Origin: Acidimicrobiaceae bacterium | GTDB lineage: Bacteria; Actinomycetota; Acidimicrobiia; Acidimicrobiales; Ilumatobacteraceae | Direction of reading: 5' to 3' | Assembly (NCBI GenBank): GCA_947467375.1 | Contig: CANIHL010000003.1 | Coordinates: forward strand, 1 to 64,000 | Length of the DNA: 64,000 nt | Part shown: positions 1 to 64,000 of the stretch, piece by piece | Numbering within the stretch: position 1 is the first letter of the stretch | Layout: each line of letters opens with the position of its first letter | Program-made: the position numbers and the translations under genes | Notes under the pieces: model-generated | The model's input: only the letters and a program-made list of their open reading frames with translations | What the model was told of the DNA's origin: nothing | Databases searched by the model: none

Positions 1-1
1 A

Positions 2-172
2 TCAATGGCTCAATGGTTAATAGGTGCAGGTCGTTTTGTTCCGCCATATTTGGCTTCTCAGGGTATTGCAATGGGTCATGCAGGTGAAGTCCACGTTTCA
101 CTGGATGAGTCGAAGCAGGTTTGGATTGGTGGCGAAGTTTCCGCGTGCATTCAAGGAACTGTTGAGATCTAG
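2..172 (+). CDS. PhzF family epimerase/isomerase, C-terminal fragment
   Basis: The open frame enters from the left edge and ends at TAG after 56 residues. The visible tail reads like the end of PhzF/YddE-like proteins: a QG-x-A-M-G-H-A-G-E-V stretch followed by VWIGGEV and a short strand ending in GTVEI, which corresponds to the second-half barrel of the diaminopimelate-epimerase-like fold. The substrate cannot be inferred; PhzF-family members are mostly uncharacterised isomerases. The gene is truncated by the window edge. Family assignment rests on a short segment. Confidence 0.6.
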   Translation, partial: SMAQWLIGAGRFVPPYLASQGIAMGHAGEVHVSLDESKQVWIGGEVSACIQGTVEI

Positions 173-178
173 TTAATT

Positions 179-254
179 GAATTTGGTACGGATTTGGTAC
201 GACCTCGTGAACGCTCAGCGGGAAAACGGGGGACAGACGAGACTTGGAACGCTG
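179..254. repeat. Dispersed intergenic repeat, copy 1
   Basis: This copy contains two tandem ATTTGGTACG units, then a GACCTCGTGAACGCTCAGCGG-like section and a G-rich tail. The same order of blocks recurs, diverged, near 1292, 3832 and 4680, always outside genes. It may be the footprint of an old integration event, because a tRNA-like 3' end follows directly; that is inference. Confidence 0.55.
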
Positions 255-256
255 AA

Positions 257-346
257 CTCGAGTGATGAAGTGGCGGTTTGAAGCCAGACGGGGTACTGGA
301 CGACACTTTCCTTGGATTTCGATTCCCGGCGTCGCCTCCATTTTTT
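257..346 (+). other. Possible decayed tRNA/tmRNA 3' end with T-run
   Basis: A TTCGATTC T-loop-like core is followed by a stem-like CCCGG, an acceptor-like GTCGCC segment, TCCA and six T residues, which resembles the 3' end of a tRNA or tmRNA. The 5' half of the T stem and a matching 5' acceptor strand cannot be paired convincingly, so it is not an intact gene. The rest of the roughly 490-base gap (173-662) shows no coding region I trust; the 75-aa minus-strand ORF there looks like a shadow of this tRNA-like and repeat sequence. Confidence 0.25.
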
Positions 347-662
347 ATAGCGTTAAATCTGAAATATACACGACTCTTTTTCGTCAGTAAACGCATATTC
401 GAAAATTGGGTGATTGTTGGGGATGCGCAATAGCCAACTGAGGAGCCGCGAATTTCACTTCAATTACATTTATTGTCACAACACCAAACTTGTTTGTTGA
501 CAAAAGGGCGGGACAGGACATCCACAAAATTGATTCCGCGAATCCAAAGCGAACCAAGTTGGACCTGCAGTTCTAACCAAGACTTTCCATTGATCGATCA
601 ACTAATTGATCACGGGCAACTCTGACTTGACAGATTTTTCAAAAGAGATGTACCATTACTGT

Positions 663-1106
663 ATGAGCCGCAGCATCAAAACAGTTACAGGATTCTTTCT
701 TACAGTTCTCTTTCTTTTTGTTGCAACTGAACAAGCATCAGCTGCAACAAAACAATCAATCAAATGGAGAGTGAACGGAGATTGCGTTGATTTGTATGAG
801 GAGTTCCAAAGTGACTACACGGTATATGAAGGTGAATCTTGTGTATTCACGGCAACCGTAAAACCTGTTAAGCCATCCCGAACCGTTGCCCTACAGTGGT
901 TTGACTCTGATACAGGTAAATGGACGATTTATGATCAGGCAAAAACAAACAAATCTGGTGTGGCGCGGGTCGACGTCTACTTTGATACTGACGAATGCTG
1001 GGAGGATGCCTCGTGGGAGTTTCGACTAGGAATGGCTAAACAAGGCGCTTCGCCAGCGATAACTTCAGCACCTTTTTGGATTACGTTTGTCTACGACTGC
1101 AACTAG
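663..1106 (+). CDS. Secreted Ig-like domain protein
   Basis: A 147-aa product when started at the ATG that directly precedes a signal peptide (MSRSIK, hydrophobic core, then SAATKQ). The open frame extends up to an ATG at 606, but those extra residues are polar and unlikely to precede a signal peptide. The mature part is a small beta-rich domain: a CVFTATV strand, LQWFDSDTGKW, and a TNKSGVARVDVYF strand typical of bacterial Ig-like sandwiches. Several cysteines suggest disulfides outside the membrane. No enzymatic motif is visible. It is flanked by repeat copies 1 and 2 and has no operon partner. The function is unknown. Confidence 0.6.
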   Translation: MSRSIKTVTGFFLTVLFLFVATEQASAATKQSIKWRVNGDCVDLYEEFQSDYTVYEGESCVFTATVKPVKPSRTVALQWFDSDTGKWTIYDQAKTNKSGVARVDVYFDTDECWEDASWEFRLGMAKQGASPAITSAPFWITFVYDCN

Positions 1107-1238
1107 ATGACTCTCTCGGTTGTTCTCATCTTTTGAAGATTTGCTTGGCGTAACCCAAGTTCAACTGAGAAGTGAAGAAAGACAATCTTCAAAAAGTTAA
1201 ATGTTTATCTACCGCCCATAATCCATTAATTACCTATA

Positions 1239-1335
1239 GAGGTGCTGGAGGGGATACCAGCCGGTGGCAAGGTTTGGGTTAGGTGGACCTATTTGAAATT
1301 TGGTTCGGATTTGGTACGAATTCGTGAATGCTCGG
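1239..1335. repeat. Dispersed intergenic repeat, copy 2
   Basis: It starts with GAGGTGCTGG, continues with a GGTTTGGGTTAGGTGGACC block, and ends with TTGGTTCGGATTTGGTACG and a GTGAATGCTCGG stretch. The first two blocks match copy 4 (4622-4716) and the last two match copy 1, so this copy links the two halves of the repeat. The 130-aa ORF across it (1242-1634) runs antisense into the P450 gene and is a shadow. Confidence 0.6.
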
Positions 1336-1376
1336 TTGGAGCACTGGAAATCGGACTAGAGAATTCACTGTTGGGT

Positions 1377-2705
1377 TTATCGCTTGATCAGTGTTGGGCA
1401 TCCTTCTGGTCGAAGGGTGAGGAGAAATTCCTCCTTAGGGGAACTTCCGGAAAGTTGCCAAGGGCCAGTAAGGGCGAATTCGGTAAGAAATTCGCGCATC
1501 TCGGCAAGGGCAAATCTTTGGCCTATGCACCCACGACCACCGGCCCCAAATGGCAAGTACGCAGCTGGCGCATCTTTGAATTGAACATTGTCCCATCTAG
1601 AGGGATCGAATCGCAATGGATCAGGAAAATATGAATCCATGCGATGGTAGATATACGGCGAAATCAAAACATTTGCACCCGTGGGTATTTCGTATCCATC
1701 AATCATGATGGCGCTATTCACTTGGCGTGGCAGAATCCAAGCTGGCGGGTGCAGTCGTAATGTTTCAAAGATTATTTGGTCAATACTCTGAACTGGTATT
1801 GGGGTCATGCCCGCTTTTGTGGTCTCGATGATCACCCATGCCAACGTGTTAGCTGTGGTTTCATGTCCTGCTAGTAGAACGGTGAGAATCTCATCCACTT
1901 GGGCATCTGCGTTCCAAAAATCTTTGTTACTTGCTTGCGCTTCTCTAAGGTAGAAAAGGAGATCCGTCTCGTCTTTACTTACTGAGGAGGGGGAATAGAT
2001 CAAATCTTTTGCAAAATCACGCATATTGGCAGAGTGCAGGCTTTCTGCCCGTCGACGTAACCGATATGAAAACAGATGAATCATGTGATTCACTACGAAT
2101 TTCACGACTATCTCGTATGGTCTTCTTGATTTTCTATCTGACAATTCAATTTTTTCAATAACGCGGGTTAGCAAGCGAGTTGCTGTGAGGTATTCAGTTT
2201 CTAGATTGAAATCAATTTGAAATTGGTTCGTAGGCGTTTCTGCCTTGCTCTTGAAAAGTGTCAGCATTGCGGCTTGAAGAGTAAAATCTTGCGAGATTTT
2301 GCGAATATCAACTGATTCTTTGTCTATAACGTTCTGAATCGTTTGGGAGGAAAGATTATTGAAGTCAGAGATGTATTGTTCTATCTCTTTCGATCGAAAT
2401 ACATTCTTGATTGCGTCCAATCGAATTCCATGTTCGGGTTCATCAGCAAGAAGCGTGCCATTTCCAATGCTTTCTCGGGCTATCTCGAAAAAGGTCCCTT
2501 TAGATAGGTTCTCCTCATATTTGATGAGTAAGTCTCGGGCAATTAACGGGTTATTGATCAGATAAAACGAAGAACTCAGATATGAAACAATTGTGATGTC
2601 CGATTTTTGGGACCATTTTGTGAGTAGTTTTTCTGGATTTTTCAGAAGGAATGGCAGGTTGAGAAGAAGTTTTCCAACTGTAATAGTCTGCGTACTTATG
2701 TTCAT
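1377..2705 (-). CDS. Cytochrome P450
   Basis: A 442-aa haem-thiolate monooxygenase of normal family length. The visible marks are the I-helix oxygen-activation motif AGHETT (about residues 279-284), the K-helix ExxR (ETLR, 314-317), an FDPSRW PERF-like segment (about 366-371) and the haem loop FGAGGRGCIG (386-395) with Cys393 as the axial ligand. There is no N-terminal signal or membrane anchor beyond a mildly hydrophobic start. No ferredoxin or reductase gene lies beside it, so redox partners must be encoded elsewhere and the substrate is unknown. It is divergent from the membrane protein at 2783 with 77 bp between starts. It sits among repeat copies and looks AT-rich, consistent with acquisition. 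Confidence 0.95.
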   Translation of the reverse strand: MNISTQTITVGKLLLNLPFLLKNPEKLLTKWSQKSDITIVSYLSSSFYLINNPLIARDLLIKYEENLSKGTFFEIARESIGNGTLLADEPEHGIRLDAIKNVFRSKEIEQYISDFNNLSSQTIQNVIDKESVDIRKISQDFTLQAAMLTLFKSKAETPTNQFQIDFNLETEYLTATRLLTRVIEKIELSDRKSRRPYEIVVKFVVNHMIHLFSYRLRRRAESLHSANMRDFAKDLIYSPSSVSKDETDLLFYLREAQASNKDFWNADAQVDEILTVLLAGHETTANTLAWVIIETTKAGMTPIPVQSIDQIIFETLRLHPPAWILPRQVNSAIMIDGYEIPTGANVLISPYIYHRMDSYFPDPLRFDPSRWDNVQFKDAPAAYLPFGAGGRGCIGQRFALAEMREFLTEFALTGPWQLSGSSPKEEFLLTLRPEGCPTLIKR

Positions 2706-2782
2706 TGTGCCACCATTGGCTTTGTGTTCAATTTAGTGATATCCATGTTTTTGTATCGTTCGTGATAAGAGGAGGCTTGGAA

Positions 2783-3802
2783 ATGGTTCATCAAGTTAGT
2801 TCACCGTACATCAACAAAACGATTAAAAAATCAATTTCAGTTCTGTCTTTTGTATTGTTCATCTTTTGCGTTAGTGACTTGATATCGGATCCCGGTAAAG
2901 AGTTGAATCAAGGGGCCCAATACGCAGCACTTTGGTGTTCACTATGGCTTGTAGTTGGACCCCAATTGGCTTTTAGGTGGCATCTCAAATGGGGTGAATT
3001 CCATGATTTTTTAACTTCCTTCAGTCTGCAAGAACCAGAATTGAGTGTATTCAATTCAGTAGAAGTGAAATTAACTAGATTTCGACTTTTGATTGTGTCT
3101 CTGCCAGTGCTATTGATTGTCGCAGCTTTTCGATTTGGTTATGACTTTTTTGCAAGTTCCTTAGGACTTGGCGATAGCTCACAAACGAAGTTTTGGATCA
3201 TTCCGTTAGTGCTTGGAGCGCTTGTTGCTGGGTGGGGCGTTTGGTGCGCGGTTCGTTCGCTGGTGGTGTCGCTTGCTGTTTCTAAGCATGTTGGAGATTT
3301 TGCTCCATTTGCCGGAGTGGTTTCTTCGACCAGCAAGAAGCTCTCAGATTTTTGTTTCGGAGTTGCATTCATCTTCGGAATTGGTGCGACAGTGGTTCTA
3401 CCAGTTTTTTTCGTTGGTGTTTTTCAAACTACAGGACTGGTTCGTTTAATCATTTGTGCGTTAATAGTGCTTGTGGTCGGAGTAACAGTTGCGCTTTTAG
3501 CATTTCCCGCTTTCGCAATTTCGCGTCAGGTGGAAGGTGAACGCCAACTGTATTTAGATCAGCTATCAATAGAGATTGAACACTTGGTTACTGATCTGCG
3601 TAGCGGTGACCACAATTCTGATGTTGCTGTCTGGAATACAAACGTAACTATGCGGTTAAACGCTTTGTTAGAGATCCGTAAACACGTGATGGTCCACATG
3701 GCTTCTGATTCGGCATTAAAAATGGTTCGACGCATTCCCTTTGTTTTGATCGGACCGATTGGTTCCTCAGTCGCGGCGTGGCTTGCACTTGTCTTCGGTT
3801 AG
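2783..3802 (+). CDS. Multi-pass membrane protein of unknown function
   Basis: The ORF track begins at 2705, but the ATG at 2783 has a strong AGAGGAGG ribosome site eight or nine bases upstream and is chosen, giving 339 aa. About seven hydrophobic segments are visible (for example VLSFVLFIFCVSDLI, LIVSLPVLLIVAAF, FIFGIGATVVLPVFFVGVF, and a final VLIGPIGSSVAAWLALVFG), with a polar loop of about 75 residues before the last one. No transporter or enzyme motif is recognised. It is divergent from the P450 and may share its promoter region. Confidence 0.75.
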   Translation: MVHQVSSPYINKTIKKSISVLSFVLFIFCVSDLISDPGKELNQGAQYAALWCSLWLVVGPQLAFRWHLKWGEFHDFLTSFSLQEPELSVFNSVEVKLTRFRLLIVSLPVLLIVAAFRFGYDFFASSLGLGDSSQTKFWIIPLVLGALVAGWGVWCAVRSLVVSLAVSKHVGDFAPFAGVVSSTSKKLSDFCFGVAFIFGIGATVVLPVFFVGVFQTTGLVRLIICALIVLVVGVTVALLAFPAFAISRQVEGERQLYLDQLSIEIEHLVTDLRSGDHNSDVAVWNTNVTMRLNALLEIRKHVMVHMASDSALKMVRRIPFVLIGPIGSSVAAWLALVFG

Positions 3803-3831
3803 AAAAATACAGTAGACCCAGTTGTTGTTTT

Positions 3832-3895
3832 GAATTTGGTACGACCCCGCCGACTCTCCGTGGGAAGACAAGGGATACGCAAGTTTTGGGGTGCT
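3832..3895. repeat. Dispersed intergenic repeat, copy 3
   Basis: GAATTTGGTACGACC, then CCGTGGGAAGACAAGGG, aligns block by block with the second half of copy 1 (one TTGGTACG unit instead of two). It occupies the space between the membrane protein and the CAP-domain gene. Confidence 0.5.
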
Positions 3896-3910
3896 TGATT
3901 TTCTAGGGAA

Positions 3911-4582
3911 CTAGCAAGAGCCGCCATACCCGAAGTTTTGTGTTGCTACGGATCGGTACCACGCATCCCATTTTCCGATATTGACGCCAACTCCGAGGTG
4001 AGTAAAGCCTGGGTTTAAAATATTTGCTCGATGTCCTGGTGAATTCATCCAGCCCACCATCGTGGCGTTGGGGGAGCTGTATCCCATAGCGATGTTTTCT
4101 CCATAGCCCCAACCATTTGAAGATTCGAAATAACCAGTGCTACGAATCCGGTCAACACTTGCTGTGCCCGTGCCTGGATCGCTATGAGAAAAGAACTGGC
4201 CTTCCAGCATTCGATTGGTGTGTGCGAGTGCAGAGTTAGCAAGACGTGTGCAACTAACCAAAGGATTGAGCCCGGCATTCTGGCGCTCCACGTTTGTGAT
4301 TCGCAAAATCTCTGATTCCCAGCCGCGAGCATCAAAACTTGCTGTCGGTGCCAGCGTGGTCGTGGTCGTGGTGGATGTAGTTGCAGGTTTAAGGATCCAA
4401 ACTTTCTTCTTGCCAATAGACACACAAACCAAGATCCGCACCTTCCCCTTGACCCTGGAGGAACTAATTGCGCCAACTTTCGGACACCTATCTCCAGAAT
4501 TAGATGCAAAGGTTGTGGTTGTAGAAACCAAGGAGACCAGTAATGAACAAATCAATACGCGTCTCAATACCGACATGTGCAA
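3911..4582 (-). CDS. Secreted CAP-domain (SCP/YkwD-like) protein
   Basis: 223 aa. The layout is a signal peptide (RRVLICSLLVSLVS, then TFAS), a short two-cysteine module of about 35 residues (RCPKVG to KKKVWI), a Thr-rich linker, then a CAP domain from about residue 88. CAP hallmarks are NVERQNAGLNPL, HTNRM, FFSHSDP, GENIAMGY and WMNSPGHRANILNP; His and Glu residues typical of the CAP cavity are present. CAP proteins are secreted and their bacterial roles are mostly unknown. The annotated start is TTG; an ATG two codons later (4576) is also possible, but GAGAGGG is better spaced for the TTG. The N-terminal module recurs in the peptidase at 12229. Confidence 0.85.
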   Translation of the reverse strand: MHMSVLRRVLICSLLVSLVSTTTTFASNSGDRCPKVGAISSSRVKGKVRILVCVSIGKKKVWILKPATTSTTTTTTLAPTASFDARGWESEILRITNVERQNAGLNPLVSCTRLANSALAHTNRMLEGQFFSHSDPGTGTASVDRIRSTGYFESSNGWGYGENIAMGYSSPNATMVGWMNSPGHRANILNPGFTHLGVGVNIGKWDAWYRSVATQNFGYGGSC

Positions 4583-4621
4583 ACACTATTACCCTCTCGC
4601 CTGAACCGACTATTACCAATT

Positions 4622-4716
4622 GAGGTGCTGGGGGCTTTCATATGTTTGGCAGGCTTTGGGCTAGGTAGACCTATCCGATAATTGGTTCGAGCGCGTGAAC
4701 CCCGGCAAGAGGGAAC
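4622..4716. repeat. Dispersed intergenic repeat, copy 4
   Basis: GAGGTGCTGG, then GGCTTTGGGCTAGGTAGACCTAT, and AATTGGTTCGAGCGCGTGAAC match copy 2 in the same order with moderate divergence. It marks the right boundary of the repeat-spaced accessory genes. Confidence 0.55.
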
Positions 4717-4864
4717 TTAAAGCATGCTTAATTAAGACGTATAAAACCCGCCAGTTGCTTGCTTGATAAGGGTTAACACTTTGATAAAAAATTTTAACCC
4801 TAGGATGTGGCAGTGGTTCGAGTGGCTTCTGAGAACTACTGACAATCGGCTCCGGAGGATTTAA

Positions 4865-7783
4865 GTGTTTGCGACATCGCGTAATTCCAAGATTGCAGTT
4901 TTTGGCCTCGCAGCCATTTTGGTTCTCACGTCATCCTGCAGTAAGGGCGGTAGCTCTGGCGGAGCTCCCGAATTGTCGGAAGCTGTAGCTACGACGTTGA
5001 GGCCAACGCCAGACGGCTATTCATTTGCAAACTTTTCTGCCACTGGTTCGCCTGAAGAATTTGGAAGCGCTGATTTGGTAGCAATGTTCGGCGAAGGTGC
5101 ATGTGTTGATGGCGTTGTCGATCCGTGTGATCCGATTGCTGAGGCTGCCGCTTGGGCCAGAATGGTGAATCAGGCTCGTGCATCAGGGCATTGCGAGGGT
5201 TTAGTAGTAGAAGCATCAAAACGATTCAATACAGCTGCTTCACCACAGACAGTTGATTTGAAGAATGAAGGTGAGGTGACTCATCGTATTTTTCAAACAT
5301 TTGCTACACAGTTTCTGAAAGAGACGCAAGACGAAACTGCTAGTTGGCAGCAGAAGTCTTTACGTGAGATTGTCAATGAACTGGGCGTTTCCTTTCAAAC
5401 AGGTGTCTTGAAGTATTCGATGGGTTTGTATACGGATACTGGTGGCCATGCGTTATTGCCATATGCAATTGATTTCACTGATCCTGATCATGCGGTAGTC
5501 CATTTGTACGATTCGAATTGGCCGGGTAAGGATCGTTATGTTGAGGTTGATTTAAAGGAAGAGACTTGGAAGTTCTCCTTTTCCGGTAGCGATCCAGCCA
5601 ATGACCCAAAAGCCTGGACCGGTGGCGCTGGCGATATGGACTTGACATCGTTAGATGCTCGGTCAAATTCGTTGTGTCCGTTTTGCGTAACGGAAACCAA
5701 AGTGAAGAATTCGATGCTCGTAATTAAATCGACTGATACAAAATGGTCAATTACAACAGATCAGGGAACGTATTCACCGAGCAACGAAACATTGGTAACC
5801 GGTATCAGCTCACGACCAATAAAAGGTTCAGCAGGCACTATTGAAATCGGGAGTCAAGCCTTTGAATTTGTGGTGTTTGTTGAAGGTACAGATATGAAGT
5901 TGAAGTTTCCTAGTCCTACGAGCGCCTTCGTCTCTCAGGGAACAGCAGTTGTGCAGTTGTTGTCGAGTGAGTCTTCAAGTGCTGAAGTAACGGTTTCTGG
6001 CGACAGCATTTCTGTGAATGATCCGAATATGACAGTGACGGTTGCCAGCGAAAACCTTGTTGCATCTGTCGCGGGTAATAACACTGTTGTCGACATTGGT
6101 GCTGCGCAATTGAATATCGCAACCGAATCTGCCAGTGGTCAGATACTCAATGTTGTTGCTGACGCTCAGACGCCACAGATTGTTGCTAAGGCAGTGGTGC
6201 CTGATGGCTCCAGTGGTGGGGCGCAATTTGTATACACATCGAAGAGTGCTGATGACGTGACTCAAGTTCACGAAGTGTCGAGCAAGGGTGTTGAAACAGT
6301 CAAAGTCGTCGAAGAAACGCTAGATCTGAATGCTGTGACTGCAGAATTGCCCCCGGTCTTAGCTGTGGTCATCGTGAAAGAAGGTTTGCCGCCTCCTGAA
6401 GAGCGCGATTTGTCGAACCCCGCCTATGTTGCAGACCCTGTATTTGTTCCTACGTCTGGCGTAGTGGCATCACGCATTGAAGGTTCACGAGTTTGTGACG
6501 TGCCGGGCTATCCATCGGATTGGATTATTCAGGCAAACGCAACATCGTGTACAGCTCCGGTGTTGCAGTTAGCTTCTGCGAGTGCACAATCACGAAACAC
6601 TGTGGGAAGTGACTGTTCCGTTGGTGGTGTCGATGGAATATGGACAGCTTTCGGTGGATCAGGGACAACTATTTGTTCTCCTCGGATCGTATTGGCTGCA
6701 TCACGCGTAACAGCGCAAAATGCGATCGGACAACCGTGCAGCGAATACGGAATCGTAGGGACGTGGACTTCTGTAAGCGGCATTGTTGTTTGTCAAAACA
6801 ACACAGTGAGAAATGCTGCTTTCGATAATTCCCCGTCTACTACCAGTCCACCAGCAACAGTCCTTTCGACAACTACTACGGCCCCATCAACGACTACAAC
6901 GGTTCCACGAACCACAACAACAACTACAAGCCCGGTATCGGTCCCGTACTTCAATGCTGTTCAGAATCTGACTGCATCTGCCTCTGGCGATGGAAGTGTG
7001 TTCTTGAGTTGGAGCGCTCCTCAAGCAAGTAATTCTGAAATATATGGATATTCAATTGAATTTGTAGATCTTGATGGCGGTGCTGAGCGGGGCGGTTGGG
7101 GTATATGGACTACCGCATCAAACACGTCTTACTCCCTGGGTCATTGGATGTTTGATGGGAATAACCCTGTAACAACCGGATACGGACCAGTTCGTTTCAA
7201 GGTGTATGCAATGTCTGGGCAATGTGTCGGTGTAGGTAGCGGTTCATGTCTATATGGGCCGAAAACAAGTGCTGACGCAGTCGTGCTCAACCCGGGCACG
7301 TCTACGGCAACGACGACCACGACTACGTCGACAACGACGACAACGACAACGACGACTGTCCCATCAAATACAACGACGACAACGACAACAACAACCCCGT
7401 CAAATACAACAACGACTACAACAGTCGTACCGTTTTTCAATGCGGTACAGAACCTCACGGCTACAGCAGCAGCAGATGGAAGTGTCTACCTGAGTTGGGG
7501 CGAACCGCTTGCAAGCACCGGTATTTACGGTTATGCAATTGAATTTGTTGACTTTGATAACAATGTCGAGAGTGGTGGTTGGGGCATTTGGACATACGCG
7601 GCTAATACCTCTTTCACACTCGGTCATTGGATGTTTGATGGGAATAACCCCGTAACAACTGGTTACGGTCAAGTTCGTTTCAAGGTGTATGCAATGTCTG
7701 GAGAATGTGTTGGTGTTGGTAGCGGATCATGTGTCTATGGTCCAAGGTCTAGCGCTGATGCAGTTGTACTAGCCCCAAGCTGA
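4865..7783 (+). CDS. Large secreted lipoprotein: papain/C39-like region plus two GGWGxWT domains
   Basis: 972 aa from a GTG with a GGAGGA site just upstream. A signal peptide ends at a lipobox-like LTSSC (Cys25). Residues about 60-275 carry GHCEGL (Cys110), GGHALLPYAI (His195) and YDSNWP (Asp216/Asn218), the order and local context of a C39/papain-like Cys-His-Asn site. A long beta-rich, Val/Ser/Thr-rich region follows (about 280-650). Thr-rich linkers then separate two copies of a roughly 115-residue domain (PYFNAVQNLT, GGWGIWT, GHWMFDGNNP, then a C-x7-C pair). The fold of that domain looks like fibronectin III. Processing or surface-adhesion roles are guesses. The next related gene is at 8567. 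Confidence 0.8.
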   Translation: MFATSRNSKIAVFGLAAILVLTSSCSKGGSSGGAPELSEAVATTLRPTPDGYSFANFSATGSPEEFGSADLVAMFGEGACVDGVVDPCDPIAEAAAWARMVNQARASGHCEGLVVEASKRFNTAASPQTVDLKNEGEVTHRIFQTFATQFLKETQDETASWQQKSLREIVNELGVSFQTGVLKYSMGLYTDTGGHALLPYAIDFTDPDHAVVHLYDSNWPGKDRYVEVDLKEETWKFSFSGSDPANDPKAWTGGAGDMDLTSLDARSNSLCPFCVTETKVKNSMLVIKSTDTKWSITTDQGTYSPSNETLVTGISSRPIKGSAGTIEIGSQAFEFVVFVEGTDMKLKFPSPTSAFVSQGTAVVQLLSSESSSAEVTVSGDSISVNDPNMTVTVASENLVASVAGNNTVVDIGAAQLNIATESASGQILNVVADAQTPQIVAKAVVPDGSSGGAQFVYTSKSADDVTQVHEVSSKGVETVKVVEETLDLNAVTAELPPVLAVVIVKEGLPPPEERDLSNPAYVADPVFVPTSGVVASRIEGSRVCDVPGYPSDWIIQANATSCTAPVLQLASASAQSRNTVGSDCSVGGVDGIWTAFGGSGTTICSPRIVLAASRVTAQNAIGQPCSEYGIVGTWTSVSGIVVCQNNTVRNAAFDNSPSTTSPPATVLSTTTTAPSTTTTVPRTTTTTTSPVSVPYFNAVQNLTASASGDGSVFLSWSAPQASNSEIYGYSIEFVDLDGGAERGGWGIWTTASNTSYSLGHWMFDGNNPVTTGYGPVRFKVYAMSGQCVGVGSGSCLYGPKTSADAVVLNPGTSTATTTTTTSTTTTTTTTTVPSNTTTTTTTTTPSNTTTTTTVVPFFNAVQNLTATAAADGSVYLSWGEPLASTGIYGYAIEFVDFDNNVESGGWGIWTYAANTSFTLGHWMFDGNNPVTTGYGQVRFKVYAMSGECVGVGSGSCVYGPRSSADAVVLAPS
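6944..7294 (+). repeat. GGWGxWT domain copy A
   Basis: First copy of the domain in the 972-aa lipoprotein. Its central DNA (ATTGGATGTTTGATGGGAA and onward) is almost identical to copies B and D, more so than the flanks, which suggests recent duplication or gene conversion. Confidence 0.8.
7430..7783 (+). repeat. GGWGxWT domain copy B
   Basis: Second and C-terminal copy in the 972-aa lipoprotein, after a Thr-rich linker of ACN codons. It ends exactly at the protein's C terminus, so there is no trailing anchor. Confidence 0.8.
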
Positions 7784-7802
7784 TAACGATGTTGGCTTTA
7801 CG

Positions 7803-8426
7803 TCAATTGTCATTAAGAAATGATTTAAGCGCGAAAAGAGCAATTGCATTCCAGTCTTCGTTTAAATCGTCTTCGCCACTGATGTCAAGAAGTTTGTGGC
7901 CGAAGAACATGCCTTGCTGCCAGTAAGAGAAAGCTCTCACATTTATGTCTTTGCGTAGCCAGCCTTTATCAACAGCAATTTGCATTGTTTCCGCAAGGTA
8001 ATTGCTGCCCTCTACTTGGGATTTCTTGAATTCTTGAGCCAATACGGGTTTGTGCTGTGCAAGTGCAAGCGCACGTATCCGACGACGGCGTAATTCGACA
8101 GATTGTGAATTGGTTGCCGTTTGCACCATGAGTTCGATGGCAGTTGAAAATTCCCGTTTGTCACTAGCACTTTCAACAACTAATCGAAACAGCCGGTTGC
8201 CCTGGTCGTAGTTCGCTACCAAAAGGTGCAATTCAGCGGCGACGATAAAACCGTCTTTGTTTCCAAAGTGGTGGTACAAGGAGCCTTTGGAAATCTTGGA
8301 TCTTGCTAAAAGTCCATCAAGATCAAAATTTGTTGGCCCATTTGTATCTAATTCAGCGATTGCAAGATCTAACAGGCGTTGCCTAGTTGAAATCTTGGGA
8401 CTGGCAGCAGGCTTATTTATGGCCAT
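7803..8426 (-). CDS. TetR family transcriptional regulator
   Basis: 207 aa. The N-terminal helix-turn-helix is clear: TRQRLLDLAIAELDTNGP, then LARSKISKGSLYHHFGNKDGF (about residues 15-60). The rest is the helical ligand-binding half, with no recognisable ligand signature. It is convergent with the 972-aa lipoprotein and divergent from the related lipoprotein at 8567, with 140 bp between, so that intergenic stretch is the natural candidate for its operator; I see no clean palindrome there. Regulation of the neighbouring surface genes is an inference from position only. Confidence 0.9.
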   Translation of the reverse strand: MAINKPAASPKISTRQRLLDLAIAELDTNGPTNFDLDGLLARSKISKGSLYHHFGNKDGFIVAAELHLLVANYDQGNRLFRLVVESASDKREFSTAIELMVQTATNSQSVELRRRRIRALALAQHKPVLAQEFKKSQVEGSNYLAETMQIAVDKGWLRKDINVRAFSYWQQGMFFGHKLLDISGEDDLNEDWNAIALFALKSFLNDN

Positions 8427-8566
8427 AGAGTTAAATTGTTACCCGTTATTTGAACTTTTCCCCCGTTTTAGGTGAATTTAACTATTTTTACTAGCGGGAA
8501 AGTATAGAAAGTTGTAGGATATCCCTTGTAATTATCCAATTAGTTCCAAAACCTTAAGGGGTATCA

Positions 8567-10207
8567 ATGTTCGGATTATCACGTTTAAGCGGGAAAAGGC
8601 TTTCAGCCTTGGGCCTCGCCATGGCCTTTATTTTGACGTCGTGTGGAGGCAGCGACTCTTCGAGCGAAGGACGCACTAAGAACTCTGCCTTGTGTTTCGC
8701 AACACAGGAAGACAAAGATGCTGCAATTGCTACTGCGCAAGCTGATCTTGATGCGGCCAATGCAACAGCTACGTCTGGCGACACCACCGTTCCATCAGAA
8801 ACGACCGTTCCACCTTCGGACACAACAGTTGTTGATTCTGGACCTAACCTTGCGATGCTTGAACAGGCTCTAACCGACGCTCAGAACCAAGCGCTATGTG
8901 ATGTGGTTAATGCATCCTCGGATAGCGAATCTGCACCATATTTCAACGCTCCCCTTGATTTGACCGCAGTCGGCAATGATGATGGAACAGTTGACTTGAG
9001 TTGGACGGCTCCAGAAGCAAGCAATGTCGAGCCATTTATGTACAACATCACATTTTACAAAATTGTTGATGGACAGCAATCAGGTGGTTGGGGAGTTTGG
9101 ACATATGCCCCAAATACGACATACCAATTAGGTAGTTGGTTTTGGGACACCATCGGTGGAGACGCAGCGCGAATTGAGATTTTTGCTGGAACCAGCCCAT
9201 GCGTTGGTGAAGGCGAAGGCGATTGTCTTTATGGCCCAGTAGTAAATGCTGACGTTTATGCTCCAGGTGCTACGCCGGCAGAAACCGCTACGACTGATAC
9301 GACGCCAGCTGACGTGACGCCTCCATATTTCAATGCACTTACGAATCTGACAGCAACGGCAAACACAGATGGAAGCGTTGCTCTCAACTGGACTGCTCCA
9401 GAAGCAAGCAACATTGACCCATATTTGATCGTAGTTTCGTTCTATGACATTGATTCGGGCCAAGAAGTTGGTGGTTGGGGAGTGTGGACGCGCGGAACAA
9501 ATACGTCGTTCGACCTTGGACATTGGATGTTTGATGGAAATAACCCTGTAACAACGGGTTATGGTCCTGTCCGTTTCAAACTTTATGCAGGAAGCGCTGC
9601 ATGCGTAGGAGTGGGTTCGGGCGAGTGTCTCTACGGTCCTTCAACTTCGGTCGACGTGAATGTGCTTGATCCAAATGGGGAAGCGACTGGTGCAACTGAA
9701 ACAACTGTTGCTTCAGACACAACTGTTGCTTCAGACACAACTGCGACAACGAGTCCATCCGATAATCAGCTAGTGATTATTGAGACGCCTCTTTCAGTCG
9801 TCGAATTGCTCACAGAGACAACAGTTTTGGTGCCAAATGATGTCGCCACAATGGTCTGTGATGAAAGTTGCATTTCTGCAATGTTCAGTGCAGCAAATCT
9901 TGACGCTGGAACGGTAACCATCAATGGTGTTTCCGCAGCATTTGGCTCAAAGAGCTTGCGATTCCCAGTTGATGGCAAGATCGGCGCAATTAGTGCTGTA
10001 GTTACTTCAACCGATGGTGTTTCTGCATTGGACGTGTCAACGAAATTTGATCATGTCGTGAGAAAGACTCCGTTGGCCGGTTCAGCTGTAGCTTCAACAT
10101 CAACAACTGGATCATCAAAGATGAAATACATTTATGTATTAGTCGCATTGTTGATCTTGGTTGCAGTTGGTTACAAGCGCCGCAAGAAGGAAGCAGAAAC
10201 TAAGTAA
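8567..10207 (+). CDS. Surface lipoprotein with two GGWGxWT domains and C-terminal membrane anchor
   Basis: 546 aa, ATG preceded by AAGGGG. A signal peptide ends in ILTSCGG (lipobox-like, Cys25). A short Ala/Asp-rich helical segment and a Thr-rich stretch lead into two copies of the domain also found in the 4865 gene (about residues 123-235 and 252-370). A beta-rich domain with VCDESCISAMF, resembling extracellular Ig-like modules, precedes a terminal hydrophobic segment YIYVLVALLILVAVGY and the basic tail KRRKKEAETK. There is no LPXTG motif, so anchoring would be by lipid and/or the terminal helix. A strong terminator follows. Likely a cell-surface protein; partner or ligand unknown. Confidence 0.8.
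   Translation: MFGLSRLSGKRLSALGLAMAFILTSCGGSDSSSEGRTKNSALCFATQEDKDAAIATAQADLDAANATATSGDTTVPSETTVPPSDTTVVDSGPNLAMLEQALTDAQNQALCDVVNASSDSESAPYFNAPLDLTAVGNDDGTVDLSWTAPEASNVEPFMYNITFYKIVDGQQSGGWGVWTYAPNTTYQLGSWFWDTIGGDAARIEIFAGTSPCVGEGEGDCLYGPVVNADVYAPGATPAETATTDTTPADVTPPYFNALTNLTATANTDGSVALNWTAPEASNIDPYLIVVSFYDIDSGQEVGGWGVWTRGTNTSFDLGHWMFDGNNPVTTGYGPVRFKLYAGSAACVGVGSGECLYGPSTSVDVNVLDPNGEATGATETTVASDTTVASDTTATTSPSDNQLVIIETPLSVVELLTETTVLVPNDVATMVCDESCISAMFSAANLDAGTVTINGVSAAFGSKSLRFPVDGKIGAISAVVTSTDGVSALDVSTKFDHVVRKTPLAGSAVASTSTTGSSKMKYIYVLVALLILVAVGYKRRKKEAETK
8936..9271 (+). repeat. GGWGxWT domain copy C (divergent)
   Basis: First copy in the 546-aa protein. It keeps PYFNA, the WTAPEASN turn, GGWGVWT and the C-x7-C pair, but the GHWMFDGNNP segment is replaced by GSWFWDTIGGD, making it the most divergent of the four. 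Confidence 0.75.
9323..9673 (+). repeat. GGWGxWT domain copy D
   Basis: Second copy in the 546-aa protein. It shares the WTAPEASN turn with copy C but the GHWMFDGNNPVTTGYGPVRFK block with copies A and B, a mosaic consistent with exchange between the two genes. Confidence 0.8.
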
Positions 10208-10233
10208 ATTAAGCTAAACATTTCGTTTGCGAA

Positions 10234-10270
10234 CGGGCCCACAACAGCGATGTTGTGGGCCCGCTTTTTT
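10234..10270 (+). terminator. Rho-independent terminator
   Basis: A perfect 13-bp stem (arm CGGGCCCACAACA) with a four-base GCGA loop is followed by CTTTTTT, 27 bases after the stop of the 546-aa surface protein. It is the clearest terminator in the window. Confidence 0.95.
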
Positions 10271-10317
10271 GTTATTGGCAATCACCCCAGAAAAATTCCC
10301 AGGTATGTAAGTTCTGA

Positions 10318-10500
10318 CTACTCTTCAGGTTTGACGTCTTCCACTTTCTTGTCTTCTTCATCTTCAAATGCCGAAGCCACCACATCCACTACGTCTAACG
10401 CTGGTTTTATCCACAAGTTACGAGTGGCCATAGTTATGCCAAATTCCAAGCAACCATTGAAAGCCACAGTTTCCAAGGGTTGTGCCAGTGGATTACTCAT
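10318..10500 (-). CDS. Small acidic-tailed protein, unknown
   Basis: 60 aa. Its ATG overlaps the stop of the upstream lipoprotein gene by eight bases (a GATGAGTAA arrangement), a typical translational-coupling geometry. The middle is helical and amphipathic (WIKPALDVVDVVASAF) and the tail is strongly charged (EDEEDKKVEDVKPEE). No signal peptide. The 94-aa ORF on the opposite strand begins inside the terminator and is judged a shadow. No homology is recognised; the evidence is gene context and composition. Confidence 0.5.
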   Translation of the reverse strand: MSNPLAQPLETVAFNGCLEFGITMATRNLWIKPALDVVDVVASAFEDEEDKKVEDVKPEE

Positions 10501-11386
10501 CGCTCAGAATTATTTGTCCTTCGCACATGTTTGAAAGTAGGCAGGGGAGGCTTTCGGTTGCGAAAAGTGTCTTGTCGGTTGCTGCGGGCGTTTTGAATAT
10601 TCCGGTCACTTCATGGACTACAAGGGTGTCGCCCTTCCTGACTATTGAAATGGGGTATTGATCATCATTAAAGATTTCTTCGTTTAAATCCTTGTTGCTG
10701 CAGAATCCAGCGCCCGAACAGAACTGATACTGGCTCGTGTAAGCCGTGCCGGAAAGTTGTTCAAAATCCAAAACATCAAAACCGGGAAGACCTCGCGATA
10801 CGACTTGCGGATCCTTTGCGTCAATAAAAAGGGTGAGGAGCCCCTGGTTGTTGGTGCCTCCAGCTTCTCCATGGCACGCCCAAGTACGACGAATCGCAAT
10901 AGTGATGTAATCGTTGTTGTTACTCGTTGAATCCAGTTCTACCGCGGTCGAGTCGTAGCATTCGTACCATGGTGCAGTGCTCCCACCAGGATTTACATAA
11001 CCGTTTGTATAGGGCTCACCAAAAACTTGGTAGTTGAAACTTGGCAGGAATGTTCCTGTGATCTTCGTCCAACTGTCGTTGGGTTCCTTTCTAAATATGC
11101 AAAGGTCTGTACCATCAGTGCCTGCATCTCTAAGTTCAACCCGCGCATTGTCCATCTCGGAAGATGATTCAACGGTTCCAATGCAGTGATTCGACAGACC
11201 GACTTCTGAGTTCGACCAAAGGGCGTTTATGTCCACAAATGGAACTTCGAATTCAGTTAGGGGGTCTACGGTTGAAGAAGCCTCTTGTTGAGAGCATGAA
11301 GCGATGGCAAAAATGCCTAGTAAGAGTGTCAGACGGATAAGAGTTCTGAGCCTATTGTCCCTCAATTGAAGTACTACTTTTCGCAA
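10493..11386 (-). CDS. Predicted lipoprotein, unknown
   Basis: 297 aa from a TTG that lies inside the 3' end of the upstream gene (13-base overlap). A basic N terminus, LTLLLGIFA core and IASC lipobox (Cys about 31) indicate a lipoprotein. The mature part has several cysteines and short beta-prone segments (SWTKITGTF, DYITIAIRRTWACH, LTLFIDAKD, YPISIVRKGDTLVVHEVTGIF) but no family I recognise. It is the middle gene of a three-gene minus-strand operon with the Excalibur protein upstream and the 60-aa protein downstream. Confidence 0.7.
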   Translation of the reverse strand: MRKVVLQLRDNRLRTLIRLTLLLGIFAIASCSQQEASSTVDPLTEFEVPFVDINALWSNSEVGLSNHCIGTVESSSEMDNARVELRDAGTDGTDLCIFRKEPNDSWTKITGTFLPSFNYQVFGEPYTNGYVNPGGSTAPWYECYDSTAVELDSTSNNNDYITIAIRRTWACHGEAGGTNNQGLLTLFIDAKDPQVVSRGLPGFDVLDFEQLSGTAYTSQYQFCSGAGFCSNKDLNEEIFNDDQYPISIVRKGDTLVVHEVTGIFKTPAATDKTLFATESLPCLLSNMCEGQIILSDE

Positions 11387-12198
11387 ACAGTGAGATCTTT
11401 GTCTCTATCCATCTTGACAAGTTGCAGATACAGAGATTTGGATACATAAGGATTGTTTACTGGGTAGTTTTTTTGCTTCTTGGCAGCAGCGAGCGTTTTG
11501 GCTATACCCCAGGGGTGGATCACATTTACTTGTGAACAATTCTTGAATGTTGATGGTTTGATTTGTGTAGAAATCGATGCTGTGTTGTACGGCAGAGCAG
11601 CGTTAATAACGCTAACGATTGTGGTTGTGGCACTATTTGGGTTGTTTTGGCTTACAGGCAAAGTGTTTGTTGTGCTTGTCGTTGTGCTTGTTGTGGTGGA
11701 GCTTGTACTCGTGGTGGCGATACTTCCATCAAATTGACGCCCAACTGTGCCATCACATGAAATATTGCAGTCTCCATTTGTAACAATTGGATTAGCGCTA
11801 GCACCGACTAGTTCATAGATTGCTGCTCGGGCAATATCTACATCAACACCATCTCTCCATATCCAGAGTGTGTAGTTAGGGCGATATCCGTTGCCGCCAC
11901 TTCCATCTCCAATTCCAATACCGACGTACTCACAGTTATCGAAATAGTTGAACTTTGCAGCAATCGCCATTCCAAGAGCTTTATGTCCACCAGAGCTGAA
12001 GGGGAGAAGTCGCTGGTAAGCCTCTGTTCCGATATCGGTGTCCAGGATCGTGATCGAAGAGGGGCTATTAGACGAGGGGGATTGTGTGTATTCACCACAA
12101 CTAATTGCGTTCACAGAACCCTGCGAAGGAAGCATCGAACACGCAAAAATCGAAAATGCCACAACGAACTTGTAAGTGTTTTTCACATCAAACCTCAC
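11374..12198 (-). CDS. Secreted protein with C-terminal Excalibur domain
   Basis: 274 aa. Signal peptide (KFVVAFSIFACSMLPSQGSVNA), an N-terminal domain with paired cysteines (about 30-165, including GVDVDIARAAIYELVG), a Ser/Thr linker (STTTSTTTSTT), and a C-terminal Excalibur-type calcium-binding motif: FKNCSQVN, NPYVSK, then MDRDKDLTVCEK, matching the D-x-D-x-D-x3-C-E loop with Asp spacing kept. Excalibur domains are extracellular and bind Ca2+ in related proteins. It is first gene of the operon and divergent from the peptidase at 12229 (30 bp between starts), so the two may be expressed together. Confidence 0.8.
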   Translation of the reverse strand: MRFDVKNTYKFVVAFSIFACSMLPSQGSVNAISCGEYTQSPSSNSPSSITILDTDIGTEAYQRLLPFSSGGHKALGMAIAAKFNYFDNCEYVGIGIGDGSGGNGYRPNYTLWIWRDGVDVDIARAAIYELVGASANPIVTNGDCNISCDGTVGRQFDGSIATTSTSSTTTSTTTSTTNTLPVSQNNPNSATTTIVSVINAALPYNTASISTQIKPSTFKNCSQVNVIHPWGIAKTLAAAKKQKNYPVNNPYVSKSLYLQLVKMDRDKDLTVCEK

Positions 12199-12228
12199 GA
12201 TCGCTAGGACTTAAATGGAATTTGCCTT

Positions 12229-13596
12229 ATGAATGGTACTCCTGCATTCAGACTCTACGGATGTATGTTTTGGGGGATGTTTCAACGGAAAAGGTTCATA
12301 GGTGCGTTGGCGATCTGCCTGATTTTGACAACAACCCTCAGCAAGGGTTCAACCTCTGCGGCTTCCCATGGCGGCAAGTGCTCGAAGGTCGGGGTTGTGC
12401 AGAAGACCAAGGGCGTCACATTTACCTGCGCCAAGGTGGGGAAAACGTTGAAGTGGGTTCGTAAGTCTGTGAAATCCTCGTCACCGATTGTTCCGACCAC
12501 AATCTCTGGTGCTCAATTGTTGCAACTGAATCTGTCTTCGCCAGAGCCATTGAGTAATTGCCGGTTGAAAGATGCCCGATCATTTAAGGCAGCAGGTGAT
12601 TGGCAAGCAATTACATACCCAGCGACACCGAACCATGGCTTTACGAACGCTGGTGTAGTTGATGTCGCTGTCGTGTTTGTTGATTTTCCAGATGTGTCTG
12701 GTGGTTCGGCGGAGCTGATCGAACATATTGCAGCAATCAAAAAATCTGCAGAGTGGTATTCGTGGTTTTCTCAGGGCAACGTGAAATACAACTTGCGCAT
12801 TGCCGACAAATGGGTTCGAGCACCAAAGAACTCTGAAAACTATTACTGGTTGCATCCTGGAAAACCTGGCACACAGCTCATGTCGGATATTGACATTGCA
12901 GACACCTATAGGTCACTTGCTGGGAGTGTTGTCGACACCAGTGGGGTCACATCTGTTTGGGCTGTACTTCCTAAATCGATTACTGCAATTGACGAAGGCT
13001 TTGCTTATAGGGCATACCCGGGTGTGTTTTCCATAGGCAGCGATTCGTATAGGGCTGGCACACCAATTTGGCAGCACTTTGTTCACGAGACACTTCACTC
13101 GCACGGAGCTCTTGGACATTCGCCGAAGAATACGCAGATTGGCTTGTTCTGGAATACCGGTTCGGCAGGCGCAACCCTCAACTCATGGGATGCAATGACA
13201 CTTGGTTGGATGAAACAGGAGAACATCTTTTGCATTGCAAAGCAAAATGTTGTTACCCAGACACTCACATTGGTTCCGTTGGAGCGAGAGCAGGTAGGCC
13301 TTAGAAGTATCGTTGTCAAACTTTCGGAATATGAAGCACTCGTCATTGAATCTCATCGAAAAGATAAGTGGTCGGATAGGTGGCCAGTTGGAACATCTGG
13401 AATTTCGATCATGCGCATAGATACACGGAACGACACTGTGTGGGACTTGGGCAGTTCAACTGGAACGTATGTGATTCCTGCTCGCGAACACTCGCTCGAC
13501 TTTTTGAAATTAGGTCAATCATTCACCACTGATGGGGTCAGGATCTCCGTGGTGCAAAGTGGCGATAATGATCAGGTCAAGATCGAACAAGGCTGA
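12229..13596 (+). CDS. Secreted M6-like zinc metallopeptidase
   Basis: 455 aa as listed; an ATG at 12277 (MFQRKRF) would give a cleaner signal peptide and may be the true start. After the signal comes a two-cysteine module (KCSKVG to KTLKWVRK, about 50-78) shared with the CAP protein. The catalytic region has AVVFVDFPD, HETLH (286-290) with Gly293 and a further His297, and SWDAMTLGWM as a Met-turn-like element, as in immune-inhibitor-A-type peptidases of family M6. The third zinc ligand is one residue further than in HExxHxxGxxH. A beta-rich C-terminal part (LESIV, ALVIESHR, GTYVIPAR) follows. Probably degrades extracellular protein. Confidence 0.8.
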   Translation: MNGTPAFRLYGCMFWGMFQRKRFIGALAICLILTTTLSKGSTSAASHGGKCSKVGVVQKTKGVTFTCAKVGKTLKWVRKSVKSSSPIVPTTISGAQLLQLNLSSPEPLSNCRLKDARSFKAAGDWQAITYPATPNHGFTNAGVVDVAVVFVDFPDVSGGSAELIEHIAAIKKSAEWYSWFSQGNVKYNLRIADKWVRAPKNSENYYWLHPGKPGTQLMSDIDIADTYRSLAGSVVDTSGVTSVWAVLPKSITAIDEGFAYRAYPGVFSIGSDSYRAGTPIWQHFVHETLHSHGALGHSPKNTQIGLFWNTGSAGATLNSWDAMTLGWMKQENIFCIAKQNVVTQTLTLVPLEREQVGLRSIVVKLSEYEALVIESHRKDKWSDRWPVGTSGISIMRIDTRNDTVWDLGSSTGTYVIPAREHSLDFLKLGQSFTTDGVRISVVQSGDNDQVKIEQG

Positions 13597-13604
13597 ATGC
13601 CCTT

Positions 13605-13640
13605 GTGAAACCCTTTGTGGGACAGGGGTAGAAGTTTCAC
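13605..13640. terminator. Hairpin after the metallopeptidase gene
   Basis: GTGAAAC pairs with GTTTCAC, and an inner CCT/AGG extends the stem. It lies nine bases past the stop. There is no T-run after it, so it is either a weak terminator or an mRNA-stabilising hairpin. Confidence 0.4.
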
Positions 13641-13699
13641 TAGGCAATTCCTGGTTTTGGGTGTAGTCATTGGTTACCAACTATCAAAAGGGGATTGAA

Positions 13700-14332
13700 A
13701 TGATTTGGACACGAAGGATATTGCAAGGTCATTCGACAGAATCAGTAGCGCTAGGTATTGAGGCGTGCAAGATATTCAAAGATGTAACTGGAGCAGATTT
13801 GGCGCTTTGGTCACCATTGGGCGGAATGCCATACAACGCACTCGCTTGGACGCAAACTGCTGAAGATTTCAACGAAGCAGTAGAGCGCGCATTTAAGTGC
13901 GGAGTAAGTGATGCGTGGACACATTTGATGCAGCGAGCATCAGGAACTGCGACGACAATTCCTGAACTTCCTGACAATGTTTACAACTTCCATGCAATTT
14001 CAAGCAATTTCACTCCACATACGGTTGGAACCGTTGTCATGGGTACATCACTCACGATGAAAGATGGCGCTGACTATTTTGGTGCGCTTAAATACTTGAC
14101 AGAGTGGTGCGAGGTTGCGGCAAGCGCTACAGGCGCAGGAGTAATTGTTTCGATACCTATGTTCGGTGCGGCAGGAGTAATTGAAATTTCTAACTTCTAT
14201 CCGAATGCCAAGTCCGCTGAAGATGGACGCAATGCGGCCATGGCAAGCACAACTTGGTTGACCAAATTTATGGAAGGTGGAGTATTTTTCAACTCCGGCA
14301 TGAATCGCACGGCAATCATCCGTATCGCTTAA
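13700..14332 (+). CDS. Internally duplicated alpha/beta protein, unknown
   Basis: 210 aa from the ATG at 13700, which has AAGGGG eight bases upstream (the ORF-track start at 13670 is not supported). No signal peptide, so cytoplasmic. The two halves resemble each other: TGADLALWSPLGGMPYNAL with a following AEDFNEA helix in the first, TGAGVIVSIPMFGAAGVIEI with SAEDGRNA in the second. That suggests a tandem ferredoxin-like or dimeric alpha-beta-barrel fold. No catalytic residues are obvious. Its stop overlaps the convergent ABC gene by four bases. Function unknown. Confidence 0.75.
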   Translation: MIWTRRILQGHSTESVALGIEACKIFKDVTGADLALWSPLGGMPYNALAWTQTAEDFNEAVERAFKCGVSDAWTHLMQRASGTATTIPELPDNVYNFHAISSNFTPHTVGTVVMGTSLTMKDGADYFGALKYLTEWCEVAASATGAGVIVSIPMFGAAGVIEISNFYPNAKSAEDGRNAAMASTTWLTKFMEGGVFFNSGMNRTAIIRIA

Positions 14333-16206
14333 GCCAGGTCGGTAACCGCACCAGCGAATTGAGATTGATACAGGCGGAAGTACGCGCCACGAGAAGCAAG
14401 TAGATGCTCGTGCGAACCCTGTTCAACAATTCGACCATCTTCCATCACCAGAATCACGTTCGCATCGCGAATTGTGGACAGGCGGTGGGCGATGACGAAA
14501 CTGGTGCGTTTACTACGTAGTGCCGTCATTGCGCGTTGAATGAGCACTTCGGTACGAGTGTCAACAGAGCTTGTTGCTTCGTCGAGGATGAGAATTGCTG
14601 GGTCTGCAAGAAAAGCGCGAGCAATAGTAAGCAATTGCTTTTCGCCAGCACTTACTACACCGCCTTCGTTGTCGAGGATGGTGTCGTAACCAAGTGGCAG
14701 AGCGTGCACGAAGCGGTCTACGTACGTTGCTTTAGCCGCCGCAAGAATTTCGGCCTCTGTAGCAAGTGTGTTGCCGTAAGCAATGTTCTGGCGAATAGTT
14801 CCACCGAATAACCACGTGTCTTGCAACACCATGCCAACGTTTGAACGAAGCTCGCTGCGGGGAATCTGTGAAATGTCACGACCGTCAAGTGTGATGCGAC
14901 CGCTGTTCAATTCATAAAAGCGCATGATTAGGTTGACGAGCGTCGTCTTGCCGGCGCCGGTTGGCCCAACGATTGCCACCGTGGTTCCAGGTTCGGCAAC
15001 AAGCGAGAGGTCCTCGATGAGTGGGCGATCAGGGTCGTAGGAGAAGCTCACGTGTTCGAAAGCGATGCGACCTTTAACCTCTGGTTGTTCAGTTGAGGCA
15101 GGCTCAATGCTCTCTTCTTCTGCATCAAGCACTTGGAATACTCGTTCGGCAGATGCCACGCCAGATTGCAGCACGTTCATCATGGACGCTGTCTGGGTAA
15201 GTGGCATGGTGAACTGACGCGAGTACTGAATGAAGGCTTGAACATCGCCTAGGCCCATTGTTCCCGAAGCGACCTTCAAGCCACCAACAACGGCAATCAT
15301 GAGATAGTTCAAGTTGCCAACGAACATCATGGCTGGCTGAATGGAACCAGACATGAATTGTGCACCGAAGCCGGCTTCGTACAACTTCTCGTTCGTGACT
15401 GAAAAGCGCCCTTCGACTTCTCGTTGACGACCAAAGGTTTTGACGATGGCATGACCGGTGAACGTTTCTTCAATCAGTCCGTTGAGTGCGCCAGTGTGCG
15501 ACCACTGTGCAATGAACTTGGCTTTTGACTTAGCGGCGATCTGCTTCATCGCAAGAATTGACAGAGGAACGGTAACCACAGCAATGAGGGCAAGGATCGG
15601 TGATACCCAGATCATCATGCCGAGAACGCCAACAATGGTGAGGAGTGATGTGATGAGCTGGCTCAATGACTGCTGCAAACTCTGCGAAATATTGTCGATG
15701 TCGTTAGTGACTCGGCTGAGTAGGTCGCCACGAGATTGACGGTCAATGTAACTCAATGGCAAGCGATGAATTTTTGCTTCAACTTCAGACCGCAGCGTAA
15801 ACATGGTGCGCTGCACAACACCTGCAAGCATGAAAGTTTGAACATAGGAGAGCAAGAACGACATTGCGTACAACGAAAGAGCAATTTCAAGAGTGTGGTG
15901 GAGCGCAGTGAAGTTGACTCCGGTTTGCCCATTGCGTTTCATTAACCCATTGAACAAAATGTCCGTTGCATGACCCAGAATTTTTGGACCGGACACCACC
16001 AACGCAACGCTGATAACGGCCATGATCAAAATGATGCAAACCAGGAAGAGTTCGTTGGACATCAAGCCAATTAAGCGTTTAATTGACTCAGAAAAGTTCT
16101 CTGATTTTTCGACTGGCATACCAACAACGTGCATGCGGCTATTGCGTAGTTCTGAGCCCGGCATTGCCGTCGGTTTGGCGGCTGGTGTCTGTGGCTTTTC
16201 GCTCAT
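14329..16206 (-). CDS. ABC exporter half-transporter (canonical Walker B, degenerate signature)
   Basis: 625 aa: about 50 soluble residues, six-helix type-I exporter membrane domain (about 55-340), then the nucleotide-binding domain with Walker A GPTGAGKTT, Q-loop MVLQDTWLFGG, signature VSAGEKQLL, Walker B ILILDEATS and H-loop VIAHRLS. The signature departs from LSGGQ while the catalytic Glu is intact. Its ATG overlaps the stop of the partner at 16203 by four bases. With that partner it should form a heterodimer, one competent and one degenerate ATP site, as in multidrug or lipid exporters of the LmrCD/TmrAB type. Substrate unknown. Confidence 0.95.
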   Translation of the reverse strand: MSEKPQTPAAKPTAMPGSELRNSRMHVVGMPVEKSENFSESIKRLIGLMSNELFLVCIILIMAVISVALVVSGPKILGHATDILFNGLMKRNGQTGVNFTALHHTLEIALSLYAMSFLLSYVQTFMLAGVVQRTMFTLRSEVEAKIHRLPLSYIDRQSRGDLLSRVTNDIDNISQSLQQSLSQLITSLLTIVGVLGMMIWVSPILALIAVVTVPLSILAMKQIAAKSKAKFIAQWSHTGALNGLIEETFTGHAIVKTFGRQREVEGRFSVTNEKLYEAGFGAQFMSGSIQPAMMFVGNLNYLMIAVVGGLKVASGTMGLGDVQAFIQYSRQFTMPLTQTASMMNVLQSGVASAERVFQVLDAEEESIEPASTEQPEVKGRIAFEHVSFSYDPDRPLIEDLSLVAEPGTTVAIVGPTGAGKTTLVNLIMRFYELNSGRITLDGRDISQIPRSELRSNVGMVLQDTWLFGGTIRQNIAYGNTLATEAEILAAAKATYVDRFVHALPLGYDTILDNEGGVVSAGEKQLLTIARAFLADPAILILDEATSSVDTRTEVLIQRAMTALRSKRTSFVIAHRLSTIRDANVILVMEDGRIVEQGSHEHLLASRGAYFRLYQSQFAGAVTDLA

Positions 16207-17939
16207 GACACTTCTCCATTAACAGATGCCTGTGAATCCACGATCTCTTGGTACGTAGGGCAATCGGCAAGCAGTTCATCATGTGTGCCAAGGCCAACAC
16301 AATGGCCGCCTTCAAGCACCAGAATCTGGTCGGCTTCACGAATAGTGGAGACACGTTGGGCAACGACAACTACAACGGAGTTGCTTGTGTTCGGTGCAAG
16401 TGCGGCGCGAAGCCGTGCATCAGTTGCAAGGTCGAGTGCAGAGAACGAGTCGTCAAACAGGTAGATCTCTGGCTGGCGAATAAGTGCACGTGCAATTGCG
16501 AGTCGTTGTCGTTGCCCACCCGAAACATTCGACCCACCCTGTGCGATGGTCGCGTCAAGACCACCTGGCATGGCGCGAACGAAATCTTCGGCCTGGGCAA
16601 TTCGTAGTGCAGCCCACATCTCATCTTCTGATGCGTCTTCTTTTCCGTATGTGAGGTTGCTTGCCACGGTGCCCGAAAAGAGATAAGGCTTTTGAGGAAC
16701 GATGCCGACTCGCGACCACAGTGCTTCTGGCGCCAGTTCACGAACATCAACACCGTCAAGCGAAACGACGCCACTCGTGACATCGAACAGGCGAGGGATC
16801 AGATTGACCAAAGTCGTTTTACCCGAACCTGTGCTGCCAACAATTGCAAGTGTTTGACCAGCGCGCACAGTGAAGGAAATATCTTGCAGAACGGGCGCTT
16901 CGGCACCTGGGTAGTGGAAGCCAACTCCGTTGAATTCGAGTACCGCTGTCTGCGACAACTTGGATACCGCGTTCTTTGCAATGACCACGCTCGTAGGTGT
17001 GTGGAGAACTTCTTGAATGCGTTCGGCGCTTACCGTTGCACGAGGAAGCAATGCAGCCATCCATGTGGTCATCATGACCGACATCAAAATCTGGGTCAGA
17101 TAGGTGAGGAACGCAATCATCGAACCAGGCTTCATGAGCTGCTGGCTAATGCGGTCGGAACCGAACCACACCACTGCAACGCTCGAGAAATTGATCACCA
17201 GAGTTGCAGTAGGAAACATGAGCGCTTGAAGTCGCCCGCCTGTAAGTGCGGTTTCGGTTACTGCATCGTTCGCCACGCGAAAACGCTCTTGTTCAACCGG
17301 TTCTCGCACGAAAGCGCGAACAATACGGATGCCTGTGAGTTGCTCGCGCAGTATTTCATTGATTCGGTCAATGCGTTCTTGCATGCGCCTAAACGTTGGA
17401 ACCATGCTTCCAATAATGAGCGATAGCGCAACAGCAAGAATTGGGATCGACACCATCAGAATGCGCGATAAGCCAAGGTCCTGATGCATGGCCAGAAAAA
17501 CTCCGCCAATTGCTGTGAACGGAGCTCCAAGAATGAGTGTGCACGTCATGAGCACCAGCATTTGAACCTGCTGCACGTCGTTGGTGATGCGAGTGATGAG
17601 AGATGGCGCTCCAAATTGGGCAACTTCACGTGAAGAGAAGTCGTTCACCTGATGGAACAACATGTTGCGAACATCACGGCCAAAACCCATGGCTAAACGT
17701 GAACCGACATACACCGAAGAAATAGAGAAGATCACCTGAGCAAAGGTGACGAGCAACATGATGCCGCCATAAGTCCAGATGTACCCGATGTCGTGTTTCA
17801 CAACTCCGTTGTTGATGATGTCGGCATTCAGGGTTGGTAGGTATAAGCCGGCCATGGCCTGAATGGCCTGAAACACAATCACGATCCAGATGAGCTTCTT
17901 GTATTTGGCAAGAACTGTAGAGAGCAGCGACTTCAGCAT
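16203..17939 (-). CDS. ABC exporter half-transporter (degenerate Walker B)
   Basis: 578 aa: six-helix membrane domain from the N terminus (MLKSLLSTVLAKYKKLIW), then an ATPase domain with Walker A GSTGSGKTT, signature VSGGQRQRLAIARAL and Walker B IYLFDDSFSALD. The catalytic Glu is replaced by Asp, the usual mark of the regulatory subunit in heterodimeric exporters. The H-loop reads VVAQRVS, so the switch His is Gln. Together with the downstream gene this gives exactly complementary degenerate and consensus sites. It follows the LLM oxidoreductase gene by 14 bp and is probably cotranscribed with it. Confidence 0.95.
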   Translation of the reverse strand: MLKSLLSTVLAKYKKLIWIVIVFQAIQAMAGLYLPTLNADIINNGVVKHDIGYIWTYGGIMLLVTFAQVIFSISSVYVGSRLAMGFGRDVRNMLFHQVNDFSSREVAQFGAPSLITRITNDVQQVQMLVLMTCTLILGAPFTAIGGVFLAMHQDLGLSRILMVSIPILAVALSLIIGSMVPTFRRMQERIDRINEILREQLTGIRIVRAFVREPVEQERFRVANDAVTETALTGGRLQALMFPTATLVINFSSVAVVWFGSDRISQQLMKPGSMIAFLTYLTQILMSVMMTTWMAALLPRATVSAERIQEVLHTPTSVVIAKNAVSKLSQTAVLEFNGVGFHYPGAEAPVLQDISFTVRAGQTLAIVGSTGSGKTTLVNLIPRLFDVTSGVVSLDGVDVRELAPEALWSRVGIVPQKPYLFSGTVASNLTYGKEDASEDEMWAALRIAQAEDFVRAMPGGLDATIAQGGSNVSGGQRQRLAIARALIRQPEIYLFDDSFSALDLATDARLRAALAPNTSNSVVVVVAQRVSTIREADQILVLEGGHCVGLGTHDELLADCPTYQEIVDSQASVNGEVS

Positions 17940-17953
17940 GTGCCTTGCAAATT

Positions 17954-18835
17954 CTACTTGCCGTTAATCGGTTGCATTACCTGCTCGACAAAACGAATTA
18001 CCGGTTCAGTTGATTTCGGATGCCCAAAGTCCATAACGAAGTGACATGCGTCAAGTTCACGCAAATGCATGAGGTCTTCAACAAACTGTTGTGATTCGGA
18101 ATCGTTAGTTGGCAGAGATCGTTCTATGGTCAGGGAAATTTCGATGGATTGTGGATCGCGGCCAGCTTTCTCAGCTGCTGTACGCATGATGTCCCGTTTG
18201 CGTAACCAACGTTCTTCATTTCCCTGCAGAGATGAGTTCCATACATCGGCCAGTCGGCCAACCATCGGAAGTCCGATTTGTTCGCCATATGCGCCGATGC
18301 ACACAGGGGGTACAACTGTTGGTCGCGGAGGCGCAGCAGCCTTATCGATACTGAAGTGCTTGCCGGTAAATGAAGGGGAGTCTTCGGTCCACATTTTGCG
18401 ACATATATATATGAGTTCCTCAAGTTGGGCGAAACGCTCGGCTGGTCGAGGAAAGTCATATCCATACGCTTGGTACTCGTCTTCCCGCCATCCTGCGCCG
18501 ATGCCAAGCATGAAACGGTTTCCAGACAACACTTGCAGCGTTGCAGCCATTTTTGCGGTGAGTGCCGGGTTGCGGTATCCCTGACCAAGTACATGGTGGC
18601 AGAGCAATACATTCGGGAATTTCGCAGCAAGCCACGTGAGCATTGTCCAGGCTTCCATGAATGGATCGGTGGGCGAATCGAACCCGTAGAAATGATCAGC
18701 GATCCAAAGCGAATCGAAGTGTTGAAGCGCTGTTGGAAGGATGTGCTGTTCTTGAAACATCACGATGGGTTTAAAGTCGCTCCACTTGTTTCCAATAACT
18801 GGCGACAACCAACCGAATTTCACTGCTTCGCTCAT
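17954..18835 (-). CDS. LLM-class (luciferase-like, probably F420-dependent) oxidoreductase
   Basis: 293 aa from the ATG at 18835; the ORF-track start is a TTG two codons earlier. The bacterial-luciferase TIM barrel is shown by DSLWIADHFYGF, the LLCHHVLGQGYRNPALTAKMAATLQVLSG block, GIGAGWREDEYQAYGYDFP and PPVCIGAYGEQ. This GAGW-x-E-x-E-x-x-YGY pattern is typical of actinobacterial F420-dependent members, but the cofactor (F420 or FMN) cannot be settled from sequence alone. It leads a likely operon with the ABC exporter pair. Substrate unknown. Confidence 0.9.
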   Translation of the reverse strand: MSEAVKFGWLSPVIGNKWSDFKPIVMFQEQHILPTALQHFDSLWIADHFYGFDSPTDPFMEAWTMLTWLAAKFPNVLLCHHVLGQGYRNPALTAKMAATLQVLSGNRFMLGIGAGWREDEYQAYGYDFPRPAERFAQLEELIYICRKMWTEDSPSFTGKHFSIDKAAAPPRPTVVPPVCIGAYGEQIGLPMVGRLADVWNSSLQGNEERWLRKRDIMRTAAEKAGRDPQSIEISLTIERSLPTNDSESQQFVEDLMHLRELDACHFVMDFGHPKSTEPVIRFVEQVMQPINGK

Positions 18836-18872
18836 GCGCAAACACTAATTCGCGGTCATGTAGATTTCGTTA

Positions 18873-19412
18873 GTGGCAACAATTGATGATGTAGGCAGAC
18901 CTGAGCCAGATCCAGCAGTAAATGAGGTTGAAACCTTGCGAGGTTTCCTGAATTATCAGCGTGCGACATTGAGGTGGAAATGTGCTGGGTTAGAGCATTC
19001 CCAAATGAATATTGCGGTTGCGAAGTCAACCATCACACTTGGCGGGTTGCTCAAGCACATGACTTTTGTTGAAAATGAATGGTTCTGGCGCTGGATCGGT
19101 GACAACGATCGATTGGAACCATGGCTATCAGCTGATTTTTCAACATATCCAGATTGGGAATTTGAATCTGCAAAAGAAGAGGATGGCGAAACGCTGTTCT
19201 CTAATTGGAACGCATCAGTGGCGTTGTCGGAAAAGGTGCTTTCGGATTTACTCGCAAAAGGTGGACTTGATCAGCTGGCTAAACGAAAATGGCCGAGCGG
19301 TGAGTCTCCGAGCTTGCGTTGGATTCTGGTGCACATGATCGAAGAATACGCACGACACAACGGCCATGCAGATTTCATTCGCGAATCGATTGACGGTTCA
19401 GTTGGCGAGTGA
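18873..19412 (+). CDS. DinB/DUF664 family protein
   Basis: 179 aa from a GTG. Four-helix-bundle DinB features: [34 protein letters not shown] with the first metal-ligand His, and [18 protein letters not shown] with the other His residues spaced H-x7-H-x2-H. In actinobacteria DUF664 proteins are often thiol (mycothiol)-dependent detoxification or maleylpyruvate-isomerase-like enzymes. It is divergent from the LLM gene (37 bp between starts) and its 3' end overlaps the convergent rhodanese gene by 15 bases. Confidence 0.9.
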
Positions 19413-20288
19413 CGTGGCGTGCGATGGGCATCGCGGTATTGGGTGCTGTTCGAAACAGGAATCGCACAGTAAAAAGCGTTTCCGACAATCACTGAGTTCG
19501 CAGTTATAAAAATGATTAGTTGGTGAATTGCAGTAATCGCATTCTCCAATTACCGAAGCGGATGGACTGAATTCCACATTGAGACGTGCATCGAATACGT
19601 ACAGCGACCCTTCCCATAGGCCTCTGTCTCGATATTTTTCCCCGTAGCGAACGATGCCGCCTTCAATTTGATAGATCTCTTTGAATCCGCGGTTCTTCAT
19701 AATGAGCGACAACACTTCACAGCGAATACCGCCGGTGCAATATGTAACGATCGGTTTGTCCTTGATGTGGTCGTATTTGCCGCTCTCTAGTTCTGCGATG
19801 AAATCACGAGTAGTTTCCGTCTGGGGGACAATTGCGTCACGAAATTTGCCGATCTTCGCCTCGAACGCATTGCGTCCATCAAAAAACACCACATCATCTC
19901 GTTTGGCCACGAGTTCATTCACTTCCTCTGGTTTCAAGTGAATGCCACCACCTACGACTCCGTTTTCGTCAACCACAATTTCGTCGGGAACACCGAAGGT
20001 GACAATTTCGTCGCGAACTTTTATCTGTAAGTCGGGGAAGTCATCTTTACCTCCATCAGACCATTTGAATTCCATGGCTTTAAAAGATGGGTAACTTTTC
20101 GTCACCCTGATGTACTTCTTCACTTGGTCAATGGGTCCGCCAACAGTGCCATTAATCCCGTGCTTCGAGATGAGAATCCGTCCGTGCAATCCGAGGCGTT
20201 CGCATAGTGCGCGCTGCCACAGCCGTATCGCGTCAGGATCAACGATCGGTGTGAACTTGTAATAGAGGAGGATTTTAGAGGTACTTAT
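19398..20288 (-). CDS. trhO: tRNA uridine-34 hydroxylase-like rhodanese (TrhO/YceA family), apparent ATA start
   Basis: 296 aa as annotated here. The ORF track starts at a TTG (20189), but the frame upstream clearly encodes the conserved family N terminus ([19 protein letters not shown], then LCERLGL), so 33 more residues belong to the protein. The only position fitting the family's Met is ATA at 20286-20288. Domains: N-terminal acylphosphatase-like region with GINGTVGG, a rhodanese domain with the catalytic loop YCTGGIRCE, and a Cys-rich zinc-type tail ([15 protein letters not shown]). TrhO makes 5-hydroxyuridine at the tRNA wobble base. The start could be an ATA, an upstream ATT, or an assembly or natural G-to-A change. 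Confidence 0.85.
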
Positions 20289-20325
20289 GTGAATAGTTTA
20301 TACGCTGTTTATATGGTGATTCGTT

Positions 20326-20814
20326 GTGATTGATTACAGCATTAGAGCCATGTCCACATCGGATTTGGAAATGGTGTGGGCTATTAATCAGGAGAATATT
20401 CCAGCGGTTGGTGAAGAAACTGTTGAAGTTCTCGCGAGTCTGCATGCGATGTCGTCGATCTCGCTTGTGGCAGAAGTGGACAGCGTGGTTGTCGGATTCT
20501 GCATGGTGCTCAGTCCGCACACGACATATCGCAGTCCTAACTACCTGTATTTCTGTGAGCGTTATGAAGATTTCATCTATCTTGATCGAGTTGCTGTTAC
20601 CAGCGATTACCAAGGTGCTGGCGTTGGCGCAGCCTTGTATCGCAAGGTCGAACAAATGACAGAAGCGTCACTATTCGCTTTAGAGGTAAACACAAAACCC
20701 AGAAACGAAGGTTCTTTGCGGTTTCACACACGTGAAGGTTTCACACTGTTGGAAGAAGTGGAAACTCGACCTGGCAAAATGGTCGGTTTTATGATCAAGA
20801 AATTGAAGGGATGA
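20326..20814 (+). CDS. GNAT family N-acetyltransferase
   Basis: 162 aa from a GTG. The acetyl-CoA-binding motif A is clear: DRVAVTSDYQGAGVGAALYRKVEQ (about residues 86-108), preceded by strands with VVGFCMVLS and followed by LEVNTKPRNEGSLRFHTREGF. The substrate amine is not predictable. It is divergent from the trhO-like gene and overlaps the downstream SDR gene by four bases (ATGA), so the two are likely cotranslated. Confidence 0.9.
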   Translation: MIDYSIRAMSTSDLEMVWAINQENIPAVGEETVEVLASLHAMSSISLVAEVDSVVVGFCMVLSPHTTYRSPNYLYFCERYEDFIYLDRVAVTSDYQGAGVGAALYRKVEQMTEASLFALEVNTKPRNEGSLRFHTREGFTLLEEVETRPGKMVGFMIKKLKG

Positions 20815-21581
20815 CAACGATGACTCAAGTTGCCGTAGTTACAGGTGCCGCGCAAGGAATTGGGCGCCAAACAGCACAGGTACTCAATGAACAAGGTTGG
20901 AGCCTCGTTCTGCTCGACTTGCAACACGTTGATGCTTCTGAATACAAATCTGCATTGGTACTTGCGGGAGACATTTCCGATGAACAATTTGTGGAGTCTG
21001 CTGCACAGCAATGCATTGACAAGTTTGGCCGTGTCGATGCATTGGTGAACAACGCAGGTATTTCATGCATCAGTTCAGCACTGGAAACGTCTGCAGAGTT
21101 GTATCGCAAGGTCATAGATGTGAATTTGGTTGCGCCTTTTCTGCTGGCCAAAGCATTTGGGCGTGTGATGATCGCGAACGGATCTGGTTCGGTGGTCAAC
21201 GTTGCCTCTGTTGCTGGGCTGCAAGGTGTGGCAGACCGTTCTGCGTACAACGCAAGCAAGCATGGACTTATTGGGCTCACGCGCACGCTTGCAGTTGAGT
21301 GGGGCGCAAAGGGCGTTCGGGTTAATGCGGTGTGTCCTGGCTGGGTGAAAACCGAAATGGACCATAAAGACCAGGCCGGTGGCAGTTACAGCGACGCAGA
21401 CATCATGGAGCACGTACCAATGGGCCGGTTCGCAAAACCTGATGACATTGCTCAAGCCATCGCATTTCTGTGTGATTCTTCAAAATCTGGGTTCATCAAT
21501 GGAGTTGCTTTGCCAGTAGATGGTGGCTGGACGGCCGATGGTTCCTGGCAATCACTTCGACTGAAGCACCGTTTGCACTAG
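20811..21581 (+). CDS. SDR family oxidoreductase
   Basis: 256 aa. Rossmann cofactor motif TGAAQGIG near the N terminus, NNAG (about residue 82), catalytic Ser in NVASVAG and Y-x3-K in YNASKHG, then VCPGWVKTEM and INGVALPVDGGW at the end, all classical short-chain dehydrogenase features. NAD(H) or NADP(H) preference and substrate are open. It overlaps the GNAT gene's stop; an ATG three codons in (20820) is an alternative start. Confidence 0.92.
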   Translation: MTTMTQVAVVTGAAQGIGRQTAQVLNEQGWSLVLLDLQHVDASEYKSALVLAGDISDEQFVESAAQQCIDKFGRVDALVNNAGISCISSALETSAELYRKVIDVNLVAPFLLAKAFGRVMIANGSGSVVNVASVAGLQGVADRSAYNASKHGLIGLTRTLAVEWGAKGVRVNAVCPGWVKTEMDHKDQAGGSYSDADIMEHVPMGRFAKPDDIAQAIAFLCDSSKSGFINGVALPVDGGWTADGSWQSLRLKHRLH

Positions 21582-21605
21582 GTTGTAAGTGTCAAAGGAG
21601 CCATC

Positions 21606-21707
21606 ATGGCAAACAAAGAACAGAATAAGAATCCAAACCAGAAAAAAGAAGCAAAGATGACGCTGAAAGAAAAGCGTGCAAAGAAGGCAGAAAAGAAGAA
21701 GTCTTAA
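21606..21707 (+). CDS. 33-aa lysine-rich small protein
   Basis: Too short for the ORF track. The ATG has AAAGGAG seven bases upstream, and the product (MANKEQNKNPNQKKEAKMTL, then KEKRAKKAEKKKS) is one continuous highly basic helix with no Cys, aromatic or hydrophobic core. Composition suggests nucleic-acid or ribosome association, but that is a guess. Its stop overlaps by four bases with the convergent methyltransferase gene. The strong ribosome site and uniform composition favour a real gene. Confidence 0.65.
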   Translation: MANKEQNKNPNQKKEAKMTLKEKRAKKAEKKKS

Positions 21708-22372
21708 AGCTTCTTAAAAATAACGACGCGCGCTTTGTCTCCAAAGTGCGTGCTGCCCTCACCATAAATATCGACTTCCTCGTATTGAGGCTTGGTGATG
21801 GTTTTGTTGTCGACGGCCTCGGTTATTGCTGAAGCAAAGTCGTCGTCTTCCCAGTGCTGTTGGTTCACGCCCGCAACAATGGTTGCACCGGATCGACAGA
21901 CTGTTATTGCATCGATGAGTTCATACGCGCCTAGGTGGCCGATGGTGAACGTTCCTGCACTGACAAAGAAGTCGTAATAGTTTGCAGCAAAGTAGATGGT
22001 GCCGGTGAGGTCGGCTTCATGCAAGTCTTCGTACACCTTGGTTCCATCTTGGCGAAGCTTGGTAGCCGCAACAGCAAGCATCTCGGGTGAGATGTCTACG
22101 CCTTCAATAACGCTCTTCGGGCGAATCGTTGCAATTTCTTCTCCTACAGCCCCAGTGCCGCAGCCAATGTCGATGACACTGAATGAACGGTCGGAAGGCA
22201 TGTGCTTGGCCAGGACTGCAGCGATTTTGGCTGGGTAGACATATTTATTGTCTTCAATGAAGGTTTTGTCATACGTGGGGGCCCACTGTGCATACAGCTC
22301 ACGACTGTCATCAGGCGTTACGAGGTTGTAAGCATCGGCGAGGGTGATCTGTTTCTTCGGTTTTTCGGCCAC
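21704..22372 (-). CDS. Class I SAM-dependent methyltransferase
   Basis: 222 aa from a GTG. Motif I is VIDIGCGTGAVGEEI (about residues 63-77), motif II-like VIEGVDISPEMLAVA, and YDFFVSAGTFTIGHLG at the motif-III region. The N terminus (PDDSRELYAQWAPTYDKTF) matches small-molecule methyltransferases of the Methyltransf_25/UbiE-like group. The substrate is not evident from its neighbours. Convergent with the small Lys-rich gene. Confidence 0.9.
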   Translation of the reverse strand: MAEKPKKQITLADAYNLVTPDDSRELYAQWAPTYDKTFIEDNKYVYPAKIAAVLAKHMPSDRSFSVIDIGCGTGAVGEEIATIRPKSVIEGVDISPEMLAVAATKLRQDGTKVYEDLHEADLTGTIYFAANYYDFFVSAGTFTIGHLGAYELIDAITVCRSGATIVAGVNQQHWEDDDFASAITEAVDNKTITKPQYEEVDIYGEGSTHFGDKARVVIFKKL

Positions 22373-22418
22373 GCGATTATTGTAACTGCAGTCGTTTCAC
22401 GCGAGCCGGGGGGTCGTC

Positions 22419-23954
22419 ATGAAGGTGCCGTTAACCGTTGTTGATCATCTGCGACGCGCGGAACAGGTGTATAGCCAACGAACTGCATTCATTGACGAAC
22501 CAGATCAGCCTGCCGAGTCGTGGGGTACACAAACCTATGCAGAGATGGCACGTCGGGCACGCGCCCAAGCTGCAGCATTAGACAAGTTGGGCGTTGCTCA
22601 AGGTGCTCGCGTTGCCGTAGTCAGTCAAAATTCCGCGCGCCTGCTCACCAGCTTCTTTGGGGTGAGCGCTTTCGGACGAATTCTTGCGCCAATAAATTTT
22701 CGACTCTCTGCAGAAGAAGTCGGTTACATCGTGGATCACTGTGGTGCAGAGGTGCTCATTGTCGATCCTGAATTAGAAGATTCACTTAAGAATGTTTCCG
22801 CCAAGCATCGTTTTGTCATCGGTGCCGATAGTGACGAGTTGCTGTATGACTATTCGGCAGAACCAAAACCATGGACTCCGGATGAAGACGCGACAGCAAC
22901 CATTAACTACACCAGCGGTACAACCGCTCGTCCAAAAGGGGTGCAATTAACTCATCGAAATATTTGGTTGAACTCCACAACGTTTGGTTGGCACATGGGA
23001 GTGAATGACCGCGATGTATATCTGCATACATTGCCGCAGTTTCATTGCAATGGTTGGGGAATGGTGTACGCGGTTACCGCAATGGGCGGTACGCATGTTG
23101 TCCTTCGCAAGGTCGATGGCGCCGAAATTCTTCGTCGCGTTGACAAGCATGGAGTCACTTTGATGTGTGGAGCGCCAGCAGTTGCGAACGCCATCATTGA
23201 TGCGTCTCACCAATTCGATTCAGGCGTTCCGGGAAGGGGAACCGTTCGCATGGTAGTTGCAGGAGCTCCGCCACCATCGAAGACCATCGAGCGAGTGGAG
23301 ACCGAACTAGGTTGGCAATTCCATCAGATATACGGATTAACAGAAACCTCACCGGTGCTAACGATCAATAGTCCTCGTTTTGAAACAGACCATCTAACGC
23401 CAGCCGAGCGATCAGTGGTGCTGAGTGCAGCGGGAGCCCCAACAATTGGAACAGTAATTGCAACCAGCGATAGTGGAGAGGTGATGGCTCGCAGCAACAC
23501 GGTGATGGATGGATATTGGAATCAGCCCGATGCGACTGACGCAGCAATCATGGATGGTTTCTTTTACACAGGTGACGGAGGAAGCATCGGAGACGGTCAT
23601 GTGTTGACCATCAGTGACCGTAAGAAGGATGTGATCATCTCCGGAGGAGAAAATGTCAGTTCAATAGAAGTTGAAGATGCACTGTTCTCCCACCCAGATG
23701 TCACTGAAGTGGCTGTGATCGGCATCCCAGATGAAAAGTGGGGAGAACTCGTGCTCGCTCTCGCTGTGAAGGTACCTGGTTCGACGCTTACTGAAGACGA
23801 ACTGATCGCCTTTTGCCGATCAAAAATTGCCACGTATAAATGTCCGAAGAGGGTGGAGTTCCGTGCAGAGCTTGCGCGCACGTCAACAGGCAAATTACAA
23901 AAATTCAAACTCCGTGCCCCATATTGGGACGGCTACACGAAACAGGTGAACTGA
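22419..23954 (+). CDS. Acyl-CoA synthetase (AMP-dependent ligase)
   Basis: 511 aa. ANL-superfamily motifs in order: INYTSGTTARPKGVQLTHRN (A3 P-loop, about residues 166-185), YGLTETSP (A5), GFFYTGDGGSIGDGHV (A7) and SDRKKDVIISGGENVSSIEVE (A8), ending with the catalytic Lys region TSTGKLQKFKLR (A10). This pattern fits medium/long-chain fatty acyl-CoA ligases. It probably activates a carboxylic acid ahead of the PhyH-type dioxygenase gene, whose ATG overlaps this stop by one base. Confidence 0.95.
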   Translation: MKVPLTVVDHLRRAEQVYSQRTAFIDEPDQPAESWGTQTYAEMARRARAQAAALDKLGVAQGARVAVVSQNSARLLTSFFGVSAFGRILAPINFRLSAEEVGYIVDHCGAEVLIVDPELEDSLKNVSAKHRFVIGADSDELLYDYSAEPKPWTPDEDATATINYTSGTTARPKGVQLTHRNIWLNSTTFGWHMGVNDRDVYLHTLPQFHCNGWGMVYAVTAMGGTHVVLRKVDGAEILRRVDKHGVTLMCGAPAVANAIIDASHQFDSGVPGRGTVRMVVAGAPPPSKTIERVETELGWQFHQIYGLTETSPVLTINSPRFETDHLTPAERSVVLSAAGAPTIGTVIATSDSGEVMARSNTVMDGYWNQPDATDAAIMDGFFYTGDGGSIGDGHVLTISDRKKDVIISGGENVSSIEVEDALFSHPDVTEVAVIGIPDEKWGELVLALAVKVPGSTLTEDELIAFCRSKIATYKCPKRVEFRAELARTSTGKLQKFKLRAPYWDGYTKQVN

Positions 23955-24829
23955 TGTTGAGTGAACAGGCAATTAGTGCGGCAATTGAACAATTTCACGA
24001 TGAGGGTTACGCAATTGTGCGCAACTTTCTTCCCGAGAATGAATTGTCAGAATTGCAGAAGAAGACCGCCGAATTGCGCGAGATTGCACTTGAGCATCCA
24101 GTTACATATCGCCATGGCAACTTGACCTACGAGATTCTTCCTGAAGAGCACTTCGGCAAGCGGTATGTCATACAGGCGTATTGGTTCGCATGGGCAGATG
24201 CGTACTTCGACAAGTTCAGAAGTAATCCGCGGTACCTGCAGCTTCTCGAACCATTGATTGGCAGGAACGTAAAACAAGTAACTCAGCAAATTCATTGGAA
24301 GCCGCCTGGGGCACGACTCACTGGTTATCGCTTTCATCAAGACTTACGGTTTCGCGAAAGCCGGGAATCGTACGAAGATGTTGTTCGTGACACGGTCACC
24401 ATGGGTCTGGCAATTGATAGGGCAACGCCAGAAAATGGTTGTCTCAAGATTGTTCCTCGCAGCCACACGATGGGTTATCTCGGACTCTCCGATAATGGAG
24501 ACGGCCAAATTATGAAAGGTCTTACGCAAGACGATGAATTGGTGCAAGTAGGTATTCATCCATCGCAAGTAATTGATGTGGTGCTTGAACCTGGCGACCT
24601 AGTGGTGTGGGGGCTGATGACGGTTCATGGTTCATTGCCGAACGAGTCGATACACGAGCGCGCATTTGCCATTTCAAGCTATGTACGAGGCGAAACATCG
24701 CAGCGTGGTGAATGGACGTTTAAGGACGGGAAACCTCAGTTGTTAGGTGAATCACCTCAGTTGTGTAAGAACGAGAAACTTTTTGCCAATCTAGAACCGC
24801 ACTACGACGCGACCAAATGGTTTCTCTGA
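23954..24829 (+). CDS. Phytanoyl-CoA dioxygenase (PhyH) family protein
   Basis: 291 aa from the ATG at 23954 (TGATG overlap with the ligase stop); the longer ORF-track start lies inside the ligase. Fe(II)/2-oxoglutarate enzyme motifs: FHQD (H-x-D) near residue 118, IVPRSHTMGYLG, and LEPGDLVVWGLMTVHGS, which provides the distal His. Coupling to an acyl-CoA ligase suggests alpha-hydroxylation of an activated acyl chain or a related lipid oxidation; the exact substrate is unknown. Confidence 0.9.
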   Translation: MLSEQAISAAIEQFHDEGYAIVRNFLPENELSELQKKTAELREIALEHPVTYRHGNLTYEILPEEHFGKRYVIQAYWFAWADAYFDKFRSNPRYLQLLEPLIGRNVKQVTQQIHWKPPGARLTGYRFHQDLRFRESRESYEDVVRDTVTMGLAIDRATPENGCLKIVPRSHTMGYLGLSDNGDGQIMKGLTQDDELVQVGIHPSQVIDVVLEPGDLVVWGLMTVHGSLPNESIHERAFAISSYVRGETSQRGEWTFKDGKPQLLGESPQLCKNEKLFANLEPHYDATKWFL

Positions 24830-24843
24830 ACTAGCCTGCGCTC

Positions 24844-25620
24844 ATGATTTCAAACACGCTGCTTAACTCGGTATTGGTCATAGTCGCCAGCATGGTGTTG
24901 CTGTGGATCTTGAGCCTGGCGAAGAAGAACGCTTCAATTGTTGACATTTTTTGGGGACTGGGATTCGTCATCGTTGGATGGGCGAGTGCGATCAACGCCG
25001 ACAATGTTTCGGGCTTAGGCAAAGTGGTCCTTGGGATGGTCACCCTGTGGGGTGTGCGCCTATCGCTGTATCTGGCCATTCGTAATCACGGCAAACCAGA
25101 AGACTTTCGCTACGTGGCAATGCGCAAGCATTATGGGGCACGTTTTCCTGTGATCAGTTTGTTCACTGTGTTTCTATTGCAGGGCGCAATCATGATGGTG
25201 GTTTCGCTGCCTGTACAGATCGCTTTATCCGATGCACATGCCTCCCTATCAATTGTGAGTTATGTGGGAATTGCACTCTTCGCACTCGGGATTTTCTTTG
25301 AAGCCGTAGGCGACTGGCAGCTAGCTCAGTTCAAGCGCAACCCGCAGAACGCTGGGCAAGTTATGCAAACTGGTTTATGGAAGTACACGCGTCATCCAAA
25401 CTATTTTGGCGACACGTGCGTGTGGTGGGGCATTGGCATCGTCGCCCTGAGCGCAAGTTTCGGTTGGATTGGGCTTGTTGGAAGTTTGCTGATGAACTTT
25501 TTCTTGGTTCGTGTTTCGGGAGTTCCAATGTTGGAGCGTTCAATGTCGAAGCGACGACCTGGCTACGACGATTACAAGCGACGCACCAGCAGTTTCGTTC
25601 CACGTCCGCCAAAGAAATAG
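24844..25620 (+). CDS. DUF1295 membrane protein (steroid 5-alpha-reductase-like)
   Basis: 258 aa with about six membrane helices. Family hallmarks are VDIFWGLGFVIVGW near the N terminus, LYLAIRNHGKPEDFRY, and the C-terminal GLWKYTRHPNYFGDTCVWWGIGI block that in this superfamily binds NADPH or a methyl donor. It follows the ligase and PhyH genes closely and completes a plausible lipid-modifying group. Its stop codon abuts the stop of the convergent GGDEF-EAL gene with no bases between. Confidence 0.9.
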   Translation: MISNTLLNSVLVIVASMVLLWILSLAKKNASIVDIFWGLGFVIVGWASAINADNVSGLGKVVLGMVTLWGVRLSLYLAIRNHGKPEDFRYVAMRKHYGARFPVISLFTVFLLQGAIMMVVSLPVQIALSDAHASLSIVSYVGIALFALGIFFEAVGDWQLAQFKRNPQNAGQVMQTGLWKYTRHPNYFGDTCVWWGIGIVALSASFGWIGLVGSLLMNFFLVRVSGVPMLERSMSKRRPGYDDYKRRTSSFVPRPPKK

Positions 25621-28014
25621 CTACACGCGCGGAGTGCGGCCGCGAAGTTTTGCCCACTCACCGAATTGCGTGAGTGAAGCAACAGTTGCGCCCATCGACT
25701 CTGGCGCGACCGGATGACTGATGAGGTACCCCTGCGCCTTGGCGCAACGAAGTTCTGCAAGCGCTTGCAGTTGGCGAACACTTTCAACACCTTCGGCCAC
25801 CATGTCGAGACCGAGTGAATCACCCATCGCAATGATGGTGCGCACAAGTGATCGCGCACTGAGGTCGTCTGCAACTCCGTTGACAAATGAACGGTCAATC
25901 TTCAATCGCTGAATCGGGAACTTTTGCAGAAGCGAAAGCGATGAGTATCCGGTTCCGAAGTCGTCAATGGCCACGCGTACGCCAAGTGCACACAATTTGG
26001 TCAGCGCTTCGAGCGCTTGTTCTGGTTGGGCGATCATTACGCCTTCAGTTATTTCGAGCCACAGCTGATCGGGCGCTATATGTGAACGCTGTAATGCTTC
26101 GTGGACAACGGGAACAAAATTTGGATCATGCAGTTGGCGCGGGCTTACGTTTACCGACATCGTTGCTTCACGACTGCAGATTCCTTCATTGATCCAGCCA
26201 CGCAAATGGGTGAGTGCCTCCAGCAATGCCCAAGCCCCAATGGGAACGATGGTCCCGGTTTCCTCGGCGATTGGAATGAACTCTGCAGGCGAGATGATGC
26301 TGCCGTCGTCGCGTGTCCAACGCATGAGCGCTTCAAACCCAACAACGTCGCCAAGTTCAATATCGACAATTGGTTGATGAACAAGTCGCAACTCTCTGCG
26401 CTCGAGTGCTCGGTACAACGCGGTTTCAACGGCGAGTCGTTGTGTTACGCGCTCAAGCATTGATTCGTCAAAGATTGCGACACAATTACGTCCGGCATCT
26501 TTTGCTCGGTACATCGCGGTATCGGCATGGCGAAGAAGATCGTCTGCGCCCGATGAAATATGTTTTTGAAAGGTTGCGACACCGATGCTGGTGGACACAA
26601 AAACATCACCCTGGCGCAATGAAAGCGGTTCGTTGAAGCTTTCAAGAATTTTGTCGGCAACGATCATGGCATCGCTTGCTCCGCGAGTACCAGGGTCCAA
26701 GATGACGAATTCGTCTCCAGAGATTCTTCCAACGATGCACCGTTCGGGCAGCGCATTGCGCAATCGTTGCGCGACAGCAATAAGTACGTTGTCTCCAGCT
26801 TGATGCCCGAGGGAATCATTGATGTTCTTAAATCTGTCAACGTCAATGAACAGCACCGATGGGTGTCGGCTGTCTTCTTCGGCAAACTCAAGTGCATCAT
26901 GGACATACGAGAGCATGAGGCTTCTATTTGGCAAGCCAGTAAGTGCATCGGTCTGTGCTGAGTGAATGAGCGATCGTTGTGTCTTGGCATTGGCGCGCAC
27001 AGCGTGAATAACACGAGATGTAACGGCAATAGATAAGACGAATACTGAAATCGCCCGAACGATTCGATCGGTTTGGTCCGCGGCTTCGGTAAGTGCCAGA
27101 ACGACAACGGGAATGGTGAGTGCAGCCGTAGTGACGATAAGTCGTCCAAGCAGCGGTCGTTGTGTGCGGACTGGCCCGTGTTCGGTAATGGTGGAGATGG
27201 ATTGATGGACGAATGCTGCAGAGCACAAGAACAAGCAGAATACGTAAGAGGCGTTGATGTACTGGTTGGCTATGTCAATGCGACCAGAATCATTTGCTGC
27301 ATAGAGAAAGTCTCCGGCAAGCGTGAACGTGATTGCGCCAGCAATTAACCACACGGCTGGTGTGCGTGCCGCATCGCCGAACAGCAACGTTGCAAGAGAA
27401 AAGAGAACTATTGCGCTAATTGCGAGAGTTGCTCCCTGAATACCAGTAACTAATACGACAGATGTACTCGCATCGAAAGATGGCTGCAGAAAAATCACCC
27501 AGATGAGAAACCATGCACCTAAAGCAACGATGAGGCCATCGCCGAGCACGCTCATCGGATCATTGCCGATACGACGGCGAATGATGAGCAGGAGACCAAG
27601 AGCCAAAGTGATTTGGACGAGCAAGAACAATGATTCAGGAATTGCTTGCAAGTTCACATTCGAGAACTGATTGTCCAACACCTGAGCCGTGGACGAAGCT
27701 ACGGCGATCACGAAGAGTGCAGGCCACAACAATTTGTCTGGCTTATTGAACTTGGCAGAAATACCAAGAAACACCATCACTTGAACCGTGGCAATGAGGT
27801 AAGCTGTGTTACTGAATGTCTGAGAATGGCTGGTAGCGACCGCAATTGACAATGCCAAACCAACGCCAGTTAAGCCCCACGAAAGGCGTGAAATAGGCGC
27901 AGAATTCACTTGGCAAACGGTACAGCATCCCTTTTCATGCACTGAGGATGGGTTACTTTGGATGCAGGGCGGAGAACCCTTAGCCGCGTTTGCGGCCTGT
28001 TTGGAGTTCCCCAA
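25621..28014 (-). CDS. Membrane GGDEF-EAL protein (cyclic-di-GMP turnover)
   Basis: Up to 797 aa. About eight or nine membrane helices (residues about 45-330) form an integral sensory region without a known sensor name. A GGDEF domain follows (FIDVDRFKNINDSLGHQAGD; active loop RISGDEF, a usually functional variant), then an EAL domain (GFEALMRW, ENITEG-like LEITEGVMI, AIDDFGTGYSSLSLL, KIDRSFV) with catalytic residues apparently intact. It could make and degrade cyclic-di-GMP. The listed TTG start overlaps nothing useful, and the first 35 residues look non-coding; GTGs at 27942 and 27909 are credible alternatives. Confidence 0.93.
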   Translation of the reverse strand: MGNSKQAANAAKGSPPCIQSNPSSVHEKGCCTVCQVNSAPISRLSWGLTGVGLALSIAVATSHSQTFSNTAYLIATVQVMVFLGISAKFNKPDKLLWPALFVIAVASSTAQVLDNQFSNVNLQAIPESLFLLVQITLALGLLLIIRRRIGNDPMSVLGDGLIVALGAWFLIWVIFLQPSFDASTSVVLVTGIQGATLAISAIVLFSLATLLFGDAARTPAVWLIAGAITFTLAGDFLYAANDSGRIDIANQYINASYVFCLFLCSAAFVHQSISTITEHGPVRTQRPLLGRLIVTTAALTIPVVVLALTEAADQTDRIVRAISVFVLSIAVTSRVIHAVRANAKTQRSLIHSAQTDALTGLPNRSLMLSYVHDALEFAEEDSRHPSVLFIDVDRFKNINDSLGHQAGDNVLIAVAQRLRNALPERCIVGRISGDEFVILDPGTRGASDAMIVADKILESFNEPLSLRQGDVFVSTSIGVATFQKHISSGADDLLRHADTAMYRAKDAGRNCVAIFDESMLERVTQRLAVETALYRALERRELRLVHQPIVDIELGDVVGFEALMRWTRDDGSIISPAEFIPIAEETGTIVPIGAWALLEALTHLRGWINEGICSREATMSVNVSPRQLHDPNFVPVVHEALQRSHIAPDQLWLEITEGVMIAQPEQALEALTKLCALGVRVAIDDFGTGYSSLSLLQKFPIQRLKIDRSFVNGVADDLSARSLVRTIIAMGDSLGLDMVAEGVESVRQLQALAELRCAKAQGYLISHPVAPESMGATVASLTQFGEWAKLRGRTPRV

Positions 28015-28016
28015 AA

Positions 28017-28625
28017 ATGTTCGTTACCCGCCACTCTCCAGTCACCGATGCGGTGCTCAAGGACCAGTTGTGGACGCTGTATACCCGCTCGTACGCACGA
28101 ACTGCAGAAGAAGCCGTGACTCATGAAATGCTCGATCGGCTTGAATTCAACGATCAACTTGCTGACGCGACTAATCGTGCTTGGGTGGTGTGGGAAGACA
28201 ACATGCCGGTTGCGATGACCATGATTGCAACGGATGTTCGCCGAACTCGCTGGTTGAGTGAGCACTATTTCAAGAAAAACTATCCACAGCAATTTGCAAC
28301 GAACAAAGTGCATTACGTGGTGTGGGCAGTTGTCGATCCTTCGTATGTCACGAAGGGTGTCAGCATGTTTATGGCACGTCAGGCAATGGCCGTTGAGGCA
28401 CGAGAAGGCTCGTTATTGGTATTTGACATGCCAGAGTCGAATCAACCCAATGAGCAGGGTGGCGCTGCTGAGTTGATGTTCAGGATGGCGCGGCAAGTTG
28501 GTGGAGCTCATTTGGTTCCGCTCACTGTCCAGAGGTATTACGCACTCGATTTCTCTCCAGCGCTGGTTGAACAGCAGGAAACTGGCGCACAGACACCGAG
28601 TTCGCTGTCTGATTCAGTTCTTTAG
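28017..28625 (+). CDS. GNAT-like protein, unknown substrate
   Basis: 202 aa from the ATG at 28017 with GGAG ten bases upstream. The order of strands and helices (AWVVWEDNMPVAMTMIATD, VHYVVWAVVDPSYVTKGVSMFMARQAMAVEARE, LLVFDMPESNQP) suggests an acetyltransferase-like fold, but the usual Q/R-x-x-G-x-G/A loop is replaced by YVTKGVS, so acetyl-CoA binding is uncertain. It precedes phoH by 30 bp and may share its transcript. I do not recognise a named family. Confidence 0.65.
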   Translation: MFVTRHSPVTDAVLKDQLWTLYTRSYARTAEEAVTHEMLDRLEFNDQLADATNRAWVVWEDNMPVAMTMIATDVRRTRWLSEHYFKKNYPQQFATNKVHYVVWAVVDPSYVTKGVSMFMARQAMAVEAREGSLLVFDMPESNQPNEQGGAAELMFRMARQVGGAHLVPLTVQRYYALDFSPALVEQQETGAQTPSSLSDSVL

Positions 28626-28655
28626 CCAGTAATCCCCGCTAGATTTGGGGTCAAT

Positions 28656-29600
28656 ATGGCAGTCACGTTTGTTGTGCCCGGAGCACATCTGATGAGCGGA
28701 CTCCTCGGCGAACGCGATGAGCACCTGAAGTTCATTGAGGGTGAATTTGAAGATGTCGCCATCAGGGTTCGCGGTAATGAGGTTTCGATTACTGGACCGC
28801 AATCCGATGTTGTCTCACGCCTGTTTGAGGAATTGACCGCGTTATTGCAACGAGGCGAATCACTAGATCGATCGGTCTTGTCTCGGTCAATTGTGATGGT
28901 GCAAGCAAATGAGAAGCCAAGCTTGATTCTGACCGAAGATATTTTGCGCACAAGTAGCGGTAAAAACGTGCGCGCAAAGACTTCTGGCCAGCGAAAATAT
29001 ATTGAAGCGATCAGGGACAATGTCATCACATTTGGTATCGGTCCTGCAGGAACTGGTAAAAGCTGGCTTGCTGTGGCAATGGCGGTGCTTGCGCTGAACA
29101 CAAAACGCGTTCAGAGAATTATTTTGACGCGTCCAGCGGTTGAAGCAGGCGAGCGTTTGGGATTTTTGCCAGGTGACCTCACCGCAAAGATCGATCCATA
29201 TTTGCGCCCGCTCTATGACGCGCTGCACGACATGGTTGGTGCTGAAACGGCGAAGATGTATCTAGAAAAGCAAGTTGTTGAAGTTGCACCGCTTGCGTTC
29301 ATGCGCGGTCGAACGTTGAACAACAGTTTTGTCATTTTGGATGAAGCCCAGAACACCACTCCTGAGCAAATGAAGATGTTCCTGACGCGCATTGGATTTG
29401 GCTCCAAAGTTGTAGTTACTGGCGATACGACCCAAGTAGACGTACCTGATGGGCGAAGCGGGTTGCTCGGGGTTGAGCGAGTGCTCACCGGAATTAAAGA
29501 TTTAACGTTTGTCCATCTCGATGCAACCGATGTTGTTCGACATCGCATCGTTGCTGACATTGTCGCTGCATACGAAAAACAAACACCAAACCATGGCTGA
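28656..29600 (+). CDS. phoH: PhoH family ATPase
   Basis: 314 aa. An N-terminal KH-like segment (RVRGNEVSITGPQSDVV) is followed by a P-loop ATPase: Walker A GPAGTGKSW (about 129-137), Walker B FVILDEAQN, and the sensor block VVVTGDTTQVDVP. PhoH-like (YbeZ) proteins are RNA-associated ATPases that partner with YbeY in ribosome and rRNA quality control. Its stop lies inside the start of ybeY (eight-base overlap), the conserved order in actinobacteria. Confidence 0.96.
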   Translation: MAVTFVVPGAHLMSGLLGERDEHLKFIEGEFEDVAIRVRGNEVSITGPQSDVVSRLFEELTALLQRGESLDRSVLSRSIVMVQANEKPSLILTEDILRTSSGKNVRAKTSGQRKYIEAIRDNVITFGIGPAGTGKSWLAVAMAVLALNTKRVQRIILTRPAVEAGERLGFLPGDLTAKIDPYLRPLYDALHDMVGAETAKMYLEKQVVEVAPLAFMRGRTLNNSFVILDEAQNTTPEQMKMFLTRIGFGSKVVVTGDTTQVDVPDGRSGLLGVERVLTGIKDLTFVHLDATDVVRHRIVADIVAAYEKQTPNHG

Positions 29601-30195
29601 ATCACGACCAGGCGTATCTAAACCACGACGTGTTGGCGGCGACGGCGAGCCAGAGGTGTTTATGGCTGACGAGCAACAGGATCTTGAAATTGATCTCGGT
29701 CGCTGGCAAAACTTGGCACTAGACGTATTGCGCGCTGAAGGTGTGAAGGGTCTAACCGAGATGACCGTGATGTTCATTGACGCTTCAACTATGACCGAGC
29801 TGAATTCGCAGTACATGGGTAAGGCTTATGCAACCGATGTGCTGTCATTCCCGCTCGATGCCGTTGAAGCAACGCGCACGCCAGGCCCAGGAGCAATGTC
29901 GAAATCTCCCGAGCCGGCACCATTAGATGTTTCGGAATTGCCATTGTTGTTAGGCGATGTAGTGATTTGCCCGAGCGTTGCTGTGGCACAGGCTCCTCGT
30001 CATGCAGGAACAGTTGACGATGAGATTGCCTTGCTCCTGGTGCACGGAATTTTGCATGTGCTTGGTAACGATCACGACAATCCAGAGTCAGAAGCAGCAA
30101 TGCACGCGCTAGAGCGAAAACACCTCGAAGCCTTTCATTGGGGTCACACAGCACCAGAGAATTTCCGACATATTCAGGAGATAGAAGAAAAATGA
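29593..30195 (+). CDS. ybeY: Endoribonuclease YbeY
   Basis: 200 aa from the ATG at 29593; the ORF-track start lies in phoH. The zinc motif HGILHVLGNDHDNP (H-G-x-L-H-x2-G-x-D-H, about 148-158) and ATDVLSFPLD are diagnostic. YbeY takes part in 16S rRNA 3' maturation and ribosome quality control. A polar N-terminal extension of about 20 residues and a 20-residue Pro-rich insertion (TPGPGAMSKSPEPAP) make it longer than usual; an ATG at 29662 with AGAGGTG upstream is an alternative start. Its stop overlaps the next gene's ATG. Confidence 0.95.
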   Translation: MAESRPGVSKPRRVGGDGEPEVFMADEQQDLEIDLGRWQNLALDVLRAEGVKGLTEMTVMFIDASTMTELNSQYMGKAYATDVLSFPLDAVEATRTPGPGAMSKSPEPAPLDVSELPLLLGDVVICPSVAVAQAPRHAGTVDDEIALLLVHGILHVLGNDHDNPESEAAMHALERKHLEAFHWGHTAPENFRHIQEIEEK

Positions 30196-31472
30196 TATTT
30201 GCCCAAACGCCAACGGCAATCGACTATTGGATGCTTGCCGGCATCGGGCTCATTCTCGTAGTCCTCATTTTTCTTTCGCTTGCCGAAATGAGTTTGTCGC
30301 AGTTGACAAAACCGCGTGCGGCAGCACTTGCGGAAAAGGGAGCCAAGTCGGGCAAGGCGTTGGTTCGCCTTGCAGCAGAGCCAACCATGTGGGTGAACCC
30401 ATTGTTGCTTACGGTGAACGTCTGTCAAACCGTGCAGGCAACGCTGATGGGAATTGTGTCAGGCCGATTGTTTGGACCTGCTGGTGTTGCTGTTGGTGTG
30501 ATTATCAACGTGATGTTGTTCTTCGTGCTTGCAGAAGCAGTGCCAAAAACATACGCATTGCTCAACCCCGTTCGTGGTGCGACAACAACTGCACGCCCAA
30601 TTTCTTTGCTGGTGCGCTTTTGGCCATTGCGCGCTGCGTCAACAGTGTTGATCAAACTCACCAACGTCATTGTGAAGGGCGAGGGGCTAAAGCAAGGCCC
30701 GTTCATTGGCGAGCAAGAGTTCTTGGGAATAGTCGAGGCTGCTGCGCAGGAAAGTGTGATTGAACACGAAGAGCGCGAGCTCATCGAATCAATTATTGAA
30801 TTCGGCGACACTGTGGTGCGCGAAATCATGGTCCCACGACCTGATGCCATGTTTATTGATAGTGATCTCACCATCACACAGGCTCTTGATAAAGCGGTGG
30901 AAGACGGCTTCAGTCGTCTTCCCGTGTTGCGAAAAGATGACGACGACGTGGACGATGTTGTCGGCATCGTGTACGTGAAGGATCTAGTTATCGCCGAGCG
31001 CAAGGGCAATGGGGCTTCACCGATTACCGAACTCATTCGCGAAGTTGAAGTCGTTCCAGAAAATAAATTGGTTGCCGACCTGATGCGCAGCATGCAGGCC
31101 AAGAAATTCCACATGGTCATGGTTGCCGACGAATACGGAATCATTGTCGGTCTTGCAACGCTTGAAGATTGCTTGGAAGAACTGGTTGGAGAAATTGTCG
31201 ACGAACATGATGATGAAGATCTTTCGCTGCAGCATTTAGCAAACGGCGACTACTTGGTGGTTGGCTCGATGCCCATATCTCGACTCAACGACGAGCTTGA
31301 ATTAAAGGTTCCAGAGTCTGAATACGACACCATCGGCGGTTTTATTTTCGGAATGCTGGGGCACGTTCCTGTGCAAGGCGAATCAGTCGATTTCGATGGA
31401 TGGCGCATCAGTACTGAGACGCTTGATGGTCGCCGTATTCAGCAAGTACGCATCAGCGCCATTACGTCGTAA
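30192..31472 (+). CDS. CorC/HlyC family protein (CNNM-CBS-transporter-associated)
   Basis: 426 aa from the ATG overlapping the ybeY stop. A DUF21/CNNM membrane domain with about four helices (residues about 8-180) is followed by a CBS pair (IMVPRPDAMFIDSDLTITQALDKA; FHMVMVADEYGIIVGLATLEDCLEELVGEIVDE) and the C-terminal CorC_HlyC domain (YDTIGGFIFGMLGHVP). Such proteins are linked to Mg2+/Co2+ efflux. The phoH-ybeY-corC order is conserved in actinobacteria. Confidence 0.95.
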   Translation: MIFAQTPTAIDYWMLAGIGLILVVLIFLSLAEMSLSQLTKPRAAALAEKGAKSGKALVRLAAEPTMWVNPLLLTVNVCQTVQATLMGIVSGRLFGPAGVAVGVIINVMLFFVLAEAVPKTYALLNPVRGATTTARPISLLVRFWPLRAASTVLIKLTNVIVKGEGLKQGPFIGEQEFLGIVEAAAQESVIEHEERELIESIIEFGDTVVREIMVPRPDAMFIDSDLTITQALDKAVEDGFSRLPVLRKDDDDVDDVVGIVYVKDLVIAERKGNGASPITELIREVEVVPENKLVADLMRSMQAKKFHMVMVADEYGIIVGLATLEDCLEELVGEIVDEHDDEDLSLQHLANGDYLVVGSMPISRLNDELELKVPESEYDTIGGFIFGMLGHVPVQGESVDFDGWRISTETLDGRRIQQVRISAITS

Positions 31473-31489
31473 CGACTATCGTCGGGCGA

Positions 31490-32239
31490 ATGGACATTTC
31501 GCTTGAAGGAAAAGTAGCCCTCATTACCGGTGGATCTCGTGGAATTGGCTTAGCCATTGCCAAGTCGTATGCGGATTCTGGAGCGCAAGTAATGCTCACT
31601 TCCAGAAAGGAAGATGCACTTCGCGATGCTGCAACCTTCGTGGGTGGTGGTGCCTCGTACCTGGCAGGAAATGCAGGCGACACCGAATTTGCACAAAAGT
31701 GCGTAGGTACAACCCTCGAGCGATTCGGAAAGATCGACATCTTCGTCAATAACGCAGCAACAAACCCTTACTCGGGACCAACGCTTGAAGTGAGCGAATC
31801 CCAATTCGACAAAACGTTCCAGGTCAACCTACGTGGTCCGTTGTTTTGGTGTTCGCAAGTGTGGTCGCAACACATGAACGACAATCCTGGTGTCATCATC
31901 AATATTGCTTCAGTTGGTGGCCTTCGCGCAGAGGGAAGCCTTGGTGTGTACAACCTGACGAAGGCCGCTCTTATTCATCTCACCAGGCAATTGGCAGGCG
32001 AACTAGGGCTCACACGTGTTGTGGGAATAGCTCCGGGATTAGTGAAAACAGATTTTGCGCAAATGTTGGTCGACAACTACGGCGATTCTCTCGCTAAGCG
32101 CCTGCCACGTAAACGTTTAGGAGAACCTCAAGACATTGCAAACCTTGCAACATTTCTCGCTTCAGATTTAGCTAGCTGGATTACTGGCGAGACTTATGTA
32201 ATTGACGGCGGCGCAGGAGTTGCATCAGGCGCAATGTGA
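31490..32239 (+). CDS. SDR family oxidoreductase
   Basis: 249 aa. TGGSRGIGLA cofactor loop, NNAATNPY in place of the classical NNAG, catalytic INIASVGG serine, Y-x3-K in YNLTKAA, and ITGETYVIDGGAG at the C terminus. Resembles FabG-like or dehydrogenase/reductase members of unknown substrate. Its last 46 bases overlap the convergent MFS gene. Confidence 0.92.
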   Translation: MDISLEGKVALITGGSRGIGLAIAKSYADSGAQVMLTSRKEDALRDAATFVGGGASYLAGNAGDTEFAQKCVGTTLERFGKIDIFVNNAATNPYSGPTLEVSESQFDKTFQVNLRGPLFWCSQVWSQHMNDNPGVIINIASVGGLRAEGSLGVYNLTKAALIHLTRQLAGELGLTRVVGIAPGLVKTDFAQMLVDNYGDSLAKRLPRKRLGEPQDIANLATFLASDLASWITGETYVIDGGAGVASGAM

Positions 32240-33453
32240 TTGCGCACTTCTGTGAAGAGCGTTGGTCCACCAACTGCAAGTGCCAGCAGACCAAGAACTG
32301 CGGCAGCAAGAAACGGCATACGCAAATTCGTTGAGTAAGCAATTTGCCCACCGATCAGTGCGCCGATTCCAATAGAGCCTGTTCCGATAAAGCGGTACAC
32401 GCTGTTCACGCGTCCGAATAACTCGGTTGGAATGACTCGTTGTCGTAGGGAAACCGTAACGACGTTCCACGTTGTGCTTGCGAGACCCATGAGGGAAGCC
32501 GCTATTGCTACTGCCCAAACGTAAGGCATAAAAAAATAGATGATGCCAACGAAACCAAACACAAAATATGAATAGACGATTGATTGTGCAATGCCAAGAC
32601 GTTTTGCGATCTTGTCTCCAAGTAGTCCACCTAGAATGGATCCGATTGCGGTGAGGGCCAGTAAGAAACCGTAAGCACGACCGGTGACACCTAGTTCTTC
32701 TGCTGCGTACTTCACAAAGATTGCATCGCCGAACATGGTGGTCATATTGGTGATGCCAAGCATGATGGCAAGCGTGCGAATGAGTTTGTTACTCCACAGC
32801 CAGCGAAGGCCTTCAGCAAGATCCGCTTTGAAACTCTTGCGCTGCTCCAGGGATTCGCTTTCCGCGACTGCACTTGATGGAATTCGAATGCTCGCCACCA
32901 GAACGGCTGCTAATGCAAACGAAGCGGCATCAACACCGAATGGGACGCCGACCGCTACAACGAATGCCCACGCACCAAGTGGCAATCCGATGAAGGTATT
33001 GGTGATCAGTTCAAGACTGGAAAGTCGCCCGTTTGCCTTTTCGAGAAGGTGATCAGGGACGATCTGCGGCAGAAAGGCTTGTGCCGACATATCGAAAATA
33101 ACTTCACAACAGCCAACGCCAACGAGAATTGCCATGAAAATCCAGATGGAAAGCGATCCTGTTGCTGCAGAGAACGCGATGAGCCCAAATAGTGCAGCAC
33201 GTATCAGGTTTGCAACCACCATCATTTTGCGGCGATCGAAACGATCGATGTACACGCCAGCCGGAAGCGAAAGTACGAGCCACGGGATCATGGAGCAAAA
33301 ACTGACCCCAGCAATGAGCCGCTCATCATTAGTGAGGGAGAGTGTGAGTAGAGGGGCGGCGGCATGCACCATGCCATCGCCGATATTAGAAACACCGCTT
33401 GCGACAAATTGGCGCCAATAGTTTGCAGGTAGCCGTTGATCGTTTGTGTCTAT
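32194..33453 (-). CDS. MFS transporter, apparent ATA start
   Basis: 419 aa as annotated. Twelve-helix major facilitator of the EntS-like/MFS_3 group: YWRQFVASGVSNIGDGMVHAAAPLL, PAGVYIDRFDRRKMMVVANLIRA (the A-type loop), LPQIVPDHLLEKANGRLSS, LRQRVIPTELFGRVNSVYRFIG. The ORF track starts 186 bases earlier inside menE, which reads as out-of-frame sequence. Between menE's end and the first helix the only usable position is an ATA whose A is also part of menE's TAG, with AAGGA seven bases upstream. Likely a drug or metabolite exporter. Confidence 0.88.
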   Translation of the reverse strand: MDTNDQRLPANYWRQFVASGVSNIGDGMVHAAAPLLTLSLTNDERLIAGVSFCSMIPWLVLSLPAGVYIDRFDRRKMMVVANLIRAALFGLIAFSAATGSLSIWIFMAILVGVGCCEVIFDMSAQAFLPQIVPDHLLEKANGRLSSLELITNTFIGLPLGAWAFVVAVGVPFGVDAASFALAAVLVASIRIPSSAVAESESLEQRKSFKADLAEGLRWLWSNKLIRTLAIMLGITNMTTMFGDAIFVKYAAEELGVTGRAYGFLLALTAIGSILGGLLGDKIAKRLGIAQSIVYSYFVFGFVGIIYFFMPYVWAVAIAASLMGLASTTWNVVTVSLRQRVIPTELFGRVNSVYRFIGTGSIGIGALIGGQIAYSTNLRMPFLAAAVLGLLALAVGGPTLFTEVRNHIAPDATPAPPSIT

Positions 33454-34568
33454 TTCATTTTCCTTAACGTCTGGATGTCTACTTTGCCTAGAGATGTGGA
33501 GGGAATGTCCTGCACAATTCGTAGCTCGCTCGGAGCACAGAACGAGGGTAATTGATGTTTTACGTGCTGACGAACATATTCCAATGTCGGTGCACTTGCC
33601 CCGGATGAAACGATCCATGCAACAACGCGTTGACCCCACTGATCATCGTGGATTCCGCTGACCACAACTCGCTCCACGCCTGGAATTGTGGAGATGATCT
33701 TTTCAACGGGATGTGGCCAAACGTTTTCACCGCCTGTGATGATCATGTCATCGGTTCGACCGAACACTTGCAGTACGGAATTGTTTACCATTCCGCTATC
33801 TCCAGTTTGATACCAGCCATCCACTGTAGTTGGGGCTCCGGAGCAGCGGTAACTGCGAAACAGTGATGGGGACCGAACTTCAATGTGTTCATCAGAAATA
33901 CGAATGTCAACTCCATCCAGCTGCTGTCCGTTGTAGGCAATACCACCAAATGTTTCGGTCATGCCATAGGTCGTAATCACATTTGTTGGGAGTTCGGCGG
34001 GAGCTGCAGCGCCGCCGAGCAGGATAATTTCAAAAATCGCGGGGCCAATTCGACGCAACGTTGTAGGCACAAGTGAAACATGGGTTGCTCCTGCATCAAC
34101 AGCGGCTAACACGTCGGTTTCGTCAAACTTCGGAAGGATGCTGATTGGATTGCCGAAAATAAGTGACCGAGCAAGAATGCTAAATCCAGCAACATGCGAA
34201 ACTGGCAGACACAACAGCCAATGAGTAGAGGAGTTGGTGTTCAGTCGCGCTTGCGACATGTTAAGCAGCGCTCGAATTGAATCGTGCGTATGCACTACGC
34301 CCTTTGGGGTTCCAGTAGATCCACTCGTTGCAATGATCAGCGCGTCATTGTTATCAACTGGCTCGGAATTACTGAGGTTGACCGTGTTTCCGGACTCATC
34401 AATCACTAGTGATGGTTTGAATTGTGCGATTAATGAATCTTTTGCAGTTTGCGGGAGTCGTTGATCGATGGGAAACACCGCATCACCTGCTTCCCACGCA
34501 TGTCGCACATGGTTGGCAAACTTGGTGCTTGCCGGCATATCCAATGCAATGAGGCGATTCACGATCAT
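33450..34568 (-). CDS. menE: o-Succinylbenzoate-CoA ligase (MenE-like)
   Basis: 372 aa, shorter than typical ANL ligases, as is common for actinobacterial MenE. A3 motif IIATSGSTGTPKGVVHTHDS, TYGMTETFGGIAYNG (A5), GWYQTGDSG (A7), GRTDDMIITGGENVWPHPVE (A8) and SLGKVDIQTLRK with the terminal catalytic Lys. Context (menA, menH, menD, menF and menG within 6 kb) supports the menaquinone step that activates o-succinylbenzoate. It is divergent from menA with 34 bp between starts. Confidence 0.9.
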   Translation of the reverse strand: MIVNRLIALDMPASTKFANHVRHAWEAGDAVFPIDQRLPQTAKDSLIAQFKPSLVIDESGNTVNLSNSEPVDNNDALIIATSGSTGTPKGVVHTHDSIRALLNMSQARLNTNSSTHWLLCLPVSHVAGFSILARSLIFGNPISILPKFDETDVLAAVDAGATHVSLVPTTLRRIGPAIFEIILLGGAAAPAELPTNVITTYGMTETFGGIAYNGQQLDGVDIRISDEHIEVRSPSLFRSYRCSGAPTTVDGWYQTGDSGMVNNSVLQVFGRTDDMIITGGENVWPHPVEKIISTIPGVERVVVSGIHDDQWGQRVVAWIVSSGASAPTLEYVRQHVKHQLPSFCAPSELRIVQDIPSTSLGKVDIQTLRKMK

Positions 34569-34602
34569 CAGCGTAGGCGCTTAAAAGTGCGACACTAGAA
34601 GG

Positions 34603-35490
34603 ATGGAAAAACAACCAAGTGGCCTGCAACTGTGGATACTGGGAGCGCGCCCGCGCACATTGCCCGCGGCATTCGTACCTGTATTCGTTGCTTTTGGTAG
34701 AGCGATTTCTCAGGAAACCACTCACGCGAAAATGTGGTGGTGCGGCATATTCGCCCTCATCGTCAGTGTGGCTTTGCAAGTCGGTGTTAACTACGCAAAC
34801 GATTACTCAGATGGAATCAAGGGCACTGATAACAAGCGTGTTGGGCCATTGCGACTTGTTGGTTCGGGTTTGGTTCCGGCCAAAACGGTGAAGACAGCAG
34901 CGTTCATTGCGTTTGGTGTAGCAGCGGTGTTTGGTTTGTTCATTGCGCTGGCGACGACGCTTCTTCTTGTGCCACTTGGCGCGCTGTGCATTGCTGCTGG
35001 TTGGTTATACACGGGAGGCCCAAAGCCATACGGCTATTTGGGGTTCGGCGAGCTGTTCGTATTCGTGTTCTTCGGACTAGTTGCTACGAGTGGATCGGTA
35101 TATGCGATCACTCAAAAGATTGATGCAGAAACCGTGCTTGCCTCGTGCATCGTAGGTTTGCTCGCTTGTGCATTGCTCGTGGTGAATAATCTGCGCGATA
35201 TTCCTGGTGACACGATCGCCAATAAGTTGACGTTGGCGGTGCGCATGGGAGATGCCATGACGAGAAAGTTGTATTACGCCATGTACGTGTATGTGGTGCT
35301 CTTGATTGTGCTTATTGGAACTCAAGATCGCACAGTACTTATTGCACTGTTTGGTTTGATTGCTGCTTATCCTGCGCTGAAGTCGGTGAAATCTGGTGCT
35401 TTGGGCAGGGATCTGATTCCCGTGCTTGGAGCAACGGGTAAGGCGCAGCTGGCTATCGGTTTGCTACTTGCAGTCGGTTTAGCTCTGTAA
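34603..35490 (+). CDS. menA: 1,4-dihydroxy-2-naphthoate polyprenyltransferase (MenA)
   Basis: 295 aa, eight or nine membrane helices. UbiA-superfamily Asp motifs: NDYSDGIKGTD (first, about residues 66-76) and NNLRDIPGD (second, about 189-197). The N-terminal WILGARPRTLPAAFVPV is typical of MenA. It attaches the polyprenyl chain in the membrane to make demethylmenaquinone, which the menG product at 39799 then methylates. Its 3' end overlaps the convergent menH gene by 12 bases. Confidence 0.95.
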   Translation: MEKQPSGLQLWILGARPRTLPAAFVPVFVAFGRAISQETTHAKMWWCGIFALIVSVALQVGVNYANDYSDGIKGTDNKRVGPLRLVGSGLVPAKTVKTAAFIAFGVAAVFGLFIALATTLLLVPLGALCIAAGWLYTGGPKPYGYLGFGELFVFVFFGLVATSGSVYAITQKIDAETVLASCIVGLLACALLVVNNLRDIPGDTIANKLTLAVRMGDAMTRKLYYAMYVYVVLLIVLIGTQDRTVLIALFGLIAAYPALKSVKSGALGRDLIPVLGATGKAQLAIGLLLAVGLAL

Positions 35491-36222
35491 CCACGAATTG
35501 ATTGACTCACCAAATGCGGCGGGTTGATCTAGGTGAGCGCTGTGGCCCGCTTTATCAATGATGTTCAGTGTTGATTTTGGAATGAGTTGTTTCATTCGTT
35601 TGGCAATCGCGACAAATTTTTCATCGCGAGAACCGGCGACGATGAGTACCGGAATTCGAATTTCGTGAAGTTCTGACCAGAACGGTTGCTGTTTCCCGGT
35701 TCCGCACGTGCGCAAACTACTTGCGAGTGACGCCGGTGAATTTCGGTTTCGATCACGTATTTCTGCGTCGGTAAATGATGATTTGTCGAATAGTGGCTGT
35801 TGTATCCATTCATTGATGAATGCAGAGGTGCCGATCTGTTCAATTCGTGTTGCCAGCGCATCATCGGAATGCACGCGTGCTTCGCGTTCGGAGTCGTCTT
35901 CGATGCCAGGAGTTCCGCTCACCAAAACGAGACCAGTCATTGCCTGAGGGTGTTGCATTACTGCGTGAAGCGCCATGCGTGCTCCCATGCTGTAACCCAC
36001 CAGAACTTTGCCAAATGCAATATCGGCGATGGCTTCTCCGGTCTCCTCTAATGAAAGCGAAATAGCTTGAGACTTTCCGTGGTCAGGAGCGTCAATAAAT
36101 GTGTTGGTTGAATCGTGAATGTTCTGTGCGGGGACCTTCCACGAATTTCCAGTTTGAGTGAAACCATGGACGAAACAGATATCACGCGATCCATTTCCTT
36201 GTGATTCGACATACAAACTCAT
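35479..36222 (-). CDS. menH: SHCHC synthase-like alpha/beta hydrolase (MenH)
   Basis: 247 aa. HGFTQTGNSW oxyanion region, DAPDHGKS, nucleophile elbow VGYSMGARMALH, LVLVSGTPGI, VAGSRDEKFVAIA with the acid, and DKAGHSAHLDQP with the catalytic His. These match MenH (2-succinyl-6-hydroxy-2,4-cyclohexadiene-1-carboxylate synthase), acting after MenD. A generic hydrolase is possible on sequence alone, but the cluster favours MenH. It overlaps the DsbA-like gene by four bases. Confidence 0.85.
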   Translation of the reverse strand: MSLYVESQGNGSRDICFVHGFTQTGNSWKVPAQNIHDSTNTFIDAPDHGKSQAISLSLEETGEAIADIAFGKVLVGYSMGARMALHAVMQHPQAMTGLVLVSGTPGIEDDSEREARVHSDDALATRIEQIGTSAFINEWIQQPLFDKSSFTDAEIRDRNRNSPASLASSLRTCGTGKQQPFWSELHEIRIPVLIVAGSRDEKFVAIAKRMKQLIPKSTLNIIDKAGHSAHLDQPAAFGESINSWLQS

Positions 36223-36869
36223 GCGCGTTCAAGAATCCTTTCAATGATGCGTTCGAACATTTCAACATCTTGTGCTCCGGGCACAGACCATTGACCATTG
36301 ACAATAAATGTTGGGACGGCGGTAACGCCGTATTCGGATGCTTCGGCAATCTCTGCGCGAATCTCACTGACGAGCGAATCGCTTTCAAGGAATGTGATTG
36401 CGTCTTGTCGTGGTATTCCAGCAGATTCAGCGCAGTCGGCGAGTACGGAAACCTCGCCAATGTTTAGGCCATTGGTGAAATACGCATCCATGATCTTTTC
36501 CTTCAGGTCAATTTGAACCGCTGCACCGTGTTGCTTCAGCGCGTAGCCCAGCATTCGATGGGCGAGGAATGTATTTGCCCGCACTGCGATATCCATGTTG
36601 AAGGTGATGTTGTCTTGCGCTGCAACGGAGGTGACGTGTTGAAGAATCTCGGTGGCCTTTTCCTGACCGCCAAACTTTTTGGCGTAAGCGTCCTTTGCAG
36701 GTGTCGGGGAATCGGTTGGAGCGGATGGGTCTAGCTGGAAAGGGCGGAACACATATTCCACATCAACATCGACTCCGCGTTCTCGTAGGCGCGAAATTGC
36801 CGTCTCAAAACGCCGTTTTCCGATAAAACACCATGGACATATGACGTCGGAGAAGATTTCTATGCGCAT
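36219..36869 (-). CDS. DsbA family (FrnE-like) oxidoreductase
   Basis: 216 aa from the ATG at 36869 (the ORF-track start at 36911 would run into menD). Thioredoxin fold with a CPWC active site (SDVICPWCFIGKRRF, about residues 7-21), a helical insertion, and the cis-Pro region TAVPTFIVNG. FrnE-like DsbA proteins are cytoplasmic thiol oxidoreductases; there is no signal peptide. It is coupled to menH and divergent from menD with only about 19 bp between starts. Confidence 0.92.
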   Translation of the reverse strand: MRIEIFSDVICPWCFIGKRRFETAISRLRERGVDVDVEYVFRPFQLDPSAPTDSPTPAKDAYAKKFGGQEKATEILQHVTSVAAQDNITFNMDIAVRANTFLAHRMLGYALKQHGAAVQIDLKEKIMDAYFTNGLNIGEVSVLADCAESAGIPRQDAITFLESDSLVSEIRAEIAEASEYGVTAVPTFIVNGQWSVPGAQDVEMFERIIERILERA

Positions 36870-36888
36870 AGGTGCCACGATAGAGGGG

Positions 36889-38592
36889 ATGGCCACCTCT
36901 CCTGCAACCACGGCAACCTTTTGCTCGACCTTTGTGGACGAGTGGGTTCGACTTGGGGCTACCCACGCTGTGGTGTCGCCAGGGTCACGCAGTACGCCTA
37001 TGGCAATCGCGTTAGCAAGTAATCCGAAAATCTCTCTCCACGTATTTCACGATGAGCGATCTGCGGCATTTGCGGCTTTGGGAATTGGTCTTGAATCAGG
37101 GATGCCTGCGGTGTTGTTGTGCACGTCGGGAACGGCTGCGGCACAGTTTTTTGCGGCGGTGATTGAGGCGAATTACGCGCATGTTCCGCTACTCGTATGC
37201 ACAGCCGATCGTCCTCCAGAATTGCAAGGCGTTGGTGCACCTCAGACCATTAACCAAACACATCTGTACGGCACTTTCGTTCGCAAATTTATTGATGCTG
37301 GATTGGCCGACGATGCAAAGGCGTCTAAATGGCGTTCGGTAGCTCGAGATGCGTTCTCGACAACCGTTGGAGTGAATCGCGGACCGTGTCATGTGAACTT
37401 CCCATTCCGTGAACCGTTAGTTGGCGTAGCCGGAGCGCTTCCAGCCATAGATGCACACTCACCGGTTCGGGTAAGCGCCGATGTCGCCACGGCATCTGAA
37501 CGCAAGAAGTTGTCGTTGTCGCTGCGTGCTGAACGGGGAGTCATCATTGCGGGGAATGGAATTGACCAACCGCGTTTCATTCTTGAGCTGGCCGCAAAAT
37601 TGAAATGGCCTGTTCTCGCTGACCCACGAAGCAATTGTCGTGTTTCGCCTGAAAGCAGCAACGGAGCAACGGTTGTGAGTTGCGCAGATGTGATGTTGCG
37701 ACATCTTCCAACAGCCGAATTACTTACACCGACTGTGGTTATTCGCGTAGGTGATCCGCCAGTGAGCAAGGTAGCCAATCAGTGGCTTGCTCAATGTGGT
37801 GCCGAACAAATTGCCATAACACAACAACCGTCGCTCATTGACCCCGACAAAGTCGTGTCAACTCACATCATTGGATCAATCAATGAACTGTTCATGGAGA
37901 TGACTCGTGGTGCCGAACCAAAATCGGAAACAGAATGGATTGCTAGCTGGAACCGTTGTGAACGAAATGCACGAACCGCTCTTGACGCGAAATTAGCTTC
38001 ACAAGAACAGTTGACAGAGCCGTTGTGTGCCGTGACGGTAAGTGATGCGCTCGTTGCAGGATCAAATTTGGTGGTGTCTTCATCGATGCCGGTGCGGGAC
38101 CTTGAATGGTTTGCCCCTGCGCGAGATGGAGTTCGTGTATTCAGCAATAGAGGAGTGAACGGAATCGACGGAGTCGTTTCAACAGCCGTTGGTGTTGCTC
38201 TGTCGTCAAAGGCGCCAACTGCTCTGCTCATTGGTGATATTGCGTTGCTTCACGACAGTAATGGTTTGCTCAATTTGATTCGCCGAGACGTTCAGCTGAA
38301 AGTCATTGTTGTCGACAACGAAGGTGGAGGAATATTCTCTTTTCTTCCTCAGGCTCAAGCCATGGAAGGTGCTCAATTCGAGCAGCTATTTGGAACCCCG
38401 CACAGCGTGGATTTCGAAGCGCTGGCAAAAACTCACGGCATTCCATTCACATGGGTGACAACAGCGGATCAATTGCGTCGCGAATTGAGCAATGCCGCAA
38501 CGTCGATAGTCGGTGTGCGAACGAATCGCAACACGAATGTTGATGATCACAATGCTTTGTATTCGGCAGTTGCCGAGTCATTGACAAAATAG
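36889..38592 (+). CDS. menD: SEPHCHC synthase (MenD)
   Basis: 567 aa from the ATG at 36889 (ATSPATTATFCSTFVDEW); starts at 36841 or 36862 would overlap the divergent gene. ThDP enzyme: VVSPGSRSTPMAIA, the HDERSAAFAALGIG segment with the catalytic Glu region, TADRPPELQGVGAPQTINQ and the ThDP/Mg motif GDIALLHDSNGLL with VVDNEGGGIFSFLPQ. It joins isochorismate and 2-oxoglutarate. The preceding isochorismate synthase gene is convergent, four bases downstream of this stop. Confidence 0.96.
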   Translation: MATSPATTATFCSTFVDEWVRLGATHAVVSPGSRSTPMAIALASNPKISLHVFHDERSAAFAALGIGLESGMPAVLLCTSGTAAAQFFAAVIEANYAHVPLLVCTADRPPELQGVGAPQTINQTHLYGTFVRKFIDAGLADDAKASKWRSVARDAFSTTVGVNRGPCHVNFPFREPLVGVAGALPAIDAHSPVRVSADVATASERKKLSLSLRAERGVIIAGNGIDQPRFILELAAKLKWPVLADPRSNCRVSPESSNGATVVSCADVMLRHLPTAELLTPTVVIRVGDPPVSKVANQWLAQCGAEQIAITQQPSLIDPDKVVSTHIIGSINELFMEMTRGAEPKSETEWIASWNRCERNARTALDAKLASQEQLTEPLCAVTVSDALVAGSNLVVSSSMPVRDLEWFAPARDGVRVFSNRGVNGIDGVVSTAVGVALSSKAPTALLIGDIALLHDSNGLLNLIRRDVQLKVIVVDNEGGGIFSFLPQAQAMEGAQFEQLFGTPHSVDFEALAKTHGIPFTWVTTADQLRRELSNAATSIVGVRTNRNTNVDDHNALYSAVAESLTK

Positions 38593-38596
38593 CTAG

Positions 38597-39790
38597 TTAC
38601 TGGCGCGTAATTGCCGCAAGCATGGCTTGCAATTTGGCATTGGTCTCGGCAAGCTCTTCCTGCGGGTCACTGTCTGCCACTATTCCGCCGCCTGCAAACA
38701 AGCGAGCTTGAGTGCGCGCATCATTGAATTGCGCGCATCGAATAGCCACGGCGAAGACACCATTGCCTCGGCTGTCGAACCAACCGATTGCACCACCGTA
38801 TTTATCGCGGTCCATCCCTTCGTATTGTGCGATGAGTTGCAATGCCTGTTCGCGAGGGAATCCGCCTAGCGCTGGTGTTGGTGAAAGCGCGAGCGCAGCA
38901 TCGAGCACATGCATTCGCGGTTCTGAAAGTTTGCCAACAAGCTGCGTGCCAAGGTGTTGAACATTTGCGACCTGAACGACCGAAGGTTCGGCTTCCCAAT
39001 CGAGGTATGAACAATGTGGCAGCAGTGTGTCATGGACCATGTCGATCACCACTCGATGCTCAATTTGGTTTTTTGCACTTTCCAATAATTGCTTTGCCAG
39101 CAGTGCATCCTGTTGTGCATCACCAGTGCGCGGTGTCGTGCCTGCAAGGGGATGGCTGGTGATTTCATCGTCATGAATGGCAACGAGTAATTCTGGAGAG
39201 GCTCCAACGAATCCATCGAATGAGTAGCGGTAGCTGGTGCCAAACGATGATCGAAGGCGGATGAGTAATTGATGTATGTCGATCGGTACATCTGATTGAA
39301 CGAACACATCGCGCGCAATTACAGCCTTGGTGAGATCGCCGCAACGAACTGCGTTTCTTGCTGCTTCTACCGCAGCGATGTACGTAGAAAGAGAAACACC
39401 ATCGCGAACATCAAAATGCGCGGTACTTGATGTTGTTGAATTTTCGTTGATCTCTGGGATTGGCGCATCATCGATAACCGTCACCCAGGTATCGCCTTCT
39501 CGTGTTTTGCAAAACATAACGGTTGGCAAGATGAAGTCGGCATCGTGGGTTGTATCGAACGGAATTGAACCGAACATGATGGGGCCAACTCCGATGGGAG
39601 CGTCGGGTGACGAGTATTCAATGGCGCTTAACAACTCACGAGCTTCGGTTGCGTGTGCTCGTGCTGAAATACCGATTGCTGCAAAACCAATTCCTTCACG
39701 AACAAACAGAAAGCCGTTCGCGCCAGCCACATCATTGAGATCGATTTGGCGATCTGTGATCTGTGCAAGCGGGAAAGACGTTGCCTTCAT
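38597..39790 (-). CDS. menF: Isochorismate synthase (MenF-like)
   Basis: 397 aa. Chorismate-binding fold: VGASPELLVAIHDDEITSHPLAGT, AKNQIEHRVVIDMV, LSPTPALGGFPREQAL and YGGAIGWFDSRGNGVFAVAIRC. The Glu/Lys arrangement fits isochorismate rather than anthranilate synthases, and the menaquinone cluster supports it; an alternative is a siderophore (EntC-like) role. It makes the substrate for MenD. Closely follows menG on the same strand (eight bases). Confidence 0.92.
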   Translation of the reverse strand: MKATSFPLAQITDRQIDLNDVAGANGFLFVREGIGFAAIGISARAHATEARELLSAIEYSSPDAPIGVGPIMFGSIPFDTTHDADFILPTVMFCKTREGDTWVTVIDDAPIPEINENSTTSSTAHFDVRDGVSLSTYIAAVEAARNAVRCGDLTKAVIARDVFVQSDVPIDIHQLLIRLRSSFGTSYRYSFDGFVGASPELLVAIHDDEITSHPLAGTTPRTGDAQQDALLAKQLLESAKNQIEHRVVIDMVHDTLLPHCSYLDWEAEPSVVQVANVQHLGTQLVGKLSEPRMHVLDAALALSPTPALGGFPREQALQLIAQYEGMDRDKYGGAIGWFDSRGNGVFAVAIRCAQFNDARTQARLFAGGGIVADSDPQEELAETNAKLQAMLAAITRQ

Positions 39791-39798
39791 ACCGGCTG

Positions 39799-40512
39799 CT
39801 ATCGCTTCGTTGCGTGCATCAACTGTGTCAAGCCACCCGATAGTTGTTCATGACGAACATGCTCGAACCCAGCATCTTGCAGCATTCGTACAAGTTGATC
39901 TGGGGCAGGTAGGTAAGCCACGCTCTTAGGAAGGTAGTTGTAAGCGGCACGATTGGAAAGAAGGCCTCCAATGCGTGGAACAACTTTTCCGAAATACACG
40001 CTGTTGCCCCAGCGAATAATGGGATTGGTCGGCGTGCTCACATCGAGAAGCGCAATTCGTCCTCCCGGTTTGGTGACGCGAGCAATCTCGTGAAAAAACA
40101 CATTGAGATCAACCAGGTTGCGTAACGCAAACCCGCATGTAACGCCATCAACTGATTGTCTGGCGATGGGAAGTCGCAAGATGTCTGCCTGCACTCGTGG
40201 CGCTTTGCTGTGGTCGGCAGCAAGCATGCCAAATGACATATCGAAAGAAAGCGGGTGCAAGCCAGCTTTGCGAAGATTGATGCACAGATCTCCTGTACCG
40301 CTGGCCAGGTCAAGTACCCGTGCACCCTTTGCGAGAGCGAGTTTGCGCACAGCGATTTTGCGCCACCGTGTGTCCAGTCGGAACGTCATGATGCGGTTCA
40401 CCAAGTCGTACCGCGGTGCAATGGCATCAAACATCTTCTGAACGACTTTGGCCTTGGCTTCTCCTTGCGGAAGATCTGGCGTGTCCCAAGCCACTTTGTC
40501 GGAATTGCTCAC
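39799..40512 (-). CDS. menG: Demethylmenaquinone methyltransferase (MenG/UbiE)
   Basis: 237 aa. UbiE-family blocks: MFDAIAPRYDLVNRIMTFRLD, motif I VLDLASGTGDLCINL, GVTCGFALRNLVDL, KPGGRIALLDVS and YNYLPKSVAYLPAPDQLVRML. It transfers the methyl group that turns demethylmenaquinone into menaquinone, at the membrane. It heads a two-gene minus-strand unit with menF and is divergent from the acyl-CoA dehydrogenase gene. Confidence 0.95.
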   Translation of the reverse strand: MSNSDKVAWDTPDLPQGEAKAKVVQKMFDAIAPRYDLVNRIMTFRLDTRWRKIAVRKLALAKGARVLDLASGTGDLCINLRKAGLHPLSFDMSFGMLAADHSKAPRVQADILRLPIARQSVDGVTCGFALRNLVDLNVFFHEIARVTKPGGRIALLDVSTPTNPIIRWGNSVYFGKVVPRIGGLLSNRAAYNYLPKSVAYLPAPDQLVRMLQDAGFEHVRHEQLSGGLTQLMHATKR

Positions 40513-40591
40513 CTCGTCAGGTTACGACACTCTCGGCAATACTTAATGGTTGACCTCGCTACTTTGTCGTGAGGGAAAGGTTTGGGGACCC

Positions 40592-41812
40592 ATGATCGAT
40601 TTCACATTTACGCCAGAGATTGAAGCTGTGCGCCTGAAAGTTCGCGCATTCATGGACGAACAGGTTCGTCCACAGTGGGACTCGATCGATCAAAACGATC
40701 GTGGGCAAGTAGTCAAGGCAATTGTTGGTTTACGTAAGTTGGCACGCGAAGACTGGAATCTTTGGTTGCCTCATATGCCTGCCGAATGGGGCGGCATGGG
40801 ACTTGGACCAACTGCAATGGCAGCAGTGTCTGCCGAAGCTGCCAAGGTGAGCATTGGGCCATACGTGTTGAACGCTCAAGCGCCAGACGAAGGCAACCAA
40901 CACACGCTGTTGCATTGGGCTACTCCGGAGCAAAAAGAGAAATATCTTCGACCATTGTGTGAAGGAACGAAACGTTCATGTTTCGCTATGACCGAACCAG
41001 AGGTAGCTGGCAGCGATCCGACTCTCATTAAGACGTTTGCTTATAAAGATGGCGACGAATGGGTGATTAATGGTCACAAATGGTTTATCTCTGGCGCTCG
41101 TGGTGCTCAGTTCGCATTGTTGGTAGCGCGCACTGAAGAAGATCCAGACCTACCGCAAGCGGCCAACTCGTGTTTTATTGTGGACATTCCAAGCGAAGGT
41201 TGGAATATTGTCCGCGACGTAGAAACCATGTCGGGTGGACATAACCATTGCGAAATTGAAATCAAAGATTTGCGTGTACCGAACTCGAACATGTTGGGTG
41301 GTCGTGGGCAGGGTCATTTACTCGGCCAGTATCGACTTGGGCCAGCGCGATTAGCTCACTGCATGCGATGGATTGCTCAAGCTGAGACAGCGCTTGACAT
41401 GATGGTGTCTCGCGCGCTCGAACGATATTCGCATGGATCGCTACTTGCAGAGAAGCAGGGCATTCAATGGCTCATCGCTGATTCGGCGATGGAGATGTAC
41501 CAGGGCAAGCTGATGATTTTGCATGCCGCGTACAAGATCGAACACGGCATGGATTTTGTGAGTGAAGTAAGTATGACGAAGCATTTTGTGGCAAATAGTT
41601 TGTGGCGAATTATTGACCGCGCCATTCAGGTGCACGGTGCACTTGGATACAGCACAGACACTCCACTGGCGGGCATGTTGCAACAAGCCCGCTGGAGTCG
41701 TTTTGCAGATGGCGCCGATGAAATTCATCAGATGCGAATTGCGCAACGCACGATTGCCGCGTACAAGGATTTTGGAACAACCAAAAAAGCAACAGGAGAC
41801 CTCCCATTATGA
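40592..41812 (+). CDS. Acyl-CoA dehydrogenase family protein
   Basis: 406 aa from the ATG at 40592 (MIDFTFTPEIEAVRLKVR); the longer ORF start is unsupported. FAD-binding and substrate regions: CFAMTEPEVAGSDPTLIKT, WVINGHKWFISGA, GGRGQGHLLGQYRLGPARLAHCMRW and IQVHGALGYSTDTPLAGMLQQARWSRFADGADEIHQ. The family oxidises acyl-CoA thioesters using FAD. It overlaps the LLM oxidoreductase gene by four bases, and MaoC follows nearby, suggesting a catabolic group, although MaoC is on the other strand. Confidence 0.95.
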   Translation: MIDFTFTPEIEAVRLKVRAFMDEQVRPQWDSIDQNDRGQVVKAIVGLRKLAREDWNLWLPHMPAEWGGMGLGPTAMAAVSAEAAKVSIGPYVLNAQAPDEGNQHTLLHWATPEQKEKYLRPLCEGTKRSCFAMTEPEVAGSDPTLIKTFAYKDGDEWVINGHKWFISGARGAQFALLVARTEEDPDLPQAANSCFIVDIPSEGWNIVRDVETMSGGHNHCEIEIKDLRVPNSNMLGGRGQGHLLGQYRLGPARLAHCMRWIAQAETALDMMVSRALERYSHGSLLAEKQGIQWLIADSAMEMYQGKLMILHAAYKIEHGMDFVSEVSMTKHFVANSLWRIIDRAIQVHGALGYSTDTPLAGMLQQARWSRFADGADEIHQMRIAQRTIAAYKDFGTTKKATGDLPL

Positions 41813-42774
41813 GCAAGCAAGACATCACGTTTGGCGTATTCATGCCGCAAGGCTGGAAGATGGAATTAGTTGGAATTCCCAATGCCACCGACAAGTGGAA
41901 TGCTGCTGTAGATATTGCCGTTACTGCCGAACAACTTGGGTTTGATTCCATTTGGGTGTACGACCATTTTCATAACGTTCCACGCCCAGCGCACGAGACA
42001 GTGTTTGAGTGTTGGACGGTTATGGCCGCAATCAGTCAGCTCACATCACGCATTCGATTAGGTCAAATGGTGGGTTGCAACTTGTACCGACCTCCTGCGC
42101 TCTTGGCGAAGATCACGAGCACCCTTGACGTCATTTCTGGTGGGCGATTGGACTGGGGCATCGGTGCGGGTTGGTATGAGAACGAGTGTCGTGGATACGG
42201 CTATGAATTCCCGGTTCCGAAAGACCGAATTGCCATGCTTCGTGAGTGCGTAGAAATCGTGAAGATGATGTGGTCACAGGAAGAAACCACATACGACGGA
42301 AAGTACTATCAGCTTGTTCGTGCAAACTGTGATCCGAAACCGTTGCAGGCACCTCGTCCACCAATTTGGATTGGTGGCGGTGGAGAACAGCTCACTTTGC
42401 GAGTTGTTGCTCAGCATGCCGATTACTCAAACTTCGGTGGCACAGCCGAAGATTTTTCGCGCAAAGTGGAAATATTGAAAGGTCACTGCCTAAAAGTCGG
42501 CCGCGATGAGTCGGAGATTAAAAAGACAACATCAGGCGAGATTCTCATCCGCGATACCGAAAAGGAACTCCGCGAATACCAAATTGCTAGTGGTCGCGGA
42601 GATCAGTTTGAACAATGGAGTAACGCAAACTTCGTGGGCACGCCCGATCAAGTTGCGGAACGAATTGCAGATTTCGTAAAGCGTGGATGCAGCGGCTTTA
42701 TCCCGTGGTGTGTGGATTACCCGGATAAGCAAACACTTACCGAATTTGCCAAAATTATGCAGACGTACCGCTAA
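41809..42774 (+). CDS. LLM-class (luciferase-like, probably F420-dependent) oxidoreductase
   Basis: 321 aa, ATG overlapping the acyl-CoA dehydrogenase stop. IWVYDHFHNVPRP, RIRLGQMVGCNLYRPPALLAKITSTLD, GGRLDWGIGAGWYENECRGYGYEFP and APRPPIWIGGGGEQ are the LLM barrel blocks, similar to the protein at 17954 in the same GAGW-x-E pattern. Cofactor F420 is probable given the family in actinobacteria, but FMN is not excluded. Confidence 0.93.
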   Translation: MSKQDITFGVFMPQGWKMELVGIPNATDKWNAAVDIAVTAEQLGFDSIWVYDHFHNVPRPAHETVFECWTVMAAISQLTSRIRLGQMVGCNLYRPPALLAKITSTLDVISGGRLDWGIGAGWYENECRGYGYEFPVPKDRIAMLRECVEIVKMMWSQEETTYDGKYYQLVRANCDPKPLQAPRPPIWIGGGGEQLTLRVVAQHADYSNFGGTAEDFSRKVEILKGHCLKVGRDESEIKKTTSGEILIRDTEKELREYQIASGRGDQFEQWSNANFVGTPDQVAERIADFVKRGCSGFIPWCVDYPDKQTLTEFAKIMQTYR

Positions 42775-42777
42775 TTA

Positions 42778-43233
42778 TTAGTAGTAGTGACGGAAGATAA
42801 TTTCTGCAACACATGAAGGCTTAGTTGCGCCTTCACATTCAAACGTAGTTTCAAGAACTACCTGTGCGCCACCGGCGATTTCGGTTGCCTCAAGCAGCTT
42901 GACTCCAGCGCGAACCTTTGCGCCAACTGGTACTGGAGCCATAAAACGAACTTTGTTCGTTCCGTAGTTGACGCCCATCTTGACGCCTTCTACTTTCCAG
43001 ATCTGACCAATGAGTACTGGTGCCAACGAGAGTGTGAGGTAACCGTGTGCAATGGTTTGACCAAATGGTCCTGTCTTGGCGCGTTCGGTGTCCAAGTGAA
43101 TCCATTGGTGGTCGCCGGTTGCGTCAGCGAATAGTTGCACCTGCTCTTGGGTAACAGTGATGTACTCGCTGTATCCAAGATGTTGGCCAACGTGAGCCAT
43201 GAGGTCTGCCTGATCTTTGATGATGGTTGCCAT
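42778..43233 (-). CDS. MaoC family (R)-hydratase-like protein
   Basis: 151 aa hot-dog fold. The catalytic block ADATGDHQWIHLDTERAKTGPFGQTIAHGYLTLSL carries the Asp/His pair of MaoC hydratases (D-x5-H-x-D and the IAHG loop). It acts on enoyl-CoA or -ACP thioesters, a fit with the adjacent acyl-CoA dehydrogenase. Convergent with the LLM gene, three bases apart. Confidence 0.93.
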   Translation of the reverse strand: MATIIKDQADLMAHVGQHLGYSEYITVTQEQVQLFADATGDHQWIHLDTERAKTGPFGQTIAHGYLTLSLAPVLIGQIWKVEGVKMGVNYGTNKVRFMAPVPVGAKVRAGVKLLEATEIAGGAQVVLETTFECEGATKPSCVAEIIFRHYY

Positions 43234-43284
43234 GTCTTCAGTGTTGCAGAAACGCGAGCCAAGCTGCGAACTCGGGGATACGGG

Positions 43285-43683
43285 CTAGTGGAACCACACC
43301 TTCTGGTGAGCGCGACTTTGGGTATGCAGCAAAAGGGCAACTAGGGCGATGTCGAATGCGGCGTTCAGAAATGAGTGTGCAACCAACGAACGATAGACAA
43401 TCAGGTTTGAAACGAACGGGGAGAAAGCAGCAACGAGAGCGATTTTGTATCCAATCTTGAGATCATTGGCCATGAGTAAGCCGCCAAGCACGTGTGCGGC
43501 TATCACTACAAGCCCATACACCGGTCCTAATGAGTAGACCCGACGGATATATCCGATTTCCATTTGGCTATCAATGAAATTCGCCAATGCAAAAAAACCA
43601 TTCATGTACAGCAACCACGTAGCGATTTGCAGCGTTTGTGGCTGCATTCGATCAAACCATTTCTTCCAATTGATGTTCTGCAC
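43285..43683 (-). CDS. Small integral membrane protein, unknown
   Basis: 132 aa with about four hydrophobic helices (LQIATWLLYMNGFFAL, YGLVVIAAHVLGGLLMA, IALVAAFSPFVSNLIVY, LNAAFDIALVALLL) and a basic, His-containing tail. No domain family is recognised. It is divergent from era, with 31 bp between starts. Confidence 0.75.
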   Translation of the reverse strand: MQNINWKKWFDRMQPQTLQIATWLLYMNGFFALANFIDSQMEIGYIRRVYSLGPVYGLVVIAAHVLGGLLMANDLKIGYKIALVAAFSPFVSNLIVYRSLVAHSFLNAAFDIALVALLLHTQSRAHQKVWFH

Positions 43684-43714
43684 CGTTTCATTCTTGCAGA
43701 ACTAGCCTGTACAC

Positions 43715-44554
43715 ATGCGTTCAGGCTTTGTGTCACTTGTTGGACGCCCAAACGTTGGAAAATCAACTTTGGTCAATGCACTGTGTGGTTCAAAGGTCAG
43801 CATCGTTTCTGACAAACCGCAAACGACTCGCACACGAGTTCGTGGAGTCGTTACTAAGGATGACTACCAAATCATCTTTGTCGACACTCCTGGATTGCAT
43901 AAGGCGGTCAGCGCGTTGGGTGAACGTGTGAACGCCACAGCTCTTGAGTCCACAAAAGATGTCGACGTAGTGTGTTTAGTAATTGACGCAACGCAACCAT
44001 TCGGCTCTGGCGATCAGTGGGTAGCCAGCCACATCGATATGGCGAAAGCAATTGTCATTCTGAACAAAATCGACAGAGCTTCTCCGCAGCAAATTCTGAA
44101 GCAGCTCACCAAGCTCAGCGAGCTTGGAGCTTCCGAATATTTTCCGGTCAGTGCGCAGACCGGCGCTGGCGTTGCAGAACTCGCCGAGCATCTTGGAAAG
44201 CTTCTTCCTGAAGGCGAACAGCTGTACCCAACAGAAATGACAACAGAAACGTCTCCGGGAGAATGGGTTGCAGAGTTGGTTCGCGAGCAATTGTTGGCAC
44301 TCACGTTTGATGAATTGCCTTATTCGATTGCAACACGAGTTACTGAATGGGAAGACGACAAAGTTCGCTGTGAGATTGTTGTCGAGCGTGACAGTCAAAA
44401 GGGAATGGTAATTGGCAAGGGCGGATCGCTCCTGAAGGAGGTTGGAACCGCAGTTCGCAAACAACTGCCTAAAGGTACGTACCTAGAGTTGGCGGTAGTC
44501 GTTGATAAAAACTGGCAGCAACGCGCCGATCGAGTGGAGCGTCTGGGTTACTAA
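43715..44554 (+). CDS. era: GTPase Era
   Basis: 279 aa. G1 GRPNVGKST, G2 region PQTTRTRVRG, G3 DTPG, G4 NKID and the KH domain with VIGKGGSLLKEVG near the C terminus are diagnostic. Era binds the 3' end of 16S rRNA and acts in 30S assembly. It lies about 13 kb downstream of its usual partner ybeY. Its stop directly abuts that of the convergent lipoprotein gene. Confidence 0.97.
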   Translation: MRSGFVSLVGRPNVGKSTLVNALCGSKVSIVSDKPQTTRTRVRGVVTKDDYQIIFVDTPGLHKAVSALGERVNATALESTKDVDVVCLVIDATQPFGSGDQWVASHIDMAKAIVILNKIDRASPQQILKQLTKLSELGASEYFPVSAQTGAGVAELAEHLGKLLPEGEQLYPTEMTTETSPGEWVAELVREQLLALTFDELPYSIATRVTEWEDDKVRCEIVVERDSQKGMVIGKGGSLLKEVGTAVRKQLPKGTYLELAVVVDKNWQQRADRVERLGY

Positions 44555-45163
44555 TTACTTGGTAATCAGCATTTTGTAGTCGTCAAAGGTGACTGGTGTA
44601 CCAGCTCCTGCAATGTCTCCTCGCCCACGGGGCACTCCTATCGGTTTCCCGCCGACGCTAAACGTGACTTGTCCGATGCCCGGCTGGCTAGTAAGTGTCA
44701 ACACAATTTGAGCGATTGCCAACCGCTGTTCATTTGGCTTGATTGCATCGAGATAGCCGCGTTTTGAATTGACATTCGCAACACCTCCGACCACCTCGAC
44801 ATTCGCTGAAAATGCCGGTGGGAGGAGAGTCTTCACTTTTGAGTGGGCAGGGTCGGGCAGTCCGGCAATAAGTGCCGTGAACACTCCTTGCAGATTTGTG
44901 GGGGAAGGTATCTCAAGTCGAACTCGCACGAGGGAAGAGGCCTTAACAAAGAACAGGTCAGCGTATTCGTAGGTCGTGCCGGCAACGGTTGTCGGTACCT
45001 GCACCGGAGTGGTTGTGGCTGGAGCTGATGTTTCGGGTGAATTCAACCCGAAGGGAATGTCGTTTGGATTCACCTCGTTAAACGACCCAGACTTCGGTAC
45101 TGCGCATGCAGCTAGTAATACGCAAAGGGCAAACAGTTGAGCAAGCCGCTGTTGTTGCTTCAT
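44555..45163 (-). CDS. GerMN-domain lipoprotein (LpqB-like)
   Basis: 202 aa. Lipoprotein signal with ALCVLLAACAV (Cys about 20), a Pro/Thr-rich spacer, then one GerMN domain (YEYADLFFVKASSLVRVRLEIP, LQGVFTALIAGLP, LTLTSQPGIGQVTFSVGGKP). LpqB of MtrAB-LpqB also contains GerMN but adds a beta-propeller that is missing here. The start overlaps the histidine kinase stop by four bases, so the two are coupled and this protein is a likely periplasmic modulator of the kinase. Confidence 0.9.
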   Translation of the reverse strand: MKQQQRLAQLFALCVLLAACAVPKSGSFNEVNPNDIPFGLNSPETSAPATTTPVQVPTTVAGTTYEYADLFFVKASSLVRVRLEIPSPTNLQGVFTALIAGLPDPAHSKVKTLLPPAFSANVEVVGGVANVNSKRGYLDAIKPNEQRLAIAQIVLTLTSQPGIGQVTFSVGGKPIGVPRGRGDIAGAGTPVTFDDYKMLITK

Positions 45164-46581
45164 GCCTGGTTCTCCATTTTTGGAAATGAAATGACGAAAC
45201 GCGAGCCACCCTCGGCTGATTGCTCCACGTAAGCGGTGCCTGCAAGAGCCCGTGCGTGTTCATTAACGATTGCAAGTCCAAGACCGCTGCCTTTGCTATT
45301 GCGAGAAGCTGTGCCGCGTGCGAATCGATCAAATATATGTTCACGTTCGCTGGCTGCGACGCCTGGTCCAGCGTCATGCACAGCGAGCGTGAAGTGCTTA
45401 CCATCACTTTCCAAGGTGACTCGGATTGCGCCATTGGCATGGTCTCGTGCGTTCTCTAACAAATTGACAAGTATTCGTTCTATCCGACGCCTATCGAGAT
45501 TGGCCTCATCATCTGCTTGCGTGTCGCCATCGGAAGATTGCACGGTGCTGATGAATGGAACATCACCGAATCCATAACGGTGCATGATTCTGGCGATGAG
45601 ATCATTGAGCTGGACGTTCTCTGTCTCATGGTCGGCGGCACGAGCATCGATTCGTGAAAGTTCCAAGAGGTCTAACACGGTTCGGTCGAATCGTTCAATT
45701 TGTTTCTGCATAATGTCAATAGCTTGCTGATTGCGTTCTGAGAATTCAGACTTTCGCGAAACGAGAACATCTGCTGCAGCGGCAAGTGCAGTGACGGGCG
45801 AACGCAATTCATGGCTCACATCACTTGCAAAACGCTGCTCTCGCTCAATTCTTTGTTGAACGGCATTTGCCATCTCGTTAAATGAAATCACCAAACGTTC
45901 AAGATCTGAATCGTCTTCGTGGACTAACCGCGTGTCGAGCCCTCCGGTGGCGATGTTGTTAGCAGCAAGAGCAACACGAGTAAGTGGCTGGAGAACATTT
46001 TTGCTCATGTAGAAGCCAAGTACACCGGCAAGAAGCGTGATCAATAAGACACCAACGAACAGTGTGATTTGAATGGTGCGTAATGTGTTTTCTACGTCAG
46101 TAACAGGGAATGCTTCAAAGTAATGAAGCCCGACGGAGGGAACGGCTACGCCAATGGCTTCGTATGGTCGGTTTTCAAATTGGAAGCGTTGTCGTCCGGT
46201 TTTGTTATTTAATGTCAACTCAACAATTTCGGCTGGCAAATTTGACTGCGTAAAACGAAGTGGCTCCTGCGCATAGAACAACGATGCACGTCCAGGGCGA
46301 GCATCAAGTTGCACCACTGCATATCCGTTTTGTTCGGTACGAATTTGAGTGATTAGGTCGGCGATATTTGCACCATCTGTTTCAACGATGTTGCGCATGA
46401 GCTGGGCGTTGTTGAACGCTTGCCGTTGCGCGACTTCGGAACGCTGGCCCAAAAGGTAGGAGCGCGTGCTCGCGTAGGTTACGACGCTGAGAGCAACTGC
46501 TGCGGCCAATGCAGCGAGTCCAAAGAACAGCACCATTCGCTGCTTTAACCCAAACTTTGGGGGAAAGGTCAGCCGATTCAT
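45160..46581 (-). CDS. Sensor histidine kinase (MtrB-like)
   Basis: 473 aa from the ATG at 46581; the ORF-track start reads through a hairpin upstream. Two membrane helices (about 17-40 and 183-205) enclose an extracellular sensor of about 140 residues, then HAMP, HisKA (FASDVSHELRSPVTALAAAA, phospho-His) and HATPase_c (NLLENARDHANG, DAGPGV, GSGLGLAIV). Coupling to a GerMN lipoprotein and divergence from an OmpR-type regulator resemble MtrB. The signal is unknown; envelope or cell-division cues are plausible by analogy. Confidence 0.95.
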   Translation of the reverse strand: MNRLTFPPKFGLKQRMVLFFGLAALAAAVALSVVTYASTRSYLLGQRSEVAQRQAFNNAQLMRNIVETDGANIADLITQIRTEQNGYAVVQLDARPGRASLFYAQEPLRFTQSNLPAEIVELTLNNKTGRQRFQFENRPYEAIGVAVPSVGLHYFEAFPVTDVENTLRTIQITLFVGVLLITLLAGVLGFYMSKNVLQPLTRVALAANNIATGGLDTRLVHEDDSDLERLVISFNEMANAVQQRIEREQRFASDVSHELRSPVTALAAAADVLVSRKSEFSERNQQAIDIMQKQIERFDRTVLDLLELSRIDARAADHETENVQLNDLIARIMHRYGFGDVPFISTVQSSDGDTQADDEANLDRRRIERILVNLLENARDHANGAIRVTLESDGKHFTLAVHDAGPGVAASEREHIFDRFARGTASRNSKGSGLGLAIVNEHARALAGTAYVEQSAEGGSRFVISFPKMENQA

Positions 46582-46611
46582 GGATACAGCATGGCAGTAA
46601 AAGGGAGACCG

Positions 46612-46654
46612 GAACCGGCGGGGTTCAAGGGGGAGCATGAACTCCCGCCGGTTC
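46612..46654. promoter_or_regulatory. Long hairpin in the kinase leader
   Basis: Arm GAACCGGCGGG pairs perfectly with CCCGCCGGTTC over 11 bp, continuing with GTTCA/TGAAC after a single bulge. It lies about 31 bases upstream of the kinase start on its transcript. There is no T-run, so an attenuator or RNA structural element is more likely than a terminator. Confidence 0.55.
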
Positions 46655-46679
46655 GATAGGGAAATTCTGCACCCTGTAC

Positions 46680-46719
46680 GTAACAAATGTTGACGAATTG
46701 TGTGCGTTTTCTGTAACAA
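46680..46719. promoter_or_regulatory. Paired GTAACAA direct repeats between kinase and regulator genes
   Basis: GTAACAA occurs at 46680 and 46713, a 33-base period close to three helical turns, in the divergent gap. MtrA-type regulators are known to recognise GTAAC-containing repeats, so self-regulation of this two-component pair is a reasonable inference. Confidence 0.4.
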
Positions 46720-46748
46720 TTTGCTGGCTTCGGGCAGACTGCATAGCG

Positions 46749-47438
46749 ATGTTTACGCTGCTGTTCATTGAAGATGATGAAGCCATTCGTACGGCATTGC
46801 GACTTGTGCTTGAAGACGAAGGCTACGAAGTTGCAGTTGCTGGTGATGGCGAAACCGGAATCAGCATGTTTGGTCAGATCAGTCCTGACCTCGTGTTGCT
46901 GGACTTGCGCTTGCCAGACATCTCCGGTTTTGAGGTGTGTCGGGCAATCCGGCGAACGAGCATTACGCCAGTCATCATGGTGACTGCACAAACGGACACC
47001 TCCGACTTGGTGAATGGGTTTGATGCAGGAGCAGATGATTACGTCACCAAGCCTGTGGTGCCTAAGGAGTTGTCTGCTCGTATTCGCGCTGCATTGCGAC
47101 GAACACAGACCGTTGAACCCTCACCGTCAAATGCGAAGTCGCTAAACAAGATTGGCGATGTAGAAATTGATCGCGCTCTCAGTGTCGTCCGCAAAAATGG
47201 AGTAGAGATTTCACTCACTAAAACCGAATTCCGATTGCTAGTTGAATTCGCTGATCATCCAGGAATGGTGTTGTCTCGCGACCAGTTGCTTGAGCGTGTG
47301 TGGGGGTATGAATACCTCGGTGATTCCCGGCTAGTCGATGCTCACGTGCGCAGACTTCGAGTGAAGGTGGAGTCGCAGCCGGAAGAACCAACCATGATTG
47401 TGACGGTGCGCGGCATGGGGTACCGACTACTCGGCTAG
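46749..47438 (+). CDS. OmpR/PhoB family response regulator (MtrA-like)
   Basis: 229 aa from the ATG at 46749. Receiver domain with acidic pocket EDDE, phospho-Asp in VLLDLRLP, conserved Thr in VTAQTD and Lys in YVTKPV, followed by a winged-helix trans_reg_C domain (ISLTKTEFRLLVEFADHPG, QLLERVWGYEYLGDSRLVDAHVRRLRVKVE, TVRGMGYRL). It is divergent from the kinase and is its probable partner. Confidence 0.95.
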   Translation: MFTLLFIEDDEAIRTALRLVLEDEGYEVAVAGDGETGISMFGQISPDLVLLDLRLPDISGFEVCRAIRRTSITPVIMVTAQTDTSDLVNGFDAGADDYVTKPVVPKELSARIRAALRRTQTVEPSPSNAKSLNKIGDVEIDRALSVVRKNGVEISLTKTEFRLLVEFADHPGMVLSRDQLLERVWGYEYLGDSRLVDAHVRRLRVKVESQPEEPTMIVTVRGMGYRLLG

Positions 47439-47442
47439 TCCG

Positions 47443-49341
47443 CTAGATGGACTTGAGAAATTGCGCCACCTCTGAGAATTCAATGGTGCGTTTCATTGGT
47501 GGCAACGTGGAGACAAGTTTTTTCCCGTATCCCTTAGTGGCAAGTCTCGGATCAAGAATCGCTACCACACCTGTGTCTTTGCGCGACCGAATCAATCGAC
47601 CAGCAGCCTGAGCAAGTTGCGTAGCTGCAAGTGGAATATCAATCTCGCTAAATGAAGTTTTTCCAATTTCGTCGCGTCGGGCACTCAGCAATGGATCATC
47701 CGGACGTGGGAACGGGATTTTGTCAATGACAACAAGGCTGAGGGTTTGTCCAGGAACATCAACGCCTTGAAAGAATCCAGCGGTTGCAAACAGACAAGAC
47801 GATTCCTCTGCAGCGAATGCATCAACGAGTGCCATTTTCGGCAAGTCATCTTGACGCCAAACTTTGTATTCAAGACGCCTTGACATCTCATCCGCTGCGG
47901 CGTGCATTGCGCGATAAGTGGTAAATAGGGCCAGGGTTCGGCCTTGTGCTGCATTGATTAACTTTTCTAATTCACCATGTACCGCGTCATCTCGTCGCGG
48001 ATCATTTGGTAATGGCAGATGCTTTGCACAATACAAAATTGCTGAATTCTCGTAATCGAAAGGGCTTCCAACATCAATTGCATCAACTTCATCTTCCTCG
48101 AGGCCCACGCGAGCAGGCATTGCGAGCGGAATCGTGGCACTCGTGAGGATTGCTGTTCGCTTTGACCACACACCGCTATTCAGAGAAGGGCCAACGTGGA
48201 GAGGCGCAAGTTCCAATACGGGCCTGTCTTTGCTTCCGCTCACGAATGCAACGGTTCGTGAACCCGCGGTGAGTGAGCCATCGATGACATCGATCAATCG
48301 ATTGCTGAGCATTTGACCCCTCAATATTCGTTGTTTCGCTGATTCGTCATTGCTGGAGATCGCTTTCAATCCAGAAACGGCTTCATCAATTTTGAGTCGC
48401 AACCGTGCAAGTACATCTTGGATGTCGTCGGGAAGTGGGAGGGGTACGCGCTTGTCGACGTCGCCTGCGATGTATCCACCAAATTCGGAAGCCAATTGTT
48501 GCAGCGATCCGGACAGAGCGTCATCTCGCACGATTGAGCGCAGTGCACCAATGACGTGTTGGATGCTTCCCGGACTGATTGCCATGCTGACTGAAGCGCT
48601 CATCACATCTTCAAGCTGATGGGCCTCATCAAAAATGACTACATCGTGTTCTGGAAGAAGCGCCCCATCGGTCGCGACGTCCAAGCCATAAATATGGGTG
48701 TTGACAACAATGACGTCAGCGATAGATGCGGAATCTCGAGCACGTTCTGCAAAACACGTTTCTCCTGACGGACACCTACTTGCGCCAGGACATTCATCGC
48801 TTCCAATACTGACGTGCCGCCATGCTGCATCACGTGGGCTCCACGACAAATCCCCTGAATCGCCAGTGTTCGTGGTTTCCGACCAAGCAACAAGCTTGTC
48901 GATGTCGGACTTCACTTGAGTGCTGAACTCTTGTAGATCAAGTTTGTGTTGCTTCGGCTCTTGAATTTCTGCGATGCGTTGTGCGCATAGATAATTGTTT
49001 CGGCCCTTCAGAACTGCCCATGTGATTTCGCGTCCGATAAGTGGTGTCAATGCAGAGGACAACACTGGTAGGTCGTGTTTGGCGAGTTGATCTTGCAAGG
49101 CCTTCGTATATGTTGAAACCACGACGCGTTTGCCTGAAGCAATTGCAGGCACGAGATAACCCAATGTTTTGCCGGTTCCTGTTCCTGCTTGCACGATGAG
49201 ATGTCGTTCATTGTCAATCGCGTCTGCAATTGCTCTCGCCATCGTCACTTGTCCAGAACGCGCCTCAACATTGGGAAGCGTGTCTACGACTGCCTGAAGA
49301 AGATCTACGACATCATGTTCGTGTTGCGCTTTAGCTGGCAT
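47443..49341 (-). CDS. DinG/XPD-like superfamily 2 helicase
   Basis: 632 aa from the ATG at 49341 (an in-frame ATG at 49359 lies deeper in uppS). Walker A QAGTGTGKTLGYL, DEAH box IFDEAHQLED, VVSTYTKALQDQL (Ia), QAAGRLIRSRKDTGVVAILDPR (VI), and an Fe-S-type Cys set (NYLC, CPGASRCPSGETC). This is the DinG/YoaA/XPD architecture, 5'-3' unwinding linked to repair. It overlaps the uppS end by 11 bases and is probably cotranscribed with uppS. Confidence 0.95.
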   Translation of the reverse strand: MPAKAQHEHDVVDLLQAVVDTLPNVEARSGQVTMARAIADAIDNERHLIVQAGTGTGKTLGYLVPAIASGKRVVVSTYTKALQDQLAKHDLPVLSSALTPLIGREITWAVLKGRNNYLCAQRIAEIQEPKQHKLDLQEFSTQVKSDIDKLVAWSETTNTGDSGDLSWSPRDAAWRHVSIGSDECPGASRCPSGETCFAERARDSASIADVIVVNTHIYGLDVATDGALLPEHDVVIFDEAHQLEDVMSASVSMAISPGSIQHVIGALRSIVRDDALSGSLQQLASEFGGYIAGDVDKRVPLPLPDDIQDVLARLRLKIDEAVSGLKAISSNDESAKQRILRGQMLSNRLIDVIDGSLTAGSRTVAFVSGSKDRPVLELAPLHVGPSLNSGVWSKRTAILTSATIPLAMPARVGLEEDEVDAIDVGSPFDYENSAILYCAKHLPLPNDPRRDDAVHGELEKLINAAQGRTLALFTTYRAMHAAADEMSRRLEYKVWRQDDLPKMALVDAFAAEESSCLFATAGFFQGVDVPGQTLSLVVIDKIPFPRPDDPLLSARRDEIGKTSFSEIDIPLAATQLAQAAGRLIRSRKDTGVVAILDPRLATKGYGKKLVSTLPPMKRTIEFSEVAQFLKSI

Positions 49342-50023
49342 GGACCAACTTGAGTGCATTATCTAATTCGTGTGCGTCGAAGTCTGGCCATGTTCGTTCG
49401 GTGAAGTACACCTTTGCGCCCATGATTTGCCATAAGAGAAAATTGGAAATTCGCGATTCTCCAGAGGTGCGCACGACTACATCGACAGGTGGTAGTTCTG
49501 GTGCGTACAGGTTGTTTGCAATTTCGTGCGATGTTATGTCGAGCCCAGAATGTTGCTTAGTGCGTGCATGTTGGGCTGCTCGGAGTAACTCGGCACGACT
49601 TCCATAATCAAAGGCCACAGTCAGCACCATGCCTGTGTTGTGTGCGGTGTCTTCTATAGCTTGCTGAATTGCACGTTGTATAAAAGCCGGGGTTTTGGAT
49701 CCCGGTTCATCGAAAGGCCGTCCGATCCATTGAATGCGCACATTGTTGGCATTGAGCTCCGCGATTCGGCCAAAGAGGCGTTTGTGCAGGGAGAGGATGT
49801 GCTTTACTTCGGCTGGTGGCCGCACCCAGTTCTCGGTTGAGAAGCCGAAAACAGTCAGCCATCCGACGTTTCGTGCGGCGCACACACGCACGACTTCGGC
49901 CAAGTTATCTTCACCCGCTGTATGGCCTTCAGTGCGAGGAAGGCCGCGTCGTTTTGCCCATCGTCCATTGCCGTCCATGATGCAAGCGATATGGACTGGA
50001 GATTCGGGATTCGCCTGTTCCAT
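49331..50023 (-). CDS. uppS: Isoprenyl transferase, catalytic UppS-type subunit
   Basis: 230 aa from the ATG at 50023. The cis-prenyltransferase motifs are intact in the first two thirds: IMDGNGRWAKRRG with the catalytic Asp, GH, FGFSTENW and RTSGESRISNFLLWQ. The end is unusual. The Glu of the usual YAELYF stretch is Lys (GAKVYF), and the protein stops at LDNALKLVHAS without the RxRRFGG tail found in homodimeric UppS. No frameshifted remnant of the tail is visible past the stop. The product (C50/C55 or short-chain) cannot be told. It is divergent from the pseudo-subunit gene. Confidence 0.92.
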   Translation of the reverse strand: MEQANPESPVHIACIMDGNGRWAKRRGLPRTEGHTAGEDNLAEVVRVCAARNVGWLTVFGFSTENWVRPPAEVKHILSLHKRLFGRIAELNANNVRIQWIGRPFDEPGSKTPAFIQRAIQQAIEDTAHNTGMVLTVAFDYGSRAELLRAAQHARTKQHSGLDITSHEIANNLYAPELPPVDVVVRTSGESRISNFLLWQIMGAKVYFTERTWPDFDAHELDNALKLVHAS

Positions 50024-50039
50024 TCCGAACACCTTACTG

Positions 50040-50642
50040 ATGCAGGCAGTGATGGCGTGCGACAATAGTGGTGTGGCTGACGGTTCTTCATTGCGACATG
50101 TGCTTGTTGTTGGGGGATCGCTTGATCAATGGAAGGCCATGTCCGTTTCTGATTGGTCTCTGTATGTCGCAACCTTGCGATCATCGGTCGAACATGTTGG
50201 AGCGCAGTGGTTAACGGTGTATCCGTATTCTGGTATTCCAAACGTCAGTGACGACGGTGATCTCGTTCGCAAGATTTCAGAATCATGTAATGCGTCGCTC
50301 GTTAACGGAAAAGTGATTATTCGAGGAAAGACGTCTGTCGTTATTGATGTCTGTGCGGATGGGCAGCAGCGGTTTGTGCGTGCTGTTAATGGCATGTCGA
50401 CGGAAAAGATCACCGAGAAGAATTTGGCAAGTGCAATTTTGGATCCAGCATCAAGCGAACCGGATCTTGTGGTGATCTTTGGAGACCCAACGCAACTACC
50501 GCCATCGCTTGTATGGGAACTTGCCTATAGCGAGCTGGTGTATCTCAACACGCAGTGGCCTCACTGCAACAGTGAAGACATTGAGTTGGCCATTAATGAC
50601 TTCCAGCGCAGGGATCGTCGCTTTGGTGGCGTTGACTCATGA
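50040..50642 (+). CDS. NgBR/Nus1-like non-catalytic cis-prenyltransferase homologue
   Basis: 200 aa (ATG 50040; ATG 50052 and GTG 50073 are alternatives; the 49734 ORF start reads into uppS). It aligns with UppS through LTVYPYSG, ITEKNLASAIL, PDLVVIFGDPTQLPPSLVWE, AYSELVYL and DFQRRDRRFGG, but the active-site DGNGRW is GGSLDQW and RTSGE is IFGDP. The metal-site Glu (SEL) and the terminal RxG are kept. That set of losses and retentions is like the NgBR/Nus1 subunit of eukaryotic heteromeric enzymes. Its stop overlaps recO by four bases. Confidence 0.75.
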   Translation: MQAVMACDNSGVADGSSLRHVLVVGGSLDQWKAMSVSDWSLYVATLRSSVEHVGAQWLTVYPYSGIPNVSDDGDLVRKISESCNASLVNGKVIIRGKTSVVIDVCADGQQRFVRAVNGMSTEKITEKNLASAILDPASSEPDLVVIFGDPTQLPPSLVWELAYSELVYLNTQWPHCNSEDIELAINDFQRRDRRFGGVDS

Positions 50643-51358
50643 CGCTGTATCGCGATAAAGGAATAGTGCTGCGAAGTTACAAACTCGCGGAGTCTGACCG
50701 CATCGTTGTGCTCATGACCGAGCATCATGGCAAAGTTCGTGCTGTTGCCAAAGGTATTCGTAAAACTAAATCCAAGATTGGCGCCAGGCTCGAACCCATG
50801 AGTCACGTGGATGTGCAGCTGTATAAGGGCAGGGAATTAGACACGGTGTCGCAGGTGGAATTGATTGATTCCTCTGCTCGATTACATAACAACCTTGACA
50901 AGTTGACACAGGGGATGTCGATGCTTGAGGCCGTTGATCAAATAGCAGAGGACCGAGAGCCGTCCCCTCATTTGTACCGCATGTTGCAGGGTGCACTGAA
51001 CGCGTTGATGGAGCAGGAATCGCCCGTCATGCTTGCATCGTTTTACTGGAAGCTGTTAGCGGCAGAGGGGGTGAGCCCGCAGGTGCGATTGTGCGTTGCC
51101 TGTGGTTCTACACAAGATCTCGTAGCGTTCGACATTTTTCAAGGTGGGGTGCAATGTCGGTCTTGTCGCACAGGAATCAGTATTTCTCAACCAGCCATTG
51201 ATTTATTGCAGCAGGTTTTGGGTGGTCATCTCAATGTTGCATTGGCTCAACCCGAATCACCAGCAAGTTTTGAGTTGCAGCAACTTGCAACTCAGGCAAT
51301 GGAGCATCACATTGAAAGACGGTTGCGGTCGGTCGCAATGTTCAGTCCTCGTCACTAG
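50639..51358 (+). CDS. recO: DNA repair protein RecO
   Basis: 239 aa. N-terminal OB fold (YRDKGIVLRSYKLAESDRIVVLMTEHHGKVRAVAKGIRK) is the RecO signature, followed by a helical domain and a four-Cys zinc site (CVACG, CRSC). RecO acts in RecF-pathway recombination and annealing. It overlaps the NgBR-like gene; recO beside uppS is a common actinobacterial arrangement. Confidence 0.96.
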   Translation: MTLYRDKGIVLRSYKLAESDRIVVLMTEHHGKVRAVAKGIRKTKSKIGARLEPMSHVDVQLYKGRELDTVSQVELIDSSARLHNNLDKLTQGMSMLEAVDQIAEDREPSPHLYRMLQGALNALMEQESPVMLASFYWKLLAAEGVSPQVRLCVACGSTQDLVAFDIFQGGVQCRSCRTGISISQPAIDLLQQVLGGHLNVALAQPESPASFELQQLATQAMEHHIERRLRSVAMFSPRH

Positions 51359-51378
51359 TCGGGTTGTAGTCTGTACGT

Positions 51379-52686
51379 ATGCCAGCGAGCGATTTAGAGC
51401 AAATAGTCAACCTATGTAAGCGTCGCGGCTTTGTGTATCCAAGTGCCGAAATTTATGGTGGGTTCCGTTCCTCGTATGACTACGGTCCACTCGGTTCATT
51501 GATGTTGCGCAATGTGAAGGATGCATGGGTGCGCAGCATGGTTCAACAGCGAGACGATGTCGTACTCATTGACGCGGCCATTCTCGGTCCACCTCAAGTG
51601 TTTGAAGCAAGCGGTCACCTGTCTAATTTCAGCGACCCACTGGTCGATTGCACGGTTTGTAACCGCCGGTTCCGTGAAGATCAACTTGATGCTCGTGATT
51701 GCCCACAGAAGATGAAGGGCTGCACCTTCACCGAAGCGCGCGCATTCAACCTGATGTTCCAGACACATGCTGGCCCAGTTGAAGGCGAAGGCGCAACCGT
51801 GTACATGCGCCCTGAAACCGCACAGGGAATGTTTGTGAATTTTGCAAACGTGTTGCAAACATCGCGCAAGAAGCCACCGTTTGGTATTGCGCAGGTGGGC
51901 AAATCATTCCGCAACGAGATCACTCCAGGAAACTTCATTTTCCGTACCCGCGAATTCGAACAGATGGAAATGGAATATTTTGTTCCGCCTGCCGAGAGTG
52001 CCAAGTGGTACGAGTACTGGTGCGAAACGCGCATGCAGTGGTATATCGATTTGGGAATTCCAGCTGAAATGTTGCGTCTCCGTGCGCACGATGCCGACGA
52101 ACTGTCGCATTATTCCAGTGGTACGAGCGACATCGAATTCAAGTTTCCATGGGGCTGGGGTGAGCTCGAAGGAATTGCGCAACGCACGAACTTTGATCTC
52201 AATCGCCATGCCGAATTTTCAAAACAGAAACTTGATTATTTCGATCAGGCGACGAACGAACGGTATGTGCCATATGTAGTGGAACCAGCAGCTGGCGCTA
52301 ACCGCACCATGGCTGCGTTCTTGCTCGCTGCATACGACGAAGACATGGTGAACGATGAGCCACGAACGGTGTTGCGTCTACATCCTCGCCTGGCTCCGTA
52401 TCAGGTTGCTATTTTGCCGTTGTCTAAGAAGGACACGCTCACACCATTGGCGGACAGCATCTTCTCGAAACTCAGCAAACGGTATTACTGCGACTACGAC
52501 GAGACCCAAGCAATTGGACGTCGTTATCGCCGTCAGGATGAAATCGGTACGCCGTATTGCATCACCGTTGATTTCGATTCGCTCGAAGACGGTCAAGTCA
52601 CCATTCGCGAGCGTGATACGACGCAGCAAGAACGAGTGTCTATCGATCAACTCGAAAAAGTTCTTAGTGAAAAATTAGGGTTCTAA
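51379..52686 (+). CDS. glyS: Glycine-tRNA ligase
   Basis: 435 aa, single-chain (alpha2-type) glycyl-tRNA synthetase. KRRGFVYPSAEIYGGFRSSYDYGPLG at the start, class II motif 2 near GKSFRNEITPGNFIFRTREFEQMEMEYF, motif 3 region EPAAGANRTMAAFLLAAYDED, and an anticodon-binding domain with RRYRRQDEIGTPYCITVDF. It charges tRNA-Gly in the cytoplasm. Confidence 0.97.
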   Translation: MPASDLEQIVNLCKRRGFVYPSAEIYGGFRSSYDYGPLGSLMLRNVKDAWVRSMVQQRDDVVLIDAAILGPPQVFEASGHLSNFSDPLVDCTVCNRRFREDQLDARDCPQKMKGCTFTEARAFNLMFQTHAGPVEGEGATVYMRPETAQGMFVNFANVLQTSRKKPPFGIAQVGKSFRNEITPGNFIFRTREFEQMEMEYFVPPAESAKWYEYWCETRMQWYIDLGIPAEMLRLRAHDADELSHYSSGTSDIEFKFPWGWGELEGIAQRTNFDLNRHAEFSKQKLDYFDQATNERYVPYVVEPAAGANRTMAAFLLAAYDEDMVNDEPRTVLRLHPRLAPYQVAILPLSKKDTLTPLADSIFSKLSKRYYCDYDETQAIGRRYRRQDEIGTPYCITVDFDSLEDGQVTIRERDTTQQERVSIDQLEKVLSEKLGF

Positions 52687-52697
52687 CAGGAGGAATC

Positions 52698-53003
52698 ATG
52701 AGCAAAGTTGCAGTAGCAGTGAAGTTGAGAATCAAAGCTGGTCAGCGAGATGCGTTTACCGAAGCGGTAAAACCAGGACTAGCAACAGCACAAGGCGAGT
52801 CGGAGACACAGACGTACATTTTCCACCACGATGCGCTTGACGCTGATGTTGTGTGGTTCTACGAGTTGTACGCAAACCAAGATGCGATGAATGCGCACAT
52901 GGGTAGTGACGCATTCAAAGCTTTCTCCAAGTCGCTCGGCGAATTTGTTGATGGTGCACCTGAATTCAACTTGCTTACGCCGATTGGCGGCAAGGGACTC
53001 TAA
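52698..53003 (+). CDS. Antibiotic biosynthesis monooxygenase (ABM) domain protein
   Basis: 101 aa with AGGAGG upstream of the ATG. Dimeric ferredoxin-like ABM fold: VKLRIKAGQRDAFTEAV, TQTYIFHHDALDADVVWFYELYANQDAMNAHMGSDAFKAF. Members are quinol or haem oxygenases or have no known activity. It lies between glyS and trpC, with no obvious functional link. Confidence 0.88.
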   Translation: MSKVAVAVKLRIKAGQRDAFTEAVKPGLATAQGESETQTYIFHHDALDADVVWFYELYANQDAMNAHMGSDAFKAFSKSLGEFVDGAPEFNLLTPIGGKGL

Positions 53004-53006
53004 GCC

Positions 53007-53783
53007 TTGTATCTCGACAAGATCATCCAAAGCCATCGCGAATCTGCTTCGCATGACCAAAGAAACCTGGATGATCTTGTTGAGCAAGCGTTCGTACTTC
53101 CGGCTACTCGCGGGTTTGGTGAGCGGTTAGTTCGCGGCTCGCGCGATCGGCTTTGTGTTATTGCCGAGATCAAGCGCAAGTCACCTTCGAAAGGTGTTCT
53201 CCACGAGGGACTCGATGCCTCTCGCATTGCCGCGTTGTATGAACAGGGTGGCGCGTCTTGTTTGTCGGTGCTGACCGATGAGCATTTCTTTGGAGGCTCG
53301 GTTGAAGATTTACAGATCGCCCGAGCGAATACTGCACTTCCAGTTATTCGTAAAGACTTCACGGTTTCTGAATTTGATGTGGTTGATGCCCGATTGATGG
53401 GATCCGACTGTGTATTGCTGATCGCAGCTGCGCTAAGTGATGATGAGCTCGCACGATTTTTCGACCTAGCAACACATATCGGGCTTGATGTTCTTGTTGA
53501 AACTCATGACGAGAATGAATTGGAACGAGCTCTCAACATTGGTGCGAGCATCGTTGGTGTGAATCAACGTGACCTCATCACATTCGAAGTGGATCATGCA
53601 CGCGCAGAACGAATGGCCGCACTGATTCCCCCAACCGTGGTTCGTGTCGCTGAATCTGGTGTTCGCGATCTTCATGACGCTCGACGCCTGCGCGATGCTG
53701 GATATGACGCAGTTTTGGTGGGTGAGTCCATTGTTACTGCCACCGATCCAGCTGCTGCAGTACGTGATTTGATGGTGGTGTAA
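53007..53783 (+). CDS. trpC: Indole-3-glycerol-phosphate synthase (TrpC)
   Basis: 258 aa from a TTG. VIAEIKRKSPSKGVL (catalytic Lys), VLTDEHFFGG, LPVIRKDFTVSEFDVVDARLMGSD, VGVNQRDL and VAESGV are the TrpC blocks of the TIM barrel. It closes the indole ring in tryptophan synthesis. The trpC-trpF-trpB-trpA order follows directly. trpE, trpG and trpD are not in the window. Confidence 0.97.
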   Translation: MYLDKIIQSHRESASHDQRNLDDLVEQAFVLPATRGFGERLVRGSRDRLCVIAEIKRKSPSKGVLHEGLDASRIAALYEQGGASCLSVLTDEHFFGGSVEDLQIARANTALPVIRKDFTVSEFDVVDARLMGSDCVLLIAAALSDDELARFFDLATHIGLDVLVETHDENELERALNIGASIVGVNQRDLITFEVDHARAERMAALIPPTVVRVAESGVRDLHDARRLRDAGYDAVLVGESIVTATDPAAAVRDLMVV

Positions 53784-53785
53784 CC

Positions 53786-54394
53786 ATGTTCGTGAAGATT
53801 TGTGGAATTACGAACGAACAAGATGCGTTACTTGCGGTTGCGTTAGGCGCTGATGCACTTGGTTTTGTGTTTGCGCCAAGCCCTCGTCAGATATCCCCTG
53901 CACTCGCTCGCGAAATTGTTAAACGGTTGCCCCCAGAAACGGTGACTGTTGGAGTGTTCCGCAACGAAACCCCTTCTCGAATTGTTGAAATTGTTAACGA
54001 AGCCCGACTGCAAGGTGCGCAGTTGCATGGCCATGAAACCGCAGCGATGACCGCAGAGGTTGCAACTAACGTGCGTTTTGTTATTAAGGCAGTGGTAGCA
54101 GGGTCACAGGATGCAACACATGCCAATGATTTCTCTGCGGATGCGATTCTGGTTGATGGTCTGCATCCTGGATCTGGAACTGCGTATGACTGGGAATTAC
54201 TGCAAGATATTCCGACAGATATTCGGTTGATGCTCTCAGGTGGGCTTACTCCTGAAAATGTTGGCGCGGGAATTATGCAGGTTCGACCTTGGGGTGTGGA
54301 CGTGAGCAGCGGCGTGGAAAAATCTCCTGGTCAAAAGGACGCTGTGAAATTGCGTCACTTCATTACAAATGCTCGAGATGCGGTGCTCGGCTAG
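53786..54394 (+). CDS. trpF: Phosphoribosylanthranilate isomerase (TrpF)
   Basis: 202 aa. [16 protein letters not shown] with the catalytic Cys, [32 protein letters not shown] with the catalytic Asp, and [10 protein letters not shown] for phosphate binding. It provides the substrate for TrpC. A dedicated TrpF is notable only because many actinobacteria use PriA instead. It begins three bases after trpC. Confidence 0.96.
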
Positions 54395-54428
54395 GCCGAC
54401 GCACAGCCTTCGCAAGTACATTAGAAGC

Positions 54429-55580
54429 ATGTTGACAACGCCTGGTGCCGATGGACGTTTTGGGGAATTCGGTGGGCGTTATGTCCCTGAAACCCTCGTA
54501 CCTGCATGCCAAGAACTTGAAGCTGCGTTTAATGAAGCGTGGAATGACCAAGCTTTTAGAACCGAACTAAACGATCTTCTGCGTGACTACGCAGGTCGGC
54601 CTTCCATTTTGACGGAATGTCACAACTTGGGTCGCAAACTTGGCATTCGATTAATCCTGAAGCGTGAAGACCTGAACCACACCGGTTCACACAAAATCAA
54701 TAGCGTGCTCGGTCAAGCGCTTCTCGCAAAGCGCATGGGCAAGAAGCGCATTGTTGCCGAGACGGGTGCAGGTCAACACGGTGTTGCGTCAGCTACTGCG
54801 GCAGCATTGCTCGGTCTCGGATGCAAGGTGTACATGGGCGAAGTAGACGTCGAACGTCAAGCATTGAATGTGTTCAGAATGCGTTTGCTTGGTTCGGAAG
54901 TAGTGCCAGCAAAGTCGGGTAGTCGCACGTTGAAAGACGCTGTGAATGAAGCAATGCGCGACTGGGTAGCAACGGTTGAACACACGTATTACGCAATTGG
55001 CTCGGTTATGGGACCGCATCCTTATCCGTACATGGTTCGACAATTTCAAAGTGTGATTGGAACTGAAGCTCATGCGCAGTGTCGCGAGTTGCTGGGCACC
55101 GATCCTGATGTCGTCGCAGCATGTGTTGGTGGCGGATCAAACGCGATCGGAATTTTCTCTGGTTTCGTCGATACCCATGCTCGACTAATCGGTGTCGAAC
55201 CAGCTGGCGGAGCAGCGGTTGGTCGCGGTGTTCCTGGAGTTGTTCACGGAATGCGCAGCTACTTAATGCAAGACGAATACGGCCAAGTGCAAGAAGCTCA
55301 ATCAATTAGTGCGGGCCTCGATTATCCAGGTGTCGGTCCTGAGCACTCGTATTTGGCTTCCATTGGTCGCGCTGAATACCCGAGCGTCACCGATGCGGAA
55401 GTTATTGAAGGTTTCCAACTGCTAGCAAAAACAGAAGGAATCATTCCGGCTCTCGAATGCGCGCACGTTGTTGCCTGGATTGCACGTGAGGCGCCAAAGA
55501 TGCAAGGCAAGACCGTGCTGATGAATTTGTCGGGCAGAGGCGACAAAGACGTTGCTCAAATGATGGACATTTTGGGTTAG
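54429..55580 (+). CDS. trpB: Tryptophan synthase beta chain (TrpB)
   Basis: 383 aa from the ATG at 54429. [38 protein letters not shown] with the PLP Lys, [23 protein letters not shown] (phosphate loop) and HVVAWI. It converts indole and serine to tryptophan as the alpha-beta complex with TrpA, encoded four bases downstream. Confidence 0.98.
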
Positions 55581-55583
55581 GCC

Positions 55584-56381
55584 ATGTCAGTGCTTCACAC
55601 AGGAAAACTTGAAACTCATCTGCGCTCACGCCGAGAGGCTGGACGCAAACTGCTCGTTCCATACATTACCGGTGGCTATCTAGGTTGGACCGATGCAGTA
55701 CGAGCAGCCGCTGCAAATGGTGCAGATGCAATCGAAATTGGTATCCCGTTTTCCGATCCAGTGATGGATGGCCCGATGATTCAGCTTGCATCGGAACAAG
55801 CACTTGAGCGTGGCGCAACGCCATTATCGATTTTGCAGGGATTGCGAACGATTGATATCGACATTCCTCTTGCCGTCATGTGTTACTACAACACGGTGCA
55901 CTCCGCTGGAAACGAGCGGTTCTCAAGTTCTTTGGCGGAAGCAGGCGTGTGTGCGGCAATTGTTCCTGATCTTCCGTTAGAGGAAGCAACTGACTGGTGC
56001 ATTGCAGCCGATAAAGCCGGAATTGAAACTGTCATGTTGGCTGCACCGACAGCACCCGAGGAACGTCTTCCAAGAATTTTACAACGCTGCAATGGTTTCG
56101 TTTATGCGGTTGGTCTGCTTGGAGTAACAGGAGAGCGCGATGAATTGGCAAGCACCGCCACAAAGCTTGCTGCTCGATTGAAGGCGCTGACTGAAGTTCC
56201 AGTGCTTATAGGCGTTGGTGTATCGAATGCGGCGCAGGCTGTAGAAGCATCTGTAGTGGCCGACGGAGTAGTTATGGGTGCTTCGGTTATGCGTCGATTG
56301 ATTGAACACGATGCCGATGCTGTTGGTGAATATATTGCGGAAGTTCGTCAGGCTCTCGATGCCTCTACCGGATTGAAGTAA
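55584..56381 (+). CDS. trpA: Tryptophan synthase alpha chain (TrpA)
   Basis: 265 aa. IEIGIPFSDPVMDGPMIQ carries both catalytic acids (Glu and Asp), with VMCYYNTV, GFVYAVGLLGVTGER and VLIGVGVSNAAQA completing the barrel. It releases indole to TrpB. Last gene of the trpCFBA set; bcp follows ten bases on. Confidence 0.97.
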   Translation: MSVLHTGKLETHLRSRREAGRKLLVPYITGGYLGWTDAVRAAAANGADAIEIGIPFSDPVMDGPMIQLASEQALERGATPLSILQGLRTIDIDIPLAVMCYYNTVHSAGNERFSSSLAEAGVCAAIVPDLPLEEATDWCIAADKAGIETVMLAAPTAPEERLPRILQRCNGFVYAVGLLGVTGERDELASTATKLAARLKALTEVPVLIGVGVSNAAQAVEASVVADGVVMGASVMRRLIEHDADAVGEYIAEVRQALDASTGLK

Positions 56382-56390
56382 GTTCGTTCT

Positions 56391-56843
56391 ATGTTGAAGG
56401 AAGGTTCTGTCGCTCCGGCAATTGAGTTGCTCGATCAGAATGGGAAGAAACTCTCGCTACAGAAGTATGCAAAACGCAAAGTGCTGGTGTATTTCTACCC
56501 AAAGGCCGACACTCCAGGTTGCACACAACAATCGTGTGGACTGCGGGACATTGCAGATCAAATCGGCCGAACCGCAATCATTGGTATCAGCCCCGACTTG
56601 CCTGCAAAGCAATTGAAGTTTGATGAAAAATATGAACTCGGCTTTCCGTTGCTTTCGGATTCGGAAAACAAAGTTGCCAAGGCTTACAAAGTGTGGAAAA
56701 AGAAGTCAATGTATGGTCGTGAATACATGGGTATCGAACGATCGGCATTTCTGATTGGTACAGATGGCACCATCCTGAAGGCGTGGTACAAGATTTCGCC
56801 GAAGGACACACCTGCAAAATTGCTAGAAGCCCTGGGTAAGTAA
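56391..56843 (+). CDS. bcp: Thioredoxin-dependent peroxiredoxin (BCP/PrxQ)
   Basis: 150 aa. YFYPKADTPGCTQQSCGLRD has the peroxidatic Cys and the second Cys five residues later, as in BCP/PrxQ. VIGISPDLPAKQLKFDEKYELGFPLLSD completes the fold. It reduces hydroperoxides using thioredoxin. The stop overlaps the next gene's start by one base. Confidence 0.95.
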   Translation: MLKEGSVAPAIELLDQNGKKLSLQKYAKRKVLVYFYPKADTPGCTQQSCGLRDIADQIGRTAIIGISPDLPAKQLKFDEKYELGFPLLSDSENKVAKAYKVWKKKSMYGREYMGIERSAFLIGTDGTILKAWYKISPKDTPAKLLEALGK

Positions 56844-57268
56844 TGACATTCCCAAAGCCAGCAGACTTAATCGCTCATCGCGAGCCATTTATTTTTGTTG
56901 ATGAAATCACTGAGTTGACTCCCGGTATTTCGGCTTCAACAATTTGGAAGTTGACAGGTAACGAATGGTTCTTCGCAGGACACTTTCCAGGTCGACCAAC
57001 ACTGCCTGGTGTTCTCATGTGCGAGGCCATTGCGCAAACGGGAGCTCTCGCAATTGTGAGTGATCCGAAGTTTGCCGGCAAGCTTCCGCTGTTTGGTGGG
57101 CTCGATGGTGCACGGTTTAGGCGACAGGTATTGCCTGGCGACACGCTTGAGATTTCGGCCAATATCGGTCGGATGTCGGCACGTGCTGGCAAGGGCACGG
57201 GAGTTGCAAAAGTAAATGGCGAGATCGCATGCGAATGCGAATTGTTATTCGTCGTTGTTGACGCGTGA
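56843..57268 (+). CDS. fabZ: FabZ-like 3-hydroxyacyl-ACP dehydratase
   Basis: 141 aa hot-dog protein. GHFPGRPTLPGVLMCEAIAQTGALAIV carries the FabZ His and Glu positions, and FGGLDGARFRRQVLPGDTLEI is the substrate groove. It acts in fatty-acid elongation, consistent with the adjacent fab operon, with which it is convergent (one base apart). Confidence 0.93.
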   Translation: MTFPKPADLIAHREPFIFVDEITELTPGISASTIWKLTGNEWFFAGHFPGRPTLPGVLMCEAIAQTGALAIVSDPKFAGKLPLFGGLDGARFRRQVLPGDTLEISANIGRMSARAGKGTGVAKVNGEIACECELLFVVVDA

Positions 57269-57269
57269 G

Positions 57270-58454
57270 TTATTTGTAAGGCGAAATAATCACGGAGCCG
57301 TTATGGCCACCGAAACCGAAGTTGTTCGAAATAGTAGGGCCTGGTTCCCAAGGGCGTGCCGACTCGGTGACGACATCGATATTCATGTCTTCGCTGATTG
57401 ATTGAGTTCCGGCAGTTGGTGGAATCAACTTCTTTTCCATGCTGAGCAGCACAGCTGCAGCTTCAAGGGCGCCTGCTGCACCTAGCGGGTGACCAGTTAC
57501 GCCTTTGATTGACACGACCGGAACCGTGCCCTTGCCGAATACCGTTTCAATGGCTTGGGCTTCGGCTGCGTCGTTTAACGGAGTGCTCGTGCCATGGGCG
57601 TTGATCTGTTTGATGTCACTTGGTTGTAGGCCAGCGTCTTCAAGGGCCAACTGCATGCAACGAGAAGCGCCTACACCGCCAGGCGATGGTGCAGTGATGT
57701 GGTGAGCGTCAGCATTGCTAGCAGCTCCAACAATTTCGGCAATGATGGTCGCTCCACGAGCGATAGCCAAGTCCATGCGCTCGAGCACGAACACGGCGGA
57801 ACCTTCGCCCATGATGAAACCATCGCGCGTTGCATCGAATGGTTTGCTGACCAGCGTGCTGGACAATGCAGTCATATTGCTAAAACCCGCGAGGGCAGTA
57901 ATGGTGGCCGCACTTTCGGCGCCGCCCGTTACAACCGCATCGCAACGACCCCACGCAATGAGTCGTGCTGCATTGCCAATTGCGTGTGTGGCAGCAGCGC
58001 ACGCCGTGCAAATGGTTTCGGCAGGACCTTGAAATCCGTAGCGCATGGAAATTGCTGCGCCTGATGCGTTCGACATCATCATGGGAACAAGGAATGGAGA
58101 AACGCGACGCTCGCCCTTTTCAACTCGCGTGATCACATTTTCTTCGAGTGTTCGCAGACCGCCAATACCCGTTCCGAAGATCGTTCCGATACGTGTGTGG
58201 TCGTAAGGCAATTCGCCAGATTGGGCGAGTGCTTCACCTGCTGCTGCTAACGCAAACTGTTCGCAACGGTCCGACCGGCGTGCATCTTTTGGATTGTCGA
58301 AATAGGGAAGTGGATCCCAGTTTTCAATCTCAATCGATTTAGCTCCAGTGAACCCTGGACCAAGCAGTCCTGCCCAAAAGGCTTCTTTGCCGATGCCGCA
58401 TGGTGCAACCACTCCGTAACCGGTAATGGCTATGCGATGTCCAGCTCCTTGCAT
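57270..58454 (-). CDS. fabF: 3-oxoacyl-ACP synthase II (FabF)
   Basis: 394 aa thiolase-fold condensing enzyme. Catalytic triad visible: Cys in TICTACAAATHAIG, His in NAHGTSTPLNDAAE and His in KGVTGHPLGAAGALE, with the C-terminal NNFGFGGHNGS. Elongates acyl-ACP with malonyl-ACP. Last gene of fabD-fabH-fabG-acpP-fabF; acpP ends 21 bases upstream. Confidence 0.97.
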   Translation of the reverse strand: MQGAGHRIAITGYGVVAPCGIGKEAFWAGLLGPGFTGAKSIEIENWDPLPYFDNPKDARRSDRCEQFALAAAGEALAQSGELPYDHTRIGTIFGTGIGGLRTLEENVITRVEKGERRVSPFLVPMMMSNASGAAISMRYGFQGPAETICTACAAATHAIGNAARLIAWGRCDAVVTGGAESAATITALAGFSNMTALSSTLVSKPFDATRDGFIMGEGSAVFVLERMDLAIARGATIIAEIVGAASNADAHHITAPSPGGVGASRCMQLALEDAGLQPSDIKQINAHGTSTPLNDAAEAQAIETVFGKGTVPVVSIKGVTGHPLGAAGALEAAAVLLSMEKKLIPPTAGTQSISEDMNIDVVTESARPWEPGPTISNNFGFGGHNGSVIISPYK

Positions 58455-58475
58455 GCGCTGCGAGGCTGCCGAGAC

Positions 58476-58715
58476 TTACTTGACTTTTGAAGTGACGAGC
58501 GCGAAGGCTTTGCCGACAGTGTCGACGCCTTCAAGATCGGACTCAGGTACTTCGATACCGAATTCTTCTTCAAGTGCCATGACCAACTCGACGAGGTCGA
58601 GGCTGTCTGCATCAAGGTCATCGCCGAAACTTGCTTCTGGAGTGATCTTCGAAGCGTCAACTGACAACACGTCTACTGCACACTTGGTGAAACGTACAAA
58701 CAATTCCTGGCTCAT
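58476..58715 (-). CDS. acpP: Acyl carrier protein
   Basis: 79 aa, acidic. The 4'-phosphopantetheine Ser lies in DDLDADSLDLVELVMALEEEF. Carries fatty-acid intermediates between the fab enzymes encoded on both sides. Slightly basic C-terminal end (ALVTSKVK). Confidence 0.97.
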   Translation of the reverse strand: MSQELFVRFTKCAVDVLSVDASKITPEASFGDDLDADSLDLVELVMALEEEFGIEVPESDLEGVDTVGKAFALVTSKVK

Positions 58716-58774
58716 GATTTTCTCCTTGGTTTTCGTTGCGCAAACAGAGTACTACGCGGACAATGGGAAAGGGC

Positions 58775-59497
58775 TTAATGTCCCATGCCGAGGCCACCAT
58801 CAACAGGGATTACGGCGCCTGTGATGTAAGCGGCTGCTGGACTTGCAAGAAATGTCACAACGCCTGCGATTTCGTCAACCGTTCCGGTGCGTCCGAGTGG
58901 AACGGCAGATGTGAGTTCTTCAAGGCGTTTCTCGCCAAGAGCCGCAGTCATGTCTGTGTCGATTGGCCCAGGTGCAACCACATTGACGGTGATTGAGCGG
59001 GATCCCAATTCGCGTGCCAGTGATCGCGCGAGGCCAACTAGTCCAGCCTTGCTTGCTGAGTAGTTCGCCTGTCCTGCCGAACCGAGCAACGCAACAACGC
59101 TTGACATCAAAATAATGCGACCCGAACGTGCACGAAGCATTCCCTGAGTTGCGCGTTTGCACACTCGATAGGCAGCAGTGAGGTTTGCGTCGATCACGGA
59201 TGCAAAATCATCTTCGCCCATGCGCAGAAGTAGTCCGTCTCGTGTTATGCCGGCGTTTGATACGAGCACTTGAACAGGTCCAAACTTCTCTTCGATCGCC
59301 TTGAATGCGTTATCGACATCGTCGTTATTCGTCACGTCGCATTTCACTGCAAAGAAATCATCTGGTGGTGGCGAAGAGTTGTAGGTGACTGCAACATGGT
59401 CTCCAAGTGCGGCGAAATGACGCGCGCAAGCGAGACCGATTCCACGTGAACCGCCGGTTACTAACACCACACGTGGTGACGCAGAGGCGTTACTCAT
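58775..59497 (-). CDS. fabG: 3-oxoacyl-ACP reductase (FabG)
   Basis: 240 aa SDR. TGGSRGIGLA loop, VSNAGITRDGLLLRM, Ser in LMSSVVALLG, Y-x3-K in YSASKAG, ending VIPVDGGLGMGH. NADPH-dependent reduction of 3-oxoacyl-ACP. The start overlaps the fabH stop by four bases (ATGA). Confidence 0.96.
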   Translation of the reverse strand: MSNASASPRVVLVTGGSRGIGLACARHFAALGDHVAVTYNSSPPPDDFFAVKCDVTNNDDVDNAFKAIEEKFGPVQVLVSNAGITRDGLLLRMGEDDFASVIDANLTAAYRVCKRATQGMLRARSGRIILMSSVVALLGSAGQANYSASKAGLVGLARSLARELGSRSITVNVVAPGPIDTDMTAALGEKRLEELTSAVPLGRTGTVDEIAGVVTFLASPAAAYITGAVIPVDGGLGMGH

Positions 59498-60471
59498 ACT
59501 CGAAGTCCCTTTCCGTTCCAGCGCAACACTGCACTTGCGGCTGTCATTCCCGCACCGAAACCGACAACTAACACCAAATCGCCTTCGCGCAAGTTACGCC
59601 CACTCATGGCCCCACCGTTTGCGGCATCGAACAATGCAAGAGGGATGCTTGCAGAAGAGGTGTTTCCTGTTTCATGCAAAACCGTGCTCGTGCGATCCAT
59701 TGGAATGCCAAGCCTGTCGCAGGCCGCGCTAATGATTCGCGTGTTGGCTTGGTGGGGAACGATGAGTGCGATGTCGTCTGCAGTCACTCCGGCAATGTGC
59801 ATGGACTTTTGTGCTGAATCCACCATGATGCGAACTGCGCGACGAAATACCTCTTTGCCGTCCATGTGAATGTTGCCGCCGATTTCGGCGTACAACAAAT
59901 CTTCGGCAGATCCATCTGCGTCTAAATCCCAACCGAGCAATTCGCTTGGGCCTGTTGTTGCTTCAATGACTGCAGCGCCAGAACCATCCGCGAACAAAAT
60001 TGCGGTATTGCGATCGGTCCAGTCGGTAATGCGCGACAGTGTGTCGGTGCCAATGAGAAGAACCTTTTTGGATCCCATTGCGATAAGTCCGTGTGCAACG
60101 ACAAGGCCATATACGAAACCGGAGCAAGCTGCATTGATGTCAAAAGCTCCGCATGTCAAACCAAGTGAATTTTGCACTGTTGCAGAAGTTGCTGGAACCT
60201 GACGGTCAGGGGTTGTGGTGGACAGCACCAAGGCATCGATCTGATCGGCAGAAACTCCAGCCATTTCCAGTGCGATTCGTCCGCTTTCTACGGAAAGTTC
60301 AGCGGTACTGCCGCCAATGTGTCGGCGATGGATACCGGTGCGTTCGCGAATCCACTCATCTGATGTATCCATGGTCTTGGACAGGTCATCGTTGGTCACC
60401 ACTTTTGATGGGAGAGCGGTTCCCCAACCGGTGATAACGCCGCCAATGGCGTGAGTAGGAATTGTTGGCAT
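59494..60471 (-). CDS. fabH: 3-oxoacyl-ACP synthase III (FabH)
   Basis: 325 aa from the ATG at 60471 (MPTIPTHAIGG). Catalytic Cys in INAACSGFVYGL, His in IVPHQANTRI and Asn in HETGNTSSASIPLAL. Starts fatty-acid chains from acyl-CoA and malonyl-ACP. It follows fabD with 11 bases between. Confidence 0.97.
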   Translation of the reverse strand: MPTIPTHAIGGVITGWGTALPSKVVTNDDLSKTMDTSDEWIRERTGIHRRHIGGSTAELSVESGRIALEMAGVSADQIDALVLSTTTPDRQVPATSATVQNSLGLTCGAFDINAACSGFVYGLVVAHGLIAMGSKKVLLIGTDTLSRITDWTDRNTAILFADGSGAAVIEATTGPSELLGWDLDADGSAEDLLYAEIGGNIHMDGKEVFRRAVRIMVDSAQKSMHIAGVTADDIALIVPHQANTRIISAACDRLGIPMDRTSTVLHETGNTSSASIPLALFDAANGGAMSGRNLREGDLVLVVGFGAGMTAASAVLRWNGKGLRV

Positions 60472-60482
60472 GCGAAAGAACC

Positions 60483-61670
60483 TTAGTGAGTTCGCAGCCA
60501 CGCGATTGGTTGATGTGCGGTGACGCGTTCGCCGTCTACTGCGATGAAGTTTTGCAACATTCCCGCAAATGGAGAACGCACCTCTGACTCGCCGACGTGA
60601 CCGATAATTTGCCCAACTTCAATATGTGTTTTGTTCGCAATGGATTGGTCTTTCTGAAAAAGACCAGCAACTGGTGAAACCACCATGCGCTCTACGGCGA
60701 AGAGATGTTCGCCTTCATGAACAGATCCGGGTGGAAGAGTTGCAGTTGGTTGAAGGGCATCGATCCATTCGATCAATTTGTCAAGGTCGTCTGGAGTCGC
60801 AACGCTGATCGATTTCGATCCTTCAATCGTTCGCTTCGCCATACCGGTGAGCACGCCACCAGGTCCAAGTTCGATGAATCCAACTACGCCTGCCTCGGCC
60901 ATGGTGAGCAGACAATGCTTCCAGCGCACTGGGGATGAAAGTTGAGCGGACAACAGAGTTGACCACTCTTCACCATTGTCATGAGCGCGCGCGTCAACGT
61001 TGCTCACAACTGGAACATCGATGTTGCGTGGCTTAGCCAATGCAATTGCTTCTCGCAGACGTTCACGGGCACTTGTCATGTACGGCGTGTGGAATGCACC
61101 AGAAACCGGAAGCGCCATCACACGTTTTGCTCCGAGTGTTTTCGCCTGCTCGCTTGCCTTTGCCACGCCTTCAACAGATCCGGCAATAACTATCTGACCA
61201 GGAGCATTGAAGTTGGCAACCCACACATCGCTGTCTGCAAGACGGCATGCAGTTTCAACTTCGTCATCGTCAAGTCCGAGAACAGCAGCCATCGTTCCAG
61301 GCGACTCAATTCCCGCATCATGCATTGCGTCTGCTCGGGCTACGACTAAGCGGATGCCTTCGTCGAAGCCAAGTGCTCCCGTTGCCGCAAGCGCCGTGTA
61401 CTCGCCAAGACTGTGTCCTGCGCAGAAACTTGGTTCGATGCCGAGTCGCTCTACGGCATCGAGCACCATGAGCGAAGAAACAAACGTGGTGAGCTGTGCG
61501 TTACGCGTGTCCTTCAATTCCTCAGCGTCAGCCTCCAGCAGGAGGCGACCCACGTCACGGCCAGAAATATCGGATGCCTCAGTAACGAGCTCCCAACTGT
61601 CATGGCCAACCCAGGGTTGGCCCATACCAGGGCGCTGTGAACCCTGACCTGGAAAGGTGAACGCAAGCAT
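60483..61670 (-). CDS. fabD: Malonyl-CoA:ACP transacylase (FabD) with C-terminal barrel-sandwich domain
   Basis: 395 aa from the ATG at 61670 (MLAFTFPGQGSQ). FabD core, about residues 1-305: nucleophile GHSLGEYTAL, His in PVSGAFHTPYM, and the C-terminal LGPGGVLTGM. A linker leads to about 70 extra residues (ERMVVSPVAGLF, then IEVGQIIGHVGESEVRSPFAGML, then VDGERVTAHQPIAWL) that match the barrel-sandwich fold of biotinyl/lipoyl carriers but lack the modified Lys. Typical FabD is about 310 aa, so this is a fusion. It heads the fab operon. Confidence 0.93.
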   Translation of the reverse strand: MLAFTFPGQGSQRPGMGQPWVGHDSWELVTEASDISGRDVGRLLLEADAEELKDTRNAQLTTFVSSLMVLDAVERLGIEPSFCAGHSLGEYTALAATGALGFDEGIRLVVARADAMHDAGIESPGTMAAVLGLDDDEVETACRLADSDVWVANFNAPGQIVIAGSVEGVAKASEQAKTLGAKRVMALPVSGAFHTPYMTSARERLREAIALAKPRNIDVPVVSNVDARAHDNGEEWSTLLSAQLSSPVRWKHCLLTMAEAGVVGFIELGPGGVLTGMAKRTIEGSKSISVATPDDLDKLIEWIDALQPTATLPPGSVHEGEHLFAVERMVVSPVAGLFQKDQSIANKTHIEVGQIIGHVGESEVRSPFAGMLQNFIAVDGERVTAHQPIAWLRTH

Positions 61671-61728
61671 GTCGGGGACAAGCGTAGAACTTCCAAGGGG
61701 TCGGTACGCTGTTTCCCACTTCACTCAA

Positions 61729-61814
61729 GCCCGAGTGGCGGAATGGCAGACGCGACGGACTCAAAATCCGTTATTCGAAAGGGTGTGTGGGTTCAACTCC
61801 CACCTCGGGCACCA
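61729..61814 (+). tRNA. tRNA-Leu (anticodon CAA)
   Basis: Acceptor strands GCCCGAG and CTCGGGC pair; the anticodon stem ACGGA/TCCGT encloses loop CTCAAAA, giving anticodon CAA. A variable arm of class II length and T-loop GGTTCAACTCC follow, and CCA is encoded at the end. It is divergent from fabD and followed two bases later by an ORF. Confidence 0.97.
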
Positions 61815-61816
61815 AC

Positions 61817-62143
61817 ATGGACACTCCTACACTCGCTGATGTGAACATTCGCGGAGTTGCCCAAAGACTCATCGAAAAGCGGCTTCGCCGAAATTCTGAG
61901 AACTTGAAGCAACTACAGATTGAACTGACGTTGCTCGACGAGCAACTCGCTGCCTTGAGCGATGATGCAAGCGAAAAGGAAATGCGCAGCTTGGTGTCGG
62001 AAACGCCTCTTGCTCTGCACGAATTTCGAGATGCGCAAAAACATGTAGATGCCTTGCAAGAGCAACGACATCATCTGGTGCAAGCAATAGCTATACAGAA
62101 GCAAAGTCAAGATGACCTGTTGGACAAATTGGGAGACAGGTAA
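61817..62143 (+). CDS. Coiled-coil protein of unknown function
   Basis: 108 aa. Its ATG is two bases after the tRNA CCA. Most of the sequence is heptad-like helix (RLRRNSENLKQLQIELTLLDEQLAAL, and LHEFRDAQKHVDALQEQRHHLVQAIAIQKQ) with no Cys or membrane segment. It may form a dimer. Its stop overlaps pdtaR by one base, so the two are likely cotranslated. No family is recognised. Confidence 0.75.
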   Translation: MDTPTLADVNIRGVAQRLIEKRLRRNSENLKQLQIELTLLDEQLAALSDDASEKEMRSLVSETPLALHEFRDAQKHVDALQEQRHHLVQAIAIQKQSQDDLLDKLGDR

Positions 62144-62730
62144 TGACTAACCCAATTCGAATTGTCGTCGCTGAAGATGAAGCCATTATTCGTTTAGATC
62201 TTGTAGAGACGTTGCAAGAAGAGGGCTACCTGGTTGTCGCAGACACGGGACGTGGAGACACAGCAATTGAGTTAGTTCGTGAACACAAACCTGATGTCGC
62301 AATTTTTGATATCAAAATGCCAGGACTTGATGGTCTTGCTGCAGCTCGCGTGGTTTCTGATGAAAAGATTTGTCCTGTAGTGATGCTGACAGCATTTAGC
62401 CAGCGCGAAGTTATTGAGCAAGCACGCGATGCTGGGGCATTGGCCTATCTGGTCAAGCCGTTCCAGAAAACTGATTTGGTTCCTGCCATCGAACTAGCAA
62501 TCGGACGGTTTACCGAAATGAAGTTGCTCAGCGGTGAACGCGATGCGCTCGATGAGCAACTGCAACTTCGCAAAGTGCTGGACCGCGCAAAGGGAGTGCT
62601 CATCGATTCGTTCTCCATGACTGAGCAGGCAGCCTTTGATTTCATTCAAAAAGGAGCCATGTCAACGCGCTCCAGAATGAAAGATGTCGCTCAACGAGTG
62701 ATTGACGGCGATCTCACACCCAATTCGTGA
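62143..62730 (+). CDS. pdtaR: ANTAR-domain response regulator (PdtaR-like)
   Basis: 195 aa. Receiver domain: AEDEAIIRLDLVETLQEEGY, phospho-Asp in VAIFDIKMPGLDGL, MLTAFSQ and the Lys in AYLVKPFQ. A helical linker leads to an ANTAR RNA-binding domain (LDRAKGVLIDSFSMTEQAAFDFIQKGAMSTRSRMKDVAQRVI). ANTAR proteins antiterminate transcription by binding paired hairpins. polA follows 13 bases on, as beside Rv1626 in mycobacteria. The cognate kinase is not in the window. Confidence 0.94.
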   Translation: MTNPIRIVVAEDEAIIRLDLVETLQEEGYLVVADTGRGDTAIELVREHKPDVAIFDIKMPGLDGLAAARVVSDEKICPVVMLTAFSQREVIEQARDAGALAYLVKPFQKTDLVPAIELAIGRFTEMKLLSGERDALDEQLQLRKVLDRAKGVLIDSFSMTEQAAFDFIQKGAMSTRSRMKDVAQRVIDGDLTPNS

Positions 62731-62743
62731 TATTCATAACGCT

Positions 62744-64000
62744 ATGAAATTGATGGCGCTCGATGGCAACTCGTTGGCATATCGCGCGTTCTTCGCCTTG
62801 CCAACGGACATGGCTACGGCAAGTGGCCAAGTAACGAATTCGGTGTACGGCTTCTGCACCATGTTGAACACCTTGGTGAAGGACCATAAACCAGACGGCG
62901 TCATCGTGGTGTTCGATAGGCGAGAGAAGACGTTCAGGCATGAGGCTGTGCCGGAATATAAGGCGCAACGTGAGCAGCAGCCAGACATTTTGTATCAGCA
63001 GCTCGACATCATCAAAGAACTACTGGTGTCGTTCGGAATTCCTGTCATCGACGCAGCTGGCTTTGAAGGCGACGATCTGATTGCAACCATCGCTACCAAG
63101 GCGGAAGAGCAAGGCGCGGAGTTGATTGTGGTTACGGGAGATCGAGACAGTTATCAACTGGTGAAAGACCCACTCATTCGTGTTCTGTATAACAAGCGAG
63201 GTGTCAGCGACTATGCGTTGTATGACGAGGCGGGAATTTTTGAACGCACAGGCGTGACCCCAAGTCAGTATCCCGACTATGCAGCATTACGTGGCGATCC
63301 AAGTGACAACTTGGAAGGTGTGCCCGGAGTTGGAGAGAAGACTGCGGCAAAGCTCATCAATCAATACGGATCACTCGATTCAATATTCGATGCTGCAGAT
63401 GCGCAAACGCCGAAGTTGAAGGAATCGCTACATGCAAGTCGTGAGCGAGTAACGCGAAATGCGAAAATCATGATTCTGAGGCGCGATGCACCTCTCGGAA
63501 TCAATGTGTTGGAGTCTGCGCCAAAACCAAACGTTGCAGCGTTGCAGAAATGGTTTGAGACGTTGGAATTCAAATCGATGCTTACCCGAACCAAGGACGC
63601 ATTCTCGCGATTCATTTCGGAAGGGCCTGAGCAAGCAATTGATCAGCTGGTTGAACAAACCTCTGCTGCTATCGAAGTTGCGACAACGTTTGCGAAGAAC
63701 TCGGCTGAAGCGATTTCTGCGCTGGATACTGCCGATGGCGACTACGGCATTGTTCTTGCTGCTGGTTGGCTGAATGAAGACCAGCGTGCACTTGATGGCA
63801 TTGCCGTAGTGGTTGACCAAATTCAAAATGAAGTTATGTGGATTCCAGCGCTCATTGCCGAGGATAAAGCCGTGCTGACCCGATTCTCCAAGACTGCTTG
63901 TATTTCGGGTCACCATGTAAAGCCAATGTTGCGTTGGTTTCTGGATCGCAATGTCGACATTCCAAAGATTGGCTTTGACACAGCGATTGCCGCCTACTTG
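62744..64000 (+). CDS. polA: DNA polymerase I, N-terminal part
   Basis: The frame is open from ATG 62744 to the window end (419 codons). MKLMALDGNSLAYRAFFAL, VVFDRREKTFRHE, YKAQREQQPD, GDDLIATIAT, VTGDRDSYQLV and DPSDNLEGVPGVGEKTAAKLI are the 5'-nuclease domain; the start of the 3'-5' exonuclease-like domain follows. The polymerase domain is beyond the right edge, so the gene is truncated here. Confidence 0.96.
   Translation, partial: MKLMALDGNSLAYRAFFALPTDMATASGQVTNSVYGFCTMLNTLVKDHKPDGVIVVFDRREKTFRHEAVPEYKAQREQQPDILYQQLDIIKELLVSFGIPVIDAAGFEGDDLIATIATKAEEQGAELIVVTGDRDSYQLVKDPLIRVLYNKRGVSDYALYDEAGIFERTGVTPSQYPDYAALRGDPSDNLEGVPGVGEKTAAKLINQYGSLDSIFDAADAQTPKLKESLHASRERVTRNAKIMILRRDAPLGINVLESAPKPNVAALQKWFETLEFKSMLTRTKDAFSRFISEGPEQAIDQLVEQTSAAIEVATTFAKNSAEAISALDTADGDYGIVLAAGWLNEDQRALDGIAVVVDQIQNEVMWIPALIAEDKAVLTRFSKTACISGHHVKPMLRWFLDRNVDIPKIGFDTAIAAYL

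Follow-up and report, generated by a model that had tools for sequence, protein, structure and literature searches.

A divergent gene pair of Ilumatobacteraceae as candidate for a bacterial heteromeric cis-prenyltransferase

The window, by which we mean the whole analysed stretch of 64,000 nucleotides, belongs to a MAG of 1.68 Mb (92% complete) from the Ilumatobacteraceae, a family of aquatic actinobacteria. It contains two divergently oriented genes, here called A and B, which both resemble cis-prenyltransferases of the UppS type (Table 1). Downstream of A lies a dinG-type helicase gene, and downstream of B lies recO followed by a class II tRNA synthetase gene that is glycyl-type by similarity. 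The best start of A is the ATG at 50023 with AAGGTG just 5' of it. The start of B had originally been placed at 50040, which we correct to the ATG at 50052 or the GTG at 50073. A promoter scan of the gap between both genes found no sigma-70 consensus. The 3' end of B overlaps the start of recO (50639) by 4 bp. On the other side the dinG-type reading frame begins within the 3' end of A (29-bp overlap, 49331-49359), so that the loss of the tail of A coincides with the dinG junction. Further along the window (52698-54394) we observed an antibiotic-biosynthesis-monooxygenase-domain gene directly upstream of the genes for indole-3-glycerol phosphate synthase and phosphoribosylanthranilate isomerase.

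Table 1. Positions of genes A and B and of their relevant sequence features in the window.
Feature	Position	Strand	Basis
Gene A, catalytic-type cis-prenyltransferase (UppS-like), tail-less, 230 aa	49331..50023	-	PF01255, AF2, Foldseek, residues in 66/66 homologues
Lys204 of A at the E. coli E213 position	49412..49414	-	Residue alignment
RTSGE motif of A (R194, E198 of E. coli UppS)	49457..49471	-	Sequence; conserved 66/66
DGNGRW motif of A (D26, N28, R30 of E. coli UppS)	49958..49975	-	Sequence; conserved 66/66
Intergenic gap between the divergent starts, 28 bp (49 bp with B start GTG 50073)	50024..50051	.	Sequence
Gene B, putative non-catalytic cis-prenyltransferase-like subunit, 196 aa	50052..50642	+	PF01255 C-terminal half, AF2, Foldseek, dN/dS
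GSLDQW of B, degenerate counterpart of DGNGRW, D26 to Gly	50115..50132	+	Gly 59/59 B; W31 kept 59/59
Glu161 of B (E. coli E213 position)	50532..50534	+	Glu in 59/59 B
RRFGG, C-terminal RxG of B, proposed to enter the A active site	50616..50630	+	59/59 B, 0/66 A, 31/31 canonical; PMC7573591, PMC6450523

The product of A possesses the motifs DGNGRW, FSTENW and RTSGE, reads GAKVYF with a lysine at the E213 position of E. coli UppS, and ends in ALKLVHAS without an RxG. It matches profile positions 1-209 of 219 of PF01255 with 224 bits and passes the general NCBIfam uppS model TIGR00055 with 204 bits (cut-off 109.55). AlphaFold2 was run on the single chains of A and B with 40-row alignments. The model of A reached a pLDDT of 89.2, and Foldseek aligned it to bacterial UppS with a TM of about 0.86 at about 40% identity.

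In the product of B, GGSLDQW replaces DGNGRW and VIFGDP replaces RTSGE, AYSELVYL is present, and the C-terminus reads RRDRRFGGVDS. Only its C-terminal half is matched by PF01255 (residues 104-192, profile 125-219, E = 4e-13), and with 36.5 bits it stays below the TIGR00055 cut-off of 109.55. The B model has a pLDDT of 89.6 and is aligned by Foldseek to E. coli UppS with a probability of 1.00, a TM of 0.54-0.63 and about 20% identity. The RRFGG end has low confidence (residues 192-194 below 50), as is to be expected for a tail that was modelled without its partner. Most of 40 B sequences compared share 31-49% identity with the window's B.

We counted the occurrence of catalytic residues in an alignment of 31 canonical UppS of the same phylum, 66 homologues of A and 59 homologues of B together with E. 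coli UppS, where the residues regarded as catalytic were chosen from general knowledge of the family and from PMC7573591. D26, N28, R30, R39, H43, S71, N74, R77, R194, E198 and S202 are present in 31/31 canonical sequences and in 66/66 A. All 59 B have lost R194 and S202 and carry a glycine in place of D26; S71 is by this alignment still present in 18 of them, and R200, an arginine in every one of the 66 A, is still Arg in 21. The C-terminal R242-x-G244 (RxG) is distributed the other way round, being found in all 31 canonical sequences and all 59 B and in none of the 66 A. Trp31 is retained in canonical UppS, A and B alike. The position of E213, which we take to be a metal-site residue of E. 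coli UppS, is a glutamate in all canonical sequences and all B, while the A sequences have mostly Lys (30), Ala (12) or Arg (11), the rest being others. Since Glu occurs here in four of the 66 A, the exchange is free of exceptions in its RxG half only. Neither A nor B thus unites the D26/R194-type residues and the RxG in a single chain. The DGNGRW and RTSGE of A and the RRFGG of B, which had been read from the window alone, recur in all 66 A and all 59 B, respectively. Chance or an assembly error as the origin of the split can be ruled out, as the same partition is seen in 66 A, 59 B and 80 loci of an independent collection.

Among 151 genomes of the window's family, tallied by hand from tables, 141 carry A or B and 138 of these carry both, the three without a visible pair being contig ends. 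Beside A/B, none of the 141 genomes has a complete UppS. A second complete UppS elsewhere in the genome, together with activity of the A product alone, had been named as evidence that would speak against the original prediction; the search of the window's genome for PF01255 returned no gene besides A and B. Likewise, A and B and no other UppS are present in the relatives G012, G019 and G038, each a single contig and 99% complete. A need for a carrier lipid is presumed from three PF00953 (MraY/WecA-type) genes in the window's genome. Complete UppS with neither A nor B was found in G011, G023, G057 and G110, of which the last counts for little because it is 72% complete and its recO was not found. 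The expected co-occurrence of a tail-less UppS with the paralogue is hence borne out. Genomes with apparently one of the two genes were rejected as real exceptions, since each of them is explained otherwise: B is cut by a contig end in G131, the contig of G139 ends there, G100 has unresolved bases (X residues) within B, and the fragment of G121 resembles the complete UppS of G023 and not A.

We also sampled 238 genomes of the class and phylum beyond the family; none of the matches listed for them forms an A/B pair, and the best matches are nearly all complete UppS. One suspected further two-gene case (G331/G346) was rejected as one protein matched in two pieces. A B-derived pattern scanned over 84,980 species genomes yielded 165 stretches, and in the best 80 of these 165, which we examined, B has its RxG and lies with recO in 80/80. 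The tail-less divergent A is in view at 73 of these 80 loci; of the other seven, four end at a contig edge and three have a further gene lying between B and the end of the contig. Most of the records are MAGs assigned to Ilumatobacteraceae or otherwise to Acidimicrobiia or Actinomycetota, and a few evidently bear wrong labels. Both genes are kept despite intervening DNA of 9.3 kb (G101), 2.1 kb (G117) and 0.6 kb (G098). Other DNA or genes also lie between A and B at L206, L195, L144, L151, L210 and L211, where the pair is otherwise kept, and an ORF of about 197 aa in this position is common to L195 and L206.

In two other families of the phylum (f60 and f48), we further report second copies of a cis-prenyltransferase in which DGNGRW and RTAGE are intact and a C-terminal RxG is absent (L236-L240; genomes G312, G352, G330, G292 and G321). 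These genomes have a complete UppS beside the tail-less copy. Possibly such a copy dimerizes with the complete UppS and makes use of the tail of the latter, which could represent a second route to a heteromer.

A hint towards the origin of the pair arises from gene order. Sister families are organized as dinG(-) / uppS(+) recO(+) glyS(+) with a complete uppS, and the window's family as dinG(-) A(-) / B(+) recO(+) glyS(+), which indicates that B occupies the ancestral uppS slot. G011 shows the ancestral order with a complete UppS. In G023 (L201) and G057 (L198) the assembled dinG-recO interval contains neither uppS nor A nor B, and a complete UppS of another type is located elsewhere in the genome. 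It adjoins a gene that in G110, too, neighbours a similar UppS. In phylogenetic trees A and B each form one clade with a support of 100. Trees with canonical, second-paralogue and wider bacterial UppS were calculated for the source of A, and placing A with Acidimicrobiia was not rejected (p 0.156); by these trees A may have originated either by local duplication or by transfer. A single clade of A/B carriers in the host tree, with G011, G023 and G057 outside, was not rejected either (p 0.37), and we therefore do not claim that G023 and G057 lost the pair.

The pairwise distances of A and B correlate at 0.71 (57 loci). After removal of recO and dinG a partial correlation of 0.45 is left, with a Mantel p of 0.0005, which is the floor of 2000 permutations. 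The controls given recO are close to zero (dinG-B -0.01, dinG-A -0.03). A and B co-vary beyond these two neighbouring genes, in agreement with the co-evolution anticipated in the original prediction, and shared rate effects can also be a source of such an excess. Both genes were compared in their substitution rates: dN/dS amounts to 0.04-0.05 in A and to 0.08-0.14 in B, and within B the dN of the interface/tail half is 2.5-4 times below that of the N-terminal half. B is under purifying selection, and its reading frame is intact in almost all sampled genomes.

We propose, with a probability of roughly 0.88, that the products of A and B assemble as two different subunits into a single heteromeric cis-prenyltransferase, which makes a polyprenyl diphosphate carrier lipid, probably of the undecaprenyl type. 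Exact complementarity, obligate co-occurrence, mutual exclusion with a complete UppS and excess co-variation taken together make this by far the best explanation, and at the level of sequence they lend strong support to the single enzyme that had been predicted. Complex, activity, product and stoichiometry, as well as the evolutionary steps, are what we infer from these observations. A would bind Mg2+, the allylic diphosphate and isopentenyl diphosphate and would perform the chemistry. B would keep the cis-prenyltransferase fold and the half that forms the dimer interface, and its R-R-F-G-G could cross this interface into the active site of A, replacing the tail which a homodimeric UppS receives from its twin. 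Precedents for such a reach are R290-x-G292 of NgBR, which arrives at the DHDDS active site across the dimer interface (PMC7573591), and Arg292* of the counter-subunit of M. tuberculosis DPPS, which serves the active site of the partner (PMC6450523). The ancestor would have been a homodimeric UppS, of which B may be the gene still residing in the ancestral slot before recO with its active site lost, and A a second copy beside dinG with its tail lost.

A could in principle be a self-sufficient homodimeric UppS without need of an RxG, and B something separate, e.g. a protein that regulates A or one that is connected with recO, to which B is coupled by the 4-bp overlap. M. mazei MM_0014 provides a precedent as a cis-prenyltransferase that is a homodimer without RxG (PMC8131916). 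Weak activity is also shown by human DHDDS without its partner (PMC7573591), so that A alone could be partly active. We nevertheless regard this explanation as improbable, because B invariably holds on a cis-prenyltransferase fold what A lacks (RxG and Glu213, 59/59 each), because A is found without B at contig ends only, and because dN is lowest in the interface/tail half of B and the co-variation of A and B exceeds that with dinG.

It is still less probable that A and B form a heteromer in which B serves above all as a scaffold or as an allosteric partner and has a non-essential RxG. This may hold in yeast, whose Nus1 has no canonical RxG (PMC7573591), yet RRFGG is invariant in all 59 B while much of the remaining protein diverges. 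That B is a functionless, decaying remnant of the ancestral uppS is hardly credible: its slot and its lost active site would fit, but its low dN/dS, its almost universally intact frame and its invariant C-terminal motif speak against decay.

Compared to known systems, the proposed A/B enzyme is like the human DHDDS-NgBR (NUS1) pair in combining a catalytic chain without RxG with a catalytically dead chain that has it, and the human pair is a working heteromer (PMC7573591). The B profile matches NUS1 over most of its length. As a working analogy the designation "DHDDS-NgBR type" of the original prediction is justified; as a statement on ancestry it is not, as B is no NUS1 orthologue by descent but far closer to bacterial UppS (E. 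coli UppS E = 2e-22; human NUS1/NgBR E = 2e-5) and sits in the ancestral uppS slot. For the same two reasons the proposed heteromer probably originated independently of the eukaryotic one. Read from the sequence, A differs from DHDDS in being closer to bacterial UppS and in ending at the last helix without a DHDDS-like C-terminal helical extension, and B differs from NgBR in having no N-terminal hydrophobic or membrane segment. With homodimeric UppS (E. coli IspU, M. tuberculosis Rv2361c, the sister families) the pair shares the fold, the presumed chemistry and a C-terminal tail across the dimer interface, the difference being that the cis residues and the RxG are split over two genes and not joined in one chain.

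MM_0618/MM_1083 of M. mazei is described, as cited in PMC8131916, as an archaeal heteromeric cis-prenyltransferase for a C45-50 carrier. As far as that description goes, it resembles the proposed A/B enzyme in being two cis-prenyltransferase paralogues forming one enzyme for a glycosyl carrier lipid in a prokaryote, and differs in being archaeal. In a review, the bacterial enzymes are presented as homodimeric and heteromers are assigned to eukaryotes (PMC7839719), and in the open-access literature, to which our search extended and not to subscription papers, we found no report of a bacterial heteromeric cis-prenyltransferase. The pair apparently represents a known heteromer principle in a new domain of life and of independent origin.

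We consider it quite probable, though less so than the heteromer itself, that this bacterial heteromer has an independent origin within a single family of actinobacteria, where two UppS copies underwent reciprocal loss: the one in the ancestral slot would have turned into an NgBR-like subunit, and the added one would have become tail-less. The essential step that supplies the cell-wall lipid carrier would since then rely on an obligate enzyme of two genes. In such an essential and drug-relevant step, a heteromer from bacteria would be an independent replicate of the transition from homodimer to heteromer. Informative comparisons are offered by relatives with a single gene in the same slot, as G011 still has, and by G023 and G057 with neither gene. 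As a small and apparently soluble system A/B could be used to test the role of the RxG tail in trans, and it would provide a clean candidate case of complementary degeneration leading to an obligate complex.
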